DNA of 64,000 bases from Leptolyngbya sp. FACHB-60 (GTDB lineage: Bacteria > Cyanobacteriota > Cyanobacteriia > Phormidesmidales > Phormidesmidaceae). The position numbers and the translations under genes are program-made. Positions within the stretch are counted from its first letter, which is position 1; the number at the start of each line of letters is the position of its first letter. Shown in pieces: positions 1 through 64,000 of this stretch. The DNA is taken from the NCBI RefSeq assembly GCF_014695775.1, contig NZ_JACJOX010000050.1, positions 124,001-188,000 of the forward strand, given 5' to 3'. The notes under the pieces were generated by a model. That model worked only from the letters and a program-made list of their open reading frames with translations, was not told where the DNA came from and did not search any database.

Positions 1-684
1 GCTGCCATTGAAAGCGGCGAAATCGACCTCTATCCCGAATATACCGGCACTGCGCTGCTCACCGTGCTCAAACAGCCGGTCAGCAGCGACCAGCAGGCTG
101 TCTTCGACACCGTCAAGCAGGCCTACCAGGAGCAATTTAACCTGGTGTGGCTCGACCCCTCACCCATGAACAACACCCAGGCCCTGGCTATGACCGAGGA
201 GCAGGCCGATGCCCTGGGCATTCGCACAATCTCTGACTTCGCCGCCCAGGCCAGCAACCTAACGCTGATTGGGCCACCCGAGTTTGAGGTGCGCGAAGAC
301 GGTCTACCTGGCCTACAAGCGGCCTACGGCAATTTTTCTGTCAAAGAATACAAAGCCGTTGATGCGGGCCTGCGCTACAAGGGTCTGGTGGATGGCGAGG
401 CCGACGTGGCCGTGGCCTTTGGCACCGATGGCGAAATCAGCGCCTTTAACCTGGTGGTGCTCGAAGATGACGAGGGGCTGTTTCCGCCCTACCAGGTGGC
501 ACCCATTGTCAGCCAGGCGGCGCTGGATGCCAACCCCGCGATCGCCGAGGCCCTCAACCAGGTTTCGCCCCTGCTCAACGATGAGGTCATGCGTCAGCTC
601 AACTACGAGGTGAGCGGCAACCAGCGCGAACCAGCAGATGTAGCGCGAGAATTTCTGGTCGATGCGGGCCTAGTTGCAGAATAA
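1..684 (+). CDS. Glycine betaine/choline-type ABC transporter substrate-binding protein, C-terminal part
   Basis: The frame is open from base 1, so the gene begins left of the window. The visible ~227 residues match the OpuAC/ProX-type domain that binds quaternary ammonium osmolytes in the periplasm. A YPEYTGT motif near the left edge is typical of the OpuCC/OsmF branch, and the C-terminal half contains the usual FGTDGEI and FPPYQVAPIV stretches. It ends with a TAA and is followed by a palindromic spacer and then by the cognate ATPase and permease on the same strand. The family assignment is firm; the exact substrate (betaine, choline, proline betaine) is not. Confidence 0.88.
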   Translation, partial: AAIESGEIDLYPEYTGTALLTVLKQPVSSDQQAVFDTVKQAYQEQFNLVWLDPSPMNNTQALAMTEEQADALGIRTISDFAAQASNLTLIGPPEFEVREDGLPGLQAAYGNFSVKEYKAVDAGLRYKGLVDGEADVAVAFGTDGEISAFNLVVLEDDEGLFPPYQVAPIVSQAALDANPAIAEALNQVSPLLNDEVMRQLNYEVSGNQREPADVAREFLVDAGLVAE

Positions 685-800
685 TGGCGTGGGGTATGGG
701 GTTTCGGGTTCACGGTATAAGGTTCACGGTTCTGCCTCGTACTTGCCCCGTCGCATCTTGTACTTGCCCCCTTGCCCCTTACACCTCATACCTAACGCCC
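685..800. repeat. Imperfect palindromic intergenic element
   Basis: The spacer between binding protein and ATPase is low in complexity. Its left side is G-rich (GGCGTGGGGTATGGGG, then two GGTTCACGG copies). Its right side is C-rich, and the reverse complement of its end (GGCGTTAGGTATGAGG) resembles the left end. It therefore folds as a long imperfect hairpin. It shares words with the element near 45.24 kb. I infer a dispersed non-coding repeat family; no ORF is credible here. Confidence 0.55.
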
Positions 801-801
801 C

Positions 802-1761
802 ATGAGCAACCTCCAGTTTGACGATGTTTCGCTACGGTTTGCTGGGGGTGCCCGCCCGGCGGTGAACCGGGTGACTTGCCAGGTCAACTCGGGCGAAATT
901 GTGGTGATTTTGGGGCCGTCAGGCTGCGGCAAAACCACGCTGCTCAAGATGGTTAACCGCCTCTATGAACCCACCGCAGGCAACATCTTTCTGGATGGGG
1001 TGAATATTCGCCAGCTCAAGGCGACTAAGCTGCGGCAGCAGATCGGCTACGTGATTCAGCAGTCGGGTCTGTTTCCCCACATGACGGTGGCCGACAATGT
1101 GGCGGTGGTGCCCAAACTGCTGGGCTGGCCCAAACCCCAGATTCAGGCCCGCATTGACGAGCTGCTTGACCTGGTGAAGCTATCGCCAGGGGAATTTCGC
1201 GATCGCTACCCCGCTCAGCTTTCTGGCGGGCAGCAACAGCGGGTGGGCATTGCCCGAGCCCTGGCCGGCAACCCCGCCATTATGCTAATGGATGAACCAT
1301 TTGGGGCGATCGACGCGATCACGCGCACGGCTTTGCAGGACGAGATTTTGCGCCTTCAGGGCCAGCTCAAAAAGACGATTCTGTTTGTCTCCCACGATGT
1401 GGAAGAGGCTCTGCGCCTGGCCGATCGCATTCTAATCATGCGCCTAGGCGAAGTGGTGCAGTTTGACACCCCCTTTAACCTGTTGACTCGGCCCGCCGAT
1501 GAGTTTGTACACACCCTGCTGGGGGCCGACGACATGGTGCGCCAGCTGGGTCTACTGCGGGTAAGTTCGGCCATGATGGCGCTGCCGCCCAACTACAGCA
1601 ACGGCCACAACCCCACCCTTTCCCACCTAGATAGCCTGCGGGATGCGCTGTCGCTGATTCTCAAGACCGGGGCACCAGCTCTCACCGTGCTAAAAGAGGG
1701 CAACCCGGTGGGTCTGCTCACCCTCGACCACATTCGCGAGTCGGCGGTGAACGGGCGATGA
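802..1761 (+). CDS. Osmoprotectant ABC transporter ATP-binding protein (OpuCA/ProV-like)
   Basis: This 319-residue protein would power uptake of betaine-type solutes at the cytoplasmic membrane. Visible motifs are Walker A GPSGCGKTT (~residues 38-46), the Q-loop, signature LSGGQQQR (~140-147), Walker B IMLMDEP (~159-165) and the switch histidine in FVSHD. The last ~100 residues form a shortened regulatory tail; typical ProV/OpuCA proteins carry two complete CBS repeats there, whereas this one seems to hold about one. The stop codon overlaps the start of the permease by 4 bp (ATGA), showing translational coupling. Confidence 0.93.
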   Translation: MSNLQFDDVSLRFAGGARPAVNRVTCQVNSGEIVVILGPSGCGKTTLLKMVNRLYEPTAGNIFLDGVNIRQLKATKLRQQIGYVIQQSGLFPHMTVADNVAVVPKLLGWPKPQIQARIDELLDLVKLSPGEFRDRYPAQLSGGQQQRVGIARALAGNPAIMLMDEPFGAIDAITRTALQDEILRLQGQLKKTILFVSHDVEEALRLADRILIMRLGEVVQFDTPFNLLTRPADEFVHTLLGADDMVRQLGLLRVSSAMMALPPNYSNGHNPTLSHLDSLRDALSLILKTGAPALTVLKEGNPVGLLTLDHIRESAVNGR

Positions 1762-2390
1762 GCTACCTGCTGAGCAACCCCGGCGACGTGCTGACCCTGC
1801 TGCTGCAACACCTGCGGATGACGGGGATTGCGCTGGGGATTGCGATCGCCCTCGCCGTTCCCCTTGCTCTGCTGGTCTCGCGCCTGCGCTGGCTGGCGGT
1901 GCCTGTGCTCGGCGGGCTAGGGGTGCTCTATACCATTCCCAGCCTGGCGCTGATTATCTTTTTGGTGCCGCTGTTTGGCCTCAATGCCACGTCGGTCATT
2001 GTGGCGATGGTGCTCTATACCCAGGTGATTTTGGTGCGCAACCTGACGGTGGGGCTGGCGGGCATTAACCCGGCGGTGCTAGAGGCGGCGCGGGGTATGG
2101 GTATGAGCGTGGCTCAGCGCTGGTGGCGGGTGCAAGTGCCGTTGGTGCTGCCGGTATTTTTGGCTGGGGTAAGAATTGCGGCGATTGTGGCCATTGCGAT
2201 CGCCACCATTGGAGCCAAATTTAACGCGGGCGGACTGGGCAAGCTGTTGTTCGATGGCATCCAAACCAATCGCTATGACAAAATTGTGGCGGGTGCGATC
2301 GCAGTGGCAGCCCTAGCGCTGGTGATCAACGGGCTGCTGCTGGCCCTAGAGCACTACACCCAACCCCAACGACGGTTGAAACATGAGTAA
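1758..2390 (+). CDS. Osmoprotectant ABC transporter permease (OpuCB/ProW-like)
   Basis: This 210-residue membrane protein has about six hydrophobic segments. The cytoplasmic EAA-type loop (EAARGMGMSVAQRWWRVQVPLVLP, quoted from residue ~110 only in part: EAARGMGM...PLVLP) contacts the ATPase. It overlaps the ATPase gene by 4 bp, so they are one operon. A second permease of the same family is encoded convergently at 3763-4416; OpuC-type systems commonly use two permeases, so the two probably form one heterodimeric pore. Confidence 0.92.
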   Translation: MSYLLSNPGDVLTLLLQHLRMTGIALGIAIALAVPLALLVSRLRWLAVPVLGGLGVLYTIPSLALIIFLVPLFGLNATSVIVAMVLYTQVILVRNLTVGLAGINPAVLEAARGMGMSVAQRWWRVQVPLVLPVFLAGVRIAAIVAIAIATIGAKFNAGGLGKLLFDGIQTNRYDKIVAGAIAVAALALVINGLLLALEHYTQPQRRLKHE

Positions 2391-2415
2391 GACAGCAGTT
2401 ACGGCTTAGTTACTA

Positions 2416-2451
2416 TCCGTATAATCCACCCTGAAAAGGCAATTATACGGA
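2416..2451 (+). terminator. Hairpin after the OpuCB-like permease
   Basis: Perfect 10-bp arms TCCGTATAAT / ATTATACGGA are separated by a 16-base loop, 25 bases after the permease stop. There is no U-tract, so it may be a factor-dependent terminator or mRNA end stabiliser. It could also mark the edge of the AT-rich insert that follows. Confidence 0.4.
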
Positions 2452-2599
2452 AACTGTCGGCTAATAAGTTTTATACGCACACTTCAAGCAAACATATGAA
2501 ATCATGACGAAACATCCTAAAAACGAAGAAATTAACGGAAACCAGAGAAATACTGTTGTAATAGGAAAACAGTAGATTCAACTTTTCAAAGAATTATTT

Positions 2600-3553
2600 A
2601 TGGATCGAAATGTAGATTCCGCAAAATATCGGAGCGGTTTTCAAAAATGGGTATTGAGATTAGTTGCCCCAAGCACAGTTTTTATGGCAGTAATCTTAAT
2701 CATGACAATTGGCATTCCAACTGCATGGGATATTTTTAAACATTGGAATGATATTGAAGCCAAAGCAAGGGCACAAGCTGGAATTACATTGCTACAAACA
2801 ATAGTCACCACAATAGGCGGCATAGCCATTTTTGGAAATATTGTTATAGCTCGTAGGCAGGTGGCAGCAACCCAGCAGCAAATGGTCATCACTCAAGAAC
2901 AAATCATTACGGATAGATTTTCCAAAGCAGTAGAGCAACTAGGAAGTGATCAATTAGCTGTTCGAGTAGGAGCAATTTATTCTTTAGAGAGAATTGCTAA
3001 AGATTCCATTAGAGATCATTGGACAGTGATGGAAGTATTATCATTTTTTATTCAAGATAGATGCCCTCTACGAAACGGTGATGAGGTTTCACAAAAAAAC
3101 GATGCCTTTAAAGATGTGCAAGCTGCTGTGATTGTTTTAGGAAGGCGCGATTTAAGTCAAGATCCAAAAGTCAATAATCTAGACCTGACCTATATAGAGC
3201 TTCGCTGGGTTTCTTTTGAAGAAGGAGACTTTAGAAACGCTGTTTTCTATCGCTCAAATCTCAACGGGATTAACTTTTACAAAGCAAATTTGGAGAAAGC
3301 TAACTTTTGGCAGGCAAATCTCACACGTGCAAAGTTGTTTGGAGCCGATCTAAGTCAAGCTGATCTAATAGAGACAACTTTTAGTGAGGCGGACTTAAGA
3401 AAATGCAATTTAAGAGGAGCTAAAATTAGTAGAGCTAATTTTAGCAAAGCCAAAGGTTTGACTGTGGAACAGATACAGTCAGCACAAAAATGGGAAGAAG
3501 CTGTTTACGACGAGAGTTTTCGGGTGCAATTGGGTTTAAATGTTAATAAGTAG
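2600..3553 (+). CDS. Membrane-anchored pentapeptide-repeat protein, probable captured cassette gene
   Basis: This 317-residue protein has two N-terminal membrane segments (~residues 20-42 and 62-84). A helical linker follows with a FSKAVEQLGSDQLAVRVGAIYSLERIA-type region (start FSKAVEQLG, end YSLERIA) known from many cyanobacterial pentapeptide proteins. From ~205 to 285 comes a run of A(D/N)LxxA pentapeptides that should fold as a right-handed beta-helix. Function is unknown. Base composition is clearly AT-rich against GC-rich neighbours and codon use differs, suggesting transfer. It separates two permease genes of one transporter and is followed by an attC-like hairpin. Confidence 0.9.
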   Translation: MDRNVDSAKYRSGFQKWVLRLVAPSTVFMAVILIMTIGIPTAWDIFKHWNDIEAKARAQAGITLLQTIVTTIGGIAIFGNIVIARRQVAATQQQMVITQEQIITDRFSKAVEQLGSDQLAVRVGAIYSLERIAKDSIRDHWTVMEVLSFFIQDRCPLRNGDEVSQKNDAFKDVQAAVIVLGRRDLSQDPKVNNLDLTYIELRWVSFEEGDFRNAVFYRSNLNGINFYKANLEKANFWQANLTRAKLFGADLSQADLIETTFSEADLRKCNLRGAKISRANFSKAKGLTVEQIQSAQKWEEAVYDESFRVQLGLNVNK

Positions 3554-3588
3554 AAAAATTTTGTACAACGCTTAGTTAAGCGATCTGC

Positions 3589-3674
3589 GTCTAACAACTG
3601 TGGTGCAGCGGACTGTTGCAAGCCGGTGGTGGTGTGGTAAAAGTTATTAGCAGCCGCTGACCACAAACTTATGC
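3589..3674 (+). other. Degenerate integron attC-like recombination site
   Basis: The site starts GTCTAAC (matches R'' RYYYAAC), then TGTGGTGCAGCGG pairs with CCGCTGACCACA 42 bases later with one extrahelical base, as in attC L''/L' arms. It ends CTTATGC where the consensus R' would be GTTRRRY, so two positions are off. It lies 35 bases after the AT-rich pentapeptide gene, where the attC of a gene cassette belongs. No integrase gene is in the window. The reading is inference from pattern. Confidence 0.5.
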
Positions 3675-3762
3675 ATTCGCTGCGGGTCTAGTTGTGTGAC
3701 CAAATAAAGTTATCTAAGCAGAACTTGCCTAGGGCTACTGAATTCAGAACACTAAGTTAACC

Positions 3763-4416
3763 CTAAGCCGATCGCACCCCCGGCGGCTGCGCGGCGCGCT
3801 GCACTGCGCTCAACCCCACCTCCGCCAGCAGCGCCAGCAGCGCCACCGGCACCGCCCCCACCAGCAAAATCGCCGGGTCGTAGGCGGCAAAGCCGAGCAC
3901 AATAAACGCGCCCAACCCACCCGCTCCCACAAACGCCGCCAGCGTAGCGCTAGCGATCACCTCCACCGTGGCGGTTTTGATGCCCGCAATCACCACCGGC
4001 AGCGCTAGAGGAATCTCGACCGTTTTGAGAATGTCGACAGGGGGCATTCCCATACCCGTCGCCGCCTCACGAATGGCGGGGCTAATGGTGCGAAAGGCCA
4101 CGTCAGTGCTGATGAGAATGGGCGGCATCACCAGCAGCGTCAGAGCCAGCACCGCCGACCAAAAGCTCAGCCCCAGCACGGGCACTGCCAAAAACAGCAC
4201 CGCCAGGCTAGGAATCACCCGCAGGGCATTGAAGCTGTTGAGCATGACCGTGGAGATGAGTCGCGATCGCGCACTCCACAACCCCAGCGGCAGCCCCACC
4301 AGTAGCCCGATCGCCAGAGGCACCGCTACCAGCAGCAGGTGCTGTTGCAGGGCGGTGAGGATGCGATCGCTGTTATCCAGCGCGTACTGATAGGCATTTT
4401 GCAGAGTAGACGGCAT
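3763..4416 (-). CDS. Osmoprotectant ABC transporter permease (OpuCD/ProW-like)
   Basis: About 217 residues with six hydrophobic stretches and a permease loop (REAATGMGM...EIPLALP). An in-frame TTG start lies at 4431, but the ATG at 4416 gives the usual MPSTLQ-type N-terminus and is preferred. It is on the strand opposite to its presumed partners (ATPase 802-1761, permease 1758-2390) and stands tail-to-tail with them. This suggests an inversion or insertion in this locus. Directly upstream lies a PIN toxin gene, 23 bases away. Confidence 0.88.
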   Translation of the reverse strand: MPSTLQNAYQYALDNSDRILTALQQHLLLVAVPLAIGLLVGLPLGLWSARSRLISTVMLNSFNALRVIPSLAVLFLAVPVLGLSFWSAVLALTLLVMPPILISTDVAFRTISPAIREAATGMGMPPVDILKTVEIPLALPVVIAGIKTATVEVIASATLAAFVGAGGLGAFIVLGFAAYDPAILLVGAVPVALLALLAEVGLSAVQRAAQPPGVRSA

Positions 4417-4439
4417 AGGATAATCTTGCAAAAAACGGC

Positions 4440-4820
4440 TTAATCCTCAAAAGGATTCGCTAGCCTTAGGGCTTCAATTTTTGAGAAGTCTGCTGTGTTA
4501 CGGGTAATTAGCTCTAAAGAATATTCCAGAGCAGTTGCAGCGATAATAGCATCAGGTACTTTGATCTTAAAATGCTTCCGCAACTGAATAGTTCGCTCAG
4601 CAATCTCTGATGTTAGAGGTAGCTCGACCAAGCCCGACAAAAGCTGTTTTGCCCGAGCCTCTTCCAGCTCAGATTGCTGAAAGCCTAACACTTCGATTCT
4701 AGAAATAACTGAGTAAGCGCCTTGTCCTATCAGGCCTAGTCTCAGGAGATTCTCGCCAGATTCATTGAGCTGGTTGTTGAAGTGATAAATAAAAATATTG
4801 GTATCAAAAATTAGCTGCAC
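4440..4820 (-). CDS. PIN-domain ribonuclease toxin (VapC-like)
   Basis: This 126-residue single PIN domain has the acidic residues expected to bind catalytic metal: D6 (in FDTNIF), E43 (in ISRIEV), D90 (in VPDAIIAATAL) and D111 (in TADFSKI). VapC toxins cleave specific RNAs and are neutralised by a co-expressed antitoxin. The small gene immediately upstream (4832-5092) is the likely antitoxin. The active site looks intact, so the module may be functional. Confidence 0.88.
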   Translation of the reverse strand: MQLIFDTNIFIYHFNNQLNESGENLLRLGLIGQGAYSVISRIEVLGFQQSELEEARAKQLLSGLVELPLTSEIAERTIQLRKHFKIKVPDAIIAATALEYSLELITRNTADFSKIEALRLANPFED

Positions 4821-4831
4821 CAGATCAATAC

Positions 4832-5092
4832 CTAATCACCCCAGCTTAATTTTCTTTGTCGTTCTATCTCTGCATCAATTTCTTCAACACTTGATTGCCC
4901 CCAGCTCCCTCTAGTTTCGTCCAACAATTTATTAATTTCTGAGGAATCCGCTAAGTCTTGAGCCTCTGCTGAATTTTTAAGCGAGCTTGTACGCGCATGA
5001 AGCTGACTCACCAAATAGCTGAGCAAAGTCCACTGTTCTTCTGAACTGAGCTGGGTTAGCTCACTCATCACTCGCTGTAATGATGGGCTCAT
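4832..5092 (-). CDS. Putative antitoxin of the PIN toxin
   Basis: This 86-residue, acidic, helical protein sits 11 bases upstream of the PIN toxin on the same strand, the usual antitoxin-first order. The N-terminus (LTQLSSEEQWTLLSYL) resembles small cyanobacterial antitoxin-like proteins found beside PIN genes. The C-terminal part is charged and probably disordered until it wraps the toxin. No clear DNA-binding fold can be named. The call rests mostly on size and position. Confidence 0.72.
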   Translation of the reverse strand: MSPSLQRVMSELTQLSSEEQWTLLSYLVSQLHARTSSLKNSAEAQDLADSSEINKLLDETRGSWGQSSVEEIDAEIERQRKLSWGD

Positions 5093-5149
5093 GGCTAGCC
5101 TTCTTGTTGTGGCAATGTGCTTACCTTAGATTCTAAGCTCGTAGCAGCT

Positions 5150-6217
5150 TTAAGTTGTCAGGCGCTGCTCGGTATCGCCGTCGAACCAGTGAATCGACTC
5201 GGGTGGCAACGCCAGTTTCAAATTTTCCCTGCTCCAGGCGGCATCGGCGGGTAGCAGCGCCCGCAGAGTCAGGGTGGGGTCGCCCTGCACCCGCAGGCTC
5301 ACCAGATCATGCATGCCCAGATTTTCTACTAAAAACACCTGTCCGCTGACGGTGTGGGCATCGCCCTCGCGGGGCAGCCGCAGATGCTCAGGGCGAATGC
5401 CCAGCACCACGGAGGCAGCCTGGACGCCAATGGGCAGCGGTATGCTGAAATCGCCCAGAACCACAGTGTTTCCGGTGCGGCTGAGGGTAATCAGGTTCAT
5501 CTGAGGGCTGCCGATAAAGCTGGCGACAAATCGATTGGCTGGGGTTTTGTAGATGTCGTGGGGATGGCCCAGCTGCTGCAAATAGCCATTGTTGAGCACC
5601 GCCACCTTGGTCGAAAGGGTCATGGCCTCGGTCTGGTCGTGGGTGACGTAGACAATGGGTGATTTTTGGTCGGCGAAAATCTGCTTGAGGTCGGCCCGCA
5701 CCTGCTCGCGCAGCAGAGCATCGAGGTTACTCAGGGGTTCGTCGAGCAAAAACACGTCGGGGTTGCGCACCAGGGCGCGGGCCAAAGCCACCCGCTGGCG
5801 CTGACCGCCCGAGAGCTTAGCGGGTTTGCGATCGAGCAGCGGATCGAGGCCCAGCACCCCAGAGACTTCCTGCACCCGCTTTTGAATATCGCCGGCCGGC
5901 AGATGGCGCAACTTCAGCCCCGAAGCCACGTTGTCGCGCACCGTCATGTGGGGATAGAGAGCGTAGCTCTGAAAGACCATGGCGATGTTGCGATCGCCCG
6001 GCGGCAGAGGGCTAACATCGCGATCGCCGATCATCACCTGCCCCTCCGTGGGCTGATCTAACCCCGCAATTAGCCTAAGAATGGTCGATTTACCACAGCC
6101 CGATGGCCCTACCAGGGTTAGAAACTCGTTGTCTTCCACCACCAGATTGAGCTGCTTTACCGGCACAATGTCGCGGCTGTAGGCTTTGGCAAGGTTTTGG
6201 AGTTCAAGTTTAGCCAT
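5150..6217 (-). CDS. ggtA: Sugar/compatible-solute ABC transporter ATP-binding protein (GgtA/MalK/UgpC-like)
   Basis: About 355 residues. Walker A GPSGCGKST, signature LSGGQRQR, Walker B VFLLDEP and switch VTHDQ are present, followed by a C-terminal TOBE/MalK regulatory domain with the VLGIRPEHL motif. The ATG at 6217 (MAKLELQNLAK) is chosen: the upstream open frame to 6313 only translates a low-complexity proline-rich repeat. It lies downstream of two permeases and a binding protein on the same strand, completing a GgtBCDA-type system for glucosylglycerol, sucrose or trehalose. The symbol is by family and context; substrate is unproven. Confidence 0.9.
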   Translation of the reverse strand: MAKLELQNLAKAYSRDIVPVKQLNLVVEDNEFLTLVGPSGCGKSTILRLIAGLDQPTEGQVMIGDRDVSPLPPGDRNIAMVFQSYALYPHMTVRDNVASGLKLRHLPAGDIQKRVQEVSGVLGLDPLLDRKPAKLSGGQRQRVALARALVRNPDVFLLDEPLSNLDALLREQVRADLKQIFADQKSPIVYVTHDQTEAMTLSTKVAVLNNGYLQQLGHPHDIYKTPANRFVASFIGSPQMNLITLSRTGNTVVLGDFSIPLPIGVQAASVVLGIRPEHLRLPREGDAHTVSGQVFLVENLGMHDLVSLRVQGDPTLTLRALLPADAAWSRENLKLALPPESIHWFDGDTEQRLTT

Positions 6218-6252
6218 GGTCTTTGGGGAGGTAGGTGGGTGGGGGAGTGGGG

Positions 6253-6346
6253 GGGTAGGGGAGTTTTGAGTGCTCAGTTTTGAGCTTTGAGTTGGGAAAC
6301 TTTTATGGCTCATTCAAAACTTAAAACTCAAAACTTTTCCCTACCC
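6253..6346. repeat. Imperfect inverted-repeat element between ggtD and ggtA
   Basis: The left arm starts GGGTAGGGGAGTTTTGAG and the right arm ends CAAAACTTTTCCCTACCC; the ~30-base arms are imperfect reverse complements. A G-rich tract (GGTGGGTGGGGGAG) precedes it from 6224. The element covers the permease stop codon, so it also forms the end of that gene. It is of the same type as the spacers at 685-800 and 45234-45314. Confidence 0.65.
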
Positions 6347-7225
6347 TTTCACAGAGCCAGAGGTGAGGCCTTGCACAATGCGGCGCTGGAAGAACAGCAC
6401 CAGCAGCACCAGGGGCAGGGTGCCGACTACGGTGGCGGCGGCCAAGGGGCCGTAGGGCACTTCAAACAGCGTGGTGCCACCAAGCTGGGCAGCGGCGACG
6501 GGGATGGTTTTCATGCTCTCACGGGTCATAAAGGTGAGGGCAAACAGGTACTCATTCCAGGCAAAGATAAAGGCCAAAATGCCGGTGGTGACTAGGGCGG
6601 GCAGGGTCATGGGCAGCACGATGCGCCAGAGCATTTGCACCGTGTTGTAGCCATCCACGCGGGCCGAGTCTTCCAGGTCTTTGGGCAGCTGCTGAAAAAA
6701 GCTGCGCATGACCAAAATCGTCAGGGGCAGGTTGATGGCAGTGTAGGGAATAATCAGCGCTAGATAGTTGTTGGCCAGGCCAAAGGCCCGCACGAGTTCG
6801 AGTAGGCCCAGGAACAGCAGAATGTAGGGAAACAGAGTCACCACCAGCACGATCGCTAAAATCACCTGCTCACCCGGAATCCGCAGACGGGCCAGGGCGT
6901 AGGCCGCCGGAGACCCCAGCGCCAGACACAGCACCGTGGAGACGATCGCCACCAGAGCGCTGTTGAACATATAGATGTGGAACTGGTTGAGCCGAAACAA
7001 GTCCAGATAGTGGGTCAAGGTGAGCTGGTTAAACCCCGGCAAGTAGACCACCGGGGTCTGGGTGATGGCCGCATTGGTCTTGAACGATGTCAGCACCTGC
7101 CATAGCACCGGGGCAAGGCTAAAGATGACGGTAAATGCGATCGCTAGCCCTAGCAGCACCCGCCCCCAGGGAATACCGCGATCGGGGGTCTGGGGAGGGG
7201 CGGTAGTTTGAGGGACAGTAGTCAT
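6341..7225 (-). CDS. ggtD: Sugar ABC transporter permease (GgtD/MalG-like)
   Basis: 294 residues with six membrane segments and a long N-terminal cytoplasmic/periplasmic lead. The MalG-type EAA loop is visible (DSARVDGYNTVQMLWRIVLP). This subunit pairs with the MalF-like permease encoded upstream (7315-8214) to form the translocation pore. The ATG at 7225 is followed by a proline-rich N-terminus that is normal for this branch. The last codons run into the palindromic element at 6253-6346. Confidence 0.9.
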   Translation of the reverse strand: MTTVPQTTAPPQTPDRGIPWGRVLLGLAIAFTVIFSLAPVLWQVLTSFKTNAAITQTPVVYLPGFNQLTLTHYLDLFRLNQFHIYMFNSALVAIVSTVLCLALGSPAAYALARLRIPGEQVILAIVLVVTLFPYILLFLGLLELVRAFGLANNYLALIIPYTAINLPLTILVMRSFFQQLPKDLEDSARVDGYNTVQMLWRIVLPMTLPALVTTGILAFIFAWNEYLFALTFMTRESMKTIPVAAAQLGGTTLFEVPYGPLAAATVVGTLPLVLLVLFFQRRIVQGLTSGSVKG

Positions 7226-7235
7226 GAGTAGGGGG

Positions 7236-7275
7236 ATGGGTAGGGGGTGGATGGGTAGGGGGTGGATGGGTAGGG
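7236..7275. repeat. Tandem 15-bp G-rich repeat
   Basis: The unit ATGGGTAGGGGGTGG occurs 2.67 times in perfect head-to-tail order in the spacer between the two permease genes. A C-rich counterpart built of CCCATCCACC words fills the other spacer (8222-8269). No gene is present. Confidence 0.85.
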
Positions 7276-7314
7276 CAGACCAACGTATCTACTCCTAGGG
7301 GAAGTCGACCAAAG

Positions 7315-8214
7315 TTACTCGGTTTTGGCCCGCAGGCGAGAGATATATAGCCAGCTCAGAGCCACCACCGCCACCAGCACCAAAAATGTCACGGTCACGA
7401 GGGCGGCTCCATAGCCAAAGTCTAAATAGCGCATCACGGCGGCGTAGATATAGATCGATACTGTCTCTGTGGCACCGCCGGGGCCGCCGCCGGTCATCAC
7501 CTGAATCAGGTCAAAAATGCCAAAGGACTGGGCAAAGCGAAAAAGCATGGCAATCACAATCTGCGGCGCAATCAGCGGCAGCGTAATTTGCCGAAAGCTC
7601 TGCCAAGGGCTAGCTCCATCCAGAGCGTGAGCCTCGTATAGATCTTGAGAAATCGACTGAAGCCCCGCCAACAGTAAAATCGCCACAAAAGATGTCGTCT
7701 TCCAGACATCGGCGGCGATCACCGCCACCATGGCCCAAAAGGGTTCTCCTAGCCAGTTCACCGGGTTGTCGATCAGATGCGATCGCATCAGCATGTCATT
7801 CCAAACGCCGAACTCGGTATTAAAAATCCAGCGCCAGGCCAGGGCAATTAAGGCGGTGGGCAACGCCCAGGGGAGAATGGCGATCGTCCGCGCCAGGCCC
7901 CGACCGCGAAAGGCTTGATCAAGGGCCAGGGCAATGATCAACCCCAACCCCAGCTCAAAGACCAGCGTAAACAGGGTGAACACAGCCGTATTCCGCATGC
8001 TCTGCCAGAAACGACCATCTCCCACCATCAACCCATAGTTGTCTAGGCCGCTAAACACCGGCTCTAGATTGGTGCTGAGGTTTTCGGTAAAAAAGCTCAG
8101 CCAAAAGGCCCGCAAAATCGGAAAGGCATACACCAGCAGCAACACCAGCAGCGCTGGCAATATCAACAGCCACCCCGTCCGCTGTTCCCGCTGCCGAATA
8201 TAGTCCTTACTCAC
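7315..8214 (-). CDS. ggtC: Sugar ABC transporter permease (GgtC/MalF-like)
   Basis: 299 residues with six predicted membrane segments. The permease loop (EAHALDGASPWQSFRQITLP) is the site that engages the ATPase. It starts with GTG at 8214 (MSKDYIRQREQ). Order on this strand is binding protein, this permease, second permease, ATPase, the typical arrangement of carbohydrate-uptake family 1 systems. It should form a heterodimer with the 6341-7225 product. Confidence 0.9.
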   Translation of the reverse strand: MSKDYIRQREQRTGWLLILPALLVLLLVYAFPILRAFWLSFFTENLSTNLEPVFSGLDNYGLMVGDGRFWQSMRNTAVFTLFTLVFELGLGLIIALALDQAFRGRGLARTIAILPWALPTALIALAWRWIFNTEFGVWNDMLMRSHLIDNPVNWLGEPFWAMVAVIAADVWKTTSFVAILLLAGLQSISQDLYEAHALDGASPWQSFRQITLPLIAPQIVIAMLFRFAQSFGIFDLIQVMTGGGPGGATETVSIYIYAAVMRYLDFGYGAALVTVTFLVLVAVVALSWLYISRLRAKTE

Positions 8215-8269
8215 AGTCCCTCTCCATACTCATTCACCCATCCACCCTCTACCCACCCATCCACATCTC

Positions 8270-9610
8270 TTAACCCTCTACCCCCAACACCCGCCGACTC
8301 TCACCCGCAGCGGCCCGCATAGCGGCTTCAGCCGTCATTTGGTCACTGATAGCCGCGCTCAAGTAGCGTTGCAGAATGTCTGAAACCTGGGCGTATTGAC
8401 CCACGGGAGGGCGAGGCACCGCCGTTTCTGCCACCTCTAACAGCTGCTCATAGTGAGGAAACGACGCCAGCACGTCTGGATCGGTGAACAAAGCGCGCCG
8501 GCTGGGCACATAGGCAAATTCGGTGATGAAATCCTTCATCGGCCCAGGACTGGTGAAAAATTCCACCACCCGCCAGGCTTCCTCGGGGTGGGGAGTAGTC
8601 GACGAAATTCCAAAGCCCCAGCCCCCTAAGCAAGCCGCGGGCTGCTGGCCTGGGGCATGCACCATGGGCTTGAGGGCAATTTTTCCGGCGACCGGAGTGC
8701 CTTCGCGGTTGGCCTCGGCCCAGGCATAGGGCCAGTTTCGCAGAAAGGCCACATTGCCGTTTTGGAACTGGCGGAGAGAGTCTTCCTCGACGTAGTTGGT
8801 CACACCAGGGGGAGAAATACGTTGGTCAATCAAACCCTTCATAAACTCAACGGCCTGAACCCCAGCGGGCTGATCTAAGCCCACTTCTAGGGTGGTCGGG
8901 TCGATCCAAAAACCGCCGTAGCCGGCGATGATTTCGACAAAGTTGGTGACCAGGCCCTCGTACTGCAAGCCCTGCCACGTAAAGCCCCAGTCCACGTCGG
9001 TCTGCGCTTGGATGGCCTTAGCGGCGGTAGTCAAATCGTCAAAAGTCTCGGGGGGTTCTAGCCCGACCTGGTCGAGCAGATCGGTGCGGTAGTAAAGCAT
9101 GCCCATGTCGGAGCGAAACGGCATGCGGTAGAGGCCTCCTTGATAAAGGCCAGCGGCCACGTCGGCCGACAAAAAGTCGGATAGGTCGGCTTCACCAACG
9201 CGATCGGACAGATCTATTAGCCACCCGGCAGCAGCAAATTTAGGAATCCAAACGACATCCGAGAAGAGAATGTCGTAGGGGGAGTCGCCCAACAAAAAGG
9301 ACGTGGTGTAAAGGTTTTCGACGGCATCAGCGGCGTTGGGGCCGCGCACCATTTGAATGCGAATATCGGGGTTTTCGGCCATAAACTGCTCGGCCAAGCC
9401 CTGCATTTGGTCGGCTTCCACCGCTCGCAGCAGAAAGGAGATGGTGACCGGCTGCTGCGACCAGACATGGGCACCAACTAATATGGTGGTGGCGATCGCA
9501 ACCAACGCCAATAAAAATCTGCTGAAACGCACTCGACTGCGCCTCAGAAAGGGGAACCGGTATTCACGCAAAATTAAAGCCCGGAGATCGAACAATTCCC
9601 GGGCTACCAA
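8270..9610 (-). CDS. ggtB: Sugar/glucosylglycerol ABC transporter substrate-binding protein (GgtB-like)
   Basis: An extracellular solute-binding family 1 protein: cluster-B fold with the EAWRVVEFFTSPGPMKDF-type C-terminal region. The frame opens with TTG at 9610, but a GTG at 9532 preceded by a GAGG motif would give a cleaner signal peptide (RFSRFLLALVAIATTIL then WSQQ), so the true protein may be ~420 residues. It heads the ggtBCDA-like operon and would deliver solute to the permease pair. Glucosylglycerol/sucrose/trehalose is the family-based expectation, not shown here. Confidence 0.87.
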   Translation of the reverse strand: MVARELFDLRALILREYRFPFLRRSRVRFSRFLLALVAIATTILVGAHVWSQQPVTISFLLRAVEADQMQGLAEQFMAENPDIRIQMVRGPNAADAVENLYTTSFLLGDSPYDILFSDVVWIPKFAAAGWLIDLSDRVGEADLSDFLSADVAAGLYQGGLYRMPFRSDMGMLYYRTDLLDQVGLEPPETFDDLTTAAKAIQAQTDVDWGFTWQGLQYEGLVTNFVEIIAGYGGFWIDPTTLEVGLDQPAGVQAVEFMKGLIDQRISPPGVTNYVEEDSLRQFQNGNVAFLRNWPYAWAEANREGTPVAGKIALKPMVHAPGQQPAACLGGWGFGISSTTPHPEEAWRVVEFFTSPGPMKDFITEFAYVPSRRALFTDPDVLASFPHYEQLLEVAETAVPRPPVGQYAQVSDILQRYLSAAISDQMTAEAAMRAAAGESRRVLGVEG

Positions 9611-9732
9611 CCAACTATTTTACTGATCCAAAGCCGAGGCTTAGAGTTTGACAATGGCTAACCCAGGTTTCCTCATAAAACTGGAATGCTGACAGCCCAG
9701 CCTCTACCTAGGGGAAGATCTTTAAAGCATGG

Positions 9733-10365
9733 CTACGGCCGCGCTGGACTGGGTGTGGGCGCAGGCTGAAGCGGCGAGGCCGGTTCACTGGGAAACAGTG
9801 GCGAGGACGGCGATTGGGGTTGGCTGCCGGGTTCACCAAAACCAGGCGGTAGCTGACCCTCAGGAGTCTCTTGAGGAAATCCTTCCGGGAGCTGAGTTGG
9901 ATCACCACCGGGAGCGGTCTCCTCTGGTCCCAAGGTAGTATCGGCGGGCAGCGTGGCGAGGGCAACGCGATCGCCACCTACCGCCCGCAACTCGTCAAGC
10001 ACCACGACCACATCTTCGTAGCGAGCATCGCGAGCAGCATAGAGCACAATTAGCCCGCCGGGGTTGACCTGGCTAAACTGACCCAGCACATCTCTGAGCA
10101 ACTCGATGGGCACGGGCTGCTGGTCGAGATATACCTGGCCGAAGCCATCGATGCTGACGTAGAGGCGATCGGCCCCCTGCCCTACCTGCCCAGGCAGGGG
10201 TTGCCCCGTTTGGGCCGTAGGCAGGTCGAGGTCGATGGCCTGCTGCCGAGTCAGACCCACTGCCGCCAAGATAAAAAACGTCAAAATGCAGAAAATCACG
10301 TCGATCAGCGGCACAATCTCCAAGTGCACATCCCTGGAGGGGTTATCGAGTAGATCTACTTTCAT
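9733..10365 (-). CDS. exbD: ExbD/TolR-family biopolymer transport protein
   Basis: 210 residues: short cytoplasmic start, one membrane helix ([19 protein letters not shown], with the conserved Asp that carries protons), then a periplasmic domain. The last ~60 residues are Pro/Gln/Ser-rich and probably disordered, longer than in usual ExbD (~140 residues). Its start overlaps the end of the ExbB-like gene by 4 bp, so the two are co-translated. The pair forms a proton-driven motor that energises the outer membrane. No TonB or TonB-dependent receptor lies nearby. Confidence 0.88.
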
Positions 10366-11099
10366 AGCAAGGGGTTCTCCGCAGAGGGCGTCGCATCGAG
10401 CACAGCAGCATTTGGATCAAGGAGGGCATCAGCGGGCATCGGTACCGGCACCGGCATAGGCGACACCCCGTGAAGCTGGGCCCAACTCTGCCGGTAAAGC
10501 AGCTCTAGCTCGCTACCCGCTTGGCGAAACATTTTGGCCTGGCCAAACACAAACCCCTGAAACAACCGATAAAAGGCCAGGGCGGCAATAGCAATAATTA
10601 GGCCAGCAGCCGTGCTAATCAGCGCCTCGCTGATGCCCAAAGAGGTGCCCGCGGTGGCATCTCCACTACCCAGGTCGCTAATTTGAATAGAACCGAGGGA
10701 GTTGATCAGGCCCAGCACAGTACCCAACAGACCCAGCAAAGGGGACAGGGTAGCAACGGCCTCAAGAATTTTTTCGCCCCGGCTCATACTCAGCAGTTCT
10801 TCGTTGGCCGAGGTTTCTAGGGCCAGGCGAAACACCTCTGGATCGGGGGATTGCAGCCTGAGGGGAGCCGACAAAAACCGCCCCATGGGCAGTGTCGCAG
10901 AGCGATAGGCAATATCGGCAGCGGCCGCCCAATCGCGACGGGCGGCCTCTAGCACACGCCCAGACACCTCGCGTTCGCGGGTCAAGATGCGCGACCAAAA
11001 CCAGATGCGCTCCAAAATGGTGCCCACAGCCAAGATTGAAAGTAGGAGCAGCGGCCACATGGCAGGACCGCCACGGGCAAATAGCTCAGGTATGTTCAC
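10362..11099 (-). CDS. exbB: ExbB/TolQ/MotA-family proton channel protein
   Basis: About 245 residues with three membrane helices; the second and third lie in the conserved segment with [17 protein letters not shown]. The GTG at 11099 ([11 protein letters not shown]) is preferred over GTG 11120 because a perfect AGGAGG sits seven bases upstream. ExbB pentamers surround an ExbD dimer and convert proton flow into work on the envelope. The gene follows lpxB by ~135 bases on the same strand, so it may be the tail of the purC-bamA-lpx operon. Confidence 0.9.
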
Positions 11100-11233
11100 T
11101 AAAGATCCTCCTGTCACCACCGGGCCGGGCTGTCAAAAAAGACAGAGCAACCTCTCTCCGGCAAAGCATAACAATTGTAGTGACTTTGGGGACGCTTCAA
11201 CAGTTTCAGGTTGATTCTATTGGAGGCGTCCCG

Positions 11234-12418
11234 TCACGACATCTCAGGTAGGGCATCTAAGATCAAATCTGCGGTGCGCTGACAAACGCCGGGTGGCCCC
11301 AGCGCTTCGCGCATTTTGGCGTAGCCCACCCGCATGGTCTGGCGAGCGGTTTCGCTATGCAGCAGCTCTAGGGCCGCAGCGGCGATCGCCTCGGGGGTAG
11401 CCTGCCACTGCAAAAACTCGGGCACGATGGGCTGGTTCACCACTAGATTGACCGGCGACACGTAGGGCACATCAAACTTCAGCAGGTAGTGGGCAATGCG
11501 GGCGCTGAGCGGGTGAATGCGGTAGGCCACCACCTGAGGCACATCCATCAGGGCAATTTCAAGGTTGGCGGTGCCCGACTTGGTGATGGCGACATCGGCA
11601 GCGGCGATCGCCCCCTGACTGCCCTCACCAATCACTCGACCATTTAACCCGTGGGCAGCCAACCCCTGCTCAAAACTAGCCTGCAACGCCGGAATCGACA
11701 CCGGCAGCAAGAACGTAACCTCGGGGCACTGGGCCTGGATGATCTGCGCCGCTTTGAGCAACACCGGCATCAGGTACTTCACCTCTTGCTGCCGGGAGGC
11801 GGGCAGCAGCGTCACCACCGGGGTATCCAAGGGTAAGTCCAACTGCTGGCGGGCTGCTGCCTGGTCGGCAGGGCCAGGATAGCGATCGACTAGGGGATGG
11901 CCGACCCAGGTGGTCGCGGCCCCAAAGCCCTGGTAGTAATCGGCTTCGGCTTTAAAGATGGCCAGCATGCGATCGCTGCACTGCACCAGATTGCGGGTGT
12001 CTTTTTCAGAAAAGGCCCATACCCACTGCTGCGGGGCGATGTAGTAAATCACCGGCACCTGGGGATGGTGAGTTTTGATGTAGTTACCCATCACCAGGTT
12101 GGGGTTCATGTAGTCGATCAGCACGGCAATATCGGGCGGCTGGGCATCGAGCGCCGTCTTAGCAACCCGCTGAAGGCGCAGGGTGGGCATGAGGTAGGGC
12201 AACGCCTCAAAAATACCCACCGAGCCAATGCTCGTGGTTTCGCCCACCAGGGTAGCCCCTGCCTTGGCCATGCGAGGGCCGCCCAGGGCCGTGATGTCTA
12301 GGGTGAGGTGGCGATCGCGCGCCTGTTGCATCAGCGCCTCAATTAAGAACGCCCCCTGCAAGTCGCCCGACACCTCGCCAGTGCTAATAAAAATCCGCCG
12401 TCTAGTGGGATCAGCCAT
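11234..12418 (-). CDS. lpxB: Lipid-A-disaccharide synthase
   Basis: 394 residues, glycosyltransferase family 19. The N-terminal FISTGEVSGDLQG motif and the later IPVIYYIAPQQWVW segment are characteristic. The enzyme joins UDP-diacylglucosamine to lipid X, giving the lipid A disaccharide of outer-membrane lipopolysaccharide. It is the last lpx gene of the block and follows lpxA by ~20 bases. Length is normal for the family. Confidence 0.96.
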   Translation of the reverse strand: MADPTRRRIFISTGEVSGDLQGAFLIEALMQQARDRHLTLDITALGGPRMAKAGATLVGETTSIGSVGIFEALPYLMPTLRLQRVAKTALDAQPPDIAVLIDYMNPNLVMGNYIKTHHPQVPVIYYIAPQQWVWAFSEKDTRNLVQCSDRMLAIFKAEADYYQGFGAATTWVGHPLVDRYPGPADQAAARQQLDLPLDTPVVTLLPASRQQEVKYLMPVLLKAAQIIQAQCPEVTFLLPVSIPALQASFEQGLAAHGLNGRVIGEGSQGAIAAADVAITKSGTANLEIALMDVPQVVAYRIHPLSARIAHYLLKFDVPYVSPVNLVVNQPIVPEFLQWQATPEAIAAAALELLHSETARQTMRVGYAKMREALGPPGVCQRTADLILDALPEMS

Positions 12419-12437
12419 GCCCTACGCAGCTCCCAAA

Positions 12438-13262
12438 CTACTCATCATCGCTGTGCTTGCTCCGGCGGCGGCCGGGGGTCAATCCGCGGCGATCGGGCTG
12501 CTGGGCCGCCCGCAAAAATTCGCTAAAGTGCCGCACTAAGTCATTAGACTCATCCTGATTGAGCTTGCTCACCGACTCACTGAGCGACATGCCCGAGCGA
12601 TAGACCAACCGATAGGCCTGCTTCAGTTCGCGATAGGCCTGGGGATCAGCGGTAAGGCCCGCTCGCTGCAAGCCGATTTGATTGAGCCCCCGCACTTCGG
12701 CCGGATTGCCGTTGACCAAGGTAAAGGGGGGCACGTCGCGATCGATGCGGCTGAGCCCGCCAATCATCACCAGCCGCCCAACGCGCACAAACTGGTGAAC
12801 GCCTACCATGCCGCTAATCCGCGCACCCGACTCCACATACACATGGCCCGCCAGCGCCACTGAGTTAGCGAGAATGACGTGATCCTCAACCACGCAGTTG
12901 TGGGCCACGTGGGAGTAGGCCATCAGCAGGCAGTTACTGCCCACTAAAGTCACCGCCCCGGCATCGGTGGCTCGGTTAATGGTGACATACTCCCGAATCA
13001 GGTTGTTGTCGCCAACTACTACCCGACTCATCGAGCCGTCGTACTTGAGATCTTGCGACTCCAGACCAATAGCCGCCCCCGGAAAAATTCGATTTTGGGA
13101 CCCAATCGTCGTTTGGCCGTCAATCACTGCGTGAGCGCCAATTTCGGTGCCAGGGCCAATGCTCACCTGCTCACCAATCACCGCATAGGGGCCGATCTTG
13201 ACGCTGGGGTGCACCTGGGCACCCTCGTGAACCACTGCTGTGGGATGAATCAGGGTAGTCAA
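12438..13262 (-). CDS. lpxA: UDP-N-acetylglucosamine acyltransferase
   Basis: About 274 residues of left-handed beta-helix hexapeptide repeats with the active-site histidine region (LLMAYSHVAHNCVVEDHVIL). It performs the first step of lipid A synthesis. The TTG at 13262 (LTTLIHPTAV) is the likely start because GGAGG lies seven bases upstream and the usual family N-terminus follows; an ATG at 13301 would add 13 odd residues. The C-terminal ~20 residues are basic. It sits between fabZ and lpxB, the standard order. Confidence 0.95.
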   Translation of the reverse strand: MTTLIHPTAVVHEGAQVHPSVKIGPYAVIGEQVSIGPGTEIGAHAVIDGQTTIGSQNRIFPGAAIGLESQDLKYDGSMSRVVVGDNNLIREYVTINRATDAGAVTLVGSNCLLMAYSHVAHNCVVEDHVILANSVALAGHVYVESGARISGMVGVHQFVRVGRLVMIGGLSRIDRDVPPFTLVNGNPAEVRGLNQIGLQRAGLTADPQAYRELKQAYRLVYRSGMSLSESVSKLNQDESNDLVRHFSEFLRAAQQPDRRGLTPGRRRSKHSDDE

Positions 13263-13310
13263 CGGCCTGCCTCCAAAACCCAGAGATTGCAACATAGACA
13301 CATGTTTTTC

Positions 13311-13778
13311 CTATTTCCTCTGGGGAGTTGTTGCCGGCTCCACCACAGAAAACATTAACTCACCTTCGCAGGCCAGCTGCCCATCGACCTCAGCGCGACC
13401 CCGCATTTTGCCAAACCGCTGCCGCTTCAGGGCCAACAGTTCTACGGTCATTATCAGCTGATCCCCAGGCACCACAGGGCGACGAAAGCGCACCTTGTCG
13501 ATGCCGGCGAACACGCACAACCCCTGCACTCCTGGAATCTGCATCAGCACGATGCCCCCCACTTGGGCCATGGCCTCGACAATCAACACCCCCGGCATAA
13601 TCGGGTGCCCCGGGAAATGTCCCTGAAAGTGAGGCTCGTTGAACGTGACATTTTTGATGCCAATGGCATGCTTGGCTGGAACATAGTCGATGATGCGATC
13701 GACTAGGGCAAAGGGATAGCGGTGAGGCAGCAGGGCATGGATCTCTTCAGCGCTATAGCTAGTCTTGGGAACCGTCAT
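13311..13778 (-). CDS. fabZ: 3-hydroxyacyl-[acyl-carrier-protein] dehydratase
   Basis: The HotDog-fold core shows [14 protein letters not shown] and the catalytic histidine in [12 protein letters not shown], with the glutamate in VEAMAQVGG. FabZ removes water in each fatty-acid elongation round and shares a substrate pool with LpxA. The ATG at 13778 gives a normal 155-residue protein; a TTG at 13889 would add 37 unconserved residues. It is between lpxC and lpxA, as in most cyanobacteria. Confidence 0.94.
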
Positions 13779-13912
13779 CGGTTCCGCCGCTGAAGCGGCT
13801 TCAACGCCGTCTAAGGCTGTGGTCAGGGGGCTCGATGCAGTTGCGTCAATCACAATAGGTGAGTCAATACGGTAAGGTGCAGCAGGCAAATATGCCTAGA
13901 TTGATTTTGCCA

Positions 13913-14824
13913 CTAGAGGGTGCCATAGACGAGGGCTGGCACCAGCGCCGCCGCTAACTCACCGTGGAGACGGTGACTCGCCTTGTAGGCCACAATATGG
14001 GCCGTGGGCAGGCTGCCCAACAGGCTCAGATCGCCAATCAGATCCAGCATTTTGTGGCGAGCGGGCTCGTTCTCAAACCGCAGGGGTGGATTTAGCCAGC
14101 CCTCCTCACCGCACACCAGAGCGTTGTCAAGGCTTCCCCCCTGAATCAAACCGCTGGCGCGTAGCTGCTCGATCTGATGGGCCAGACCAAAGGTGCGGGC
14201 CGGGGCAACGGTGGTGGCAAACCCCTCCAGGCCGAAGGGGTCGGCACTGGGCGACCAGCTAAACCACTGATTGCCAATAGCTGCCACCTCAAAGTCAACG
14301 CCGTAGGTAAACCGTGCCACCGCAGCCGGAAAGGCGGCGACAAAGGCATCCCCCTGGTGAATTGTCACTGGCTGTTCTAGATGCGCTACGGCACGAGGGG
14401 CATCCAGCTCTTGCCGCCCCGCCTGGCGAATTGCCTCTACCCAGCCCAGGGCCGACCCATCTAGCAAGGGCACCTCTGGGCCAGTAATGTCAATGCGAAC
14501 GTTGTCAATGCCCAACCCCACTAGGGCCGCCAGCAGGTGCTCGACAGTACGTACAGCAGCTTCGCCTTGGCAAAGCTCCGTCGATAGCACCGTTGGATTT
14601 ACCGCGGCAAGGCTAGCCGCTACAGAGGGCTGGCCCGGCAGATCGGTGCGGACGAAGAAACGCCCTTGGCCTGGAGCCGCTGGCCTCAGCGTAACCGTAG
14701 TCACCACGCCCGAATGAAGTCCTACGCCCTGCCGGTCTACCACAGTGGCCAAGGTAGTTTGCCCAGCGGCTATGCCCCAGCTTGCCTGGGTCAATCGATT
14801 GGAGTCAAGCCCTAGTTGCACCAT
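13913..14824 (-). CDS. lpxC: UDP-3-O-acyl-N-acetylglucosamine deacetylase
   Basis: 303 residues in the two-domain LpxC fold. Zinc-binding and catalytic motifs are visible: EHLLAAL near residue 94 and [14 protein letters not shown] near 255. It catalyses the committed step of lipid A synthesis. The start codon overlaps the bamA stop in a TAATG arrangement, so translation is coupled to the outer-membrane assembly protein. Length and motifs are normal. Confidence 0.95.
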
Positions 14825-17205
14825 TAAAAGCGCTCCCCAAACCCAAAGTGGATGCGGCCCTCGCCCTGATTGTTAAAGCCATAGTCAACCCGCAGGGGAC
14901 CCAGGGGAGTTGAAACTCGCACCCCAGCTCCATAGCCAATGCCGCTACCAGGCTTACCTCGCGACGGCCCAGGAGCACCGGGTACGGAATTGCCGCTGCC
15001 CAAGTCACTGCCGACATCTAAGAATAAAGCACCGCCCAAAAACGAAAACAGCGGAAAGCGATATTCGGCGGTGAACTGAGCATAGCTGCGTCCACTCCCC
15101 ACTTCACCTTCGTCGTAGCCGCGAATTGAGTTGGTGCCACCTAGAGAGAACGCTTCATAGGGGGGTAGCTCGCCGACAATGGTGCCCGCTTGAAAGTTGA
15201 GGGCCAACGCCTGGGGGCCTTCGGCAAAGTTCAGGAGGCTGAGGGGAATGTAGTAGCTGTAGCTCCCCCGCAGCCGATTCATAAAGATGCTGCCCCGCCC
15301 TAGGGGCACCGACTGCTCGGTATTGACCCGCAGAACGCTGCCGCTGGTGGGGTTAAAGGCATCGTTGCGGCGATCGAGAGTAGCACTGACGGGGAATGTC
15401 CAGAGGTCATCAACCCCGCGACTGCTTGCTGTCAAGGGATTGCCAGCGGCGTCTACAGCGTTGACCCTACCATCAGCATCGCGAGCCGACACGTTTTGAA
15501 TCAAAGTGCCTACCGCCACCGTCCAACCATTGTCAAAGGGACGACTAAAGGTAATGCCGGTACCCAGGCGGCGAATGCGCACCTGATCGCCGTTAGCTAG
15601 GTTGATAGGGTTAGGGCCGTCCTCAAAATTGAGGTTGTTGGCTGAGCGAGCAAAGGCGTTAACCGTGTAGGAAGTCCGGTAGGGATCACCCGCAATCCAA
15701 GGATCCGTAAAGGACACGTCAAACAGAATATCCCGGGTGCTGAGCTGGGCCTCAGCGCTTAGTTTCTGGTTATTGCCGCCAAAGTTGTCTTGGCGGAAGC
15801 TGACTGTACCAAAGAGATCGCCGGTAAAGTTAAAGCCTAGACCAGCAGCTACAGAACCGGTGTTGCGCTCAGATACGTTAACGATCAGCTTAACTTTGCG
15901 CGGGTCGTCTTCTGCGGGTTCTAGACCTGGCACTACATCCTCAAAAATTCCCAGGCCAAACACCCGCTGAAAGTCTTGTTCAATGCGAGCCTGGTTAAAC
16001 ACTTCGCCGGGCTCGGTCTCAAACTCGCGGGTGATGATAAAAGGCCGAGTTCGTCCCCGTACTGGGTTGCCCTCGTCGTCAACGGACTGGCCCTGGTCGT
16101 TGATGTAACGCACCTCGATGCTTTCAATTACCCCTTCTGCCACCTCTAAGGTGACAACCCCATCGGGCGAAACCTGAGGAGCTGCTACCACCTGGGCCAG
16201 CACGTAGCCCTGATCTTGGTACCACTGGTTGAGCTCTAGAATGCCTTCTTGAAAGTCAATCAGGTTGATGATCTCACCCTTTTGTTCGTCAAAGATGTCG
16301 TCGACGATGGTTTGGGCCAGGACTTCGTTGCCCTCTAATCGCACGTCGGTGAGCACTGGGTTGGGTTGCACGAGGAAGGTGACTCGCACCCCCAGATCGG
16401 TGTCTTCGGGCTGGGCATCGACATCGGCGAAGTAACCGGTGGCAAAAATGCTGTTGATGTCTTGCTGAAGCTGAGTACGGGTAGTCGTGCGCCCGGCTTG
16501 GGTTTCGATTACGCTGTAGATCAAATTCTCAAGGGCCGGATCGAGTTCGCCCCCACTGGGCCGAACCTGAATTTCGGCAACTAGAACTCGGGGTTCTTCG
16601 GCCTCGGCGGCTGGTTCTTCGGGGGTTGCTTCGTCGGGCTCATCGGCTGCCTCGTCGGGCTCATCGGCTGCTTCGTCGGCGGGCGCGGCTTCAGGAGTCT
16701 CTATTTGCTCTTGCGTAGGAGCTGGCTGGGGCTGGCTACGGCGCTGCACAGCTCCATCTAAAATGCGCTGGGCCTCTTCGCGGGTGATTTCGCGCTGGGT
16801 GCTGGGGGTTTGAGCCAGCTGAGCACTCTGTTCAAGACTAAATTCTGAGCCAGGGGCGGGCGAGAGGGCCGTGGTAGCATCGGCGGCGGCCTCACCCTCA
16901 ACGGAGCGGTAGCCATCGATCGCGCCCTGGAGGTTTTCAGCTACGGGGCTAGGGCCTAGGTCAGGCTGAATCTGGTCAAAGTCGATGGTATTGGCGGGAT
17001 CGGAGGTGCCTATAACAGGCTCAGCCAGGGCATCAGCACTTTGGCTATAGCCTGGTTCAAGGGTCTCCGAGGGTTCAGCTTCGGAGGAAGCTGCCTGCAC
17101 GACCGATTCTGGGGCGGCTGGATCGGCCTGGGCCGGGGTTGCAATCAGCCCCACCAACCCAGAGGTGGCCAACACGGCCAATAAATAATTAGGAGAAACC
17201 CGCAT
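14824..17205 (-). CDS. bamA: Omp85/BamA-family outer membrane assembly protein
   Basis: 793 residues. The signal peptide ends near ATPAQA (~28). Next is a ~180-residue cyanobacterium-type extension that closes with an acidic Ala/Asp/Glu/Pro-rich stretch holding a repeated DEAADEP unit. Three POTRA domains span ~205-455, and the rest is a 16-stranded barrel ending in phenylalanine (FGFGERF), as outer-membrane proteins do. It inserts barrel proteins into the outer membrane. Its stop overlaps the lpxC start, and purC lies upstream on the same strand. Confidence 0.95.
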
Positions 17206-17333
17206 CTAAACACACCTGCTAAACACGTCCACACACCAATCAAAGGACCCTCTCCCGGGCTGAGAGCCAGGGAAAACTGCCCTGGGCGGGCCGCTGCTCC
17301 CACAATCGGAAAAATTCTACCTCATTGATGGTG

Positions 17334-18110
17334 CTAATTCTTGGCCGATTGTGCCGCTACCTTTTCTAGCACACGCTGGTAAGCCGCTTCGATCTGGCCC
17401 AGATCTTGCCGAAAGCGATCTTTGTCGAGCACCCGTTGAGTTTCGTCGTCAGTGGTTTGATCCCATAGACGGCAGGTGTCAGGGCTGATTTCGTCGCCCA
17501 GCAAAATCTGCTGTTGAGGATCGAGGCCAAACTCTAGCTTGAAGTCAACCAGGGTGATAGAGCAGCCCATGAAGAAATCCGTCAGGATTTGATTGATGCT
17601 GAGGGCAAGACGGCGCAGAGTGGCGATCTGTTCCTCACTAGCGATCGCCATGGCGCGAATGCGATCGCCCGTCAGCAGCGGGTCACCCAATTCGTCGTTT
17701 TTATAATAGAACTCCACCAGCGGCGGATCGAGGCGCTGGCCCAGGGGCAGGCCGGTCTGCTTGCACAGGCTGCCCGCCGCCAGATTGCGCACCACCACTT
17801 CAAGAGGGATGATCTGGAGGGCTTTGACCCGCATGGTGCGATCGCCGGTCGTTTCTAACCAGTGGGTGACAATGCCCGCTGCCTCAAGCTGCTTAAACAA
17901 ATAGGTGGAGATGGCGCAGTTGATCTGCCCCTTGCCGACTATCTGGCCCTTCTTTTGGGCATTAAAAGCGGTGGCGTCGTCTTTAAAGTAGGTCAGCAAC
18001 ACCGCTGGGTCGTCGGTGGCGTAGATAATTTTGGCCTTGCCTTCGTAGAGTTTTTCGCCGAAGGGGTTTTCGCCAGAAGGGTTTTCGTCGGAAGTATCAC
18101 CAGAGGCCAT
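17334..18110 (-). CDS. purC: Phosphoribosylaminoimidazole-succinocarboxamide synthase
   Basis: SAICAR synthetase, purine pathway. Conserved pieces are KLYEGKAKIIY near the N-terminus, the VVVRNLAAGS motif and LVDFKLEFG. The ATG at 18110 (MASGDTSDEN) is preferred; the longer frame to 18140 adds ten residues without family support. An N-terminal stretch with repeated ENPxGE units is an unconserved lead. purC directly upstream of bamA is a common cyanobacterial order. Confidence 0.94.
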   Translation of the reverse strand: MASGDTSDENPSGENPFGEKLYEGKAKIIYATDDPAVLLTYFKDDATAFNAQKKGQIVGKGQINCAISTYLFKQLEAAGIVTHWLETTGDRTMRVKALQIIPLEVVVRNLAAGSLCKQTGLPLGQRLDPPLVEFYYKNDELGDPLLTGDRIRAMAIASEEQIATLRRLALSINQILTDFFMGCSITLVDFKLEFGLDPQQQILLGDEISPDTCRLWDQTTDDETQRVLDKDRFRQDLGQIEAAYQRVLEKVAAQSAKN

Positions 18111-18243
18111 GGTCGTGGGGCGGTATCGAGGACATCCCATAGTAGCGCCCTTAGTTCATCCTTGGTTTGCTCAGGGGACACCCTTGGGTTCCCCGTCGCG
18201 CTGTACCCTTAGTTAAGTAACTGTTACCCTCGCGCAACGCTCC

Positions 18244-19479
18244 ATGGCCACCATCAACGACAACTATCTCAAGCTTAAAGCGGGCTATCTGTTCCCCGAA
18301 ATTGCTCGCCGGGTTAGCGCCTTTGCCGAGGCCAACCCCGACGCGCCAATTATTAAGCTGGGCATTGGCGATGTGACTGAGCCCCTGCCCGAAGCCTGCC
18401 GCACCGCCATGGTCAAAGCGGTGGAAGATATGGGCGATCGCACCTCCTTCCACGGCTACGGCCCCGAGCAGGGCTACCTCTGGCTGCGCGAAAAAATTGC
18501 CCAGCACGACTTTCAAAGCCGGGGCTGCGACATTGACGCCAGCGAAATCTTTATCTCCGACGGCTCAAAGTGCGACTGCGGCAACATTCTCGATATTTTT
18601 GGCAGCAACAACTCCATTGCCGTCACAGACCCGGTATACCCCGTTTATGTCGACACTAATGTGATGGCAGGGCACACCGACCCCGCCAACGAAAATGGCG
18701 AGTACGGCGGCCTCACCTACCTGCCGATCAGCGCCGCCAATGCCTTCACCGCCAGCATCCCCCACGAAAAAGTAGACCTGATCTACCTCTGTTTTCCCAA
18801 CAACCCCACTGGGGCAGTAGCCAGCAAAGAGCACCTACAAGCCTGGGTCAACTACGCCCGCGCTCACGGCTCGATCATTTTGTTTGATGCGGCCTATGAA
18901 GCGTTCATCACCGACCCCACCATTCCCCACTCCATCTATGAAATTCAGGGAGCGCGGGAGTGCGCCATCGAGTTCCGCTCCTTTTCTAAGAATGCCGGCT
19001 TCACCGGTACCCGCTGCGCCCTGACGGTAGTTCCCAAAACCCTCATCGGCAAAGCCGCCGATGGCACCGAAGTTGCCCTCCACGGCCTGTGGAATCGCCG
19101 CCAATCCACCAAGTTCAACGGCGTCTCCTACATCGTGCAGCGTGGGGCAGAGGCGGTCTATTCCCCCGAGGGGCAAGCCCAAACCAAAGCCCTAATCGAC
19201 TTTTATATGGAGAACGCCCGCATCATTCGCGAGCAGCTCACCGCCGCCGGCATTGCCGTCTACGGCGGCGTCAACGCCCCCTACGTGTGGGTCAAAACCC
19301 CCAACGACCTGACCAGCTGGGATTTTTTCGATAAGCTGCTGCACACCTGCCATGTGGTCGGCACCCCAGGCTCGGGCTTCGGGGCCGCAGGCGAAGGCTA
19401 CTTCCGCATTTCGGCCTTCAACAGCCGCGACAACGTGAACGAAGCCATGCGCCGCGTCACCGAAAAGTTTCGCGGATAG
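18244..19479 (+). CDS. dapL: LL-diaminopimelate aminotransferase
   Basis: 411 residues, class I/II PLP aminotransferase. The PLP lysine lies in the [16 protein letters not shown] segment, and [12 protein letters not shown] with [10 protein letters not shown] are DapL hallmarks. It converts tetrahydrodipicolinate straight to LL-diaminopimelate for lysine and peptidoglycan, the route used by cyanobacteria and plants. It stands divergent from purC with ~130 bases between, so the two share a promoter region. Confidence 0.96.
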
Positions 19480-19687
19480 ACACCCACTCAGCTCGGGCCT
19501 AAGGGAGCCACAGCAGAGTCTGGCTAGATACGGAAGTGGTCTGCCATGCTTGAATCTGTAGGTTAGTAAACCGCTAGCGGCACCCAACCAAGCCCGTCGC
19601 TGTTGGAGTGTCTTTTCCAGAGACATTGAGTGCGAAGCTTATGCCAAACCTACGCCGTTGTCTGTTGCCATCTACTGCTGCAAGATA

Positions 19688-20209
19688 ATGCGAATTGTCC
19701 GATGTGAGCCAGAACGCCATGGAGAAAAGATTCTAGAGCTCTTGAATGATGCCATTCTCAACTCTACGGCGCTCTATGATTACAAGCCTCGAACCCCTAA
19801 GGTGATGACTGAGTGGTTTAACGCCAAGATCCAAGGAAATTTTCCTGTGATCGGGATCGAGAATGAGTCAAGCGACCTGATGGGTTTCGGAAGTTACGGC
19901 ACCTTCAGGGCGTGGCCAGCTTACAAGTATTCGGTCGAGCACTCAGTTTATGTCGATGCCCGTTTTCGGGGCCAGGGCATCGGGAAGCGCTTGCTGCAAG
20001 AACTAATTGCTGCCGCGCAAGAGCAAAACTATCATATTCTCGTAGCAGGTATCGACACTACCAACTCAGTGAGTATCCACCTGCACGAGAGTCTAGGCTT
20101 TATTCACTGCGGCACTATTCGACAAGCTGGCTTCAAGTTTGGCCGATGGCTAGATCTGGCCTTCTATCAGTTGGTGTTGTCTACACCGGTTGACCCCACT
20201 GATGATTGA
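19688..20209 (+). CDS. GNAT-family N-acetyltransferase (phosphinothricin acetyltransferase-like)
   Basis: 173 residues. The acetyl-CoA binding motif A reads RFRGQGIGKRLL, followed by the NSVSIHLHESLGF segment and a C-terminal FKFGRWLDLAFYQ typical of the Pat/Bar branch. ATG 19688 (MRIVRCEPERHG) is chosen; the frame upstream to 19658 lacks conservation. The enzyme likely acetylates a small amine such as an amino-acid analogue; the true substrate is unknown. It is followed by hisG 68 bases later. Confidence 0.86.
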   Translation: MRIVRCEPERHGEKILELLNDAILNSTALYDYKPRTPKVMTEWFNAKIQGNFPVIGIENESSDLMGFGSYGTFRAWPAYKYSVEHSVYVDARFRGQGIGKRLLQELIAAAQEQNYHILVAGIDTTNSVSIHLHESLGFIHCGTIRQAGFKFGRWLDLAFYQLVLSTPVDPTDD

Positions 20210-20277
20210 GGGTGAATGTCGTGTTGTTTAGTTCTGCTATTTGCATTCCTCATCTGCAACTTTAAGGAAGCTCGACC

Positions 20278-20925
20278 ATGCTCACCATCGCTCTGCCCAA
20301 GGGCGGCATGCTCAAAGACAGCATTCAGCTGCTCAAAGCCGTTGGCCTCGACTTTAGCCTGTTTCTCGACAGCGCCAACCGACAGCTACAAATCACCGAC
20401 GCCTCAGGCCAGGCCACGGGGTTACTGGTGCGTGCCCAAGACGTGCCGGTGTATGTGGAGTATGGCCAGGCCCAGCTCGGCATGGTTGGTTACGATGTGC
20501 TGCGCGAGAAAAAGCCCGCCGTGGCTCACTTGGCCGACCTGGGTTTTGGCGGCTGCCGCCTGTCGGTGGCCGTCAAAACCACTAGTTCCTATCGCTCGGC
20601 TTTAGATCTGCCCGCCCACAGCCGGGTGGCGTCTAAGTACGTCAACTGCGCCCGCGACTACTTCCAGAGCCTCGATTTGCCGGTGGAAATTGTGCCTCTC
20701 TACGGCTCGGTGGAGCTAGGGCCGATTACGGGGATGTCGGAAGCGATCGTCGATCTGGTTTCGACGGGCAAAACTCTGAAGGAAAACAACCTGATGGAGC
20801 TAGAGGTGCTTTACCACAGCACTGCCCGACTGATTGCCCACCCGCTGAGCTACCGGGTCAACCCCTACGGCCTGAAGGATTTGATCGATCGCGTGCGTAC
20901 CCAGGCAGAGGCGGTGGCCGTGTAG
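20278..20925 (+). CDS. hisG: ATP phosphoribosyltransferase, short form
   Basis: 215 residues, the length of short-form HisG that needs HisZ as regulatory partner. It starts [11 protein letters not shown] and carries the PRPP-binding loop near [15 protein letters not shown]. It catalyses the first step of histidine synthesis. hisZ is not in this window. It is convergent with the SSS symporter gene. Confidence 0.95.
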
Positions 20926-20989
20926 GGGTCTTGCCGGATAGGTTTAGAGGATGGCCAAGACGAGGTTTGATAGGCGATCGCAGGTAATC

Positions 20990-22489
20990 CTACAGCGATC
21001 GCACCTCATCCAAGACCTTATCCCGCTGGCGCTCAGCAGTGAGCGGCTTGTGGGTGAGTAGCGACACCGCCACAAAGGCCACCAGACCCAACAGCGGGCT
21101 AATCATCGTAGGGAAGCCGTCAAAATCGGCGGTAAATAGGCCGTTGGGGAAGTACAGCAGCGTGTTGTCGACCCCAAACATCGTCGGCATCAGCGAAAAC
21201 ATCAGCAGCCGCGACAGTGACCCCACCGCGATGCAGGCCAGCGCCCCCTGGCGGGTCGCCTTGGCCCAAAACAGCCCCCCAATCAGCGGCACCACCAGCC
21301 CCGCAAAGCTCATATCAAAGGCCAGCAGCAGCAGCACCCCGGTCTGAGGCACTTTAAGACCGAGCACTACCCCCAATACCGTAATCACCACAGCCATCAG
21401 ACGAGTGATCAGCAGCAGCTTGTCGCCCCCAGCTCCGTGAGCTGTGGCGTGGCGAATGCCCAAAACGTTGTGGGCCAGCACCGACGAAGTTCCTAAAATA
21501 GCGCCGTCTGCTGTCGATAGTGAGGCCGACAAAATTGCCGCCAACACCAGCAGCCCCAGCAGCGGCGGCACGACACCCTTAAGCATGGCGTACAGCACCG
21601 GGCCATCGGGCGTAATACCTGCCTGACTGAGAATGCCGTTGGCCCCCAGGGCAATAATCGAAAAGGGAATACCGATCGCCAGGGTGCCCGCTGAGGCAAC
21701 GAAGCAGGCTTTTTGAGCCGTTTCGGGGCTGTCGGCAGCAAAGATGCGGGCCATGAAGTCGATCGCCACCATATTGCCAAACCCCAAAGCAATAAGGCTG
21801 GCCCAGTTAACGGCTGCTCCGGCAGCTGGCGATGTCAGTTGCTCAAGCGCCCCTGGCCCCATGCCAGGATCAACGGTCAGGCCAAAATTGACTAGCACAA
21901 AAGCCAGCATGGCCCAGGCCCCAACCACCGCAATGATAATTTGAATAAAGTCGGTGTAGGCCACCGCAAATAGCCCGCCGGAGACCGTATAGGCAAACAC
22001 CAGCGCCGCCAGTAGAGTGATGCCGCCAACGTAGCTGGTTCCGAGAAAATTTTCAAACATGTAGCCGCCCGCCACTAGGTTGCCTGCCAGCAAAAACGAA
22101 AAGCTCACCGACATAATGCAGGCGGCAATTACCTCCACAGTGCGGCCATATTTAACCCGGTAGAAGTCAGGAATAGTAATCAGCCCCATGCGGTTCATGG
22201 GTTTGGCCAAAAACAAACCCGTCAGCAACAGACATAAGGCCAACCCTAGGGGCAGCGCCGCCCCCGCCCAAAAGCCAAAGGCCGAAGACAAATCGGTGTT
22301 GCCCAGAGTGGCATTAGAGTCAACCGATTGCGCCATCAGCGTTGCGGCGGCCAAGGGCAGGGCTAACCCTCGACCTGCTACCAAGAAGTTAACGCTATCG
22401 CCCTTAATTTGCTGCGAAGCCCACACCCCAATGCCGAGGGTACCCAGCAAAAAGGCAATGATGCCGTAGGAAAAAACGCTCTGTTCCAT
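20990..22489 (-). CDS. Sodium:solute symporter (SSS family) under a guanidine-I riboswitch
   Basis: 499 residues with ~13 membrane helices in the LeuT-like fold of PutP/SglT/DUR3 relatives. The Na2-site region SASLSTADGAIL is present. ATG 22489 is preceded by AGGAG ten bases away. What marks it out is the 5' leader: a ykkC-type guanidine aptamer overlapping an intrinsic terminator (22540-22693). Guanidine-I riboswitches turn genes on when guanidinium is present, so this carrier may import guanidinium or a linked nitrogen compound. Family is certain; substrate is inference. Confidence 0.93.
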   Translation of the reverse strand: MEQSVFSYGIIAFLLGTLGIGVWASQQIKGDSVNFLVAGRGLALPLAAATLMAQSVDSNATLGNTDLSSAFGFWAGAALPLGLALCLLLTGLFLAKPMNRMGLITIPDFYRVKYGRTVEVIAACIMSVSFSFLLAGNLVAGGYMFENFLGTSYVGGITLLAALVFAYTVSGGLFAVAYTDFIQIIIAVVGAWAMLAFVLVNFGLTVDPGMGPGALEQLTSPAAGAAVNWASLIALGFGNMVAIDFMARIFAADSPETAQKACFVASAGTLAIGIPFSIIALGANGILSQAGITPDGPVLYAMLKGVVPPLLGLLVLAAILSASLSTADGAILGTSSVLAHNVLGIRHATAHGAGGDKLLLITRLMAVVITVLGVVLGLKVPQTGVLLLLAFDMSFAGLVVPLIGGLFWAKATRQGALACIAVGSLSRLLMFSLMPTMFGVDNTLLYFPNGLFTADFDGFPTMISPLLGLVAFVAVSLLTHKPLTAERQRDKVLDEVRSL

Positions 22490-22539
22490 ACCGTTTAAGC
22501 TCCTGGCCTACTGTTGATAATCGTTGAGCGGCAGATACT

Positions 22540-22598
22540 AAAAAGCCCGGGAGCAAACGCAAACCGCCTGCGGCCTACATTTTTCTTCCCAGGCTTTT
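22540..22598 (-). terminator. Intrinsic terminator of the riboswitch expression platform
   Basis: On the minus strand AAAAGCCTGGGAAG pairs with CTCCCGGGCTTTTT, ending in a U-tract. The left half of this stem is also the 3' end of the aptamer, so aptamer folding and terminator are mutually exclusive: ligand present means read-through. Confidence 0.8.
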
Positions 22599-22693
22599 AT
22601 CCCTCCGTTAACCAGGTCGTACCCGGCTGCACTTCTTGGATCAGTCACCTAGCGCTTCGGGGAAACCTTTCCTCGGCTCAGTCAGAACCCTCC
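22585..22693 (-). ncRNA. Guanidine-I (ykkC subtype 1) riboswitch aptamer
   Basis: Read on the minus strand, three blocks match the ykkC consensus in order. AGGGTTCTG corresponds to AGGGTTCCG, GACTGATCCAAGAAG to GACTGGTCCGAGAG, and ACGGAGGGATAAAAGCC to ACGGAGGGAAAAAAGCC. The aptamer lies ~95 bases upstream of the SSS start and overlaps a terminator stem. ykkC subtypes 2 (ppGpp, PRPP) share much of this motif; guanidine is favoured because cyanobacteria are known to carry subtype 1. Confidence 0.78.
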
Positions 22694-22965
22694 ACGAAAA
22701 CGAACACCTTGCGGACTGCACGTCGCGCTTGGTACATCGACAGTCAATCTGCCGAGGGGCAAATCGGTTTCCTTTATACGTATCAATTGGCTCAGGGTGG
22801 GGCCGTATCAGCTAATACGATTAGCGGACGGTAATATTAGGTCTTCCTAACTTTTGAGTGGTCTCATCCCAACGGCTATTAGCCAAGCCGACGTCAGCTC
22901 AACTCACTACTCTCGGTGGGCTGATGCCCGGTAGGATGTAAAGCGTTGCATTCTAAGTCTGCGCC

Positions 22966-23550
22966 ATGTTTATCGACTACATCACCCTGATGCTTATCAA
23001 CATGGTTGCGGGGCTGGTGCTGCTGGCCGACTTTGTCTATCGCGGGCTAGATGGAGCCAACCTCAAACGCTGGATACCGGGTTTTGGGCTAGTGGGGGCG
23101 ATCGCCCTAGTCACCGGCCTGCACATGGTCTTAACTTGGCCCGTACCGGGCAGCTTCAATATTTCCTTTGGCGAAACCACAGTGCTGTTTGGGGGGCTTT
23201 ATTTCGCTACTGCGATCGCGATCGCCCAGGGCTGGGACTTGCTCTCACTGGCGGTCTACGCCTTCTTCGCGGGCCTCACCTCGGTGGTTGTCGGGGCACG
23301 CATTATTAATCTGGGGCAAACCCAACAGCCGCTGGTAGCCGGGCTAGGCTTTATTTTGACGGGCTTGGGTGGGGTGCTGGCTGCTCCTACTCTGGTGTAC
23401 CTGCGCGGCAACAAAAGCTGGCGCATTCTGGGGGCTATAGTCCTACTGGTAGCGGCGCTGGTGTGGGCCTTCGTTGGCTTTTTGGGCTATTGGGGCCACC
23501 TAGAGGGCTTTAGCGACTGGCAGCCGCCGGTGATGCGGGGCGAACCCTAA
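22966..23550 (+). CDS. DUF981 family membrane protein
   Basis: 194 residues with about six hydrophobic helices covering nearly the whole chain. The N-terminal FIDYITLMLINMVAGL stretch and the GxHMVLTWPxPGxxNIxFGE region fit the DUF981 family. No enzymatic motif is visible and the function is unknown. It is divergent from the riboswitch-controlled symporter, with ~270 bases between the aptamer and its start. Confidence 0.8.
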   Translation: MFIDYITLMLINMVAGLVLLADFVYRGLDGANLKRWIPGFGLVGAIALVTGLHMVLTWPVPGSFNISFGETTVLFGGLYFATAIAIAQGWDLLSLAVYAFFAGLTSVVVGARIINLGQTQQPLVAGLGFILTGLGGVLAAPTLVYLRGNKSWRILGAIVLLVAALVWAFVGFLGYWGHLEGFSDWQPPVMRGEP

Positions 23551-23736
23551 CGGACTTGCGATCGCTAGTCCCCAAGCTGGTCAGACCATTCTCCAGACGG
23601 AGAACGGGGCGAAACACTCGCTGAAATTCAGCAAAAATCCTTCAGCCCAGAGCTACAACAACCGCAGGACAAACCGGTATGGCCCTGAGCTTAATCTTTG
23701 TTTACACTCAAAGAAAGCCTTTAACTCCCTATCGCC

Positions 23737-24405
23737 ATGCTGCTTCAGCCCGACCAGCGCACTAAGCTCGACGAGTCTAGCGACACCGCTTTTTACGATG
23801 CGCCCCGCTTCGTCACCCACGTAGACGATGGCTTTATTCAGCAACTCACAGAACTCTATCGCGAGCGGCTGACCCCTAACAGCCGCATTTTCGACATGAT
23901 GAGCAGTTGGGTCTCACACCTGCCCACAGATTTAGAGTTTGAATGGGTCGAAGGCCACGGTCTGAACGCCGAAGAGCTGGCCAAAAACCGCCGCCTCAAC
24001 CACTATTTTGTGCAAAACCTCAACGAAAACCCAAAGCTGCCGTTAGATGACCAATCCTTCGATGCTGTGCTGAACACGGTATCGGTGCAGTATCTGCAAC
24101 AGCCCGAGGTGGTGTTTGGTGAAATCTACCGCATTCTTAAACCAGGCGGCATTGCCATTGTCAGTTTCTCAAATCGCATGTTTTATCAAAAGGCGATCGC
24201 CGCCTGGCGCGACGGCAGCGAAACCCGCCGAGTCAACCTGGTTAAGGGCTACTTTGGCTCAGTGCCAGGCTTTAGCAATCCAGAGGTCGTCGCCCACACC
24301 CCTAGCGGTCCGTCTATTCTGCAAATGCTGGGCATGGCCGGAGGCGATCCCTTTTACGCCGTCATCGCTGAACGCATGGAACCGTTGGTATCTAGCCAGC
24401 CCTAG
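23737..24405 (+). CDS. SAM-dependent methyltransferase-like protein, divergent motif I
   Basis: 222 residues with a class I methyltransferase layout: an acidic strand-end in LPLDDQSFDAVLNTVSVQYL, then EIYRILKPGGIAIVSFSNR, the post-motif common to methyltransferase type 11. The glycine-rich motif I is replaced by RIFDMMSSWVSHLP. This variant is seen in a cyanobacterial/plant branch. Substrate unknown. It stands alone, with a MazF remnant downstream. Confidence 0.82.
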   Translation: MLLQPDQRTKLDESSDTAFYDAPRFVTHVDDGFIQQLTELYRERLTPNSRIFDMMSSWVSHLPTDLEFEWVEGHGLNAEELAKNRRLNHYFVQNLNENPKLPLDDQSFDAVLNTVSVQYLQQPEVVFGEIYRILKPGGIAIVSFSNRMFYQKAIAAWRDGSETRRVNLVKGYFGSVPGFSNPEVVAHTPSGPSILQMLGMAGGDPFYAVIAERMEPLVSSQP

Positions 24406-24433
24406 GATGCAATAGCCGCAACGGCCCTGTTTG

Positions 24434-24598
24434 GCAACAAGCAGTATTGACTTGATCAATCTGCCTACCGGCGCAGCAGTGCCGCAAAGTCAGCTAGGCG
24501 AAAAAATTGGTACGCTCTCAACCAGAAGAGTACGACAGATTATCGATGGGGTGGAGCTTTTGCTAGACCCCTATGGACTAGACGATTGGGAAAGCTGA
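24434..24598 (+). pseudogene. MazF/PemK toxin remnant, C-terminal end only
   Basis: An open frame without start codon translates to the C-terminal part of a MazF/PemK-like mRNA interferase. LGEKIGTLSTRRVRQIIDG then VELLL fits the family pattern LxEKxGxLSxxxxxQxxxGLxLLL. It ends in TGA after DDWES. The N-terminal beta-barrel with the catalytic residues is missing, and no antitoxin precedes it. I read it as decay of a toxin-antitoxin module next to the NACHT gene. Confidence 0.6.
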
Positions 24599-24651
24599 AT
24601 AACTCCAGAAGCTCGCTCTACTTTGGAAACATAGGCGTAGGCTAAATTGAT

Positions 24652-26916
24652 TTACTCGGTGGGTACTGTGACCATGCGCGACTCAATGCCTGCCCACACC
24701 TGCGGCGACACCCGCACCGCCGCTTCTTTACAACGAATCATGAATTCTAGGGTGTGAAAGAAGTTGGAAAATAGTTCAACTTCCTGACGTGTTTTTACGA
24801 CATGATACTCTTCGAATCCAAGGTTTCTGGCAAATGATAGAAATCCTTCGCCCATAATCTGAAACTGTTCTATCTCTGGCAATTCATTGGAAAGAATGCG
24901 TTGATGTAAAGCATCTAGATCGATTATTAAGGGATCAATTAGCTCGCACTTGAATACACCAGCTTTTTTAAACTCATTGACTAGGCAAATAGTTCTTTCC
25001 AGTAAATAGTGATAGATGTTTTCAAAAGAGGGTTGAGCAGCAAAAAAACGAAATTCATACGTAAAGTTGTGATCAAGGTTACGCGCTAGAAGAATAGCTT
25101 CTTGGCAAAAGACTATCTGCTCCAATACAGCTAGTTTGTTGACATCGTCAAGGTCACAACTCTGATTGAAATTACGACCCTGATCAATGTCGCCAGAATA
25201 AATACGAGTGATACCAAAGGCGGCATCAAGTGTAGAGGCATGGTCGATGGCGAGGACGAGAGCAGCGGTTCGTTTTGCGACAGCTTTACTTTGTCCTGGA
25301 GAGCCTTCAGTGGCGGCAGTGGCCCAGTTTAGTAACAACTTGAGTTTAGGTGAGGCAAGATAGTGGTTTTGCACTTGGTGCTCTATGGCAAGTAGTAAAT
25401 CATCAGCCCCACGCTTGCCAGGTGCGAGTCCTGCCACTAACAAGAAAACTTCCCGCCAATGCTGTTCAGTTAAATGGTTGCGCACAAGCTGGTCAATCTT
25501 CTGATTGTCAACAATACACTTGGCGGTTAAATATTCCTGAAACGTTAAGTGCGAAAATGAGTAGGCATCTCGCGCTCGTTCAACCAAGATACCTTGCTGA
25601 ATCTCAATTTCTTTCAGCACGGTTTCGGCATCCAGATGGCCGGGGGCATTGAGGTTGTTTATCAAAAATTCCCGAATTTGGTTGATCAACCGATCTTTAG
25701 AAAAGAAAAGCTGATCGTCCACGAAACTGGTGTAGGCAATCTCAGCCAGCATGTCTAGCTCTAGCTCGGTACTCAACTCTTGATAAATAGGGTTGCGTTG
25801 AATTCGCTTTTCAGAGGCCCACTTGCGTAGCAGCACGTCTAAGGCTTCACCATATAGGGCATGGCGCTTTTTGGGAAAGTCTTGATAGTCGTCGTAGACA
25901 ACGCACAGCAGGGTCAGCAGCAGCGGAGTTTGGGCCAGTTCTTTGGCGGCCTGGTATTCAGGGCTGTTTAGCAGTTGCCAGCAGCGCTCGGCGGTGTTAG
26001 TTTCGGCATCGCGCTCTTTTTGAAACCAATTTTTGATGAACTGCTGAATCTGCTCATCTTCAAATGCCGCCATGGCCACATCTTTGAAACGTGTAAAGCC
26101 GCCAAAAGTATATGCGGCCACTCGACAAGAGGCGATATAGCGGTTGTCACTGTAGCGATCAACCAGGCTCCTAATCTCTCTGAGGACGTGATCCAAATTG
26201 GCTGTGGGTACTTCGTCTAGGCCATCCAGCAGCACCAGCAACTTGCCGTTTTTGAGAAATAGCTCCGTGAGGTCTTCTGAATAAGGAAAGCCGCAGGTCT
26301 CTAGTTCTTCTGCAATCACGGCCTTGATGCTGATATTAGGTTTGTCGAACTGCCGCAGCTCTAGAATGACAGGGATGCAGGCGTGCTGGTAAAAAATCTC
26401 TTGGGGTACCAGCAGATTACCGGGGTCTTTGGCTGCAAAGTCTCGGCGACCTAGGGTACGTAAGGCTTCTAGACCTACTTTTCGCAAAAAGGTCGATTTG
26501 CCCACCCCCGGCCCACCCAGCACCATCAGGTATTGTTGGTCGTTGGCAACTTGTAGGCCAGATTTCTTCTCGGCGCAAGTAACGTTAAATCCACGCTTGC
26601 CGCTTTCGCGGTACTGCTCTTGCAGGGCATCTTCCGATTCAAAATAGCGCAGGGCCGAGCGATCGAGCAGTTGTACAGCAGTATAGATTTTGTCGAGCCC
26701 TACTGAATCCATACGTACGCAGGCGACTTTGAGGGTGCCGTGGCGCTCTATGTAGAGGCGCACGTAGTTCACCATCGCCTTTCTCAAAGCCAGGTTTTTG
26801 CCGATGTCCCAATCGATTTTTTTGAGGGTTTCAGTGCCCTTGTCTTTGACCAAGCTGGTGATTAGGCCACCTAGACCAGCGGCGGCGGCTCCAATCAGGG
26901 GTTCAAATCCGGTCAT
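24652..26916 (-). CDS. NACHT-domain STAND NTPase, candidate antiphage sensor
   Basis: 754 residues. The first ~130 form a helical lead. The NACHT core then shows Walker A GGPGVGKSTFLRK (~142) and Walker B LLVLLDGLDEV (~230), plus a winged-helix region ending near HLTFQEYLTAK (~500). The C-terminal ~250 residues are helical, like the NACHT C-terminal helical domains of cyanobacterial proteins, with no recognisable effector domain. Bacterial NACHT proteins include antiphage systems; this role is inference here. Toxin-antitoxin remnants lie on both sides. Confidence 0.88.
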   Translation of the reverse strand: MTGFEPLIGAAAAGLGGLITSLVKDKGTETLKKIDWDIGKNLALRKAMVNYVRLYIERHGTLKVACVRMDSVGLDKIYTAVQLLDRSALRYFESEDALQEQYRESGKRGFNVTCAEKKSGLQVANDQQYLMVLGGPGVGKSTFLRKVGLEALRTLGRRDFAAKDPGNLLVPQEIFYQHACIPVILELRQFDKPNISIKAVIAEELETCGFPYSEDLTELFLKNGKLLVLLDGLDEVPTANLDHVLREIRSLVDRYSDNRYIASCRVAAYTFGGFTRFKDVAMAAFEDEQIQQFIKNWFQKERDAETNTAERCWQLLNSPEYQAAKELAQTPLLLTLLCVVYDDYQDFPKKRHALYGEALDVLLRKWASEKRIQRNPIYQELSTELELDMLAEIAYTSFVDDQLFFSKDRLINQIREFLINNLNAPGHLDAETVLKEIEIQQGILVERARDAYSFSHLTFQEYLTAKCIVDNQKIDQLVRNHLTEQHWREVFLLVAGLAPGKRGADDLLLAIEHQVQNHYLASPKLKLLLNWATAATEGSPGQSKAVAKRTAALVLAIDHASTLDAAFGITRIYSGDIDQGRNFNQSCDLDDVNKLAVLEQIVFCQEAILLARNLDHNFTYEFRFFAAQPSFENIYHYLLERTICLVNEFKKAGVFKCELIDPLIIDLDALHQRILSNELPEIEQFQIMGEGFLSFARNLGFEEYHVVKTRQEVELFSNFFHTLEFMIRCKEAAVRVSPQVWAGIESRMVTVPTE

Positions 26917-27060
26917 GGTGGGGACGGGGGTTGCGGTTGCCCACTACTATAGCCTGGGCTTTTTGAGGGGCAATGATTGAAATTTACTGGGCGATCGCAC
27001 CCCAAACTCCCACCCACAACCCGCTATCCTAGATAACGTGCTGCACCCGGTGAAAATTCG

Positions 27061-28269
27061 ATGGATACCAAGGCCTTTAAGCGCTCTCTAAACCACTCCG
27101 ACAAGTACTTTCGCCAGGGGTTTGGCCACGGGGAAGAAGTCGCCGGGCAAATGCAGACCGAGTACAACAGCGGGCTAATTCAAGAAATTCGCGATCGCAG
27201 CTACACCCTCACTCGCGGCAACGTCACCATCAAACTGGCCCAGTCCTTTGGCTTTTGCTGGGGGGTTGAGCGGGCCGTGGCTATGGCCTACGAAACCCGC
27301 CAGCACTTCCCCACCGAGCGCATCTGGATCACTAACGAAATCATCCACAACCCCAGCGTCAACCAGCGCCTCAAAGACATGGCAGTGGAGTTCATTGAAG
27401 TCGTCGATGGCGAAAAAGATTTCTCTATTGTGGGCCAGGGCGACGTGGTGATTCTGCCCGCCTTTGGGGCCAGCGTGCAGGAAATGCAGCTGCTCAACGA
27501 CAAGGGCTGCACCATTGTCGATACCACCTGCCCCTGGGTCTCTAAGGTGTGGAACACCGTTGAGAAGCATAAGAAAAGAGACCACACCTCCATCATTCAC
27601 GGCAAGTACAACCACGAAGAAACCGTGGCCACCAGCTCCTTCGCAGGCAAATACCTGGTGGTGCTGAATCTAGACCAGGCCAACTATGTGGCCGACTATA
27701 TTCTCAACGGTGGCGATAAGGCCGAATTTATGGCCAAGTTTGGCAACGCCTACTCCGCCGGGTTCGACCCCGACACCGACCTCGATCGCATCGGCGTCGC
27801 CAACCAAACCACCATGCTCAAGGGCGAAACCGAGCAAATCGGCAAACTCTTCGAGCACACCATCCTCAAAAAGTACGGCCCCCAGGCCCTCAACGACCAT
27901 TTTCTCAGCTTCAACACCATCTGCGACGCCACCCAAGAGCGCCAAGACGCCATGTTCGAACTGGTGGATGAAAAGCTTGACCTCATGGTGGTGATCGGCG
28001 GCTATAACTCTTCCAACACTACTCACCTGCAAGAGATTGCGATCGAGCGCAATATCCCCTCGTACCACATTGACAGCGCCAGCCGCATTGGCCCCGGCAA
28101 CCGCATCGAGCACAAGCCACTCCACGGCGACCTGACGGTGACCAAAAACTGGCTGCCCGATGGTCCTATTACCGTGGGCGTCACCTCTGGCGCTTCGACC
28201 CCCGATCGCTCGGTGGAAGAAACCATTGGGCATATCTTCGCCATTAAAGCTGACATGGCGGTGGTTTAG
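27061..28269 (+). CDS. ispH: 4-hydroxy-3-methylbut-2-enyl diphosphate reductase
   Basis: 402 residues, the long cyanobacterial/plant form of IspH (LytB). Cysteines for the [4Fe-4S] cluster are seen in [21 protein letters not shown] and the [12 protein letters not shown] region. It makes isopentenyl and dimethylallyl diphosphate in the last step of the MEP pathway and uses reduced ferredoxin in cyanobacteria. The N-terminal ~60 residues precede the bacterial core, as is normal for this branch. Confidence 0.96.
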
Positions 28270-28377
28270 GCACAGGATACTGATATTGCCCTGTGCAGCG
28301 GTCTGCTGCCCGTTGCTACGGGGCGATCGCAGCCAGACTAAAATAACGATGCGTCGCTATAGGTTGAGGCCAGAGCC

Positions 28378-28578
28378 ATGACCACCGCTACCACCCTCAA
28401 AGACCAAATTCTAGAAGAGATCGACCATCTGCCCGTGGAAACGCTGGCTGAAATTTTGGCTTACGTTCAGGGTCTAAGAACTGGCCCAAACGTGGCCCCT
28501 CATGACGAGGTGTGGCAAGCCTATCTAGAGTCTGAGCAAGAACGCGAAGAGGTCTATCGTCGCCTTGCCGACTCCTAA
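28378..28578 (+). CDS. Putative antitoxin of the Doc module (DUF2281-like)
   Basis: 66 residues. The N-terminal half (LKDQILEEIDHLPVETLAEI) resembles short DUF2281-type antitoxin proteins, and the charged C-terminal half (EQEREEVYRRLAD) could bind the toxin. It overlaps the Doc gene by 14 bases in another frame. It is not a clear Phd homologue; the antitoxin role rests on size and position. Confidence 0.75.
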   Translation: MTTATTLKDQILEEIDHLPVETLAEILAYVQGLRTGPNVAPHDEVWQAYLESEQEREEVYRRLADS

Positions 28579-28960
28579 GTTTTTAGATGTAGAAGCAGTT
28601 TTGAGGCTCCATGCCAGACAGATTGAGCGGTTTGGGGGTACTGAAGGCGTGCGAGATGCAGGGCTGCTAGATTCAGCTCTGGCTCAGCCTCAAGTTACCT
28701 TTGGCGGCGAGCTGCTGCATCCAACCCTGGCGGAGCAGGCGGCAGCCTATCTATATCATTTGTCGAACAATCATCCTTTTGTAGACGGCAACAGGCGCAC
28801 AGCGTTTGCGGTAATGGACACTTTTTTGCGAGTAAATGGAAAACGTCTGCTATTAACGAACGATGACGCTTACGATTTAGTGATGCAGGTCGCCAAGGGC
28901 CAGATCGATAAACCTACGCTGGCCAGTCTCATTGCGGCTGCCGTTCAAAGCATGCCCTAG
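28565..28960 (+). CDS. doc: Fic/Doc-family toxin (death-on-curing)
   Basis: 131 residues. The Doc motif HPFVDGNRRTA (residues 70-80) contains the catalytic histidine and the phosphate-binding loop; Doc kinases inactivate EF-Tu. The start is TTG inside the antitoxin gene (LPTPKFLDVEAV), giving the conserved N-terminus. A 14-base overlap and weak start could keep toxin below antitoxin. All family motifs look intact. Confidence 0.9.
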   Translation: MPTPKFLDVEAVLRLHARQIERFGGTEGVRDAGLLDSALAQPQVTFGGELLHPTLAEQAAAYLYHLSNNHPFVDGNRRTAFAVMDTFLRVNGKRLLLTNDDAYDLVMQVAKGQIDKPTLASLIAAAVQSMP

Positions 28961-29027
28961 GATGAAGTCTCCCCTGTCTGAGATCGTGAATCAGGCTAAC
29001 CTGGGATAGAACACCTGTTCCCCGCCC

Positions 29028-30332
29028 ATGGCTGCATCCCTATCAAAATCCGTTAATGCTGCCCTGGCGCTCACCACTGAGCAAGAGGCCGCCCTTGATG
29101 CTCTGGACGCCTTTGTGCAGGGCAATGAAAAGCTGTATCTGCTAACCGGCTACGCGGGCACGGGCAAAACCACACTGCTCCAGGTGTTTGTGAATGGACT
29201 GCGCGATCGCGGTGACGATCGCCCCATCGTGCTGAGCGCCTTTAGCAACAAAGCCACTAAGGTGCTGGCGGCGATGGCGGCCCAGTGGCGGTTAGATATT
29301 GACGCCATGACCTGCTGCAAGCTGCTAGGCCTGCGTCCGGTGATCGACGAAGAGAACGGTAAGCAGGTGTTTGCGATCGATCGCCAGCAGGCAAGCCAGA
29401 TCGATCGCTACCGGCTGGTAATTATCGACGAATGCTCAATGATCAACCAGGAGCTGTGGGATCTGCTGGTGAATGCCGTGTCGAACCTGTATCGGGGCAC
29501 TCAGATTTTGTTTGTGGGTGATTCGGCTCAGCTACCACCGGTCAACGAGCCCGAGTCGGCCTGCTTTCGCCAGATTATTCACCGATCACAGCTCACCGAG
29601 GTGGTGCGCTACGGCGGCGCGATCGGCGTAATCGCCGAAGACATTCGCCGCAACCTGGAGCGCGATGCCCTGCCCCAGTTCGCCAACGACACCAATGCCG
29701 ACAATACCGAAGGCTGCTTTGTGCTGCCCCGCCAGGCCTGGCACGACCTGCTGATTCGCGCTTTTACCAGCCCCGCCTACCAGAAAAACCCCGACCAGGT
29801 GCGCGCCCTGGCCTACACCAATCGCCGGGTGGCTCAGCTCAACCACACCATTCGCGCTGCCATCCATGGTGCCAATGCCAAACGGTTTGTGCCCGGCGAT
29901 CGACTGATTGCCATTAACCCCTGTTTAGAAAAAGAAGCGATCGTGCTGCCCACCTCTGCCGAGTGTGAGGTGCTCAATATTGCTCGGGGTCGCGAGGGCG
30001 AGTGGCCTCTGTGGATGCTCGAAGTCGAGACTGAAACCGGCGACAATAAAACCCTGCGGGTGCTGCACGAGTCGGGTCAGGCCGAGTTCAAAACCAAGCT
30101 CGACTTTCTCGCCAAAGAAAAGCGCTGGATGGAGTTTTGGGATTTGCAGCAGCGCTTCCACGCCGTTGACTACGCCTACAGCCTCACCATCCATAAAAGC
30201 CAGGGGTCAACTTTTCAAGATGTGTTTGTGGATGTGCCATCAATGGCCGCCAACCGCAACGCGATCGAGCGCAACCAGCTCTGCTATGTCGCCTTCACAC
30301 GCGCCGCCAAACGGCTGTTTTTGTATCAGTAG
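29028..30332 (+). CDS. SF1 DNA helicase, RecD2/Dda-like
   Basis: 434 residues. Helicase motifs in order: I GYAGTGKTTLL, II VIIDECSM, III FVGDSAQLPP, and the C-terminal UvrD-type 2B/VI region with SLTIHKSQGSTF and LCYVAFTRAAKRL. The layout is that of compact 5'-3' SF1B helicases such as phage T4 Dda and RecD2. No nuclease domain is attached. It likely acts in replication restart or repair; partners are not evident. Confidence 0.9.
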   Translation: MAASLSKSVNAALALTTEQEAALDALDAFVQGNEKLYLLTGYAGTGKTTLLQVFVNGLRDRGDDRPIVLSAFSNKATKVLAAMAAQWRLDIDAMTCCKLLGLRPVIDEENGKQVFAIDRQQASQIDRYRLVIIDECSMINQELWDLLVNAVSNLYRGTQILFVGDSAQLPPVNEPESACFRQIIHRSQLTEVVRYGGAIGVIAEDIRRNLERDALPQFANDTNADNTEGCFVLPRQAWHDLLIRAFTSPAYQKNPDQVRALAYTNRRVAQLNHTIRAAIHGANAKRFVPGDRLIAINPCLEKEAIVLPTSAECEVLNIARGREGEWPLWMLEVETETGDNKTLRVLHESGQAEFKTKLDFLAKEKRWMEFWDLQQRFHAVDYAYSLTIHKSQGSTFQDVFVDVPSMAANRNAIERNQLCYVAFTRAAKRLFLYQ

Positions 30333-30511
30333 GATGCACTGTGATCAGAATTTCTCAGCGGTGAGTTCGGCCTGGCGCGGAGAATTTGCCTTAGCTCTAA
30401 CAGTTCTGTGGCCTAATCTGGATTATTTATAGTCCTAAGTCAACTGTGGTAGACGGGCCAGAGGCCCATCCCACAAGAGGGTAGTTATTCGAGTCTTGGA
30501 TGTCCTCGGGA

Positions 30512-30554
30512 AGAATCTTGTAGGACAGCCGGGACGGCTATCCTACAAGATTCT
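30512..30554 (-). terminator. Long hairpin at the end of the DUF192 gene
   Basis: AGAATCTTGTAGGA and TCCTACAAGATTCT are perfect 14-bp arms, with an inner AGCC/GGCT stem. It overlaps the stop codon of the 30553-31140 gene. A related fragment (GGCCCATCCCACAAGA) lies ~60 bases away at ~30460, so this is also a member of a dispersed REP-like family. Confidence 0.75.
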
Positions 30555-31140
30555 ATTGCCCCAATTCCCTGATCACGACCTCATCCCCCACAGCTAGGCC
30601 CAGTTCGGCAGCGCGCCCAGCCCGCAGCTCAATCACGTGATCCACCAGCTGATTGCTTGGGCCATAGGTCGGGCAAGGGTCGGCAGTGCAGGGGGGAGCC
30701 TCCGCGAGTCCCACGATCTGCTCTTGGTAGACAAACACCATGTCCAGCGCTACCGGCACATTCTTCATCCAAAAACTCACCGGGCGCGATCGCCCCATGG
30801 GAAACAGCATGCCGCGATCGTCCGGCAGCGCGTCGCGATACATCAGCCCCAGGGCCTGCTGCTGGGGGGTAACCGCCACTTCTAAAAAGATCTCTTCGCC
30901 ACCCAGGGTCGTCACCGCTGTGACGGCAAGCTGTTGGCCGCGAGGGTCAGCCATAGGGGTTTCGGTCGCAGTCGGTGTGGATGGGGCATTGCCAGTTGTG
31001 GAAGGTGGCTCAGTGGTGGAGGGTGTTGGCCCGCACCCTGCTCCCAACACCAGAGCGCTAAGCACCAGGCTCAAGGCCATACCCTGCCTCAGCCAAAGAT
31101 GAAGCCGTTGGGGAGCCAAACCAGCAAAACGATAGGCCAT
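30553..31140 (-). CDS. DUF192 family lipoprotein-like protein
   Basis: 195 residues. A signal segment (SLVLSALVLGAGC) could be lipidated at the cysteine, though position -3 is unusual. A Thr/Pro/Ser-rich linker follows, and the DUF192 domain spans ~75-190 with the family pattern LGLMYRDALPDDRGMLFPM. DUF192 proteins are small secreted beta-structured proteins of unknown function. The domain is complete. Confidence 0.87.
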   Translation of the reverse strand: MAYRFAGLAPQRLHLWLRQGMALSLVLSALVLGAGCGPTPSTTEPPSTTGNAPSTPTATETPMADPRGQQLAVTAVTTLGGEEIFLEVAVTPQQQALGLMYRDALPDDRGMLFPMGRSRPVSFWMKNVPVALDMVFVYQEQIVGLAEAPPCTADPCPTYGPSNQLVDHVIELRAGRAAELGLAVGDEVVIRELGQ

Positions 31141-31255
31141 AGAAAACCGGAAAAATCACTGCGGATGCCCAATTAGGGCGGTACCATTCTAGTCGCTCAC
31201 TGGCTGGATGTTGTCCTCACCCATCCACCTACCCACTCGTCCACCCACCGACTGC

Positions 31256-31951
31256 CTAACTCTCCCGCAGCACGTACCCGACGCCCCGCACGGTCTGAAT
31301 CAGGCGCTTATCGTCTTCGCCATCAATTTTGAGGCGCAGGTAGCGCACATAAACCTCGATCACGTTCGACTCGCCCACAAAGTCGTAACCCCAGACATTC
31401 TCCAGAATTTGCTCGCGGGGCAGCACCTCACGGGGGTGCTCCATCATATATTTGAGCAGCTCAAACTCTTTCATCGTTAGATCAATGACGCGATCGCCCC
31501 GCAGCGCATGGCGATTGTCTAAATCCAGCATCAGGTCGCCAAAGCGCAGGTGCTCAACCTCTCCTGGGGCCGATTGCAGGTAGAGCTGCACGATCTTTAA
31601 AAAAGCGTCGGCGCGGTAAGGTTTGAGAAAATAGTCGTCAGCGCCGCATTCGAGGCAGGCCACCCGGTCTTCAAGGCTGTCTTTGGCCATCAGCAGCACA
31701 ATCGGCGACTTAATGCCCTGGTTGCGCAGGGTTTGGCACAGCACCAGCCCCGACTCGCCCCCCAGCAGGCGATCGACCACAACCAACGCCGGATGGCTCT
31801 CAGTCGCTAGAGCAAGACCTGCCTTAGCACTGCTGGCTACCACAGGATGGTAGCCAGCCTCTTGGAGGTCAAACTCCATCTGGCGGGTTTGGCCCTCGTT
31901 GGTGCCCACCAGCAAAATGTGGGTGCCCTGATCAGCGATAGATGTGCCCAT
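31256..31951 (-). CDS. OmpR-family response regulator, NblR-like
   Basis: About 231 residues from ATG 31951 (MGTSIADQGTHILLVG); upstream in-frame sequence to 32083 is not conserved. The receiver domain keeps the phospho-acceptor Asp (LVVVDRLLGG) and Lys (DDYFLKPYR). The CLECGADDYFLKPYR stretch recalls NblR, which controls phycobilisome breakdown and stress survival. The acidic pair near the N-terminus is replaced (LLVGTNEG), so phosphorylation may be weak or absent. The C-terminal winged helix includes RYLRLKIDGEDD. No sensor kinase is adjacent. Confidence 0.9.
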   Translation of the reverse strand: MGTSIADQGTHILLVGTNEGQTRQMEFDLQEAGYHPVVASSAKAGLALATESHPALVVVDRLLGGESGLVLCQTLRNQGIKSPIVLLMAKDSLEDRVACLECGADDYFLKPYRADAFLKIVQLYLQSAPGEVEHLRFGDLMLDLDNRHALRGDRVIDLTMKEFELLKYMMEHPREVLPREQILENVWGYDFVGESNVIEVYVRYLRLKIDGEDDKRLIQTVRGVGYVLRES

Positions 31952-32174
31952 AGGATTTAAACGTCTCAACGCCTGGGGCTTTAGATCAGCGGTCCATCGA
32001 GTTAGCGTTTCACAGACAGCGCCTGCAAAGGATCGCGATTGATTATAGCGCGGCACTCTAGGTAGCACGGGGGTTAGGGCCATGGCCGCTGCTGCCGCTA
32101 GACCGATTACCGCTGAAAAATAGTATTAAACCCCTATTTTTCCCTTAGTTTTCTTCTCTAAGTGTCTATTGTTA

Positions 32175-32187
32175 CCGTTAGTAACGG
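32175..32187. promoter_or_regulatory. Palindrome CCGTTA-G-TAACGG in a divergent promoter region
   Basis: A perfect 6-bp inverted repeat with one-base centre lies about midway between the response regulator start (31951) and the Ctp protease start (32276). Such symmetry suits a dimeric regulator, but no binding protein is known from this sequence. Confidence 0.35.
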
Positions 32188-32275
32188 GGGCAAAATTCCT
32201 CACGAAATCTTCCCCTTCCTTCTCAATTGTGTGTGTTAGATTGGGCGTAATTTGCTGCTAGAACCTATATCACAC

Positions 32276-33574
32276 ATGACATTTGCAAAGCGCGGACTAA
32301 TCCTAGGTGCCACGGCCATTGCTGTGGCGGCGGTAACTGTAACCGGCGCTGGGATTCACCTGTCCCAAAGCAAAGCTTTCTTTGAAGAAAGCCCCAAGGA
32401 ACTGATTGATCAAGTTTGGCAGCTAATTGACCGCAATTTCGTCGATGCCACCTTTAACCAGGTCGATTGGGATGCGGTGCGAACGGATTACCTAGGGCGA
32501 AACTACACCGACCAGGAAGAGGCCTACGGGGCTATCCGCGAGATGCTGGAGAAGCTAGAGGATCCCTACACCCGCTTCATGGATCCCGAAGAGTTTCGCA
32601 GCATGCAGATTGACACCTCTGGCGAACTTACCGGGGTCGGCATTCAAATCTCTCAGGATGAAGAGAGCAAAGAAATCGTCGTTGTTGCTCCCATCGAAGA
32701 CACACCGGCCTTTGATGCAGGTATTCGCCCCCAGGACGTGATTTTGGCCATTGATGGCGAATCTACCGAAGCCATGGAGCTCAATGACGCGGTGAGCAAA
32801 ATTCGCGGTACTGTTGGCTCTGAGGTCACCCTCACCCTTCGCCGGGGCGAAGAAGAATTGGAAGTATCTTTGGTGCGCGCCCGCATTGAGATCCATCCAG
32901 TGCGCTACAACGTGCAGGCTGGCCCTGAAGGACAGGTGGGCTATATCCGCCTTAACCAGTTCAGCGCCAACGCCGCCGAAGAAATGGGTGCAGCCATCGA
33001 AGATCTCGAAAGCCAGGGGGTGACGGGCTACGTGCTTGACCTGCGCTCTAACCCTGGTGGGCTGCTGTACTCCAGCATTGACATTGCTCGCATGTGGATC
33101 GACAGCGGCATTATTGTCTCTACGGTCAATCGTCAGGGAGTGGCTGACGAAGAAACAGCTAATAGCCGTGCCCTAACCGATAAGCCTCTCGTGGTGCTGG
33201 TTGACGGCGGCTCGGCCAGCGCTAGCGAAATTTTGTCTGGGGCCTTAAGGGATAACGAGCGGGCCATTTTGGTGGGCACTCGCACCTTCGGCAAGGGCCT
33301 GGTGCAATCGGTGCGTAGCTTGGGCGATGGCTCTGGGGTAGCGATTACGGTGGCCAAGTACCTCACCCCCGATGGCACCGACATCAACAAGTCTGGCATT
33401 GAGCCCGACATTTCGATCGAGTTGACTGAAGAGCAGCAGGAAGAACTCGCGACTAATCGTGAGGCCATTGGCACCGATGCCGACCCTCAGTATGCCGAGG
33501 CATTGAAAGCGCTGAGCACCGAGATTAAAGAAGCCCGCGCTGGCGACAACGTCACGACCGCACCCAGCAATTAG
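32276..33574 (+). CDS. C-terminal processing protease (S41 family)
   Basis: 432 residues from ATG 32276 (MTFAKRGLILG). The N-terminal hydrophobic segment is a signal or membrane anchor. A PDZ domain covers ~105-190 and the protease core follows, with the catalytic serine in GGSASASEIL and lysine in RTFGKGLVQ. Cyanobacterial CtpA matures photosystem II D1; CtpB and CtpC paralogues exist, and this one cannot be assigned with certainty. A terminator follows. Confidence 0.92.
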   Translation: MTFAKRGLILGATAIAVAAVTVTGAGIHLSQSKAFFEESPKELIDQVWQLIDRNFVDATFNQVDWDAVRTDYLGRNYTDQEEAYGAIREMLEKLEDPYTRFMDPEEFRSMQIDTSGELTGVGIQISQDEESKEIVVVAPIEDTPAFDAGIRPQDVILAIDGESTEAMELNDAVSKIRGTVGSEVTLTLRRGEEELEVSLVRARIEIHPVRYNVQAGPEGQVGYIRLNQFSANAAEEMGAAIEDLESQGVTGYVLDLRSNPGGLLYSSIDIARMWIDSGIIVSTVNRQGVADEETANSRALTDKPLVVLVDGGSASASEILSGALRDNERAILVGTRTFGKGLVQSVRSLGDGSGVAITVAKYLTPDGTDINKSGIEPDISIELTEEQQEELATNREAIGTDADPQYAEALKALSTEIKEARAGDNVTTAPSN

Positions 33575-33608
33575 TTGGGCCGTCGATAAAATCGGTAGAT
33601 GACTTAAC

Positions 33609-33643
33609 TAACGGTCTGGGCTACGGCTCAGGCCGTTATTTTT
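33609..33643 (+). terminator. Terminator of the Ctp protease gene
   Basis: TAACGGTCTG pairs with CAGGCCGTTA (one G-U pair) and is followed by a five-T run. It overlaps the stop of the convergent LapA-like gene, so it may serve both. Confidence 0.8.
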
Positions 33644-33866
33644 GACGGCGCGGCGACCGCAGCGGGTTTCCCCCCAGCACCAGCAGCACTAGAGCGGCGG
33701 CCAGCATACCGGCGGCCACGCAAAAGGCCAGTAGCACCCCAAAGGGAATGGCGATCGATTGCAGATTCAAAAATTGAATGGAGACAGGGGTGGCGTTTTG
33801 CACGGCGATAATGGCGATCGCAATCACCCAGACAGCGGGCACCAGGGCAAACACAAGTCTAATCAT
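33636..33866 (-). CDS. LapA/DUF1049-domain membrane protein
   Basis: About 76 residues from ATG 33866 (MIRLVFALVPAV). Two membrane helices flank the QNATPVSIQFLNLQ segment typical of LapA (DUF1049) proteins. In E. coli LapA works with LapB in lipopolysaccharide control; here only the small membrane domain is present. It is convergent with the protease and divergent from rplI. Confidence 0.82.
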   Translation of the reverse strand: MIRLVFALVPAVWVIAIAIIAVQNATPVSIQFLNLQSIAIPFGVLLAFCVAAGMLAAALVLLVLGGNPLRSPRRQK

Positions 33867-33958
33867 GGGCCAGGGTAAGTTATGGAGCGATAGGTAAAGG
33901 GTTGCCAAGACACAACACCTTTGGGTAGTATGGTCAACTGGGCTATACGAGAAAAATC

Positions 33959-34417
33959 ATGGCAAAACGGGTACAGGTAGTTCTTACAGAAGATGTTCGC
34001 AAGCTGGGCTATAACGGCGACCTGGTAGATGTTGCCCCTGGCTATGCACGTAATTATCTTATCCCTAACGGGAAAGCAGTGCGCACCACCCCCGGCGTGC
34101 TGAAGCAGGTAGAGCGTCGGCGCGAGGCGCAAAAGCAGCGGCTGCTAGAGATTAAGCAAGAGGCTGAAGCGATCAAGACAGCGCTGACCACTATTGGCAT
34201 GTTCACCATTCAAAAGCCCGTCGGTGAGAACGAGGCCATCTTTGGTACTGTCACCTCTGGCGATGTGGCCGATGTGATCAAGTCGCTGGCGGACAAAGAA
34301 GTCGATCGCCGTGATATTTCGGTACCCGACATCAACAAGCTTGGCGAATACCAGGCCGAAGTGAAGCTGCACCCTGAAGTGACTGCCATCGTCAACCTGC
34401 GGGTAGTGGCCGAGTAA
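33959..34417 (+). CDS. rplI: 50S ribosomal protein L9
   Basis: 152 residues. The N-terminal RNA-binding domain starts [11 protein letters not shown] and contains the [17 protein letters not shown] signature; a long helix connects to the C-terminal domain. L9 binds 23S rRNA at the L1 stalk base. The gene is monocistronic, with a terminator ~50 bases later. Confidence 0.97.
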
Positions 34418-34468
34418 ACTAAGCTGATCTCCCGCTTGGGCAACCACGGGATATACAGTACTGATATT

Positions 34469-34516
34469 AAAAATCGCCGCTAGGGAAGCTTAAACGCCCC
34501 CAGCAGCGATTTTTTT
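34469..34516 (+). terminator. Terminator of rplI
   Basis: AAAAATCGCCGCT and AGCAGCGATTTTTTT pair around an 18-20 base loop and end in a seven-T tract. Confidence 0.82.
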
Positions 34517-34707
34517 GTCAGTTGGGTAGCTGTGGACGACCTATTTTCCTGTCATAAACCAGGAGCGCTAGATGCAAAAGATTGACGACCTCCTGGCTTT
34601 GCCCAAAGAAATTTTTGGCAACTGATCGCTGAGCACCATGGGCTACAATCAAGCCACGCCCCAACATGTAGTGGTCTGACTCCCGGCCACCGCGCAGCCT
34701 CAACACT

Positions 34708-36651
34708 ATGGATACCCCTCGACTCCACCCCGACACTATCGAAGCGGTGCGCGATCGCACCGACATTGTCGATGTGGTCTCCCAGCATGTAGTGCTGAAA
34801 AAGCAGGGTAAAGATTTTGTCGGCCTCTGCCCCTTCCACGAAGACAAGTCGCCCAGCTTTAGCGTCAGCCCCGGCAAGCAGTTTTACTACTGTTTTTCCT
34901 GCGGGGCGGGGGGCAATGCCTTTAAGTTTTTAATGGAGCTGAACAAGCGCTCCTTTGCCGACGTGGTGCTCGACCTGGCCCAGCGCTACCAGGTGCCGGT
35001 AACGACGCTGGAACCCGCCAAACGCCAAGAGCTTCAGCGGCAGCTCACCCTGCGGGAGCAGCTCTACGAAATTTTGGCGCTGACGGCTAGATTTTATGAG
35101 CATGCCCTCCAGCAGATCGACGGGGCCACGGCCCTAGCCTACCTATACGAGCGGGGCCTGAATGACGCTACCATTCAGCAGTTTCAGCTGGGGTTTGCGC
35201 CGGGGGGCTGGCAGACCCTCTACGGCTATTTGGTTGAGCAAAAGCACTACCCCGTCGAGCTAGTGGAAAAGGCGGGGCTGATTGTGCCCCGCCAAAAAGG
35301 CGATGGCCATTACGATCGGTTTCGCGATCGCCTGATGATTCCCATTCGTGATGGGCAGAGCCGGGTGATTGGCTTTGGCGGCCGTGCCCTAGGTGACGAA
35401 AAGCCCAAGTATCTCAACTCGCCCGACACCGAGCTGTTTGACAAAGGCAAAACCCTCTATGGGCTAGATCTGGCGCGAGCGGCGATCGCTAAAGATGACC
35501 GTGCGATCGTGGTCGAAGGTTACTTCGATGTCATTGCCCTCTACTCCGCTGGGCTAGAGAACTCTGTCGCCGCCCTGGGCACGGCCTTGAACGCAGCCCA
35601 GGTGCGCCAACTGCTGCGCTACACCGAATCCAAGCAAATTTTGCTCAACTTCGATGCCGATGCTGCTGGAGTCAAGGCGGCCCAGCGGGCGATCGGCGAA
35701 GTCGAGGAGATGGCCTACCGGGGCGATGTGCAGCTGCGGGTGCTCAACATTCCCGACGGCAAAGACCCCGACGAGTTTTTGCGGCACCACAGTGCCGCCG
35801 CTTACCGCGACCTGATCGAGGCCGCCCCCCTCTGGATTGACTGGCAGATCAACAACCTAATTGGCGGCAAAGACCTGCGTCAGGCCGACCAGTTTCAGCA
35901 GACCAGCCAGGCGGTGGTCAAACTGCTCAGCGACATCGCCAACGCCGACACCCGCACCCACTACGTACGCTACTGCGCCGAAATCTTTAGCAATGGCGAC
36001 AGCCGACTGGTGCCCCTACTTGCTGAAAACCTCGTCACCCAGGTGCGCCGCCAGCGCCGCACCACTTCTTCAGAAGCGCCTACCCGATCTGCTCCCGCCA
36101 CCACTCCCAGTGCCACTTCTCTAGAGCAGGCCGAAGCCGCCCTGCTGCGCATTTTTCTCCACGATGCCGCCCACCGCGACGAGATTCGCCAGGTGCTCGA
36201 AGACCGTGACTTGCAGTTTAGCTACTCTCACCACCGCGCCCTGTGGCGGCAGATGCAGCAACTGCTCACCAAAGCCGACGACCCCAGAGTTGATCTGGTC
36301 AACCTCTTGCGCAACCAACTTGCCGACACTGGTTTAGCCACCACACCCCTGCAAGCCCTGCTGCACCTCAGCGAAAAGGCAAAGCGCGACATCATCCGCG
36401 CCCCCTTAATCATTCGCGCCGCCGCCGCCTGCATGGAAAAAAACCTCTGCGAAAAGCGCTACCGCCATTTTCTCGCCCTGTGGGAAAAGACTGACTGCAC
36501 CATCGCCCCTGAACAGTTCGCCGAATACCAGCGCCAAATCTATGCCGAAAAACGCCGCATCGAAGTTTTAGAGAAAGACCGCCAGGTCAGCTTCGAGGAT
36601 CTAGCGATTATGCCCTGGGTCGGCGAGCAATACGATTCTCTCGATCGGTAG
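34708..36651 (+). CDS. dnaG: DNA primase
   Basis: 647 residues. The N-terminal CHC2 zinc finger reads CPFHEDKSPSFSV...CFSCGAGG. The core includes a TOPRIM domain with VVEGYFDVIAL and the acidic NFDADAAG. The C-terminal ~150 residues correspond to the helicase-binding region and follow a Ser/Thr/Pro/Ala linker near 455-475. It makes RNA primers at the replication fork. Length is normal for cyanobacteria. Confidence 0.96.
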   Translation: MDTPRLHPDTIEAVRDRTDIVDVVSQHVVLKKQGKDFVGLCPFHEDKSPSFSVSPGKQFYYCFSCGAGGNAFKFLMELNKRSFADVVLDLAQRYQVPVTTLEPAKRQELQRQLTLREQLYEILALTARFYEHALQQIDGATALAYLYERGLNDATIQQFQLGFAPGGWQTLYGYLVEQKHYPVELVEKAGLIVPRQKGDGHYDRFRDRLMIPIRDGQSRVIGFGGRALGDEKPKYLNSPDTELFDKGKTLYGLDLARAAIAKDDRAIVVEGYFDVIALYSAGLENSVAALGTALNAAQVRQLLRYTESKQILLNFDADAAGVKAAQRAIGEVEEMAYRGDVQLRVLNIPDGKDPDEFLRHHSAAAYRDLIEAAPLWIDWQINNLIGGKDLRQADQFQQTSQAVVKLLSDIANADTRTHYVRYCAEIFSNGDSRLVPLLAENLVTQVRRQRRTTSSEAPTRSAPATTPSATSLEQAEAALLRIFLHDAAHRDEIRQVLEDRDLQFSYSHHRALWRQMQQLLTKADDPRVDLVNLLRNQLADTGLATTPLQALLHLSEKAKRDIIRAPLIIRAAAACMEKNLCEKRYRHFLALWEKTDCTIAPEQFAEYQRQIYAEKRRIEVLEKDRQVSFEDLAIMPWVGEQYDSLDR

Positions 36652-36958
36652 CCCCAGTCTAAACGGTGTGATGCCCACCCTATGGTGATCCAAGGAACGA
36701 CAGGGTTTATATTAACCCTCAGGCCCATTGGCAGAACAGAGGTTTAAACCGATGATCAACCCATCCTTTCCGTGAGGTCAAGGACGACGGAACGTCCTTG
36801 TCGACGGGGGTCTGGGGCCAGCGAAATGGCCCCAGCAGTAGATCCGGCTTTATCTCCAATTGTGCGCCACTACAGCCAATGCTTTTGCCCAGGTTAGCGG
36901 TGGGCAATGCCCACCCTACGTATACTCTTAACTCAAGTTCTACTAAACTCTTCGTCCC
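36652..36958. other. Intergenic region with REP-like hairpins
   Basis: No credible gene. Several short hairpins are present: GTCAAGGACG/CGTCCTTGTC near 36777-36802 and GGGGCCA/TGGCCCC near 36813-36833. GGTGGGCAATGCCCACCCTAC at ~36900 and a part copy (GATGCCCACCCTATGG, ~36670) belong to one repeat type. These are probably REP-like remnants. Confidence 0.6.
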
Positions 36959-38191
36959 ATGCCTAGAGTCATCATCGTTGGCGCTGGCCCCACCGGAGCG
37001 ACCTTGGCCCTCCTATTGGCTCGGCGAGGCATCCCCGTCACCCTGATCGAAGCCACTCGCGACTTTCAGCGCCAGTTTCGTGGCGAAGGGCTCATGCCCA
37101 GTGGCCTCGATGCCCTCACCCAAATGGGATTAGACCCGCTGCTAAAAACAGTCCCCCACCGCCCCCTCAGCGCCTGGGAATTTTGGCTCAACGATCGCCG
37201 CCTCTTCCGCGCCGACGAACCCCTGGGGTCAGCCCGCCCCTGCACCCTAGTTTCCCAACCACCGCTGCTAGAAGCCCTAGTGCAGACCGCCCAGCGCCAA
37301 CCCAATTTTGAGTGGATAGCCGGAACAGCGGTAAAAGATGTGCTGTGGCAGAGCGATAGTGAAGCCTCCCAGAACGAAAATCGCGTCACAGGAGTTCACC
37401 TGACTGACGGTCGCATCCTCAAGGCTGACCTGGTAATTGGAGCCGATGGTCGCGCCTCCGTTATTCGAAAAAAAGCCGAACTAATCCTAGAAACCCAGCC
37501 AAAAAGTATCGATGTGCTCTGGTTCGAGCTGCTAGCACCACCAGGCTATGCTGCCGACAATCGCTTCTGCACCGTAGTCAAAAAAGGACGAGTCTTTAGC
37601 CTGTTTCACGGAGCAGAGGAGGGCAAAATGCACCTGGCCTGGGCGATCGCATCCACCGAGCCCACCGAGCAGAAAGACTGGGCCACCACCTTCGCCGCCC
37701 TGGTACCGCCCGAGTTTGTAGAACACTTCCAATTGGCAAAAGACAGCATCTCACCCCCCATGCGCCTCTCGGTGCTGGTCGGTCGCTGCCCCCGCTGGCA
37801 CCGCCCTGGTCTGCTGCTGTTGGGCGATGCTGCCCACCCCATGTCGCCCGTGCGTGCTCAGGGCATCAATATGGCGCTTAGGGATGCGATCGCAGCAGCC
37901 AACCACCTAATTCCAGTCTTCAAAACCGCCGACACGTCGGCCCCAAACCCTACCGCTCTCGATCGCGCTTTAGCCCACATCCAGACCGAACGTGAGCCAG
38001 AGATTATCCAAGCCCAAAAGCTTCAGGCTCACGAAGCCAGCCGGGGAGAACTGCTGCGTCGCTTTGGACTGTTACGCCAGGGGCTCAGCATTTTCTCTCC
38101 CTTAGTTGGCCCCGCCATCAAACAAATCTGGACTCAGCAACAGCAGCCGCTGCGTGAGGGAATAACGACAGTACGGCTGAATCTTAGCTAG
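36959..38191 (+). CDS. FAD-dependent aromatic monooxygenase (UbiH/PHBH-like)
   Basis: 410 residues. The N-terminal dinucleotide-binding motif VGAGPTGATLALLLAR, the middle DLVIGADGRASVIRK motif and the LLLGDAAHPMSPVRAQGIN motif define class A flavin monooxygenases. The substrate is unknown; a hydroxylated quinone or phenolic is typical for the family. It starts with ATG after a REP-rich spacer and has no obvious partners. Confidence 0.9.
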   Translation: MPRVIIVGAGPTGATLALLLARRGIPVTLIEATRDFQRQFRGEGLMPSGLDALTQMGLDPLLKTVPHRPLSAWEFWLNDRRLFRADEPLGSARPCTLVSQPPLLEALVQTAQRQPNFEWIAGTAVKDVLWQSDSEASQNENRVTGVHLTDGRILKADLVIGADGRASVIRKKAELILETQPKSIDVLWFELLAPPGYAADNRFCTVVKKGRVFSLFHGAEEGKMHLAWAIASTEPTEQKDWATTFAALVPPEFVEHFQLAKDSISPPMRLSVLVGRCPRWHRPGLLLLGDAAHPMSPVRAQGINMALRDAIAAANHLIPVFKTADTSAPNPTALDRALAHIQTEREPEIIQAQKLQAHEASRGELLRRFGLLRQGLSIFSPLVGPAIKQIWTQQQQPLREGITTVRLNLS

Positions 38192-38307
38192 GCCTCATTA
38201 CCCCCACCCAAAATTGCAATAGAAACTGCTGCTGCCATCGCAGTAGCGGTTTACAAAAACCCGCTACTGTTAACCAAAGGATAGGTAAACAGCAGCAGAA
38301 TCCTTGG

Positions 38308-38336
38308 GTAGGGGTGTTGCAGTGCAACGCCCCTAC
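38308..38336. repeat. REP-like palindrome
   Basis: GTAGGGGTGTTGCA pairs with TGCAACGCCCCTAC (one G-U) around one base. This GTAGGGGCGTTGCA word is a familiar dispersed cyanobacterial palindrome. A second hairpin (CAGTAGCGG/CCGCTACTG, ~38243-38271) lies before it and could terminate the monooxygenase mRNA. Confidence 0.65.
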
Positions 38337-38391
38337 GTCAACCCGTTCTAACCCAATGGACGGCTGCAATAGCAGCATCCCAGTGTCGATG

Positions 38392-39273
38392 CTATTCAGG
38401 AATAGCCGAAGGGTAAATTTGGGTCGCAATCAAAACCGGCTTTTCGCTGTAGTCGGCCTCTAGCTGCTCCTGCACTCCAGCATCCCAGGTCAGCTCATAG
38501 TCGCGCTCCAATTCACTGATGACGAAGGGGCGCAGCACACCAGTAACTGCAACCTGCTCATCGTCAGTAAGGGTAGGCGGTACCGCCTGAGATGCCGAGG
38601 ATCCTGCCTTGGGCTGGGCATAGATAACCAGCAGGCTCTCTGCCCCTAGCAGCTGCTCTTCCTGCAGGGTGAACATGTCTTCACTCTGAATCTCTTCTAC
38701 TTGGCCGGTTACAGCTAGGGTCTCGCCATAGTACTGCTCAGGGTTGTCAGAGATTTCGCCCGGTTCTGGAGCTAGCGCAATCGATTGAGCAATGATTACC
38801 GGCTGCTCCTCGTACTCTTCATAAAGGTTTGGGTCAAGGGTTAGATCAAATTCTTGATCGACCTCTGAGATCAGGAAATTGCGAACTTCCCCGGTTACCT
38901 GCACTTCAACACCATCTTCTGGTAGCAGCAGGGGTTCGCCCGAAGCATTGATGACCAGGATGGGCTCGCTACCAAAGAACTGTTCATCGCTAACGGTGAA
39001 GGAGTTATCGCCTACTTTCTCAACGGGTTCGCTTCTAATAGTGACGACTTGACCGATGTAGCCTTCAGTGTTTTCAGCAACTTCCTCGGTTTGCACATTT
39101 GTCGAACCATCTGAGGTTTCAGTTTGAGGTGTGCTTTCGGCGCAGGCACCCATCAGCCCAGCGATTAGACCGATAGCAAGCGTACTCCGGAAAAATTTCT
39201 GTTTCCTGGATTGGCCGCTAGGCATCTTTGAGGCGGTGCCAAAACCGGTTTTTTTGCTAGTGAACTGAGTCAT
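38392..39273 (-). CDS. Lipoprotein with two tandem copies of an unknown domain
   Basis: 293 residues from ATG 39273 (MTQFTSKK). A signal segment ends in the lipobox LMGAC. The mature protein is strongly acidic and holds two similar ~95-residue units (about 70-165 and 175-285). Each runs YxGxxxxxxG.V then Q(F/L)xGxExxLVI, VxVTGxxRxFxIxExxxxxxL and EEQPVIIAQ-like endings. The order suggests OB-type beta folds and an internal duplication. I do not recognise a function. A possible promoter lies at 39505-39533. Confidence 0.83.
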   Translation of the reverse strand: MTQFTSKKTGFGTASKMPSGQSRKQKFFRSTLAIGLIAGLMGACAESTPQTETSDGSTNVQTEEVAENTEGYIGQVVTIRSEPVEKVGDNSFTVSDEQFFGSEPILVINASGEPLLLPEDGVEVQVTGEVRNFLISEVDQEFDLTLDPNLYEEYEEQPVIIAQSIALAPEPGEISDNPEQYYGETLAVTGQVEEIQSEDMFTLQEEQLLGAESLLVIYAQPKAGSSASQAVPPTLTDDEQVAVTGVLRPFVISELERDYELTWDAGVQEQLEADYSEKPVLIATQIYPSAIPE

Positions 39274-39586
39274 AATTTTATACTCCAAACTCAACATGAC
39301 TGTCGCTGAAAAGCTGCTTTGCAAGATTGTTTGCTGGTGATCTCATCTTCGTTGATGATCCCAAAGGCAGTGTTTTTCTTGTTAATGCACCGACGGCTTA
39401 CTTTCTTACCGCTAGTTTCGCTAGCTACTCTTCTGCTTAATGTTGTTATAGGTGCTGAGAAATTGTGCGCCATCTGTCGAAATGGTAGCAACCATATCTG
39501 TCTATAGATAGAAAAAGGAACAGTCAGAATCAAGTGACTGAGTGTGAAATTATGTATTTGTTTTTGTATTTATTTAAAAAAGAAAT
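39274..39586. other. Intergenic region upstream of the lipoprotein gene
   Basis: No supported gene. The sequence is AT-richer than average. Its only notable element is a sigma70-like promoter on the minus strand at 39505-39533. Confidence 0.6.
39505..39533 (-). promoter_or_regulatory. Candidate sigma70-type promoter for the lipoprotein gene
   Basis: On the minus strand TTGATT and TATCTA are 17 bases apart, about 230 bases before the ATG, implying a long leader. Confidence 0.35.
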
Positions 39587-40936
39587 TTATAGAATGGTTT
39601 TGGCGGCTGACTGTGGCTGGTGTAGGGCGGCCAGAGCGGTATGATACTGCTTTTCTATGGTTTCTAGATCCTGTTGGTGATTGAGGTTTTGCTGGCTACT
39701 GTGCCAAATGGCCTCAAGGTGCTGTTGCAGGATATAGCGCTGTTCGAAGTGGCGGGTAAAAGGGGCAATGGCGGCGATCGCCGCCAGCAGCCGACCGATC
39801 ACGACCGTATCACTGCTGCCGTACTGGCGAATTTGGCTAAAGGCGATATCGGCCAGGGTTTCAAACTTGACTGGGGCGGCAATCACCCGCAGCGTGTGGG
39901 ACTGGTCATAGCGGTAGGGCGACGGCAACTCGCGCTCGGCCAGCCGCGCCAGCCCAGCGGCCAGTCGGTCGATACAGCGAATTGCTGTAAACGGGTCGTT
40001 GATGGCAGGAGATAAGGCCCGCAGCGCAATTTCGACCAGTTGCTCAATCGGAAAGGCTACGTTTTGCTGCTTGGTGAGATCGCGGCCCATCACAAACGCT
40101 TGATTGATGCGATCGCCGACCGATGGGGTAATGCGACTGGCGGGGTAGGCCATCACTAGGGGGCTACCCTCAATGATAAAAGCGCCTGGATAGGCGTTGA
40201 CCTGAAGCAAAAGATTCTGATCGCAGGCCACCTGCATCAGGGTGTCGTCTTCAATGCCTTGCAAATAGCCCGTTTTCTTTGCCCACACGGGTCCGGCGGT
40301 AGTTTCAAAATCGGTCGGCATATCCTTGCTACCCGCGTCCGGCTGGTCAAGCTCGTGGCCTAGGGCTTCTGGAAACAGGCGATTCGTAACTTGCTCTAAA
40401 TCGTGGCTGACATCGGCAATCACATGGGAGACCTGAATGATGGTGGAGGCGTGGTGAATGAAGTAGATCAGCACGCCAATGCTGGCCATGGCCAGCAAAA
40501 CCCCTACCGTCACCGATAGCTGGGGCACAAACAACTGGTAGTCTTCGCCCCGAATGGTGCGCAGCACCAGCAAACAGTAGATAAACGTGGCAATAAAGGT
40601 GCCCAGCACGAGCTGATTGCCCTGATCTTGCATGAAGTTGCGCAACAGGCGCGGCCCAAAATGGGACGACGCCAGCTGTAGAGCCACGATAGTAATAGAA
40701 AACGCGGTGGCCGCTACGGTCACCATCGACCCTGCAATGACTGAGAGCACCGCCCGTGCCCCATCGGCCCCGCCTTGGTAAATCCAGCTTAGGGCACTAA
40801 TATCGATGGAACTTGAACGATCGATGGACAGCAGGCCAAACGCCAATGCGATCGCCCCAACCGCCATCAGGGTGGGCAAAAACCAGTAGCTCGATCGCAG
40901 GTTATCCCAAAATTTGCTGAGCTTAATATGTTTCAT
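39587..40936 (-). CDS. DUF2254 family membrane protein
   Basis: 449 residues with four N-terminal membrane helices (~15-165) and a soluble remainder. The segments SMVTVAATAFSITIVALQLASSHFGPR (from SMVTVAA to FGPR) and LSPAINDPFTAI are hallmarks of DUF2254. Function is unknown; the arrangement suggests a channel-like or sensing role. It is downstream of a broken trkH and an mscS gene on the same strand, probably one transcript. Confidence 0.88.
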   Translation of the reverse strand: MKHIKLSKFWDNLRSSYWFLPTLMAVGAIALAFGLLSIDRSSSIDISALSWIYQGGADGARAVLSVIAGSMVTVAATAFSITIVALQLASSHFGPRLLRNFMQDQGNQLVLGTFIATFIYCLLVLRTIRGEDYQLFVPQLSVTVGVLLAMASIGVLIYFIHHASTIIQVSHVIADVSHDLEQVTNRLFPEALGHELDQPDAGSKDMPTDFETTAGPVWAKKTGYLQGIEDDTLMQVACDQNLLLQVNAYPGAFIIEGSPLVMAYPASRITPSVGDRINQAFVMGRDLTKQQNVAFPIEQLVEIALRALSPAINDPFTAIRCIDRLAAGLARLAERELPSPYRYDQSHTLRVIAAPVKFETLADIAFSQIRQYGSSDTVVIGRLLAAIAAIAPFTRHFEQRYILQQHLEAIWHSSQQNLNHQQDLETIEKQYHTALAALHQPQSAAKTIL

Positions 40937-40968
40937 TGCAGAGTCTAGGGATAGCGGGGATCGAAGAA

Positions 40969-41663
40969 TTACGCTGAGTGTCGCCTAAGCACGGTTTGAG
41001 TAATCGGGCGGCAGATGGCTATCTCCAGCAGGAGCACCGGAATAATTTCGAGCTGCCCCGCCCACTTCAGCAGAATGAGCATTAGCTTGCCGCCCCAGTG
41101 CAGAGGAGGGGCGCTAATGCCGGTCGATAACCCCACGTTGCTAGTCGCAGAAGCCGCCTCAAAGATCATGTCCTTCAGAGTGTAGTTAGGTGAGACCAGA
41201 TGGGTGAGCATCACAATGCCAACGCCCAGCAGCAGTAGCCACAAACTGGCTAAGCCGGCCGCCGACTGGACCTGTTCATGAGCTTGGGATGCCGGTAAGG
41301 CTTCATCGCTAATTCGATAGGAAATATCGTCATCAGCGGTGACAAAAAGCTGTTGAAATCGCCATCGAATGCCCAGCAGCAGCACTATTCGGTGGAGCTT
41401 CAGCCCCCCAGCGGTCGATCCGGCCGCTCATCCCATCACCATGGCGGCGCTGAGCAATAGTTATCTACCTTGGGCGAATTGACCCGGTAGAACCCCTGGG
41501 CCAGCGCGAAGGCGGCGATCGCCGTCGCTAAAAAAGGCGCAATGGCATAGTACTCCTCAAAGTAAAGGCAGACCGGTATCGAAAGCAAAGCCATGATGCC
41601 GGGCACGTGCAGCAGCAGACCAAAATCATGCAGGATTAAGCGGATATCTCGGTATCGCTCCAT
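40969..41663 (-). pseudogene. Broken TrkH-type potassium transporter gene
   Basis: The 5' piece (41436-41663, MERYRDIRLILHDFG) matches a TrkH N-terminus and then shifts frame. The 3' piece (40969-41385) matches the C-terminus (FEAASATSNVGLSTGI, KWAGQLEIIPVLLLE). Between them an in-frame TGA at 41428-41430 falls inside the AGSTAGG motif, where Ser is expected. Roughly the middle 150-250 residues, including other selectivity-filter loops, are gone. So there is a deletion, a frame change and a stop. K+ transport by this product is not possible. Confidence 0.85.
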
Positions 41664-41677
41664 GGTTCACGGTCGGC

Positions 41678-42664
41678 CTAGTTAGCAGACTTGCCGTTGC
41701 CGGCTGAGCGCGCATCGGCCAGCTGACGCAGTGAGCCCCCAATGCTGCGCGGCTTTGGGGCTTCTCCTCGACGGGAGGGCCAGCCTTCGCGCTGGCGGGT
41801 GCGATCGCCGTCGGTTTCCTCGGTCTGGTCATGGAACAAAATTTGCTGGGTGGGGAAAGGCATATCAACGCCGTTAGCCGTCAACTTGTTTTTAATATTC
41901 ATGAGTACCTGATCTTGCAGGTCAAGCACGTCGGCGCGGCGCGGCGGTTGTACCCACCAGCGGGCGCGCAGGTTAACCGTGCTGTCGGCTAGGTCGACCA
42001 CAATCACGTCGGGGGCAGGGTGGGGCAGTACCCCGTCGGTGTCATGTACGGCTTCTAAAATCAGGTCTTTAGCGGCTTCAATATCATCGCCGTAGCCGAT
42101 GCCGATGTCGTACTCTAAACGGCGATTTTCAAAGGCTGTGTTGACCAAAACCGAGTTGGTAAATAGCTCTGAATTGGGAATTACGATGCGGCGGCCGTCG
42201 TAGGTTCTAATCGTGGTAGCGCGAGTCTCAATATGCTCGACGGTGCCTTCAAAGTCTTTGAAAATGATCTGGTCGTCGATTTGAAATGGCTCGGTCAATA
42301 AAATTAAGATGCCAGCTAAGAAATTTTGTAGAATGTCTCGAAAGGCAAAACCGATCGCAACCCCGCTGATGCCCAGGAGCTGAATTAAATCTCCGGCTTT
42401 CAGAGATGGAATAATGATTGAGAGGGCGACAAAAAGACCAATTAAAACGGTAGCGCCCTGGGCCAAACGCCCCAAAACCAGGCCCACATTTCGAGTTCGC
42501 CGCCGCTGTTGAGTTAGCCGCCTAACTGTGGTGCGAATGCCTTTAGCAACTAAAAAGAAGATAAAAAATACGACAATGGCCAGGACGATATTTGGCAGTA
42601 AAGCCAAAAAACCATTGGCCATCGCCTGGGTTTTTTCCCAAATGGGAGAATAGTCAAAATTCAT
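41678..42664 (-). CDS. MscS-family mechanosensitive channel
   Basis: 328 residues. Three membrane helices come first; the pore-lining helix is near LIQLLGISGVAIGFAFRDILQNFLAG (ISGVAIGFAFRD shown). The beta domain follows with VEHIETRATTIRTYDGR and IPNSELF. MscS channels release solutes on hypo-osmotic shock. The C-terminal ~60 residues are basic and disordered. A hairpin abuts its start codon (42665-42694). Confidence 0.93.
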   Translation of the reverse strand: MNFDYSPIWEKTQAMANGFLALLPNIVLAIVVFFIFFLVAKGIRTTVRRLTQQRRRTRNVGLVLGRLAQGATVLIGLFVALSIIIPSLKAGDLIQLLGISGVAIGFAFRDILQNFLAGILILLTEPFQIDDQIIFKDFEGTVEHIETRATTIRTYDGRRIVIPNSELFTNSVLVNTAFENRRLEYDIGIGYGDDIEAAKDLILEAVHDTDGVLPHPAPDVIVVDLADSTVNLRARWWVQPPRRADVLDLQDQVLMNIKNKLTANGVDMPFPTQQILFHDQTEETDGDRTRQREGWPSRRGEAPKPRSIGGSLRQLADARSAGNGKSAN

Positions 42665-42694
42665 AAACTGAGAGAGTAATAACTCTGTCAGTTT
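42665..42694 (-). promoter_or_regulatory. Hairpin abutting the mscS start codon
   Basis: On the minus strand AAACTGACAGAGT pairs with ACTCTCTCAGTTT (12 of 13 bp) around TTAT, ending directly at the ATG. Any ribosome-binding sequence would be inside the stem. It could be an RNA switch or a DNA operator; neither is proven. Confidence 0.45.
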
Positions 42695-42836
42695 ACAGAA
42701 AAGTGATGGGTTTGACCTCTATCTCCAGCGGGTTGTTGCTCGAACGAGACAATTGCTGATGGTGGCTTCTAGAAGGTTGATACTGACTAGCAGTGTAATG
42801 TCCGGTTGCGATCGCACAGTCCCATTTTTTGCAAAG

Positions 42837-43760
42837 CTATCGGCGGCTTAATGCTTCGTCCTCAGGCGGCAATGCATTGATAGACTGCAAGATAGCACGT
42901 GTAATTTCCTCTCGCTTATATAGATCATCCAGACGGTTAGGTGTATCTATGTTTAGGGCAAAAAATACTGGACCTGTTGGCCATTCAACCCAGCCCACCC
43001 ACCAAGCCCATCGGCCTTCCCAGCCGGTCTTAGCGCGGAGAATCCAATCGCGGTTAGCTTCCACGATCATGATGTCTTTCACTAACCGCTGATGCTCAAT
43101 ACTGAAAGGCAGTTCGTTTCGATATAGCTTTTGCAAAAAAGCGATCTGTTCGTGTGCAGAGATCTCTAGCTCACCGTCAATCCAATAAGCGCCCTCATTT
43201 GTTCTCGGGTCTGCGTTTCCATAATCAATTTGCGTTAGGTAATTTCTTGCCTGTTCTTCACCAATCTCGTTGGCAAAAATTTCATAAACCCAGACAGCTG
43301 AATTTCGCATCGAAGAACGTAGATCCTGGTCCTGGTTGTGAGGCGCAAAGCTTCTTTCTACACCATCCCACTCAAAGACTTGAAACTCATCTTGAACGAC
43401 GCCAGCCTCAAGCGCAAAGAGTGCGTGAGGAATTTTGAATGTTGATGCTGGTGAGTATCGCCTGTTGGCACGCTCCTGGTTATAAACCCACACCGATTGG
43501 GTATCTTGGCGCTGATCTGATATGACAATCGTGCCATGAGCGTCAAAATCGTCAAAGAAACTGCCCCAGTCAGGTCGCTCTTTCGCCTCCGTATCATTCA
43601 AAGGCTGATCATTGCTTGCAAAAAGATTAGTCTCTAGGGCTTCTGCTTGCTCATTTGGTTGAAACGTATTAATCCTGGAGGGCATTTCAGCTAAGACAGG
43701 CTGTACAAGCACCACAGCAGCCACAGCCAAACTAATGATCCAAGGAAAACGATATTTCAT
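42837..43760 (-). CDS. Class D (OXA-type) beta-lactamase
   Basis: 307 residues with an N-terminal signal peptide ending near VLAEM. The class D motifs are intact: STFK (serine nucleophile and the lysine usually carboxylated), SAV, YGN and KTG, plus WW-rich C-terminal sequence typical of the fold. It should hydrolyse penicillins in the periplasm; spectrum cannot be told. Base composition is lower in GC than the neighbours, which may indicate transfer. It sits alone between mscS and a DUF389 gene, without insertion sequences. Confidence 0.93.
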   Translation of the reverse strand: MKYRFPWIISLAVAAVVLVQPVLAEMPSRINTFQPNEQAEALETNLFASNDQPLNDTEAKERPDWGSFFDDFDAHGTIVISDQRQDTQSVWVYNQERANRRYSPASTFKIPHALFALEAGVVQDEFQVFEWDGVERSFAPHNQDQDLRSSMRNSAVWVYEIFANEIGEEQARNYLTQIDYGNADPRTNEGAYWIDGELEISAHEQIAFLQKLYRNELPFSIEHQRLVKDIMIVEANRDWILRAKTGWEGRWAWWVGWVEWPTGPVFFALNIDTPNRLDDLYKREEITRAILQSINALPPEDEALSRR

Positions 43761-43837
43761 GCTTTTTACTTCCCTACTAGCTTACAAATTTGCACTCTCT
43801 AATATGAGCGACAGCGCGGGCCTCCACCTTCGACGGG

Positions 43838-45121
43838 TTAGTCGGCTGACCTGGGGGCTTCGAGCACGTTGATACTGACCAGCGGCGTCACGTCAAACCC
43901 CTGGTCGAGCAAGTGAGCCTGAATTGCCTCAGTCAGCTCCGCTTGAATCGCTGCGTCAGAATCATCATGGCCGGGCTGGCGCTGCACATAGACCTCCGAC
44001 AGCAGCGTGTTTTGGCCCGCAATGGTGGCTTGAGTAAACCGCGCCGTTGACTCTACCAACTTGACCTGGGGAAACCGTTTAATGACGGTTTGCACTTCGG
44101 CATTGGCCCGCTGAGCGCGACTGGAGCGCTCTAAACTAGGCGGGTTTGACAACTGCCAGGTGAGCAGGGCGGCGATCGCGATCGCGCTGGCCCCCAGTGC
44201 CACCGGAAACACCCCGCGCTGGCCCCGCTGGTAGCGTGCCCCTTTAGTTGATAGCCCATAGGTGCGGAACAAAATCGCTGCCGACAGGTTGATGCCGCTG
44301 AGCTGTAGCAGCAGCAAAAACACCCCGTTGACAACCAGATCCCAGCGGCCAATGGCTATAGACATGCCGATAATGCCCGCTGGGGGGGCCAGCGAGGCCG
44401 CTACCAACATGCCCGTGGCTGTGCCCGAAACCAGGCTGCTGCGCTCCGACTGCACCAGGTTGACGGCCCCCGCCGCCCCCGCCGCTAGGGGCAGCAGCAC
44501 CGCCACCGCAGAAACCTGGCTGTTATCGATCATCAGCGGCGTCGCAATCTGCTGCCGAAATATCAGGCTGAGCAAGGCCGCCACCCCAATGGTGACCAGC
44601 AGGGCGGTAAAGTAGCGCAGCACGCTGCGACCAATCAGGTGGCGATCGCCCCGAGCCGAGGCGATCGCCGTATTCATGGCTGGCCCGGCAAAGGGAGCGA
44701 TGAGCATCGCCGCTACCAGCAGGTAGTTAGTATTCGTAAACAGCCCAATCCAGACAATGATGCCTGCGATCGCGGCATAGCTCAAAAACCCTTTCCAGGA
44801 ACCAACGCTTTGCAGCCCGGCCAGGAAAATCTCGATCGGGCTGCGTTCCTCCACCTGGGTGACCTGCTCCGCCGCTTGATCGGCTGGGGGATGCAAAGCC
44901 ATTACCCCAGTGGGCACTAGCGTAATCTTTAGCTCGCGCAGGTCTTGAAGCGCCTCTAGCAGAGGCTCTACCTGCTGATTGGACACATGCACCAGCACCG
45001 TGTCCTGGGGAGTCTCGCCGAGGGTCTGCCACTGAGTCAGGTTGGTGCCCTGGCAGGCCTGGGCCTTTTGCAGCACGGTCTTACCGCTGCCGCTGGGCAC
45101 TTGAATCAACAGTTGGCGCAT
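43838..45121 (-). CDS. DUF389 family membrane protein
   Basis: 427 residues. The N-terminal ~90 form a soluble alpha/beta domain, then about six membrane helices (~100-315) with the DUF389 pattern LLVAAMLIAPFAGPAMNTAIA, and a C-terminal soluble domain. DUF389 (TIGR00271-type) proteins have no settled function. The gene is monocistronic and followed by a palindromic spacer. Confidence 0.88.
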   Translation of the reverse strand: MRQLLIQVPSGSGKTVLQKAQACQGTNLTQWQTLGETPQDTVLVHVSNQQVEPLLEALQDLRELKITLVPTGVMALHPPADQAAEQVTQVEERSPIEIFLAGLQSVGSWKGFLSYAAIAGIIVWIGLFTNTNYLLVAAMLIAPFAGPAMNTAIASARGDRHLIGRSVLRYFTALLVTIGVAALLSLIFRQQIATPLMIDNSQVSAVAVLLPLAAGAAGAVNLVQSERSSLVSGTATGMLVAASLAPPAGIIGMSIAIGRWDLVVNGVFLLLLQLSGINLSAAILFRTYGLSTKGARYQRGQRGVFPVALGASAIAIAALLTWQLSNPPSLERSSRAQRANAEVQTVIKRFPQVKLVESTARFTQATIAGQNTLLSEVYVQRQPGHDDSDAAIQAELTEAIQAHLLDQGFDVTPLVSINVLEAPRSAD

Positions 45122-45233
45122 GACAAATCCACGGGTAGAAATCGTTCAATCACGCTCTCTATCCTGAGGATGGTCAGCGGTCTTGGCATCGACTGAAGGG
45201 CTAGTCGCCGGTTAGGCCAGAGGGGATACGTTT

Positions 45234-45314
45234 GTGGGGTTCAGGGTTCAAGGTTTTGGGTGTACGGTTCCAGGCAAGCCGTATACCTAAAACCTTGAGC
45301 CTTGTACCGTTCAC
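45234..45314. repeat. Palindromic spacer element
   Basis: GGTTCAAGGTTTTGGGTGTA with CGG (45245-45267) pairs with CCGTATACCTAAAACCTTGA with GCC (45279-45301); about 19 of 23 positions are complementary. It shares GGTTCA and TACGG words with 685-800 and so belongs to the same family. Confidence 0.7.
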
Positions 45315-45371
45315 CGGACAAGACGGCTGAGCAAGGTGGTAGCATCCAAAGCGATCGCGCTCGGTAGAACG

Positions 45372-45806
45372 CTAAGAACTGTGGCGGGCCAGCACCCACA
45401 GCAACAGCTTTTCGAGCATGACCAGCGTGGCGGTAATGCCCACCGCCAGGCCAAATAAAAGCAGGTTACTCTCGTTACCCGATCGCAGCGCAAAGCTCAG
45501 CGACGTCGCCACTGCAGGCGGGTGAACCACATCCAGCAAAATCATCAGCACGATGGTAATCACCATCGCCAAGCCGCCCGACAGGTAGCCCACACCCACC
45601 GTTGTGTAGGTGACAAAACCTAGGCTCGCCGCTATCAGCTGCGAAATCAGCAGTGTGCGCACCGAATTAGTGCCGTGTTGCGGGTCAAGGTAGATCAAAA
45701 AAGCGCTGGAGGCCAAGGAGGCAAACAGCAGCCGCTGCTGGCTGAGCGCTTCGACCAGCGCCAAAACTGCTAAAATCACCGCCGTTGGGGCGATCGCCAG
45801 GGCCAA
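45372..45806 (-). CDS. HPP family membrane protein
   Basis: 144 residues with four hydrophobic helices and the name-giving HPP motif (DVVHPPAVATSLSFA). A nitrite-transporting role has been described for cyanobacterial/plastid HPP relatives; I cannot confirm it here. The start is TTG at 45806; the frame is open for ~19 more codons upstream without ATG, so the N-terminus is uncertain and the protein may lack its first helix. Confidence 0.8.
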   Translation of the reverse strand: MALAIAPTAVILAVLALVEALSQQRLLFASLASSAFLIYLDPQHGTNSVRTLLISQLIAASLGFVTYTTVGVGYLSGGLAMVITIVLMILLDVVHPPAVATSLSFALRSGNESNLLLFGLAVGITATLVMLEKLLLWVLARHSS

Positions 45807-45946
45807 CTCTCCCTTCAGATTTAGCCGTCGGCGCAGGGCGCGATTGGCCCCTTGATGGGCTTCAGGCTCTTACGGTCTTGGCTCAATGAGCGGCTCCAGG
45901 CTAGGGACGGCAGAGAGCCATGCGGCAATGAGTCAATGTACCGATC

Positions 45947-46936
45947 TTAATCTAGCCCCAGCTCGCGCTTGAGCAAGTTGATCGACTTTTCGCCAATGTA
46001 GTTGTCACAGACGATCAGCTTGGGCGGACGAATCAGGTCTTCGCGGGCTTCGGCGATCGCTTCTTTGACCGTGGGCAAACTCGCCTCGTCAAACACCACA
46101 ATGGTCTGGGCGCTGTGGATCACGGCGCTGAGCTTGTAGGGGTCGTCGGTCTGGGCCGACATCAGCAAAATTTCATCGCCCCGCAGGCTGTAGCTAATCA
46201 CCTCCGCCGCCCGCAAAATGCCGGTGCTGACGCTGACCATGCCCAGGCAGGTGCCCTTGGGCAAGTCCTTCAGCAGGCCCAGCTCTTTTTTATAGTCATA
46301 GATATCGACCGGGATGACGCGCACCGACTTGGGGGCCGCGATCGCCTCAGCTTCACTAATGAAGTAGCGGCTGGTCACCACCGTGCCCGAGCGAGTCTGG
46401 GCCAAAATCGTGTCGAGTTCTTCGAGGGGCACCAGCTGCACCGGAATGTGCAGCGCGCTCTCTAGCTCACGCACCATTAGCTGACCGGCACCAATGTCTT
46501 GGCCGGGGGCCGTCACCAGCACCCGAGCGCTACAGCGCAGCCGCCAGTCAATTTCAGCCAAAAATAGCTCGCGCGCCTGGTTTAGCGAGCAGCCCTGGCG
46601 CAGCAGCTCGTCCAGCCCGGTTTCGACCACATCGCGGGCCTGGGGAAACTCGGCCCACAGCACCGTCTGGGGGCGGGCGCTGTCGGTGCTGTTTTGCTCG
46701 CGCACGTAGATGCCAGAACCGGGCATAGCCTCGACCACTCCGGCGTCTTCGAGCTGGCGGTAGACCTTGCTGATAGTGTTGCGGTGCAGCCCTGTCTGCA
46801 TGGCTAGCTGCCGGGTGCTGGGCAGCCGATAGCCGGGCGGGTACTGCCGGGATGCGATCGCAAACCAGATCTGGTCGTAGAGTTGGGTCGACGCCGGAAT
46901 CTCGCTATCGGGCTGAATGTGAAACTGCACCACCAA
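45947..46936 (-). CDS. GntR-family transcriptional regulator
   Basis: 329 residues. The N-terminal ~75 are a winged helix (YPPGYRLPSTRQLAMQTGLHRNTISKVYRQLE, first and last words given: YPPGYRLPSTRQLA, YRQLE). The remaining ~250 form an alpha/beta domain resembling an effector-binding fold rather than an aminotransferase. Proteins with this layout occur in cyanobacteria, including one linked to photosystem stoichiometry (sll1961 in Synechocystis); orthology is only a suggestion. It is divergent from a dienelactone hydrolase gene. Confidence 0.87.
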   Translation of the reverse strand: MVVQFHIQPDSEIPASTQLYDQIWFAIASRQYPPGYRLPSTRQLAMQTGLHRNTISKVYRQLEDAGVVEAMPGSGIYVREQNSTDSARPQTVLWAEFPQARDVVETGLDELLRQGCSLNQARELFLAEIDWRLRCSARVLVTAPGQDIGAGQLMVRELESALHIPVQLVPLEELDTILAQTRSGTVVTSRYFISEAEAIAAPKSVRVIPVDIYDYKKELGLLKDLPKGTCLGMVSVSTGILRAAEVISYSLRGDEILLMSAQTDDPYKLSAVIHSAQTIVVFDEASLPTVKEAIAEAREDLIRPPKLIVCDNYIGEKSINLLKRELGLD

Positions 46937-47193
46937 ACCACCTCCAGGCTGTTGTCAGACAAACCATCATGCCCATTCTGCGATCAACCCAGTAAGGTCA
47001 GACCAACATCAGGGCCACTGAGAACTAAATACACCGACCGTACTGACAATTTAGGACGATTCTAAAAAAGTCGCTGGATTTTGTTAGCGACCCCCACCTG
47101 CCGCAATGTTTTTTGACAATTGTAGCCCTCTCTACCTAGAGCTAGGGCCAACGTTAAAGTAAGAGTGATCAGTATAGACAACGACAACTCGTC

Positions 47194-47949
47194 ATGCCGT
47201 CCCTAGTGCGTACCGAAACTATCTCTATCTCCAGCGGCGACACCGAGATTTTGGCCTACCTAGCCGAGCCCTCTAGCCCGGGCCGATTCGGGGCCATTGT
47301 CGTGATTCAAGAGGTGTTTGGGGTCAACAGCCACATTCGTGAGGTGACCGAACGGCTGGCCAGGGAGGGCTACGTGGCCATCGCCCCTCACATTTACCAC
47401 CGCCAGGCCCCTGGCTTTGAGGTGGGCTACACCAAAGAGGAGCTAGAGCTGGGCCGCAGCTACAAGCAGGGCACGAAGGCAGAAGAATTGTTGGCGGATG
47501 TGCAGGGGGCGATCGCCTACCTTTACAGCAAAGCCAATGTCATCCCTGAGGGTGTCGGCTGCATCGGCTTTTGTTTTGGCGGCCATGTTGCCTACCTGGC
47601 CGCCACTCTGCCGCAGGTCAAGGCCACCGCTTCCTTCTATGGGGCGGGTATTGCCACTATGACCCCCGGCGGCAGTGAACCCACCCTCAGCCGCACCGCC
47701 GAGATTGAGGGCACCCTCTACGGTTTCTTCGGCGAAAAAGATTCCTTAATTGCGGCTGACGAGGTCGATCAAATCGAAGCGGCATTAAAAGACCATGGCG
47801 TGCCCTACCAAATCTTTCGCTACCCCGGTGCCGAGCACGGCTTTTTCTGCGACCAGCGCTATAGCTACCACCCCGAAGCCGCCAGCGACGCCTGGGAGCA
47901 GGTGCTCCAGCTGTTTAAGACTGTTCTGCCCGCAGCACCACAAAACTAG
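47194..47949 (+). CDS. Dienelactone hydrolase family protein
   Basis: 251 residues, alpha/beta hydrolase. The catalytic triad is visible: Cys in GCIGFCFGGH, Asp in FGEKDSL, His in GAEHGFFC. The family cleaves dienelactone and other small esters; in cyanobacteria the substrate is unknown. The divergent GntR gene is ~260 bases away and could be its regulator, but no operator is clear. Confidence 0.9.
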   Translation: MPSLVRTETISISSGDTEILAYLAEPSSPGRFGAIVVIQEVFGVNSHIREVTERLAREGYVAIAPHIYHRQAPGFEVGYTKEELELGRSYKQGTKAEELLADVQGAIAYLYSKANVIPEGVGCIGFCFGGHVAYLAATLPQVKATASFYGAGIATMTPGGSEPTLSRTAEIEGTLYGFFGEKDSLIAADEVDQIEAALKDHGVPYQIFRYPGAEHGFFCDQRYSYHPEAASDAWEQVLQLFKTVLPAAPQN

Positions 47950-48259
47950 CCAGATCAGTAGACAGCCCCTGCGGTTCCTCACGATTTCTAAGCTGCGTCC
48001 TCACTCAGAGAGCATCGCAACGTCCAGCCTTGGGTAGCAAAAGGCCTCGGTATCTTGCTTGAGTGAGGATAGTGAGCCCAAACGTCCTCTTAAGCCCAAA
48101 GGGGCTCAGGGGGTAAAGGTTACAACCGATCCTGATTGCAAACAGCCTCTGGCTGAGGCCTCGCCAAACAAAATGTTAGACCTGAATTATTGTCAATTAA
48201 GTAGCCGGAACTTTTGGCGGAGTTATGAGTCAACTACCGATCACTCGCCCGAAGCCAGG

Positions 48260-48298
48260 CAACTGTCACATTAGAAAAGCTTTCTAATGTGACAGTTG
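48260..48298. repeat. Perfect palindrome with 18-bp arms
   Basis: CAACTGTCACATTAGAAA and its exact complement flank the three bases AGC. There is no T-tract on either side, so it is not a simple terminator. Confidence 0.9.
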
Positions 48299-48554
48299 AA
48301 ATAGCGGAAAGACTATTCGCCACATTGTCCAAAGCAGCTTTAGATTAAGGAAAGCGAGACACAATTATCTGTTCGTCTTTAAAGCAAGAGTCACTAAAGC
48401 CATGCAGTTACCTATTGCTATATAGAAACTTACTTTGGCTGACTTCCCTACTTCTTAAAAGGCAAAAAGCAGTTCTTAAAGCCAGATAGACAGAGTGAGG
48501 ACGACAGACAAATGCTCTGTTTACCACGAAGAGAGGTGCGCAAAAGCATCTTGA

Positions 48555-48596
48555 GTCGAATCTGCTGAGACGAATTTGCCGAGGCGAATTTACTAA
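48555..48596 (+). repeat. Three tandem 14-bp repeats before the SLH gene
   Basis: GTCGAATCTGCTGA, GACGAATTTGCCGA and GGCGAATTTACTAA are head to tail without gaps, 40 bases before the start codon. Shared core is CGAATYTRCYRA. Confidence 0.75.
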
Positions 48597-48636
48597 GCTG
48601 TGTCCGCATGTTAGTTATCTTTGGAGTTTTTTAAAT

Positions 48637-49872
48637 ATGTCTAATTCTTTTCGTCTAAAGTCTGGAACTGCTCTGATGTTAGCCCTAGGGTTGACCGTAG
48701 GTGCCTTTACGCCAGTGCTCACAGCCGCTCCGGTCGTTGCTCAAACCCAGACTCAAAGCCAGTTTGTCGATGTGTCCGCTAATCACTGGGCGCGTCAGTT
48801 CATTACCAGTTTGGCGAGCAGGGGTGTTATCGCTGGTTTCCCAGACGGTACCTTCCGTCCCGATGAGCCAGTGACCCGCGCTCAGTATGCCGCGATGGTT
48901 CGTCAGGCGTTTAGCCAGTCTTCTGTGCGGACTGCAACCACCTTTGTCGATGTGCCAGCCAACTATTGGGCGGCTGCGGCAATTCGTGAGGCCGATATGA
49001 TGGGCTTCTTGTCGGGCTATCCCGGCAACATCTTCCAACCCGACCAGAATATCCCTCGGGCCCAGGTGCTGGTTTCTCTGGCTAATGGATTGAACTACAC
49101 CGCCAGCAACCAGACCAGCGTTAGCGTCTATCGGGATGCCTCCTCGATTCCTGAGTATGCGGTGGCCAGCCTGGCCGCGGCTACAGAACGGCGATTGGTG
49201 GTGAACTACCCCGATGTGCAACTGTTAAGGCCCAACCAAACGGCAACTCGGGCCGATGTGGCGGCTTTCATCTACCAGGCTCTGGCCAGCCAAAATCAGG
49301 TAGCCACGGTCAACTCTCCCTACATTGTGGGGCAGCAGGTGGCGGCTCAGAATAGCCTACCGGCGGGCACAACCATGACCACGAACTACGCAGAGAGCGA
49401 CAAAATCGTCGTGCTCCGCGATGAGACTGCTGCTCTGACCCTGACGGTGGCCCAGGCCATCACTGATAGCACCGGGCGCGTCGTGGTGCCAGCGGGCAGT
49501 CAGGTGGTGGGAGAACTGCGCCCCAGCGGCAACGGCTCCCAGTTTGTGGCCCAGGAACTGGTGCTCGCTGGCGGTCAACGACTGGCGATCAACGCCACCT
49601 CGCAGACCGTGACCACGACGGAAACCATCCGCCGGGGGGCTAGCTTTGGCGAGACCCTGGCTGGAGCGGTGCTGGGCTCAGGTGCAGCGGCGGCGATCTC
49701 TCGCACCACCGGCGACCAGAGCGTTGGCACCCTAGAGGTCTTAGCGGGAACCGCTACCGGAGCCACCCTGGCCCGCCTCTTTGGCCGTGACCGGGTCGAG
49801 GTGATTGCTATCAACCCCAGCCAAGATCTCACCCTGACCCTTAACCAGCCCCTGGTGCTGTCAGGCCGATAA
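48637..49872 (+). CDS. SLH-domain cell-surface protein with TrbI-like C-terminal region
   Basis: 411 residues. The signal peptide ends near VVAQ (~35). Three SLH repeats span ~40-225 (FVDVSANHWARQFI, FVDVPANYWAAAAI and YRDASSIPEYAV mark their starts). The C-terminal ~170 residues contain a beta-rich part (VVVPAGSQVVGEL), a Gly/Ala-rich zipper-like stretch and a final beta segment that resembles the VirB10/TrbI C-terminal domain. SLH units bind peptidoglycan-linked polymers, so it likely bridges wall and outer membrane. A strong terminator follows. Confidence 0.87.
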   Translation: MSNSFRLKSGTALMLALGLTVGAFTPVLTAAPVVAQTQTQSQFVDVSANHWARQFITSLASRGVIAGFPDGTFRPDEPVTRAQYAAMVRQAFSQSSVRTATTFVDVPANYWAAAAIREADMMGFLSGYPGNIFQPDQNIPRAQVLVSLANGLNYTASNQTSVSVYRDASSIPEYAVASLAAATERRLVVNYPDVQLLRPNQTATRADVAAFIYQALASQNQVATVNSPYIVGQQVAAQNSLPAGTTMTTNYAESDKIVVLRDETAALTLTVAQAITDSTGRVVVPAGSQVVGELRPSGNGSQFVAQELVLAGGQRLAINATSQTVTTTETIRRGASFGETLAGAVLGSGAAAAISRTTGDQSVGTLEVLAGTATGATLARLFGRDRVEVIAINPSQDLTLTLNQPLVLSGR

Positions 49873-49914
49873 AAGCTCTGTTCAGTCACCTAGCCGAGTG
49901 GCTGCACTGTAGTT

Positions 49915-49959
49915 AGCAAACCCCTCAGCCTCCAATAGAAGGCTGAGGGGTTTGCTTTG
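49915..49959 (+). terminator. Terminator of the SLH gene
   Basis: AGCAAACCCCTCAGCC and GGCTGAGGGGTTTGCT are perfect 16-bp arms around a ten-base loop, followed by a short T run. Confidence 0.88.
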
Positions 49960-50159
49960 GCCTAACGATAGCGATCGCTTATTGCAGCCTTCAGCCTTTT
50001 GAACCATTCGCGGTACCAAGCTACGGGATAATGTAAACATGGATACTTCTGGAATTTTCTGCAAAGTGTAGAGCGGTGGTCAAAGACCAGCCCTAAAGGA
50101 TCATCGCTCCTGCCTGGTGTCAGACCCCTATCCCTGCTACCTCACCGCATTCAACCCCC

Positions 50160-51530
50160 ATGACCTACTATCTCTCCCCCCGCTTTCTCGAAAAGCTGGC
50201 GGTGCACATCACCAAAAACTACCTCAAGCTGCCGCAGGTCAAAATTCCCTTGCTGCTGGGGGTGCACGGCCGCAAGGGGGAGGGCAAAACCTTTCAGTGC
50301 GAGCTGGTGTATGAGCGCATGGGCATTGAAGTGGTGCACATATCTGGTGGCGAGCTAGAGAGCCCCGACGCGGGCGACCCGGCTCGGCTGATTCGCCTGC
50401 GCTACCGGGAAGCCGCTGAGCTGGTGCGGGTACGGGGCAAAATGGCAGTGCTGATGATCAATGACATTGATGCTGGGGCGGGCCGCTTCGATGCCCTCAC
50501 GCAGTACACCGTCAACACCCAGCTGGTGAACAACACCCTGATGAACATTGCTGACAACCCCACCAATGTTCAGCTCCCCGGCAGCTACGACGAAAACGAG
50601 ATTCAGCGGGTGCCGATTATTATGACCGGCAACGACCTCTCGACCCTCTACGCCCCGCTGATTCGCGACGGGCGTATGGACAAGTTCTACTGGCAGCCCG
50701 ATCGCAGCGATCGCATCGGCATTGTCGGCGGCATCTTTGAACCCGACAACCTCTCACCCCAGGATGTCACCCTGCTGGTAGACACCTTTCCGACCCAGGC
50801 GATCGACTTTTTTGGGGCCGTGCGCGCCCAGATCTACAACGAGCAGATCCGCGACTTTATCTATTCTGTGGGGCTAGAAAATGTCTCCCGCAGCGTGGTC
50901 AACACCACCACGCCGCCCACCTTTCGCCGGCCCGACTTTAGCATCTCGCATTTGATTGAGGTGGGCGATCGCCTGGTGCGCGAACAGCGTCGGGTCGACG
51001 ACATGCGCCTCGCCAACGAATACAACCGCGTTCTACAGTCGGGTGGTGCGTCCTCAGCCCCTGATGGCAGCTTTTATCGGGCCTACGACCCCAACGACAC
51101 CCCCTCCGACGCCGAGGACACTATCGGGGGCAATGCCGTCAGGGCATCTAGCAACGGCAACGGCGACTCCCCCCAGTGCCCAATGCCCGAGTCGTCTCAG
51201 TCCACCCACTCCCCCACTCCCCCACCCATCCACCCTCCTACCCATCCACCCTCCCACCCATCTACCCTCCCCCCCGAGGTGCGCGATCAGGTCAACAACA
51301 TCCTTTCCCAGGGCTATCGTCTCGCCCTGGAGCATGTCGATCAGCGGCGGTTTCAAACCAACGCCTGGCAGAGCGGCCCCACCCTGCCCAGCCAAGATGC
51401 CGCCAGCGCCAGCGCCGCCCTCGAGCGCTGCCTGGGCGACTATGCCCAAGACTATGTGCGGCTGATCGGCATTGACCCTAAAACTAAACAGCGGGTCATG
51501 GAGCAGATTATTCAGCGGCCTAAACGTTAA
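50160..51530 (+). CDS. rca: Rubisco activase with C-terminal RbcS-like (SSUL) domain
   Basis: 456 residues. The AAA+ core (1-~290) carries Walker A GVHGRKGEGKTF and Walker B VLMINDIDAGAG with the Rca-type NTLMNIADNPTNVQLPG region (NTLMNIADNP shown). A low-complexity linker (~300-375) follows, including a Pro/His/Ser/Thr run from 51199 to 51276. The C-terminal ~85 residues (VNNILSQGYRLALEH, RRFQTNAWQS, YVRLIGIDPK) match the Rubisco small-subunit-like domain of CcmM, which brings the activase into carboxysomes. It removes inhibitory sugar phosphates from Rubisco. rbcLS is not in the window. Confidence 0.95.
   Translation: MTYYLSPRFLEKLAVHITKNYLKLPQVKIPLLLGVHGRKGEGKTFQCELVYERMGIEVVHISGGELESPDAGDPARLIRLRYREAAELVRVRGKMAVLMINDIDAGAGRFDALTQYTVNTQLVNNTLMNIADNPTNVQLPGSYDENEIQRVPIIMTGNDLSTLYAPLIRDGRMDKFYWQPDRSDRIGIVGGIFEPDNLSPQDVTLLVDTFPTQAIDFFGAVRAQIYNEQIRDFIYSVGLENVSRSVVNTTTPPTFRRPDFSISHLIEVGDRLVREQRRVDDMRLANEYNRVLQSGGASSAPDGSFYRAYDPNDTPSDAEDTIGGNAVRASSNGNGDSPQCPMPESSQSTHSPTPPPIHPPTHPPSHPSTLPPEVRDQVNNILSQGYRLALEHVDQRRFQTNAWQSGPTLPSQDAASASAALERCLGDYAQDYVRLIGIDPKTKQRVMEQIIQRPKR
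51199..51276 (+). repeat. C-rich low-complexity repeat inside the rca linker
   Basis: Irregular copies of CCCAYCCACCC and CCCACTC make up this stretch, the same words found in intergenic spacers at 8222-8269 and 31211-31250. Here they are in frame and encode a Pro/His/Ser/Thr linker. Confidence 0.8.
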
Positions 51531-51656
51531 CGGTTTTTCTTAACAGCGCAGTGCCGAGCCAATTTGGTGGCAGGATAAAGAGCTAGGCGGATCTCTGACG
51601 GTGCTAGCGGAGGATTGCTGCGCGTTTGCGTTAACTTTGAGAGCAGTTTGGCCAAG

Positions 51657-53114
51657 ATGTCAAAATATCACCGACTTTCCTCGGGAATTGAAGGACTGGA
51701 TGAAGTTTTAGAGGGAGGGTTTCCGGCGGGGCAGGCCTATTTGGCCAGAGGTGGGCCGGGCTGCGGCAAAACCACCCTGGGGTGGCACTTTCTCACCACC
51801 AACCTAGACGACGGCACCCCGCGCCTCTTCATCAGCCTCGGAGAATCGATGGAACAGCTGCGGCGCAACGGCGCGGCGTCCGGCTTTCCGGTCGATGCGG
51901 TGCATGTCTTAGATTTGAGCCCTAACGCCGACTTTTTTGTGCAAAACCAGGGTTACGACATTTTTGCGGCTGCCCAGGTCGAGCAGGGGCCGCTGACGGA
52001 GCGAATTGTCGAGCAGGTCAGCGCGCTCAAGCCCCAGCGGGTATTTATCGACTCGATGACCCAGCTGCGCTACCTGGCCACTGACGCCTATCAATTTCGT
52101 CAGCAGGTGGTGGGGTTTTTGCGTTTTTTGCTCCACCAGGGGGCCACGGTGCTGTTTACCTCTGAGAGCAGCCAGGAGGCCCCCGATGAGGATTTGCAGT
52201 TTATTAGCGACGGCATTCTCACGTTGCAAATGCAGGAGGAGGGCCGCCATGTGCAGGTGTCTAAACTGCGGGGCGGCACATTTCGCAAGGGCCTCCACTC
52301 AATGCGGATCAGCGATCGCGGCCTAGTGGTCTTTCCCCATCTGGTGCCGGTTGACGAGCCGGTAGCCACCGCCGCGCCGCGCCTCTGCCCGGCGGGCATT
52401 CCTGAAATTGACGAGCTACTCAGCGGCGGCATTGAGACCAGCACGGTGACGATTATCTCTGGCCCCAGCGGCGTGGGCAAAACCACCCTGGGGCTGCAAT
52501 TCATCAAAGAGGCGGCGGGACGAGGCGATCGCTCGGTCGTCTATCTGTTTGAGGAGGCGGTCGATACCCTGCTCAACCGCTGTGAAGGCATCAACATTCC
52601 GGTGCGGGCGATGGTCAACCGGGGCACCTTGGCGATCTTTAAAGTTGACCCATTGCTATACTCCCCCGATGAATTTGCCCACCAAGTGCGCCTCGAAGTG
52701 GAAAAGGCGGGCACCCAGCTGATCATGATCGACAGCGTGCTGGGCTATAAGCTGTCCTTCAAAGAAGACGACCTGATTCGCAACATTCACGGCCTTTGCC
52801 AGTACCTCAAAGGGCGCGGGGTGACCACCATCCTCACCAACGAAGTCGAGTCGATTACCGGTGACTTTAGAGCGACGGAGCTGGGCGTGTCCTACCTGGC
52901 CGACAACATTATTTTTCTGCGCTATCTAGAAATGCGGGGGCAAATGCGGCGAGCGATTGGCGTTTTAAAGAAACGCCTCAGCGATTTTGAGAAGACTTTA
53001 CGGGAGTTTGAAATTTCTCGCTACGGCATCAAGGTTGGTCGGCCGCTAACTCAGCTGCGGGGCATCTTGAGTGGAGTTCCTGAATTCATTAAGCCCCACG
53101 AAAATGAGCCGTGA
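51657..53114 (+). CDS. KaiC-like double RecA-fold ATPase
   Basis: 485 residues from ATG 51657 (MSKYHRLSSGIEG). Two KaiC domains each have a Walker A (GGPGCGKTT ~32, GPSGVGKTT ~277). In the second, the FEE catalytic pair is present (YLFEEAVD); in the first it reads LGES. Around the KaiC autophosphorylation site the second domain has VSY where clock KaiC has IST, so the Thr is missing. It is a KaiC relative rather than the KaiABC clock protein; no kaiA or kaiB is nearby. It overlaps a diguanylate cyclase gene by 11 bases. Confidence 0.9.
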   Translation: MSKYHRLSSGIEGLDEVLEGGFPAGQAYLARGGPGCGKTTLGWHFLTTNLDDGTPRLFISLGESMEQLRRNGAASGFPVDAVHVLDLSPNADFFVQNQGYDIFAAAQVEQGPLTERIVEQVSALKPQRVFIDSMTQLRYLATDAYQFRQQVVGFLRFLLHQGATVLFTSESSQEAPDEDLQFISDGILTLQMQEEGRHVQVSKLRGGTFRKGLHSMRISDRGLVVFPHLVPVDEPVATAAPRLCPAGIPEIDELLSGGIETSTVTIISGPSGVGKTTLGLQFIKEAAGRGDRSVVYLFEEAVDTLLNRCEGINIPVRAMVNRGTLAIFKVDPLLYSPDEFAHQVRLEVEKAGTQLIMIDSVLGYKLSFKEDDLIRNIHGLCQYLKGRGVTTILTNEVESITGDFRATELGVSYLADNIIFLRYLEMRGQMRRAIGVLKKRLSDFEKTLREFEISRYGIKVGRPLTQLRGILSGVPEFIKPHENEP

Positions 53115-54135
53115 TGTTTCGCCACCCTTCGTTGGGTCTCTCCTAGATCCCGAGCATCAATGGCAGTATCGCGTGCTGCTAGGGGTAGACCATCAGCAAA
53201 ATCGCCAGCTTTTGTCAGCGTTGTTAAGTCGGTTTTATAGCCTGCAAGATTTGTCAGCGGTAGCGCTCAAGTGGGGCCAAGCGTTTGACCTGTGCATTTT
53301 TGACACCGCGTTTTTGGGACGCTGTAGAGAACACATCGCCCAACAGAGAGCGGCGGCTGGCCCGGTGTTTTTACCCTTTTTGCTGCTGCTCAAGCGCCAC
53401 CACCTGCCCTTGATGACGCCACCCCAGCGCCAGCAAGTGGACGATGTGATTACGATGCCCGTCGACCAGACCGAGCTGCTGCTGCGGGTAGAGTCGCTGC
53501 TGCGCGCCCGACAGCAGTCGCTGAAGCTCAGCGCCATGCTGGCCCAAGAGCGGTTGCTGGAGCAGCAACTAGCGGCCGACAACGAAATCCTCCAGCAGCT
53601 GGCGGTTCAGGATAGTCTGACCGGCATTCCCAACCGGCGCGCCTTTGACGAAAAGCTGGCCTACGAGTGGAAGCTCGGCCGCCGCGAACAAACTCCGCTG
53701 ACGGTGGTGCTCTGCGATGTTGATTACTTTAAGCCCTACAACGACACTTACGGCCACATTTCGGGGGATCAGTGTCTGCGGGCGATCGCAGGCGTGCTCG
53801 ACACCGTAATTCGGCGACCGGCGGATTTGGCCGCCCGCTACGGCGGCGAAGAGTTTGCGCTGGTTCTGCCAAAAACCGACTTAGAAGGCGCGCTGCACCT
53901 GTTGAACTGCCTGCGCAGCATCCTGCGAGCCCGCGCCATCGCCCACCCAAAATCGCCGGTCAGTCCCTACGTCAGTCTGAGTTTTGGCGTGGCTACGGCC
54001 GTGCCCGAGCAGCGATTGCAGCCTGAAGATCTGCTGCGGGCTGCCGATGCGGCCCTCTACCGGGCCAAAGCCGAAGGCCGCGATCGCATCGTTGTAGCCT
54101 CTAACCTCAGTGCTGCTCCGCTCCAGCAGACCTAG
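53104..54135 (+). CDS. Diguanylate cyclase with N-terminal receiver-like domain
   Basis: 343 residues from ATG 53104 ([11 protein letters not shown]), overlapping the KaiC-like gene by 11 bases. Residues ~20-145 look like a degenerate receiver domain (LCIFDTAFL has an Asp in the phospho-site position). A coiled helix leads into the GGDEF domain (~180-345) with the active GGEEF ([12 protein letters not shown]). No clear RxxD inhibitory site is seen upstream of it. It should make c-di-GMP, and its coupling to the KaiC-like ATPase suggests a joint signalling unit. Confidence 0.9.
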
Positions 54136-54491
54136 CTGCCCCGGTAGGTGCTGTAAGACCAAGGCGACACCAGCAGCGGTACGTGAAAGTTGCCGCTGGG
54201 GTCAGCGATCGTAAACCGAACCGGTATTTGGTCTAAAAACGGAGGATCAGAAAGCGCTGCACCCGTTGTGGCGAAATAAGCTGCCACATCGAAGGTGATT
54301 TCGTAGGTGCCTTTGTGCAGCTCGTCACCCTCTAGCAGCGGCTCATCGGTGCGACCATCGCTGTTAGTTTCAACAGTTTTTAGCGCTGTTTTAATGTCGG
54401 CTTCATTGCTAATGGCCCAGACTGTGAGCCGCAGCGAGGCGGCGGGCTTACCCAAGGCTGTATCAAGAACGTGGGTGGAGAGTCTGCCCAT
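54132..54491 (-). CDS. uraH: 5-hydroxyisourate hydrolase
   Basis: 119 residues, transthyretin-like. The family signatures are [14 protein letters not shown] at the N-terminus and the terminal YRGS. It acts after uricase in urate breakdown toward allantoin. It is convergent with the diguanylate cyclase and overlaps it by four bases. No uricase or OHCU decarboxylase gene is in this window. Confidence 0.94.
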
Positions 54492-54738
54492 TGTGGTGAT
54501 AAATCATGCCAGGTAACTACAGACAAAGCATATAGTAAGAAACCCTTGGATGGGGGTGCAACCCAAATTATTCGCCATGCTGTGCTCAGGCAACATCAAT
54601 TTATCTTTTCTGTTTTTTCTGGCCGCGCACAATCTTGCCCCGTCCTTTGCTGAGAGGAGAATTGTTCGTTAGCCTGGCTCTAGTGAATAGATCGGCTCTC
54701 AGGATTTCTACAGCTATTTGACAGGCGATTTAGACAAT

Positions 54739-55290
54739 ATGGCCCATTCCTCAAATTCCCAATCTAAGCCCAAGTACCCTAGTCGGCGGAGTCTGCTCAG
54801 GTATATGGCTGGGGGCAGTCTAGGGGCGATCGCCATGGTTTTCTCACGGCCCCAGCCAGCGGCGGCCCAAGACCTTGAGGAGCTGTGCTCAACGTTTCCG
54901 CAGAATTCTCGCTGCCTCGACTATTTGCCGGGGGTGCAGGCGTTGAATGCGGAGGGTGAGGCGATCGCCGTCGATACCTTCTTGCCCACCACCACGCCAG
55001 GAGTTCCGCAGCCGGTACAGGGATTGCCCAGCGTGACCTATTTGGTAATTGAGGAGGGGCCGGCAATTGCCTCCTACGGTCTGCGCCCCATCTGCCCCCA
55101 CCGAGGCTGCGCTGTGATCTGGCAGGCTGAACAAAACCGCTTTGCCTGCCCTTGCCACGGCTCGAAATTTGATGCTGAGGGACGGGTGCTGCGAGGGCCA
55201 GCTCGCAAACCGTTGCCGCTGGTCACCGTGGTCGAACGGCAAAACCAAATTCGCCTAGTCGATCGGACTCCCTCCGTCGATCCACGCTAG
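54739..55290 (+). CDS. Rieske-type [2Fe-2S] protein with Tat signal
   Basis: 183 residues from ATG 54739 ([10 protein letters not shown]). A twin-arginine signal ([12 protein letters not shown]) is followed by a hydrophobic segment and AAA cleavage region. The cluster ligands are in CPHRGC and CPCHGS. Cytochrome b6f PetC usually has CTHLGC at the first box, so this is a divergent PetC-like or soluble Rieske protein. Its redox partner is unknown and petA is not adjacent. Confidence 0.9.
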
Positions 55291-55599
55291 TTAGTTCGCG
55301 CCCAAGGATACCTACCAACTTAAGGCGTTGCTGAATCTAAAAATGAACCGGCAAAACCTTTAGACTCTGCTTGCCCCCCTGCCCCCCAATTTTGTGGGAT
55401 CTTGAGACTCTATCTCCCCCCAGGATTGGGGGGCAGGGGGCAAATCATACTTGCGTTAAGCAACGCCCAGCTTAAAACCGATCCAAAAACGAGCCTGGCC
55501 CTTTGACCTGTAGTCTTGGGAAGCTAGTTTTCGGATGCGTTCTTTGGGGGCAATGGTTGATAATAGGTGATCTCTGTTGCAGTCCCCTTCTAACGCACC
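55291..55599. repeat. Spacer with nested palindrome, possible MITE remnant
   Basis: Outer arms GGCGTTGCT (55323-55331) and AGCAACGCC (55460-55468) enclose a strong inner hairpin: TTGCCCCCCTGCCCCCCAAT (55371-55390) against ATTGGGGGGCAGGGGGCAA. The design resembles a small non-autonomous element. No transposase and no clear target duplication are visible. The final ~130 bases before metH show no recognised riboswitch. Confidence 0.6.
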
Positions 55600-58500
55600 A
55601 TGTCTAGCGCCTTTCTCGATCGCCTCCACAGCTCCGATCGCCCGGTGATGGTTTTTGACGGTGCTATGGGCACCAACCTCCAGGTGCAAAACCTGACCGC
55701 CGACGACTTTGGCGGCCCCGAGTATGAAGGCTGCAACGAATACCTGGTCTTTACTAACCCCAAGGCGGTTGAGATCGTCCACCGAGGATTCCTCGAAGCC
55801 GGTGCCGACGTGATTGAAACCGATACCTTTGGTGGCACTGCGATCGTGCTAGCCGAGTATGACCTGGCCGACAGAGCCTACGAACTCAACAAAACCGCCG
55901 CCGCCCTAGCTCGCCGTGTCGCGGACGAATATTCCACCCCTGACAAACCCCGCTTCGTCGCTGGTTCCATGGGGCCGGGCACAAAGCTGCCCACCCTTGG
56001 CCACATCGACTTCGACACCCTCAAAGATTCCTACGTCGATCAGGCCAAGGGGCTAATCGACGGTGGCGTCGATCTGATGCTGGTGGAAACCTGTCAGGAC
56101 GTGCTGCAAATTAAAGCCGCTCTGAATGGCATTGAAGAAGCCTTCGCAGCCACGGGTAAGCGCCTACCCCTCATGGTCTCCGTCACCATGGAGCAGCAGG
56201 GCACCATGCTCGTCGGCACAGAAATGGCGGCGGCGCTGGCGATCCTCGAACCCTACCCGATCGACATTTTGGGGCTCAACTGCGCCACCGGCCCCGACTT
56301 GATGAAAGACCACGTGCGTCACCTGGCCGAGCAGTCGCCCTTTGTCATCTCCTGCATCCCCAATGCGGGCCTACCTGAGAATGTGGGCGGCAATGCCGTC
56401 TACCGCCTCACCCCGATGGAGCTGCGGATGTCGCTGATGCACTTCATCGAAGACCTGGGCGTGCAGGTAATTGGCGGCTGCTGCGGCACCCGGCCTGAGC
56501 ACATTGCGCAGTTGGCGGCGCTGGCGCGGGATCTACGGCCAAAACCGAGACCCGTTAGGGGTGGATGGGTGGAAGGCTCGATGGGTAACGGGGTAAATGC
56601 TTCTGCTACACCCTCCCACTCATCCACCCTCCCACCCTTCCCCCCTTCCCCTCGCCCCGCCCTCAACTACACCCCTTCAGCCGCCTCGATCTACAGCCCC
56701 CAGCCCTACGACCAAGACAACTCGTTTTTGATCGTGGGCGAACGGCTCAACGCCAGCGGTTCCAAGAAGTGCCGCGAGATGCTGAACGCGGAGGACTGGG
56801 ATGGGCTGGTGGCGTTGGCGCGATCGCAGGTGAAAGAGGGTGCCCACGTACTCGATGTGAACGTGGACTACGTGGGGCGCGACGGCGAGCACGACATGCA
56901 CGAGCTGGTGTCGCGCCTGGTCACCAACGTCACCCTGCCGCTGATGCTCGACTCCACCGAGTGGCAGAAAATGGAGGCGGGCCTGAAGGTGGCCGGGGGC
57001 AAGTGCATTCTCAACTCCACCAACTACGAAGATGGCGACGAGCGCTTCTTTAAAGTGCTGGAGCTGGCGAAGAAATACGGCGCCGGTATCGTCGTCGGCA
57101 CCATCGACGAAGACGGCATGGCTCGCAGCGCCGAGAAGAAATTCCAAATAGCCCAGCGCGCCTACCGCGATGCCCTGGAGTATGGCCTTCCCGCCCACGA
57201 AATTTTCTTCGACACTCTGGCTCTGCCGATCTCAACGGGCATTGAAGAAGACCGAGTCAACGGGCGCGAAACCCTCGAATCCATCCGGCTGATTCGTGAA
57301 AATCTGCCCGGTAGCCACATCATGCTGGGGGTGTCGAATGTCTCCTTTGGCCTCAGTCCCGTGGCCCGCGTCACCCTCAACTCGGTGTTTCTCCACGAGG
57401 CCATGCAAATGGGGCTGGATGGGGCGATCGTCAGTGCCGCCAAGATTCTTCCTCTGGCGAAGATTGACCCCGACCACCAAAAAATCTGCCGCGACCTGAT
57501 CTACGATCGCCGCGAGTTTGACGGCGACATTGTCTCCTACGACCCGTTGACCAAGCTCACCACCCTGTTTGAGGGCAAGAGCCTGAAGAAAAAGGAGGCG
57601 ATCGCCAAAGATCTGCCCATTGACGAGCAGCTCAAGCAGCACATCATCGATGGCGAACGCATCGGCCTCGACGACGCCCTGGCCAAAGCCCTCGAAACCT
57701 ACCCGCCGCTGGAGATCATCAATACCTTTTTGCTCGACGGCATGAAGGTCGTCGGCGAACTGTTTGGCTCTGGTCAAATGCAGCTGCCCTTTGTGCTGCA
57801 ATCGGCCCAGACCATGAAAGCCGCTGTCGCCTACCTCGAACCCTACATGGAGAAATCCGACAACGACGGCTCCGGCAAGGGCACCTTCATCATCGCCACG
57901 GTCAAGGGCGATGTGCACGACATCGGCAAAAACCTGGTTGATATTATCCTGTCAAACAACGGCTACAAGGTAGTTAACCTGGGCATCAAACAGCCCGTGG
58001 ACGCGATCATCCAGGCCTACCGCGAGCACCATGCCGACTGCATCGCCATGAGCGGCCTGCTGGTCAAATCGACCGCCTTCATGAAAGACAACCTGGAAAC
58101 CTTTAACCAGGATGGCATCACCGTTCCCGTCATTCTCGGCGGCGCGGCGCTAACTCCCAAATTTGTCCACGAAGACTGTCAGAAAACCTACAAGGGCAAG
58201 GTCGTCTACGGCAAGGACGCCTTCTCTGACCTGCACTTTATGGATAAGCTGATGCCCGCGAAGGCGGTGGGGAACTGGGATGATTTACAGGGCTTTTTGG
58301 ATGAGGAGATGAGGAGTGGGGGGGATGAGGAGAAAGAGGCTCCCACAGTTGAGATTACGTCTGACACTCCTTCTCCATCCCCTCACCCCCTTATCTCCTC
58401 ACCCGAAGACACTACTCGCTCCGAAGCCGTAGACCCCGCGATCGCGCGCCCCAAGCCCCCCTTCTGGGGCACCCGCGTGCTCACCCCGGCGGACATTTCC

Positions 58501-59295
58501 CTGGAGGAGGTGTTTGGCTACCTCGATTTGCAGGCGCTATTCGTTGGTCAGTGGCAGTTCCGCAAACCCCAGGAGCAATCCCGCGAAGAATACGATGCCT
58601 TCTTGCAGGAGACGGTGCATCCGATTTTGGCTACTTGGAAGCAGCGGATTCTGGCGGAAGGCCTGCTCCATCCTCAGCTGGTCTACGGCTATTTTCCCTG
58701 CTTGGCTGAGGGAAATTCTCTGCACATCTACGATCCCTCTGTAGTGGATCTTGACGCAGGGGCGAATGGCCATTCACCCCTACCAGAGCCTGTTGCCACC
58801 TTCACCTTCCCTCGGCAAAAATCGCTGCGGCGGCTATGCATTGCCGACTTCTTCTTGCCGAAGGAATTGGCGAAGCCCGGCGAGTTTGACGTGTTTCCCA
58901 TGCAGGCGGTGACGGTGGGTGAAATTGCCACGGAGTTTGCCCAGAGCCTCTTTAAAGACGACCGATACACCGACTACCTCTACTACTACGGGCTGTCGGT
59001 GCAGACAGCGGAGGCGATCGCCGAGTGGTGCCACGCCCGCATTCGCCGCGAGCTGGGCTTTGGGGAGCTGGAGCCTGGCACCTTGCGGGAAGTGCTACAG
59101 CAGCGCTACCAGGGGTCGCGCTATAGCTTTGGCTACCCGGCCTGCCCCAATATGGACGATCAGCCGGTGCAGCTAGAGCTGCTTAAGGCTGAGCAGATTG
59201 GTCTGACCATTGATGAGAGCGAGCAGCTGCATCCTGAACAGTCGACGACGGCGATCGTGGCCTATCACCCGGCGGCGAAGTACTTTAGTGCCTAG
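55600..59295 (+). CDS. metH: Cobalamin-dependent methionine synthase
   Basis: 1231 residues with all four modules. The homocysteine domain (~1-310) has zinc cysteines in LNCATGPD and [10 protein letters not shown]. The pterin domain (~365-620) contains [12 protein letters not shown]. The cap/cobalamin domain (~650-900) has [10 protein letters not shown] with the B12-ligand His. The AdoMet reactivation domain (~960-1231) ends with [15 protein letters not shown]. It methylates homocysteine using methyltetrahydrofolate. Two low-complexity linkers (56557-56655 and 58299-58407) are longer than usual and made of G-rich/C-rich inverted repeat sequence. Confidence 0.97.
56557..56655. repeat. Inverted low-complexity insert in metH linker 1
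   Basis: A G-rich arm with GGGGTGGATGGGTGGAAGG faces a C-rich arm with CCCTCCCACTCATCCACCC. It encodes the linker between the homocysteine and pterin domains (~residues 320-352). Confidence 0.75.
58299..58407. repeat. Inverted low-complexity insert in metH linker 2
   Basis: The arm starting GGATGAGGAGATGAGGAG is the imperfect complement of the arm ending CCCCTTATCTCCTCACC. It encodes an acidic then Ser/Pro-rich linker between the cobalamin and reactivation domains. Confidence 0.75.
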
Positions 59296-59383
59296 AGACA
59301 GCTGCTCTGCTGTCTGCCTTACCGGTGCATCGTTCTCTGCTCTCTCTTACAATGGCAGTGCAGGTTTTATTACAGCTGTCGCC

Positions 59384-59848
59384 ATGTCGCCTCAAACTGC
59401 TGCTCTGGCTGGCTCGCTAGCCAATCTTTACAACCAAGACTACGCTCTGTGGCTTGACACTACAGGTCAGCTGCTCAAAGCGGGGCGACTTGCAGAGATA
59501 GATATTGCCAACTTACTCGAAGAACTAAACGACATGGGGCGCAGCGAAAGACAGGCTTTGACCAGCAACCTAATTGTGGTGCTGATGCATTTGCTCAAGT
59601 ACACCTACCAGCCGGGGCAGCGTTCTAACAGCTGGCGGTTTACTCTCAAAGAGCACCGTCGCCGGTTACAGGAAGCGCTGGACACCAGCCCTAGTCTGAG
59701 GCCTTATTTTGAGCAGATCTTGGCCGACTGCTACCAGGAGGCTCGCGACTTAACCGCTACAGAAACCGGGGTTGGCCTAGAGAATTTTCCAATGGAGAGT
59801 CCGTTCACTCAAGAGCAGGTGCTCGATCGCAAGTATCTGCCTCAGTAG
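59384..59848 (+). CDS. DUF29 family protein
   Basis: 154 residues from ATG 59384 (MSPQTAALAG). The DUF29 core shows LYNQDYALWLDTTGQLL and IANLLEELNDMGRSER, with LLKYTYQP further on. The proteins are small, helical and frequent in cyanobacteria, often near mobile elements; function is unknown. It is just downstream of metH. Confidence 0.88.
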   Translation: MSPQTAALAGSLANLYNQDYALWLDTTGQLLKAGRLAEIDIANLLEELNDMGRSERQALTSNLIVVLMHLLKYTYQPGQRSNSWRFTLKEHRRRLQEALDTSPSLRPYFEQILADCYQEARDLTATETGVGLENFPMESPFTQEQVLDRKYLPQ

Positions 59849-59849
59849 G

Positions 59850-60785
59850 CTAGGTGCCTTGGTGTTCTCCTGCCCCAATGCCCAGGGGTAGCGGCAGCCC
59901 ATCGGCGAAGAGCGCCATGGCTGGGTCAAACTCAGCCTCTAAATCGGTACCGATCGCATCCCCGTCTTCATTGCCGGTCGGAACAATCTGCGCTGACTCT
60001 AACCCAGCGAAGTCAAATAGGGCGGGGTCGGCGAGTTGTGAAGGGGCAATGTTTTGCAGGCTGCGAAATAAGGTCTCGGTGCGACCAGGCCACTGTTTTT
60101 CCCAAGTTTGCAGCATCTCTTTGATCTGTGCCCTTTGCAAGTTGGCCTGCGACCCACACAGCGTGCAGGGAATGATCGGGAACTCGCGGTAGCGGGCGTA
60201 GCGGGCGATGTCGGTCTCGGGGCAATAGGCCAGGGGCCGAATGACGATGTGGCGGCGATCGTCGGTCAGCAGCTTGGGGGGCATGGCCTTGAGCCTGCCG
60301 CCGTGAAACATATTGAGAAACAGGGTCTCGATCATGTCATCGCGGTGGTGGCCGAGGGCAATTTTGGTGGCCCCTTCTTCAGCAGCGACCCGGTAGAGAA
60401 TGCCCCGGCGCAGACGCGAGCACAGGCTGCACATAGTTTTGCCTTCCGGGATCACGCGCTTGACGGTGCTGTAGGTGTCTTGCTCGACAATGCGGTAGGG
60501 CACGCCGATCGCCTCAAAATACTCCGGCAGCACTTCGGCAGGGAAGCCGGGCTGCTTTTGATCGAGATTCACCGCCAGAAGGTCGAAGTGAATCGGGGCG
60601 CTGCGCTGAAGGTGGCGGAGGATATCGAGCAGGGCATGGGAGTCTTTGCCACCGGAGACGCAGACCATGACGCGATCGCCCTCGTGGATCATGCCGTAGT
60701 CGGCGATCGCTTGGCCAACGCGCGATCGCAAAAACCCCTGAAGCTTTTTGAAGCTGTTGGAAGTGGGCTGTTTAACTCCGGCCAT
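59850..60785 (-). CDS. ttcA: tRNA 2-thiocytidine biosynthesis protein TtcA
   Basis: 311 residues from ATG 60785 ([10 protein letters not shown]). The PP-loop ATP pyrophosphatase motif is [10 protein letters not shown]; two CxxC pairs ([17 protein letters not shown]) bind the iron-sulfur cluster. TtcA puts sulfur on cytosine 32 of some tRNAs. The C-terminal ~45 residues are variable and acidic. It is convergent with the DUF29 gene with one base between stops. Confidence 0.93.
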
Positions 60786-60833
60786 AGGCCTGCTCTCCTG
60801 CCATGCTGAACGTCTAAAATTCCCTACCCTCAA

Positions 60834-61268
60834 GCGTTCTATTTTAAAGTGCTGAGGGCACCACCCCGCCGCCGGTTAGGGGCGATACACCGGGCCTTTA
60901 TGAAGCTTGTGCAAAGACCCGGTAGCTTAAAGCACTTTTAAACAGCCCTTTACCGACTGCCGCTGCCCCTCTGATAGTCTGTTTATGTAAAAACACTGAC
61001 ATTCCAGACACGCTTAATGACGTTTCTGGAAACAAGTTTTGGAGCCTCGATGCTTGCCTAGAGAATAGCTAATTGGAACTTTGCCTGGGACAAAGTTTAT
61101 TGTTGGGCTGACCTGAATTTGCCTTTTACGGGTCAGTCTGTCGTGCTCTGCTGTTCAGAGCACCCAAGGGTTTGGAAGGCGTAGAAACCCTGATGAAATC
61201 TAAACTCCATACTTTGTGGGGTCAATTTTGTGCGGCTAAAAACTGTTTTTTGGGAGTAATTGGTTCTC
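60834..61268. other. Long leader region of the nuclease gene
   Basis: No gene is supported. The main element is a candidate Pho box at 60926-60955. A GGGAG motif lies about ten bases before the nuclease start codon. Confidence 0.55.
60926..60955 (+). promoter_or_regulatory. Candidate Pho box (SphR/PhoB site)
   Basis: Three 8-bp units with exact 3-base spacers: CTTAAAGC, TTTAAACA, CTTTACCG. This matches the cyanobacterial Pho box layout of PyTTAAPyPy(T/A) repeats every 11 bp. The gene downstream is nucH-like, a known Pho-regulon member in Synechocystis. Confidence 0.55.
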
Positions 61269-63875
61269 ATGGCAACTTCAGTTTTTATTAACGAACTGCA
61301 TTACGACAACGTCGGCACCGACATCGGCGAATTTATCGAAATCGCGGCCCCCATGGGCACCAACTTAACCGGCTACAGCCTGGTGCTCTACAACGGCAAT
61401 GGGGGCACAGTCTACGGCACCATTGCCCTCAGCGGCGTAGTGGCTAACCAGAGCAATGGCCAGGGTACGATCGTGGTCGACTTTCCCAGCAACGGCCTTC
61501 AGAACGGAGCACCCGACGGTGTGGCCCTAGTCGATGCCGAGGGCAATGTGCTGGAATTTCTTAGCTACGAGGGCTCGTTCACGGCGGTGGGCGGCCCGGC
61601 CAACGGTCTCACCAGTGTTGATATTGGCGTGGCAGAAAATGGCGACACCCCCGTTGGCCAATCGTTACAGCTGATTGACGGGGTCTGGACTGGCCCCCTG
61701 ACCGCAACCAAAGGGGCGGTCAACAGCGGCGGTAACGGTGACGGTGACGGCGGTGGCGATTTAGAGCCGACGGCAATTTACACCATTCAAGGGGCTGGGC
61801 ACAGCTCGGCGCTGGTGGGGCAGGCGGTATCGACCATGGGTATTGTCACCGCCGTGGATACCAACGGCTTTTACCTGCAAGACGCCGTGGGCGACGGCAA
61901 CATTGCTACCTCCGATGCAATTTTTGTCTTCACCGGCAGCGCCCCCACCGTGGCGGTGGGCCATGAACTTCAAGTTACTGGCACCGTGTCTGAATTTACC
62001 CCTGGCGGTGCGTCTACCCGCAACCTGTCTACCACCCAGCTAGGCGGTAGCCTCACCATTACGACTCTCAGCACCGGCAATGAGCTGCCTACGGCGGTGG
62101 TTTTGGGCCAGGGCGATCGCGTGCCCCCCACCGAAAACATCGACGATGATGCTTTTGGCAGCTTTGACCCCGTCACTGACGGCATCGATTTCTTTGAGTC
62201 GCTGGAGGGCATGCGAGTAACAGCCCAAAATCTGCGGGTGGTGAGTGGTACCAACGGCTTTGGCGAAATCTTTGCAGTAGTGGATGACGGCGCTGGCGCT
62301 ACTGGCCTGAGCGATCGCGGCACTCTCAACATCAGCCCCGACGACTTTAACCCCGAGCGGGTGCAGGTGCAGTTTGACAGCGGCGTGTTTGACTTCGCCT
62401 TCCCCGACGTGAATGTAGGCGACAACCTAGGCGATGTGACCGGGGTAGTAGGCTATGGCTTCGGTAACTTTGAGATTGTGGCAACCGAAGACTTTGGCGG
62501 CCAGATTCAGCGGGGCGGCCTGGCACCGGAGGTCAGCGGCCTGACCGGGGGCAGCGACCAGCTCACGGTGGCTAGCTACAACGTGCTCAACCTCGACCCC
62601 AACGATGGCGATGGCGACGCTGATATTGCCAATGGGCAGTTTGCAGCGATCGCCCAGCAGATTGTCAAAAATCTCAATGCCCCTGACATTGTTGCCCTGC
62701 AAGAGGTGCAGGATAACTCGGGCAGTGCCAACGACGGGGTAACGGCGGCGGATGTGACCCTGCAAACCCTGGTGGATGCGATCGCGGCGGCGGGCGGCCC
62801 CACCTACGCCTTCATCGACAATCCGTTCATTCTCAACAACGCCAGCGGCGGCCAGCCGGGGGCCAACATTCGCACCGCCTACCTCTACGACCCCAGTCGG
62901 GTTGGCTTGGTAGAGGGATCAGTGACCACCATTGGCAGTCAGGCCCAGGGCGAAACCTTTGCCGGTGCCCGGCTGCCCCTGGTCGCTGGCTTTGAGTTCA
63001 ACGGCGAAACCGTGACGCTGGTGAATAATCACTTCTCATCGAAGGGCGGCAGCGCCCCCATTTTGGGCACAGCCCAACCCTTCGAAGCACTCCAGGAAGA
63101 CCCCTCGGTCAACGGCTCCCTCGACGAGCGCCAGGCCCAGTCGGAGGCCGTGCAGGGCTACGTTAGCGGCCTGTTGGGTAACGACCCCAGCGCCAATGTG
63201 GTGGTGCTGGGCGACCTGAACGAGTTTGAGTTTGTCTCGCCGTTGACAGGGCTAGAGAGCGCTGGGCTGACCAACCTGACCAACACCCTGCCCACAGACG
63301 AGCGCTACTCCTACATTTTTCAGGGCAATTCTCAAACGCTCGACCACATTTTGGTCAGCGACAGCCTGGCTGCCACTGCCGAGTACGATGCGGTGCATGT
63401 CAACGCTGAGTTTGCTGAATCCCTCCAGGCCAGCGACCACGACCCGGTGCTGGCCCGGTTTACCATCGAAGCTCCCAATGTGATCACGGGTACGCCCCAG
63501 CGAGATGTGCTGGTGGGCAGCGATCGCAATGACACCATTCTGGCCAGCGGTGGTCCCGACCTAATTACTACCGGCAGCGGGCGCGACCAGGTTGTCTATA
63601 CCAGCACCAACCAGACGGGTGCTACCATCACCGACTTTGAGGTGGGTGCCGACAAGTTGGTATTCACGGACCTGCTGTCCAGCATTGGCTACACCGGCAC
63701 TAACCCCCTGGCTGATGGTCTGGTGCAGATTCGCAGCCTGGGCAACAGCAGCCGCACCCAGCTCTCCCTTGAGCTAGACCGCATGGGCGGTGGCCGTACC
63801 CAGTTCACCAACTTCATCACCTTCCAGGGTGTGGATGCGGTGGCGCTGAATAACGCCGAGAACTTCGTGTTCTAA
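61269..63875 (+). CDS. nucH: Extracellular nuclease/phosphatase with lamin-tail and RTX-like domains
   Basis: 868 residues from ATG 61269 (MATSVFINELHYDN). A lamin-tail domain covers ~1-125. After a Gly/Asp linker comes an OB-like segment (~165-400). The endonuclease/exonuclease/phosphatase domain (~415-735) has VASYNVLNL, DIVALQEVQD, VLGDLNEFE and the terminal QASDHDPVLARF. The last ~130 residues have RTX-like calcium motifs (GSDRNDTIL, GGPDLITTGSGRDQVV). There is no N-terminal signal, so export would be type I via the C-terminus. It likely degrades DNA to supply phosphate. Confidence 0.92.
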   Translation: MATSVFINELHYDNVGTDIGEFIEIAAPMGTNLTGYSLVLYNGNGGTVYGTIALSGVVANQSNGQGTIVVDFPSNGLQNGAPDGVALVDAEGNVLEFLSYEGSFTAVGGPANGLTSVDIGVAENGDTPVGQSLQLIDGVWTGPLTATKGAVNSGGNGDGDGGGDLEPTAIYTIQGAGHSSALVGQAVSTMGIVTAVDTNGFYLQDAVGDGNIATSDAIFVFTGSAPTVAVGHELQVTGTVSEFTPGGASTRNLSTTQLGGSLTITTLSTGNELPTAVVLGQGDRVPPTENIDDDAFGSFDPVTDGIDFFESLEGMRVTAQNLRVVSGTNGFGEIFAVVDDGAGATGLSDRGTLNISPDDFNPERVQVQFDSGVFDFAFPDVNVGDNLGDVTGVVGYGFGNFEIVATEDFGGQIQRGGLAPEVSGLTGGSDQLTVASYNVLNLDPNDGDGDADIANGQFAAIAQQIVKNLNAPDIVALQEVQDNSGSANDGVTAADVTLQTLVDAIAAAGGPTYAFIDNPFILNNASGGQPGANIRTAYLYDPSRVGLVEGSVTTIGSQAQGETFAGARLPLVAGFEFNGETVTLVNNHFSSKGGSAPILGTAQPFEALQEDPSVNGSLDERQAQSEAVQGYVSGLLGNDPSANVVVLGDLNEFEFVSPLTGLESAGLTNLTNTLPTDERYSYIFQGNSQTLDHILVSDSLAATAEYDAVHVNAEFAESLQASDHDPVLARFTIEAPNVITGTPQRDVLVGSDRNDTILASGGPDLITTGSGRDQVVYTSTNQTGATITDFEVGADKLVFTDLLSSIGYTGTNPLADGLVQIRSLGNSSRTQLSLELDRMGGGRTQFTNFITFQGVDAVALNNAENFVF

Positions 63876-63894
63876 GGCAGCTTTTACTAGCCAT

Positions 63895-63930
63895 AAATCC
63901 CCGGTTTCTCAAAGAAGCCGGGGATTTCTT
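63895..63930. terminator. Bidirectional terminator after the nuclease gene
   Basis: AAATCCCCGGTTTCT pairs with AGAAGCCGGGGATTT (one G-U), followed by TCTTCTATT on the plus strand. It also lies right after the stop of the minus-strand gene at the edge. Confidence 0.85.
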
Positions 63931-64000
63931 CTATTTAGCGGGCCAGACCAGGGTGGCGGTGTTGTCGATCGCCTGGGGGTTGCCGTCGCTATCCACCGAG
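63931..64000 (-). CDS. C-terminal end of a minus-strand gene (partial)
   Basis: An open frame runs in from the right edge and ends in TAG at 63931-63933. The ~22 visible residues (SVDSDGNPQAIDNTATLVWP then AK) look like a secreted enzyme tail with an Asp-rich loop. The family cannot be named. It is convergent with nucH and shares its terminator; a phosphate-scavenging role would fit the setting but is only a guess. Confidence 0.55.
   Translation of the reverse strand, partial: SVDSDGNPQAIDNTATLVWPAK

Follow-up and report, generated by a model that had tools for sequence, protein, structure and literature searches.

A probable integrase-less integron remnant, seated at an attI-derived site between two permease genes of Leptolyngbya sp. 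FACHB-60

We analysed a stretch of 64,000 nucleotides from the genome of Leptolyngbya sp. FACHB-60 (the window). Between two of its permease genes lies a locus that is, in our judgement, quite probably the remnant of an integron without integrase. It would consist of an attI site, one cassette and the attC site of this cassette, and its orphan attI would have been served in trans. The features of the locus are as follows, in window positions:

1758-2390, forward strand: permA, the left flanking gene, an ABC transporter permease (Pfam BPD_transp_1, E 2e-17)
2411-2468, forward strand: putative remnant attI without integrase, made of a last palindromic unit (CCGTATAA...TTATACGG, 2417-2450) and the core AAACTGTCGGCTAATAAG
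2469-3668, forward strand: integron cassette, a foreign insert of 38.5% GC, delimited by the edges of conservation, the different inserts in relatives and GC content
2600-3553, forward strand: the cassette gene, encoding a 317-aa pentapeptide-repeat protein with hydrophobic N-terminal stretches (Pfam PF00805, E 3.4e-32)
3589-3674, forward strand: degenerate attC-type site of 86 bases, recognised by the covariance model R1 and by the covariation of its family
3669-3762, no strand: conserved right flank of the platform (TTATGCATTCGC...), where the BLAST match restarts at 3669 in G018, G004, G011, and G022
3763-4431, reverse strand: permB, the right flanking gene, an ABC transporter permease (Pfam BPD_transp_1, E 6e-20)

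The two permease genes are convergent and on opposite strands, so no operon is interrupted by the cassette, and the claim in a preliminary description of this DNA that it breaks the operon of one transporter has to be abandoned. The same description correctly placed the insert between two permease genes, both of which match BPD_transp_1, but the foreign DNA covers approximately 2469-3668 rather than the whole interval 2391-3762. Conservation with relatives, as seen by BLAST, ends at 2470 on the left and resumes on the right at 3669, which is the expected crossover point of the attC. Orthologues or homologues of permA are found in 37 of the 57 relatives, and about 45 bp preceding the right flank are retained in relatives and deleted in the window copy. 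The GC content of the insert is well below that of the window (38.5% vs 56.3%), as is the GC3 of the cassette gene relative to that of its neighbours (0.30 vs 0.73-0.76). The lowest-GC 1-kb bins of the window overlap the ORF at 2600-3553, its most AT-rich stretch. Together with the PF00805 match, these values agree with the initial reading of an AT-rich pentapeptide gene of foreign composition.

The best homologue of the 317-aa protein is 59% identical to it. The protein matched none of the known defence families, the promoter and terminator scans of the cassette returned hits at chance level only, and a search of plasmids gave only a distant pentapeptide gene. The pentapeptide gene could have been one of those typical of cassettes, but we rejected this idea: an attC lies near just one of 29 homologue loci, on the opposite strand. 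On the other side of permB, between it and the next ABC gene, positions 4431-5150 hold a gene for a PIN-domain toxin, with a small ORF resembling an antitoxin gene upstream of it. This pair is present in G004 (90%) and absent from the same place in G018, G011, G008, and G012; it is a second polymorphic insertion, adjoining permB.

The attC-type site begins 36 bases past the stop codon of the cassette gene. Its R'' box GTCTAAC (3589-3595) fits RYYYAAC, and its two 12-pair arms, TGTGGT-G-CAGCGG (3599-3611) and CCGCTG-ACCACA (3654-3665), leave a single extrahelical G (3605). The geometry noticed at first, a RYYYAAC box with paired arms and an extrahelical base, is thus that of an attC. The R' box CTTATGC (3668-3674) departs from GTTRRRY with its crossover G^TT, the G being deleted in the alignment to the model. 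We therefore filed the site as degenerate and attC-derived. Since the site does not stand out by its minimum free energy (folding is only slightly better than in shuffles, with z -1.2 and -1.1), we tested it by homology. A pattern for the inner arms, GCAGCGGACN{16,46}CCGCTGA, has approximately 80 matches in the 57 relatives, compared with 6 for the reversed control. Once aligned, the sites of this family show YTAACAA at the left, covarying outer arms, and CGTTAGGC at the right. The two-sided covariation of the arms in the 29-site family amounts to 62 cells, against 28 in shuffles, and sliding the partner abolishes the signal.

We built the covariance model R1 from 29 family sites, none of which came from the window's genome. 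The lack of any attC score had been named at the outset as grounds for dropping the integron reading, and a search for further copies of the motif had been proposed. The model gives the window site 71.7 bits (E 6e-15 per genome) and makes it the sole match within the 64 kb, with about 34 matches in the genome as a whole, in addition to those of the pattern in relatives. Within the genus it recovers sites in 25 of 26 genomes, and it hits arrays beside intI in G012, G018, G041, G017, G152, and others. Family sites thus adjoin integron integrase genes in relatives, and we therefore regard the family as attC sites. Judged by its sequence, 3589-3674 is homologous to the attC sites of intI-bearing integrons. 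For the attC sites of cyanobacteria a taxon-specific model exists already (Ghaly et al. 2021, PMC8352920). A search of the region against Rfam gave only sub-threshold chance matches.

These results make it barely credible that the locus has nothing to do with integrons, that is, that an AT-rich, horizontally acquired gene is simply followed by a hairpin terminator or a repeat element. Such an account would accommodate the unexceptional folding energy, and pentapeptide genes are common in cyanobacteria, where most lie outside cassettes. However, it is at odds with the E value of the covariance model, with the covariation of boxes and arms, with the IntI genes beside family sites, and with the coincidence between the boundary of the insert and the core site.

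The window's genome has no match above the NCBIfam IntI cut-off, which is exceeded in 123 of the 388 cyanobacterial genomes, including members of the genus. At the locus itself there is neither an intI adjoining the attI, as in a complete integron, nor a remnant of one. Instead, we find an attC, the only one in 64 kb, with no integrase nearby, as in CALIN and SALIN elements. The early proposal of an integron-type cassette without integrase is therefore sustained, both by the attC homology and by the absence of IntI above the cut-off from the genome. An intI stub (the first 25 codons, 88%, E 8e-9) heads the C19 array of the same genome. Contig 19 carries, at 106,900-138,021 (L012, L241), an attC array of about 31 kb without integrase, with approximately 18 sites, almost all on one strand. 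In the genus, the intI beside the same attI is intact in G018 and G019, frameshifted in G008, internally deleted in G020, reduced to scraps in G013, G002, and G010, and gone elsewhere.

The preliminary description missed the left boundary of the insert. The block at approximately 2411-2468 is, by homology, the end of an attI site. It is 92% identical to the attI of G020 at the same locus, and 36 nt of it match at 91.7% the sequence adjoining the intact intI of G018. In the latter genome the block TTATACGGAAACTGTCGGCATAATAAGTTG sits between intI and the first cassette, and a diverged form of it does so in G019. Both genomes therefore show what defines an attI: intI and the first cassette are separated by this same sequence, and the crossover is G^TTRRRY. 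In two congeners the core AAACTGTCGGCATAATAAGTTG^TTRRRY has an intact intI for a neighbour, and at about 15 further loci the neighbouring intI is decayed or absent. The window copy has lost its crossover G and another base of the core; in G004 and G025 we found the core degenerate or did not recognise it. We compared the 19 attI loci outside the permease spot and found a mean pairwise identity of 0.75 in the 20 bases that precede G^TT, 0.62 within TTRRRY, and 0.30 from the seventh base after the crossover. The core at these loci is, on this profile, a fixed site followed by differing sequences. Between one and three palindromic units, each about 42 bp long, stand upstream of the core; the window retains one (2417-2450), and this palindrome is absent from shuffles of the window. 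We ruled out that it is the terminator of permA, as the same palindrome is the repeating unit of the attI. The attI of this integron type (L142, 7142-7300; window, 2417-2450) has such palindromes in an array spaced at about 42 bp, and either half of a palindrome resembles an integrase core box. An attI of this kind might also have spread within a cassette, by way of its own GTTATAC boxes.

Our first reading of the lone cassette was a secondary-site insertion. A circular cassette would have been captured off-target by an integrase, at a secondary site (attG, G^WT) that happened to lie between two genes, which would make the locus a SALIN. The presence of a single cassette and the absence of intI fit this account, and off-target insertions are known (Loot et al. 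2024, cited in PMC12690207; mechanism (i) for CALINs in PMC8618304). Yet the left flank is a homologue of an attI that adjoins genuine intI genes and recurs at about 19 further loci, and at least eight other genomes make use of this very spot. The attI match led us to discard this first reading; it appears largely to refute off-target capture, which we regard as very improbable. The lone captured cassette of the preliminary description, with an attC and no integrase, is thus retained, with the addition that it is seated at a remnant attI and not at a random place.

Other integrase-less attI copies were found in this genome and its relatives, and several of them have an attC-type site downstream. 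A second attI-like core, likewise lacking an integrase, lies on contig 9 of the window's genome (L242, approximately 8738-8777), upstream of a 337-aa ORF; no attC was found there. The orphan attI at L244, L245, L246, L247, and L250, from four species, share several hundred upstream bases, including a short ORF (MFEYLEPDA...) that points away. Part of this shared stretch is also found beside the intI remnant of G020 (L233), which suggests a clean loss of intI.

We then turn to the permA-permB spot in relatives, which were sampled as one assembly per species, some of them draft. The spot holds other cassettes in at least eight other Nodosilinea genomes, and no intI was found there in any of them. 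It is occupied in G018 by a gene for a 258-aa protein of no Pfam family and a PIN toxin/antitoxin pair. G008 and G011 have the same last cassette, with a LanC-like gene that is 94.6% identical, and different first cassettes. G012, G022, and G020 have yet other cassettes, and Nodosilinea sp. LEGE 06152 has 4.6 kb of sequence with two attC. Sites of the attC type were identified at the spot in G012, G018, G020, G004, G022, G008, and LEGE 06152. The occupant in G004 (L092) is a 345-aa ORF, which matches the candidate defence family PDC-S54 over its C-terminal half (E 5e-76). Two genomes of the same genus, G007 and G017, have an unrelated phosphatase-like gene at the spot, with neither attI nor attC. 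The empty site, which had been suggested as a point of comparison, is seen in other genera, where the permease genes nearly touch (gaps of 8 bp in L278 and 60 bp in L281). Relatives carrying the same gene without the hairpin, which had been put forward as an argument against a cassette, were not what we encountered: they carry other cassettes at the spot. The junction between permA and attI is homologous across the species carrying the attI, with no room for intI and no trace of it. Species differ in their first cassette, whose junction with the attI falls precisely on G^TT, except in the window copy, which has lost the G.

This diversity could also have arisen by decay in situ, with no action in trans. 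A full integron with a long array would have stood between permA and permB, intI would have been lost once, and ordinary deletions would have left different cassettes in different species. The stepwise loss of intI beside attI at other loci of the genus, the existence of long arrays, exemplified by C19, and the last cassette shared by G008 and G011 are in line with this scenario. Nevertheless, we find it unlikely. It does not account for a permA-attI junction that is homologous in all species and leaves neither room nor trace for intI, and ordinary deletion is not expected to produce differing first cassettes that abut the attI exactly at G^TT. Different contents could come from a long ancestral array that was shortened in its own way in each species, but the precise attI junctions would still need IntI.

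We thus favour an integrase-less remnant whose orphan attI was served in trans. As the permA-attI junction is homologous and has no space for intI, the docking site would have been integrase-less already in the ancestor; as exact attI junctions require IntI, be it for insertion or for excision, we infer an integrase acting in trans. An attI fragment would have been placed behind permA in the ancestor of part of the genus, without an integrase gene. An IntI encoded elsewhere in the cell, of the type of the intact gene of G018, would then have inserted and removed cassettes here in trans, recombining the folded bottom strand of the attC at the G^TT of the attI. G018 retains an intact intI, and the attI core beside it is nearly identical to the orphan type. 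More broadly, several orphan attI per chromosome may be loaded in trans by a distant IntI at places that are fixed across Nodosilinea species, forming a distributed integron, a generalisation towards which we lean only slightly.

Neither end of the window's cassette (2468-2469 and 3668-3669) has its crossover G, which means two independent losses, as read from one assembly. Because both are missing, this copy is probably dead. With the integrases gone from the genome as well, the cassette is probably immobile, and would be fixed and act solely through its gene.

Integrons are described as one integrase and one attI in cis. If our interpretation is true, several docking places in a chromosome can share a single integrase, and integrase-less cassettes gain a concrete origin. 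G018, with an intact integrase and an orphan attI, makes the idea of action in trans directly testable. Integrons and attC sites are known in cyanobacteria (PMC8352920 and PMC8618304). Clusters of attC without integrase are known as well, and their proposed origins are off-target insertion, loss of intI, and rearrangement (PMC8618304); a single integrase-less attC is called a SALIN (PMC12690207). Outside class 1, attI sites have received little description; the standard program does not detect them and they are not searched for (PMC9024848), so platforms of this kind would be overlooked. In our partial search of the literature we found no paper that deals with conserved integrase-less attI sites. 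What is new here is an orphan attI that is conserved while its cassettes turn over.

The locus resembles CALIN and SALIN elements in having an attC-type site at the 3' end of a gene and no intI, either nearby or genome-wide. It differs from them in its attI-derived left end and in its place, which is conserved in the genus and holds changing cassettes, whereas CALINs are defined by attC alone. The chromosomal integrons of cyanobacteria (PMC8352920) are close to it in that cyanobacterial attC sites have been given a model of their own as a class and that IntI passes the NCBIfam cut-off in 123 of 388 cyanobacterial genomes; orphan attI sites are not treated in the part of that article available to us. 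Finally, it is similar to insertions at attG secondary sites, as reported by Loot et al. (2024, cited in PMC12690207), in that a cassette lies in the chromosome outside a complete integron; the receiving site is here a homologue of attI and not a chance G^WT site.
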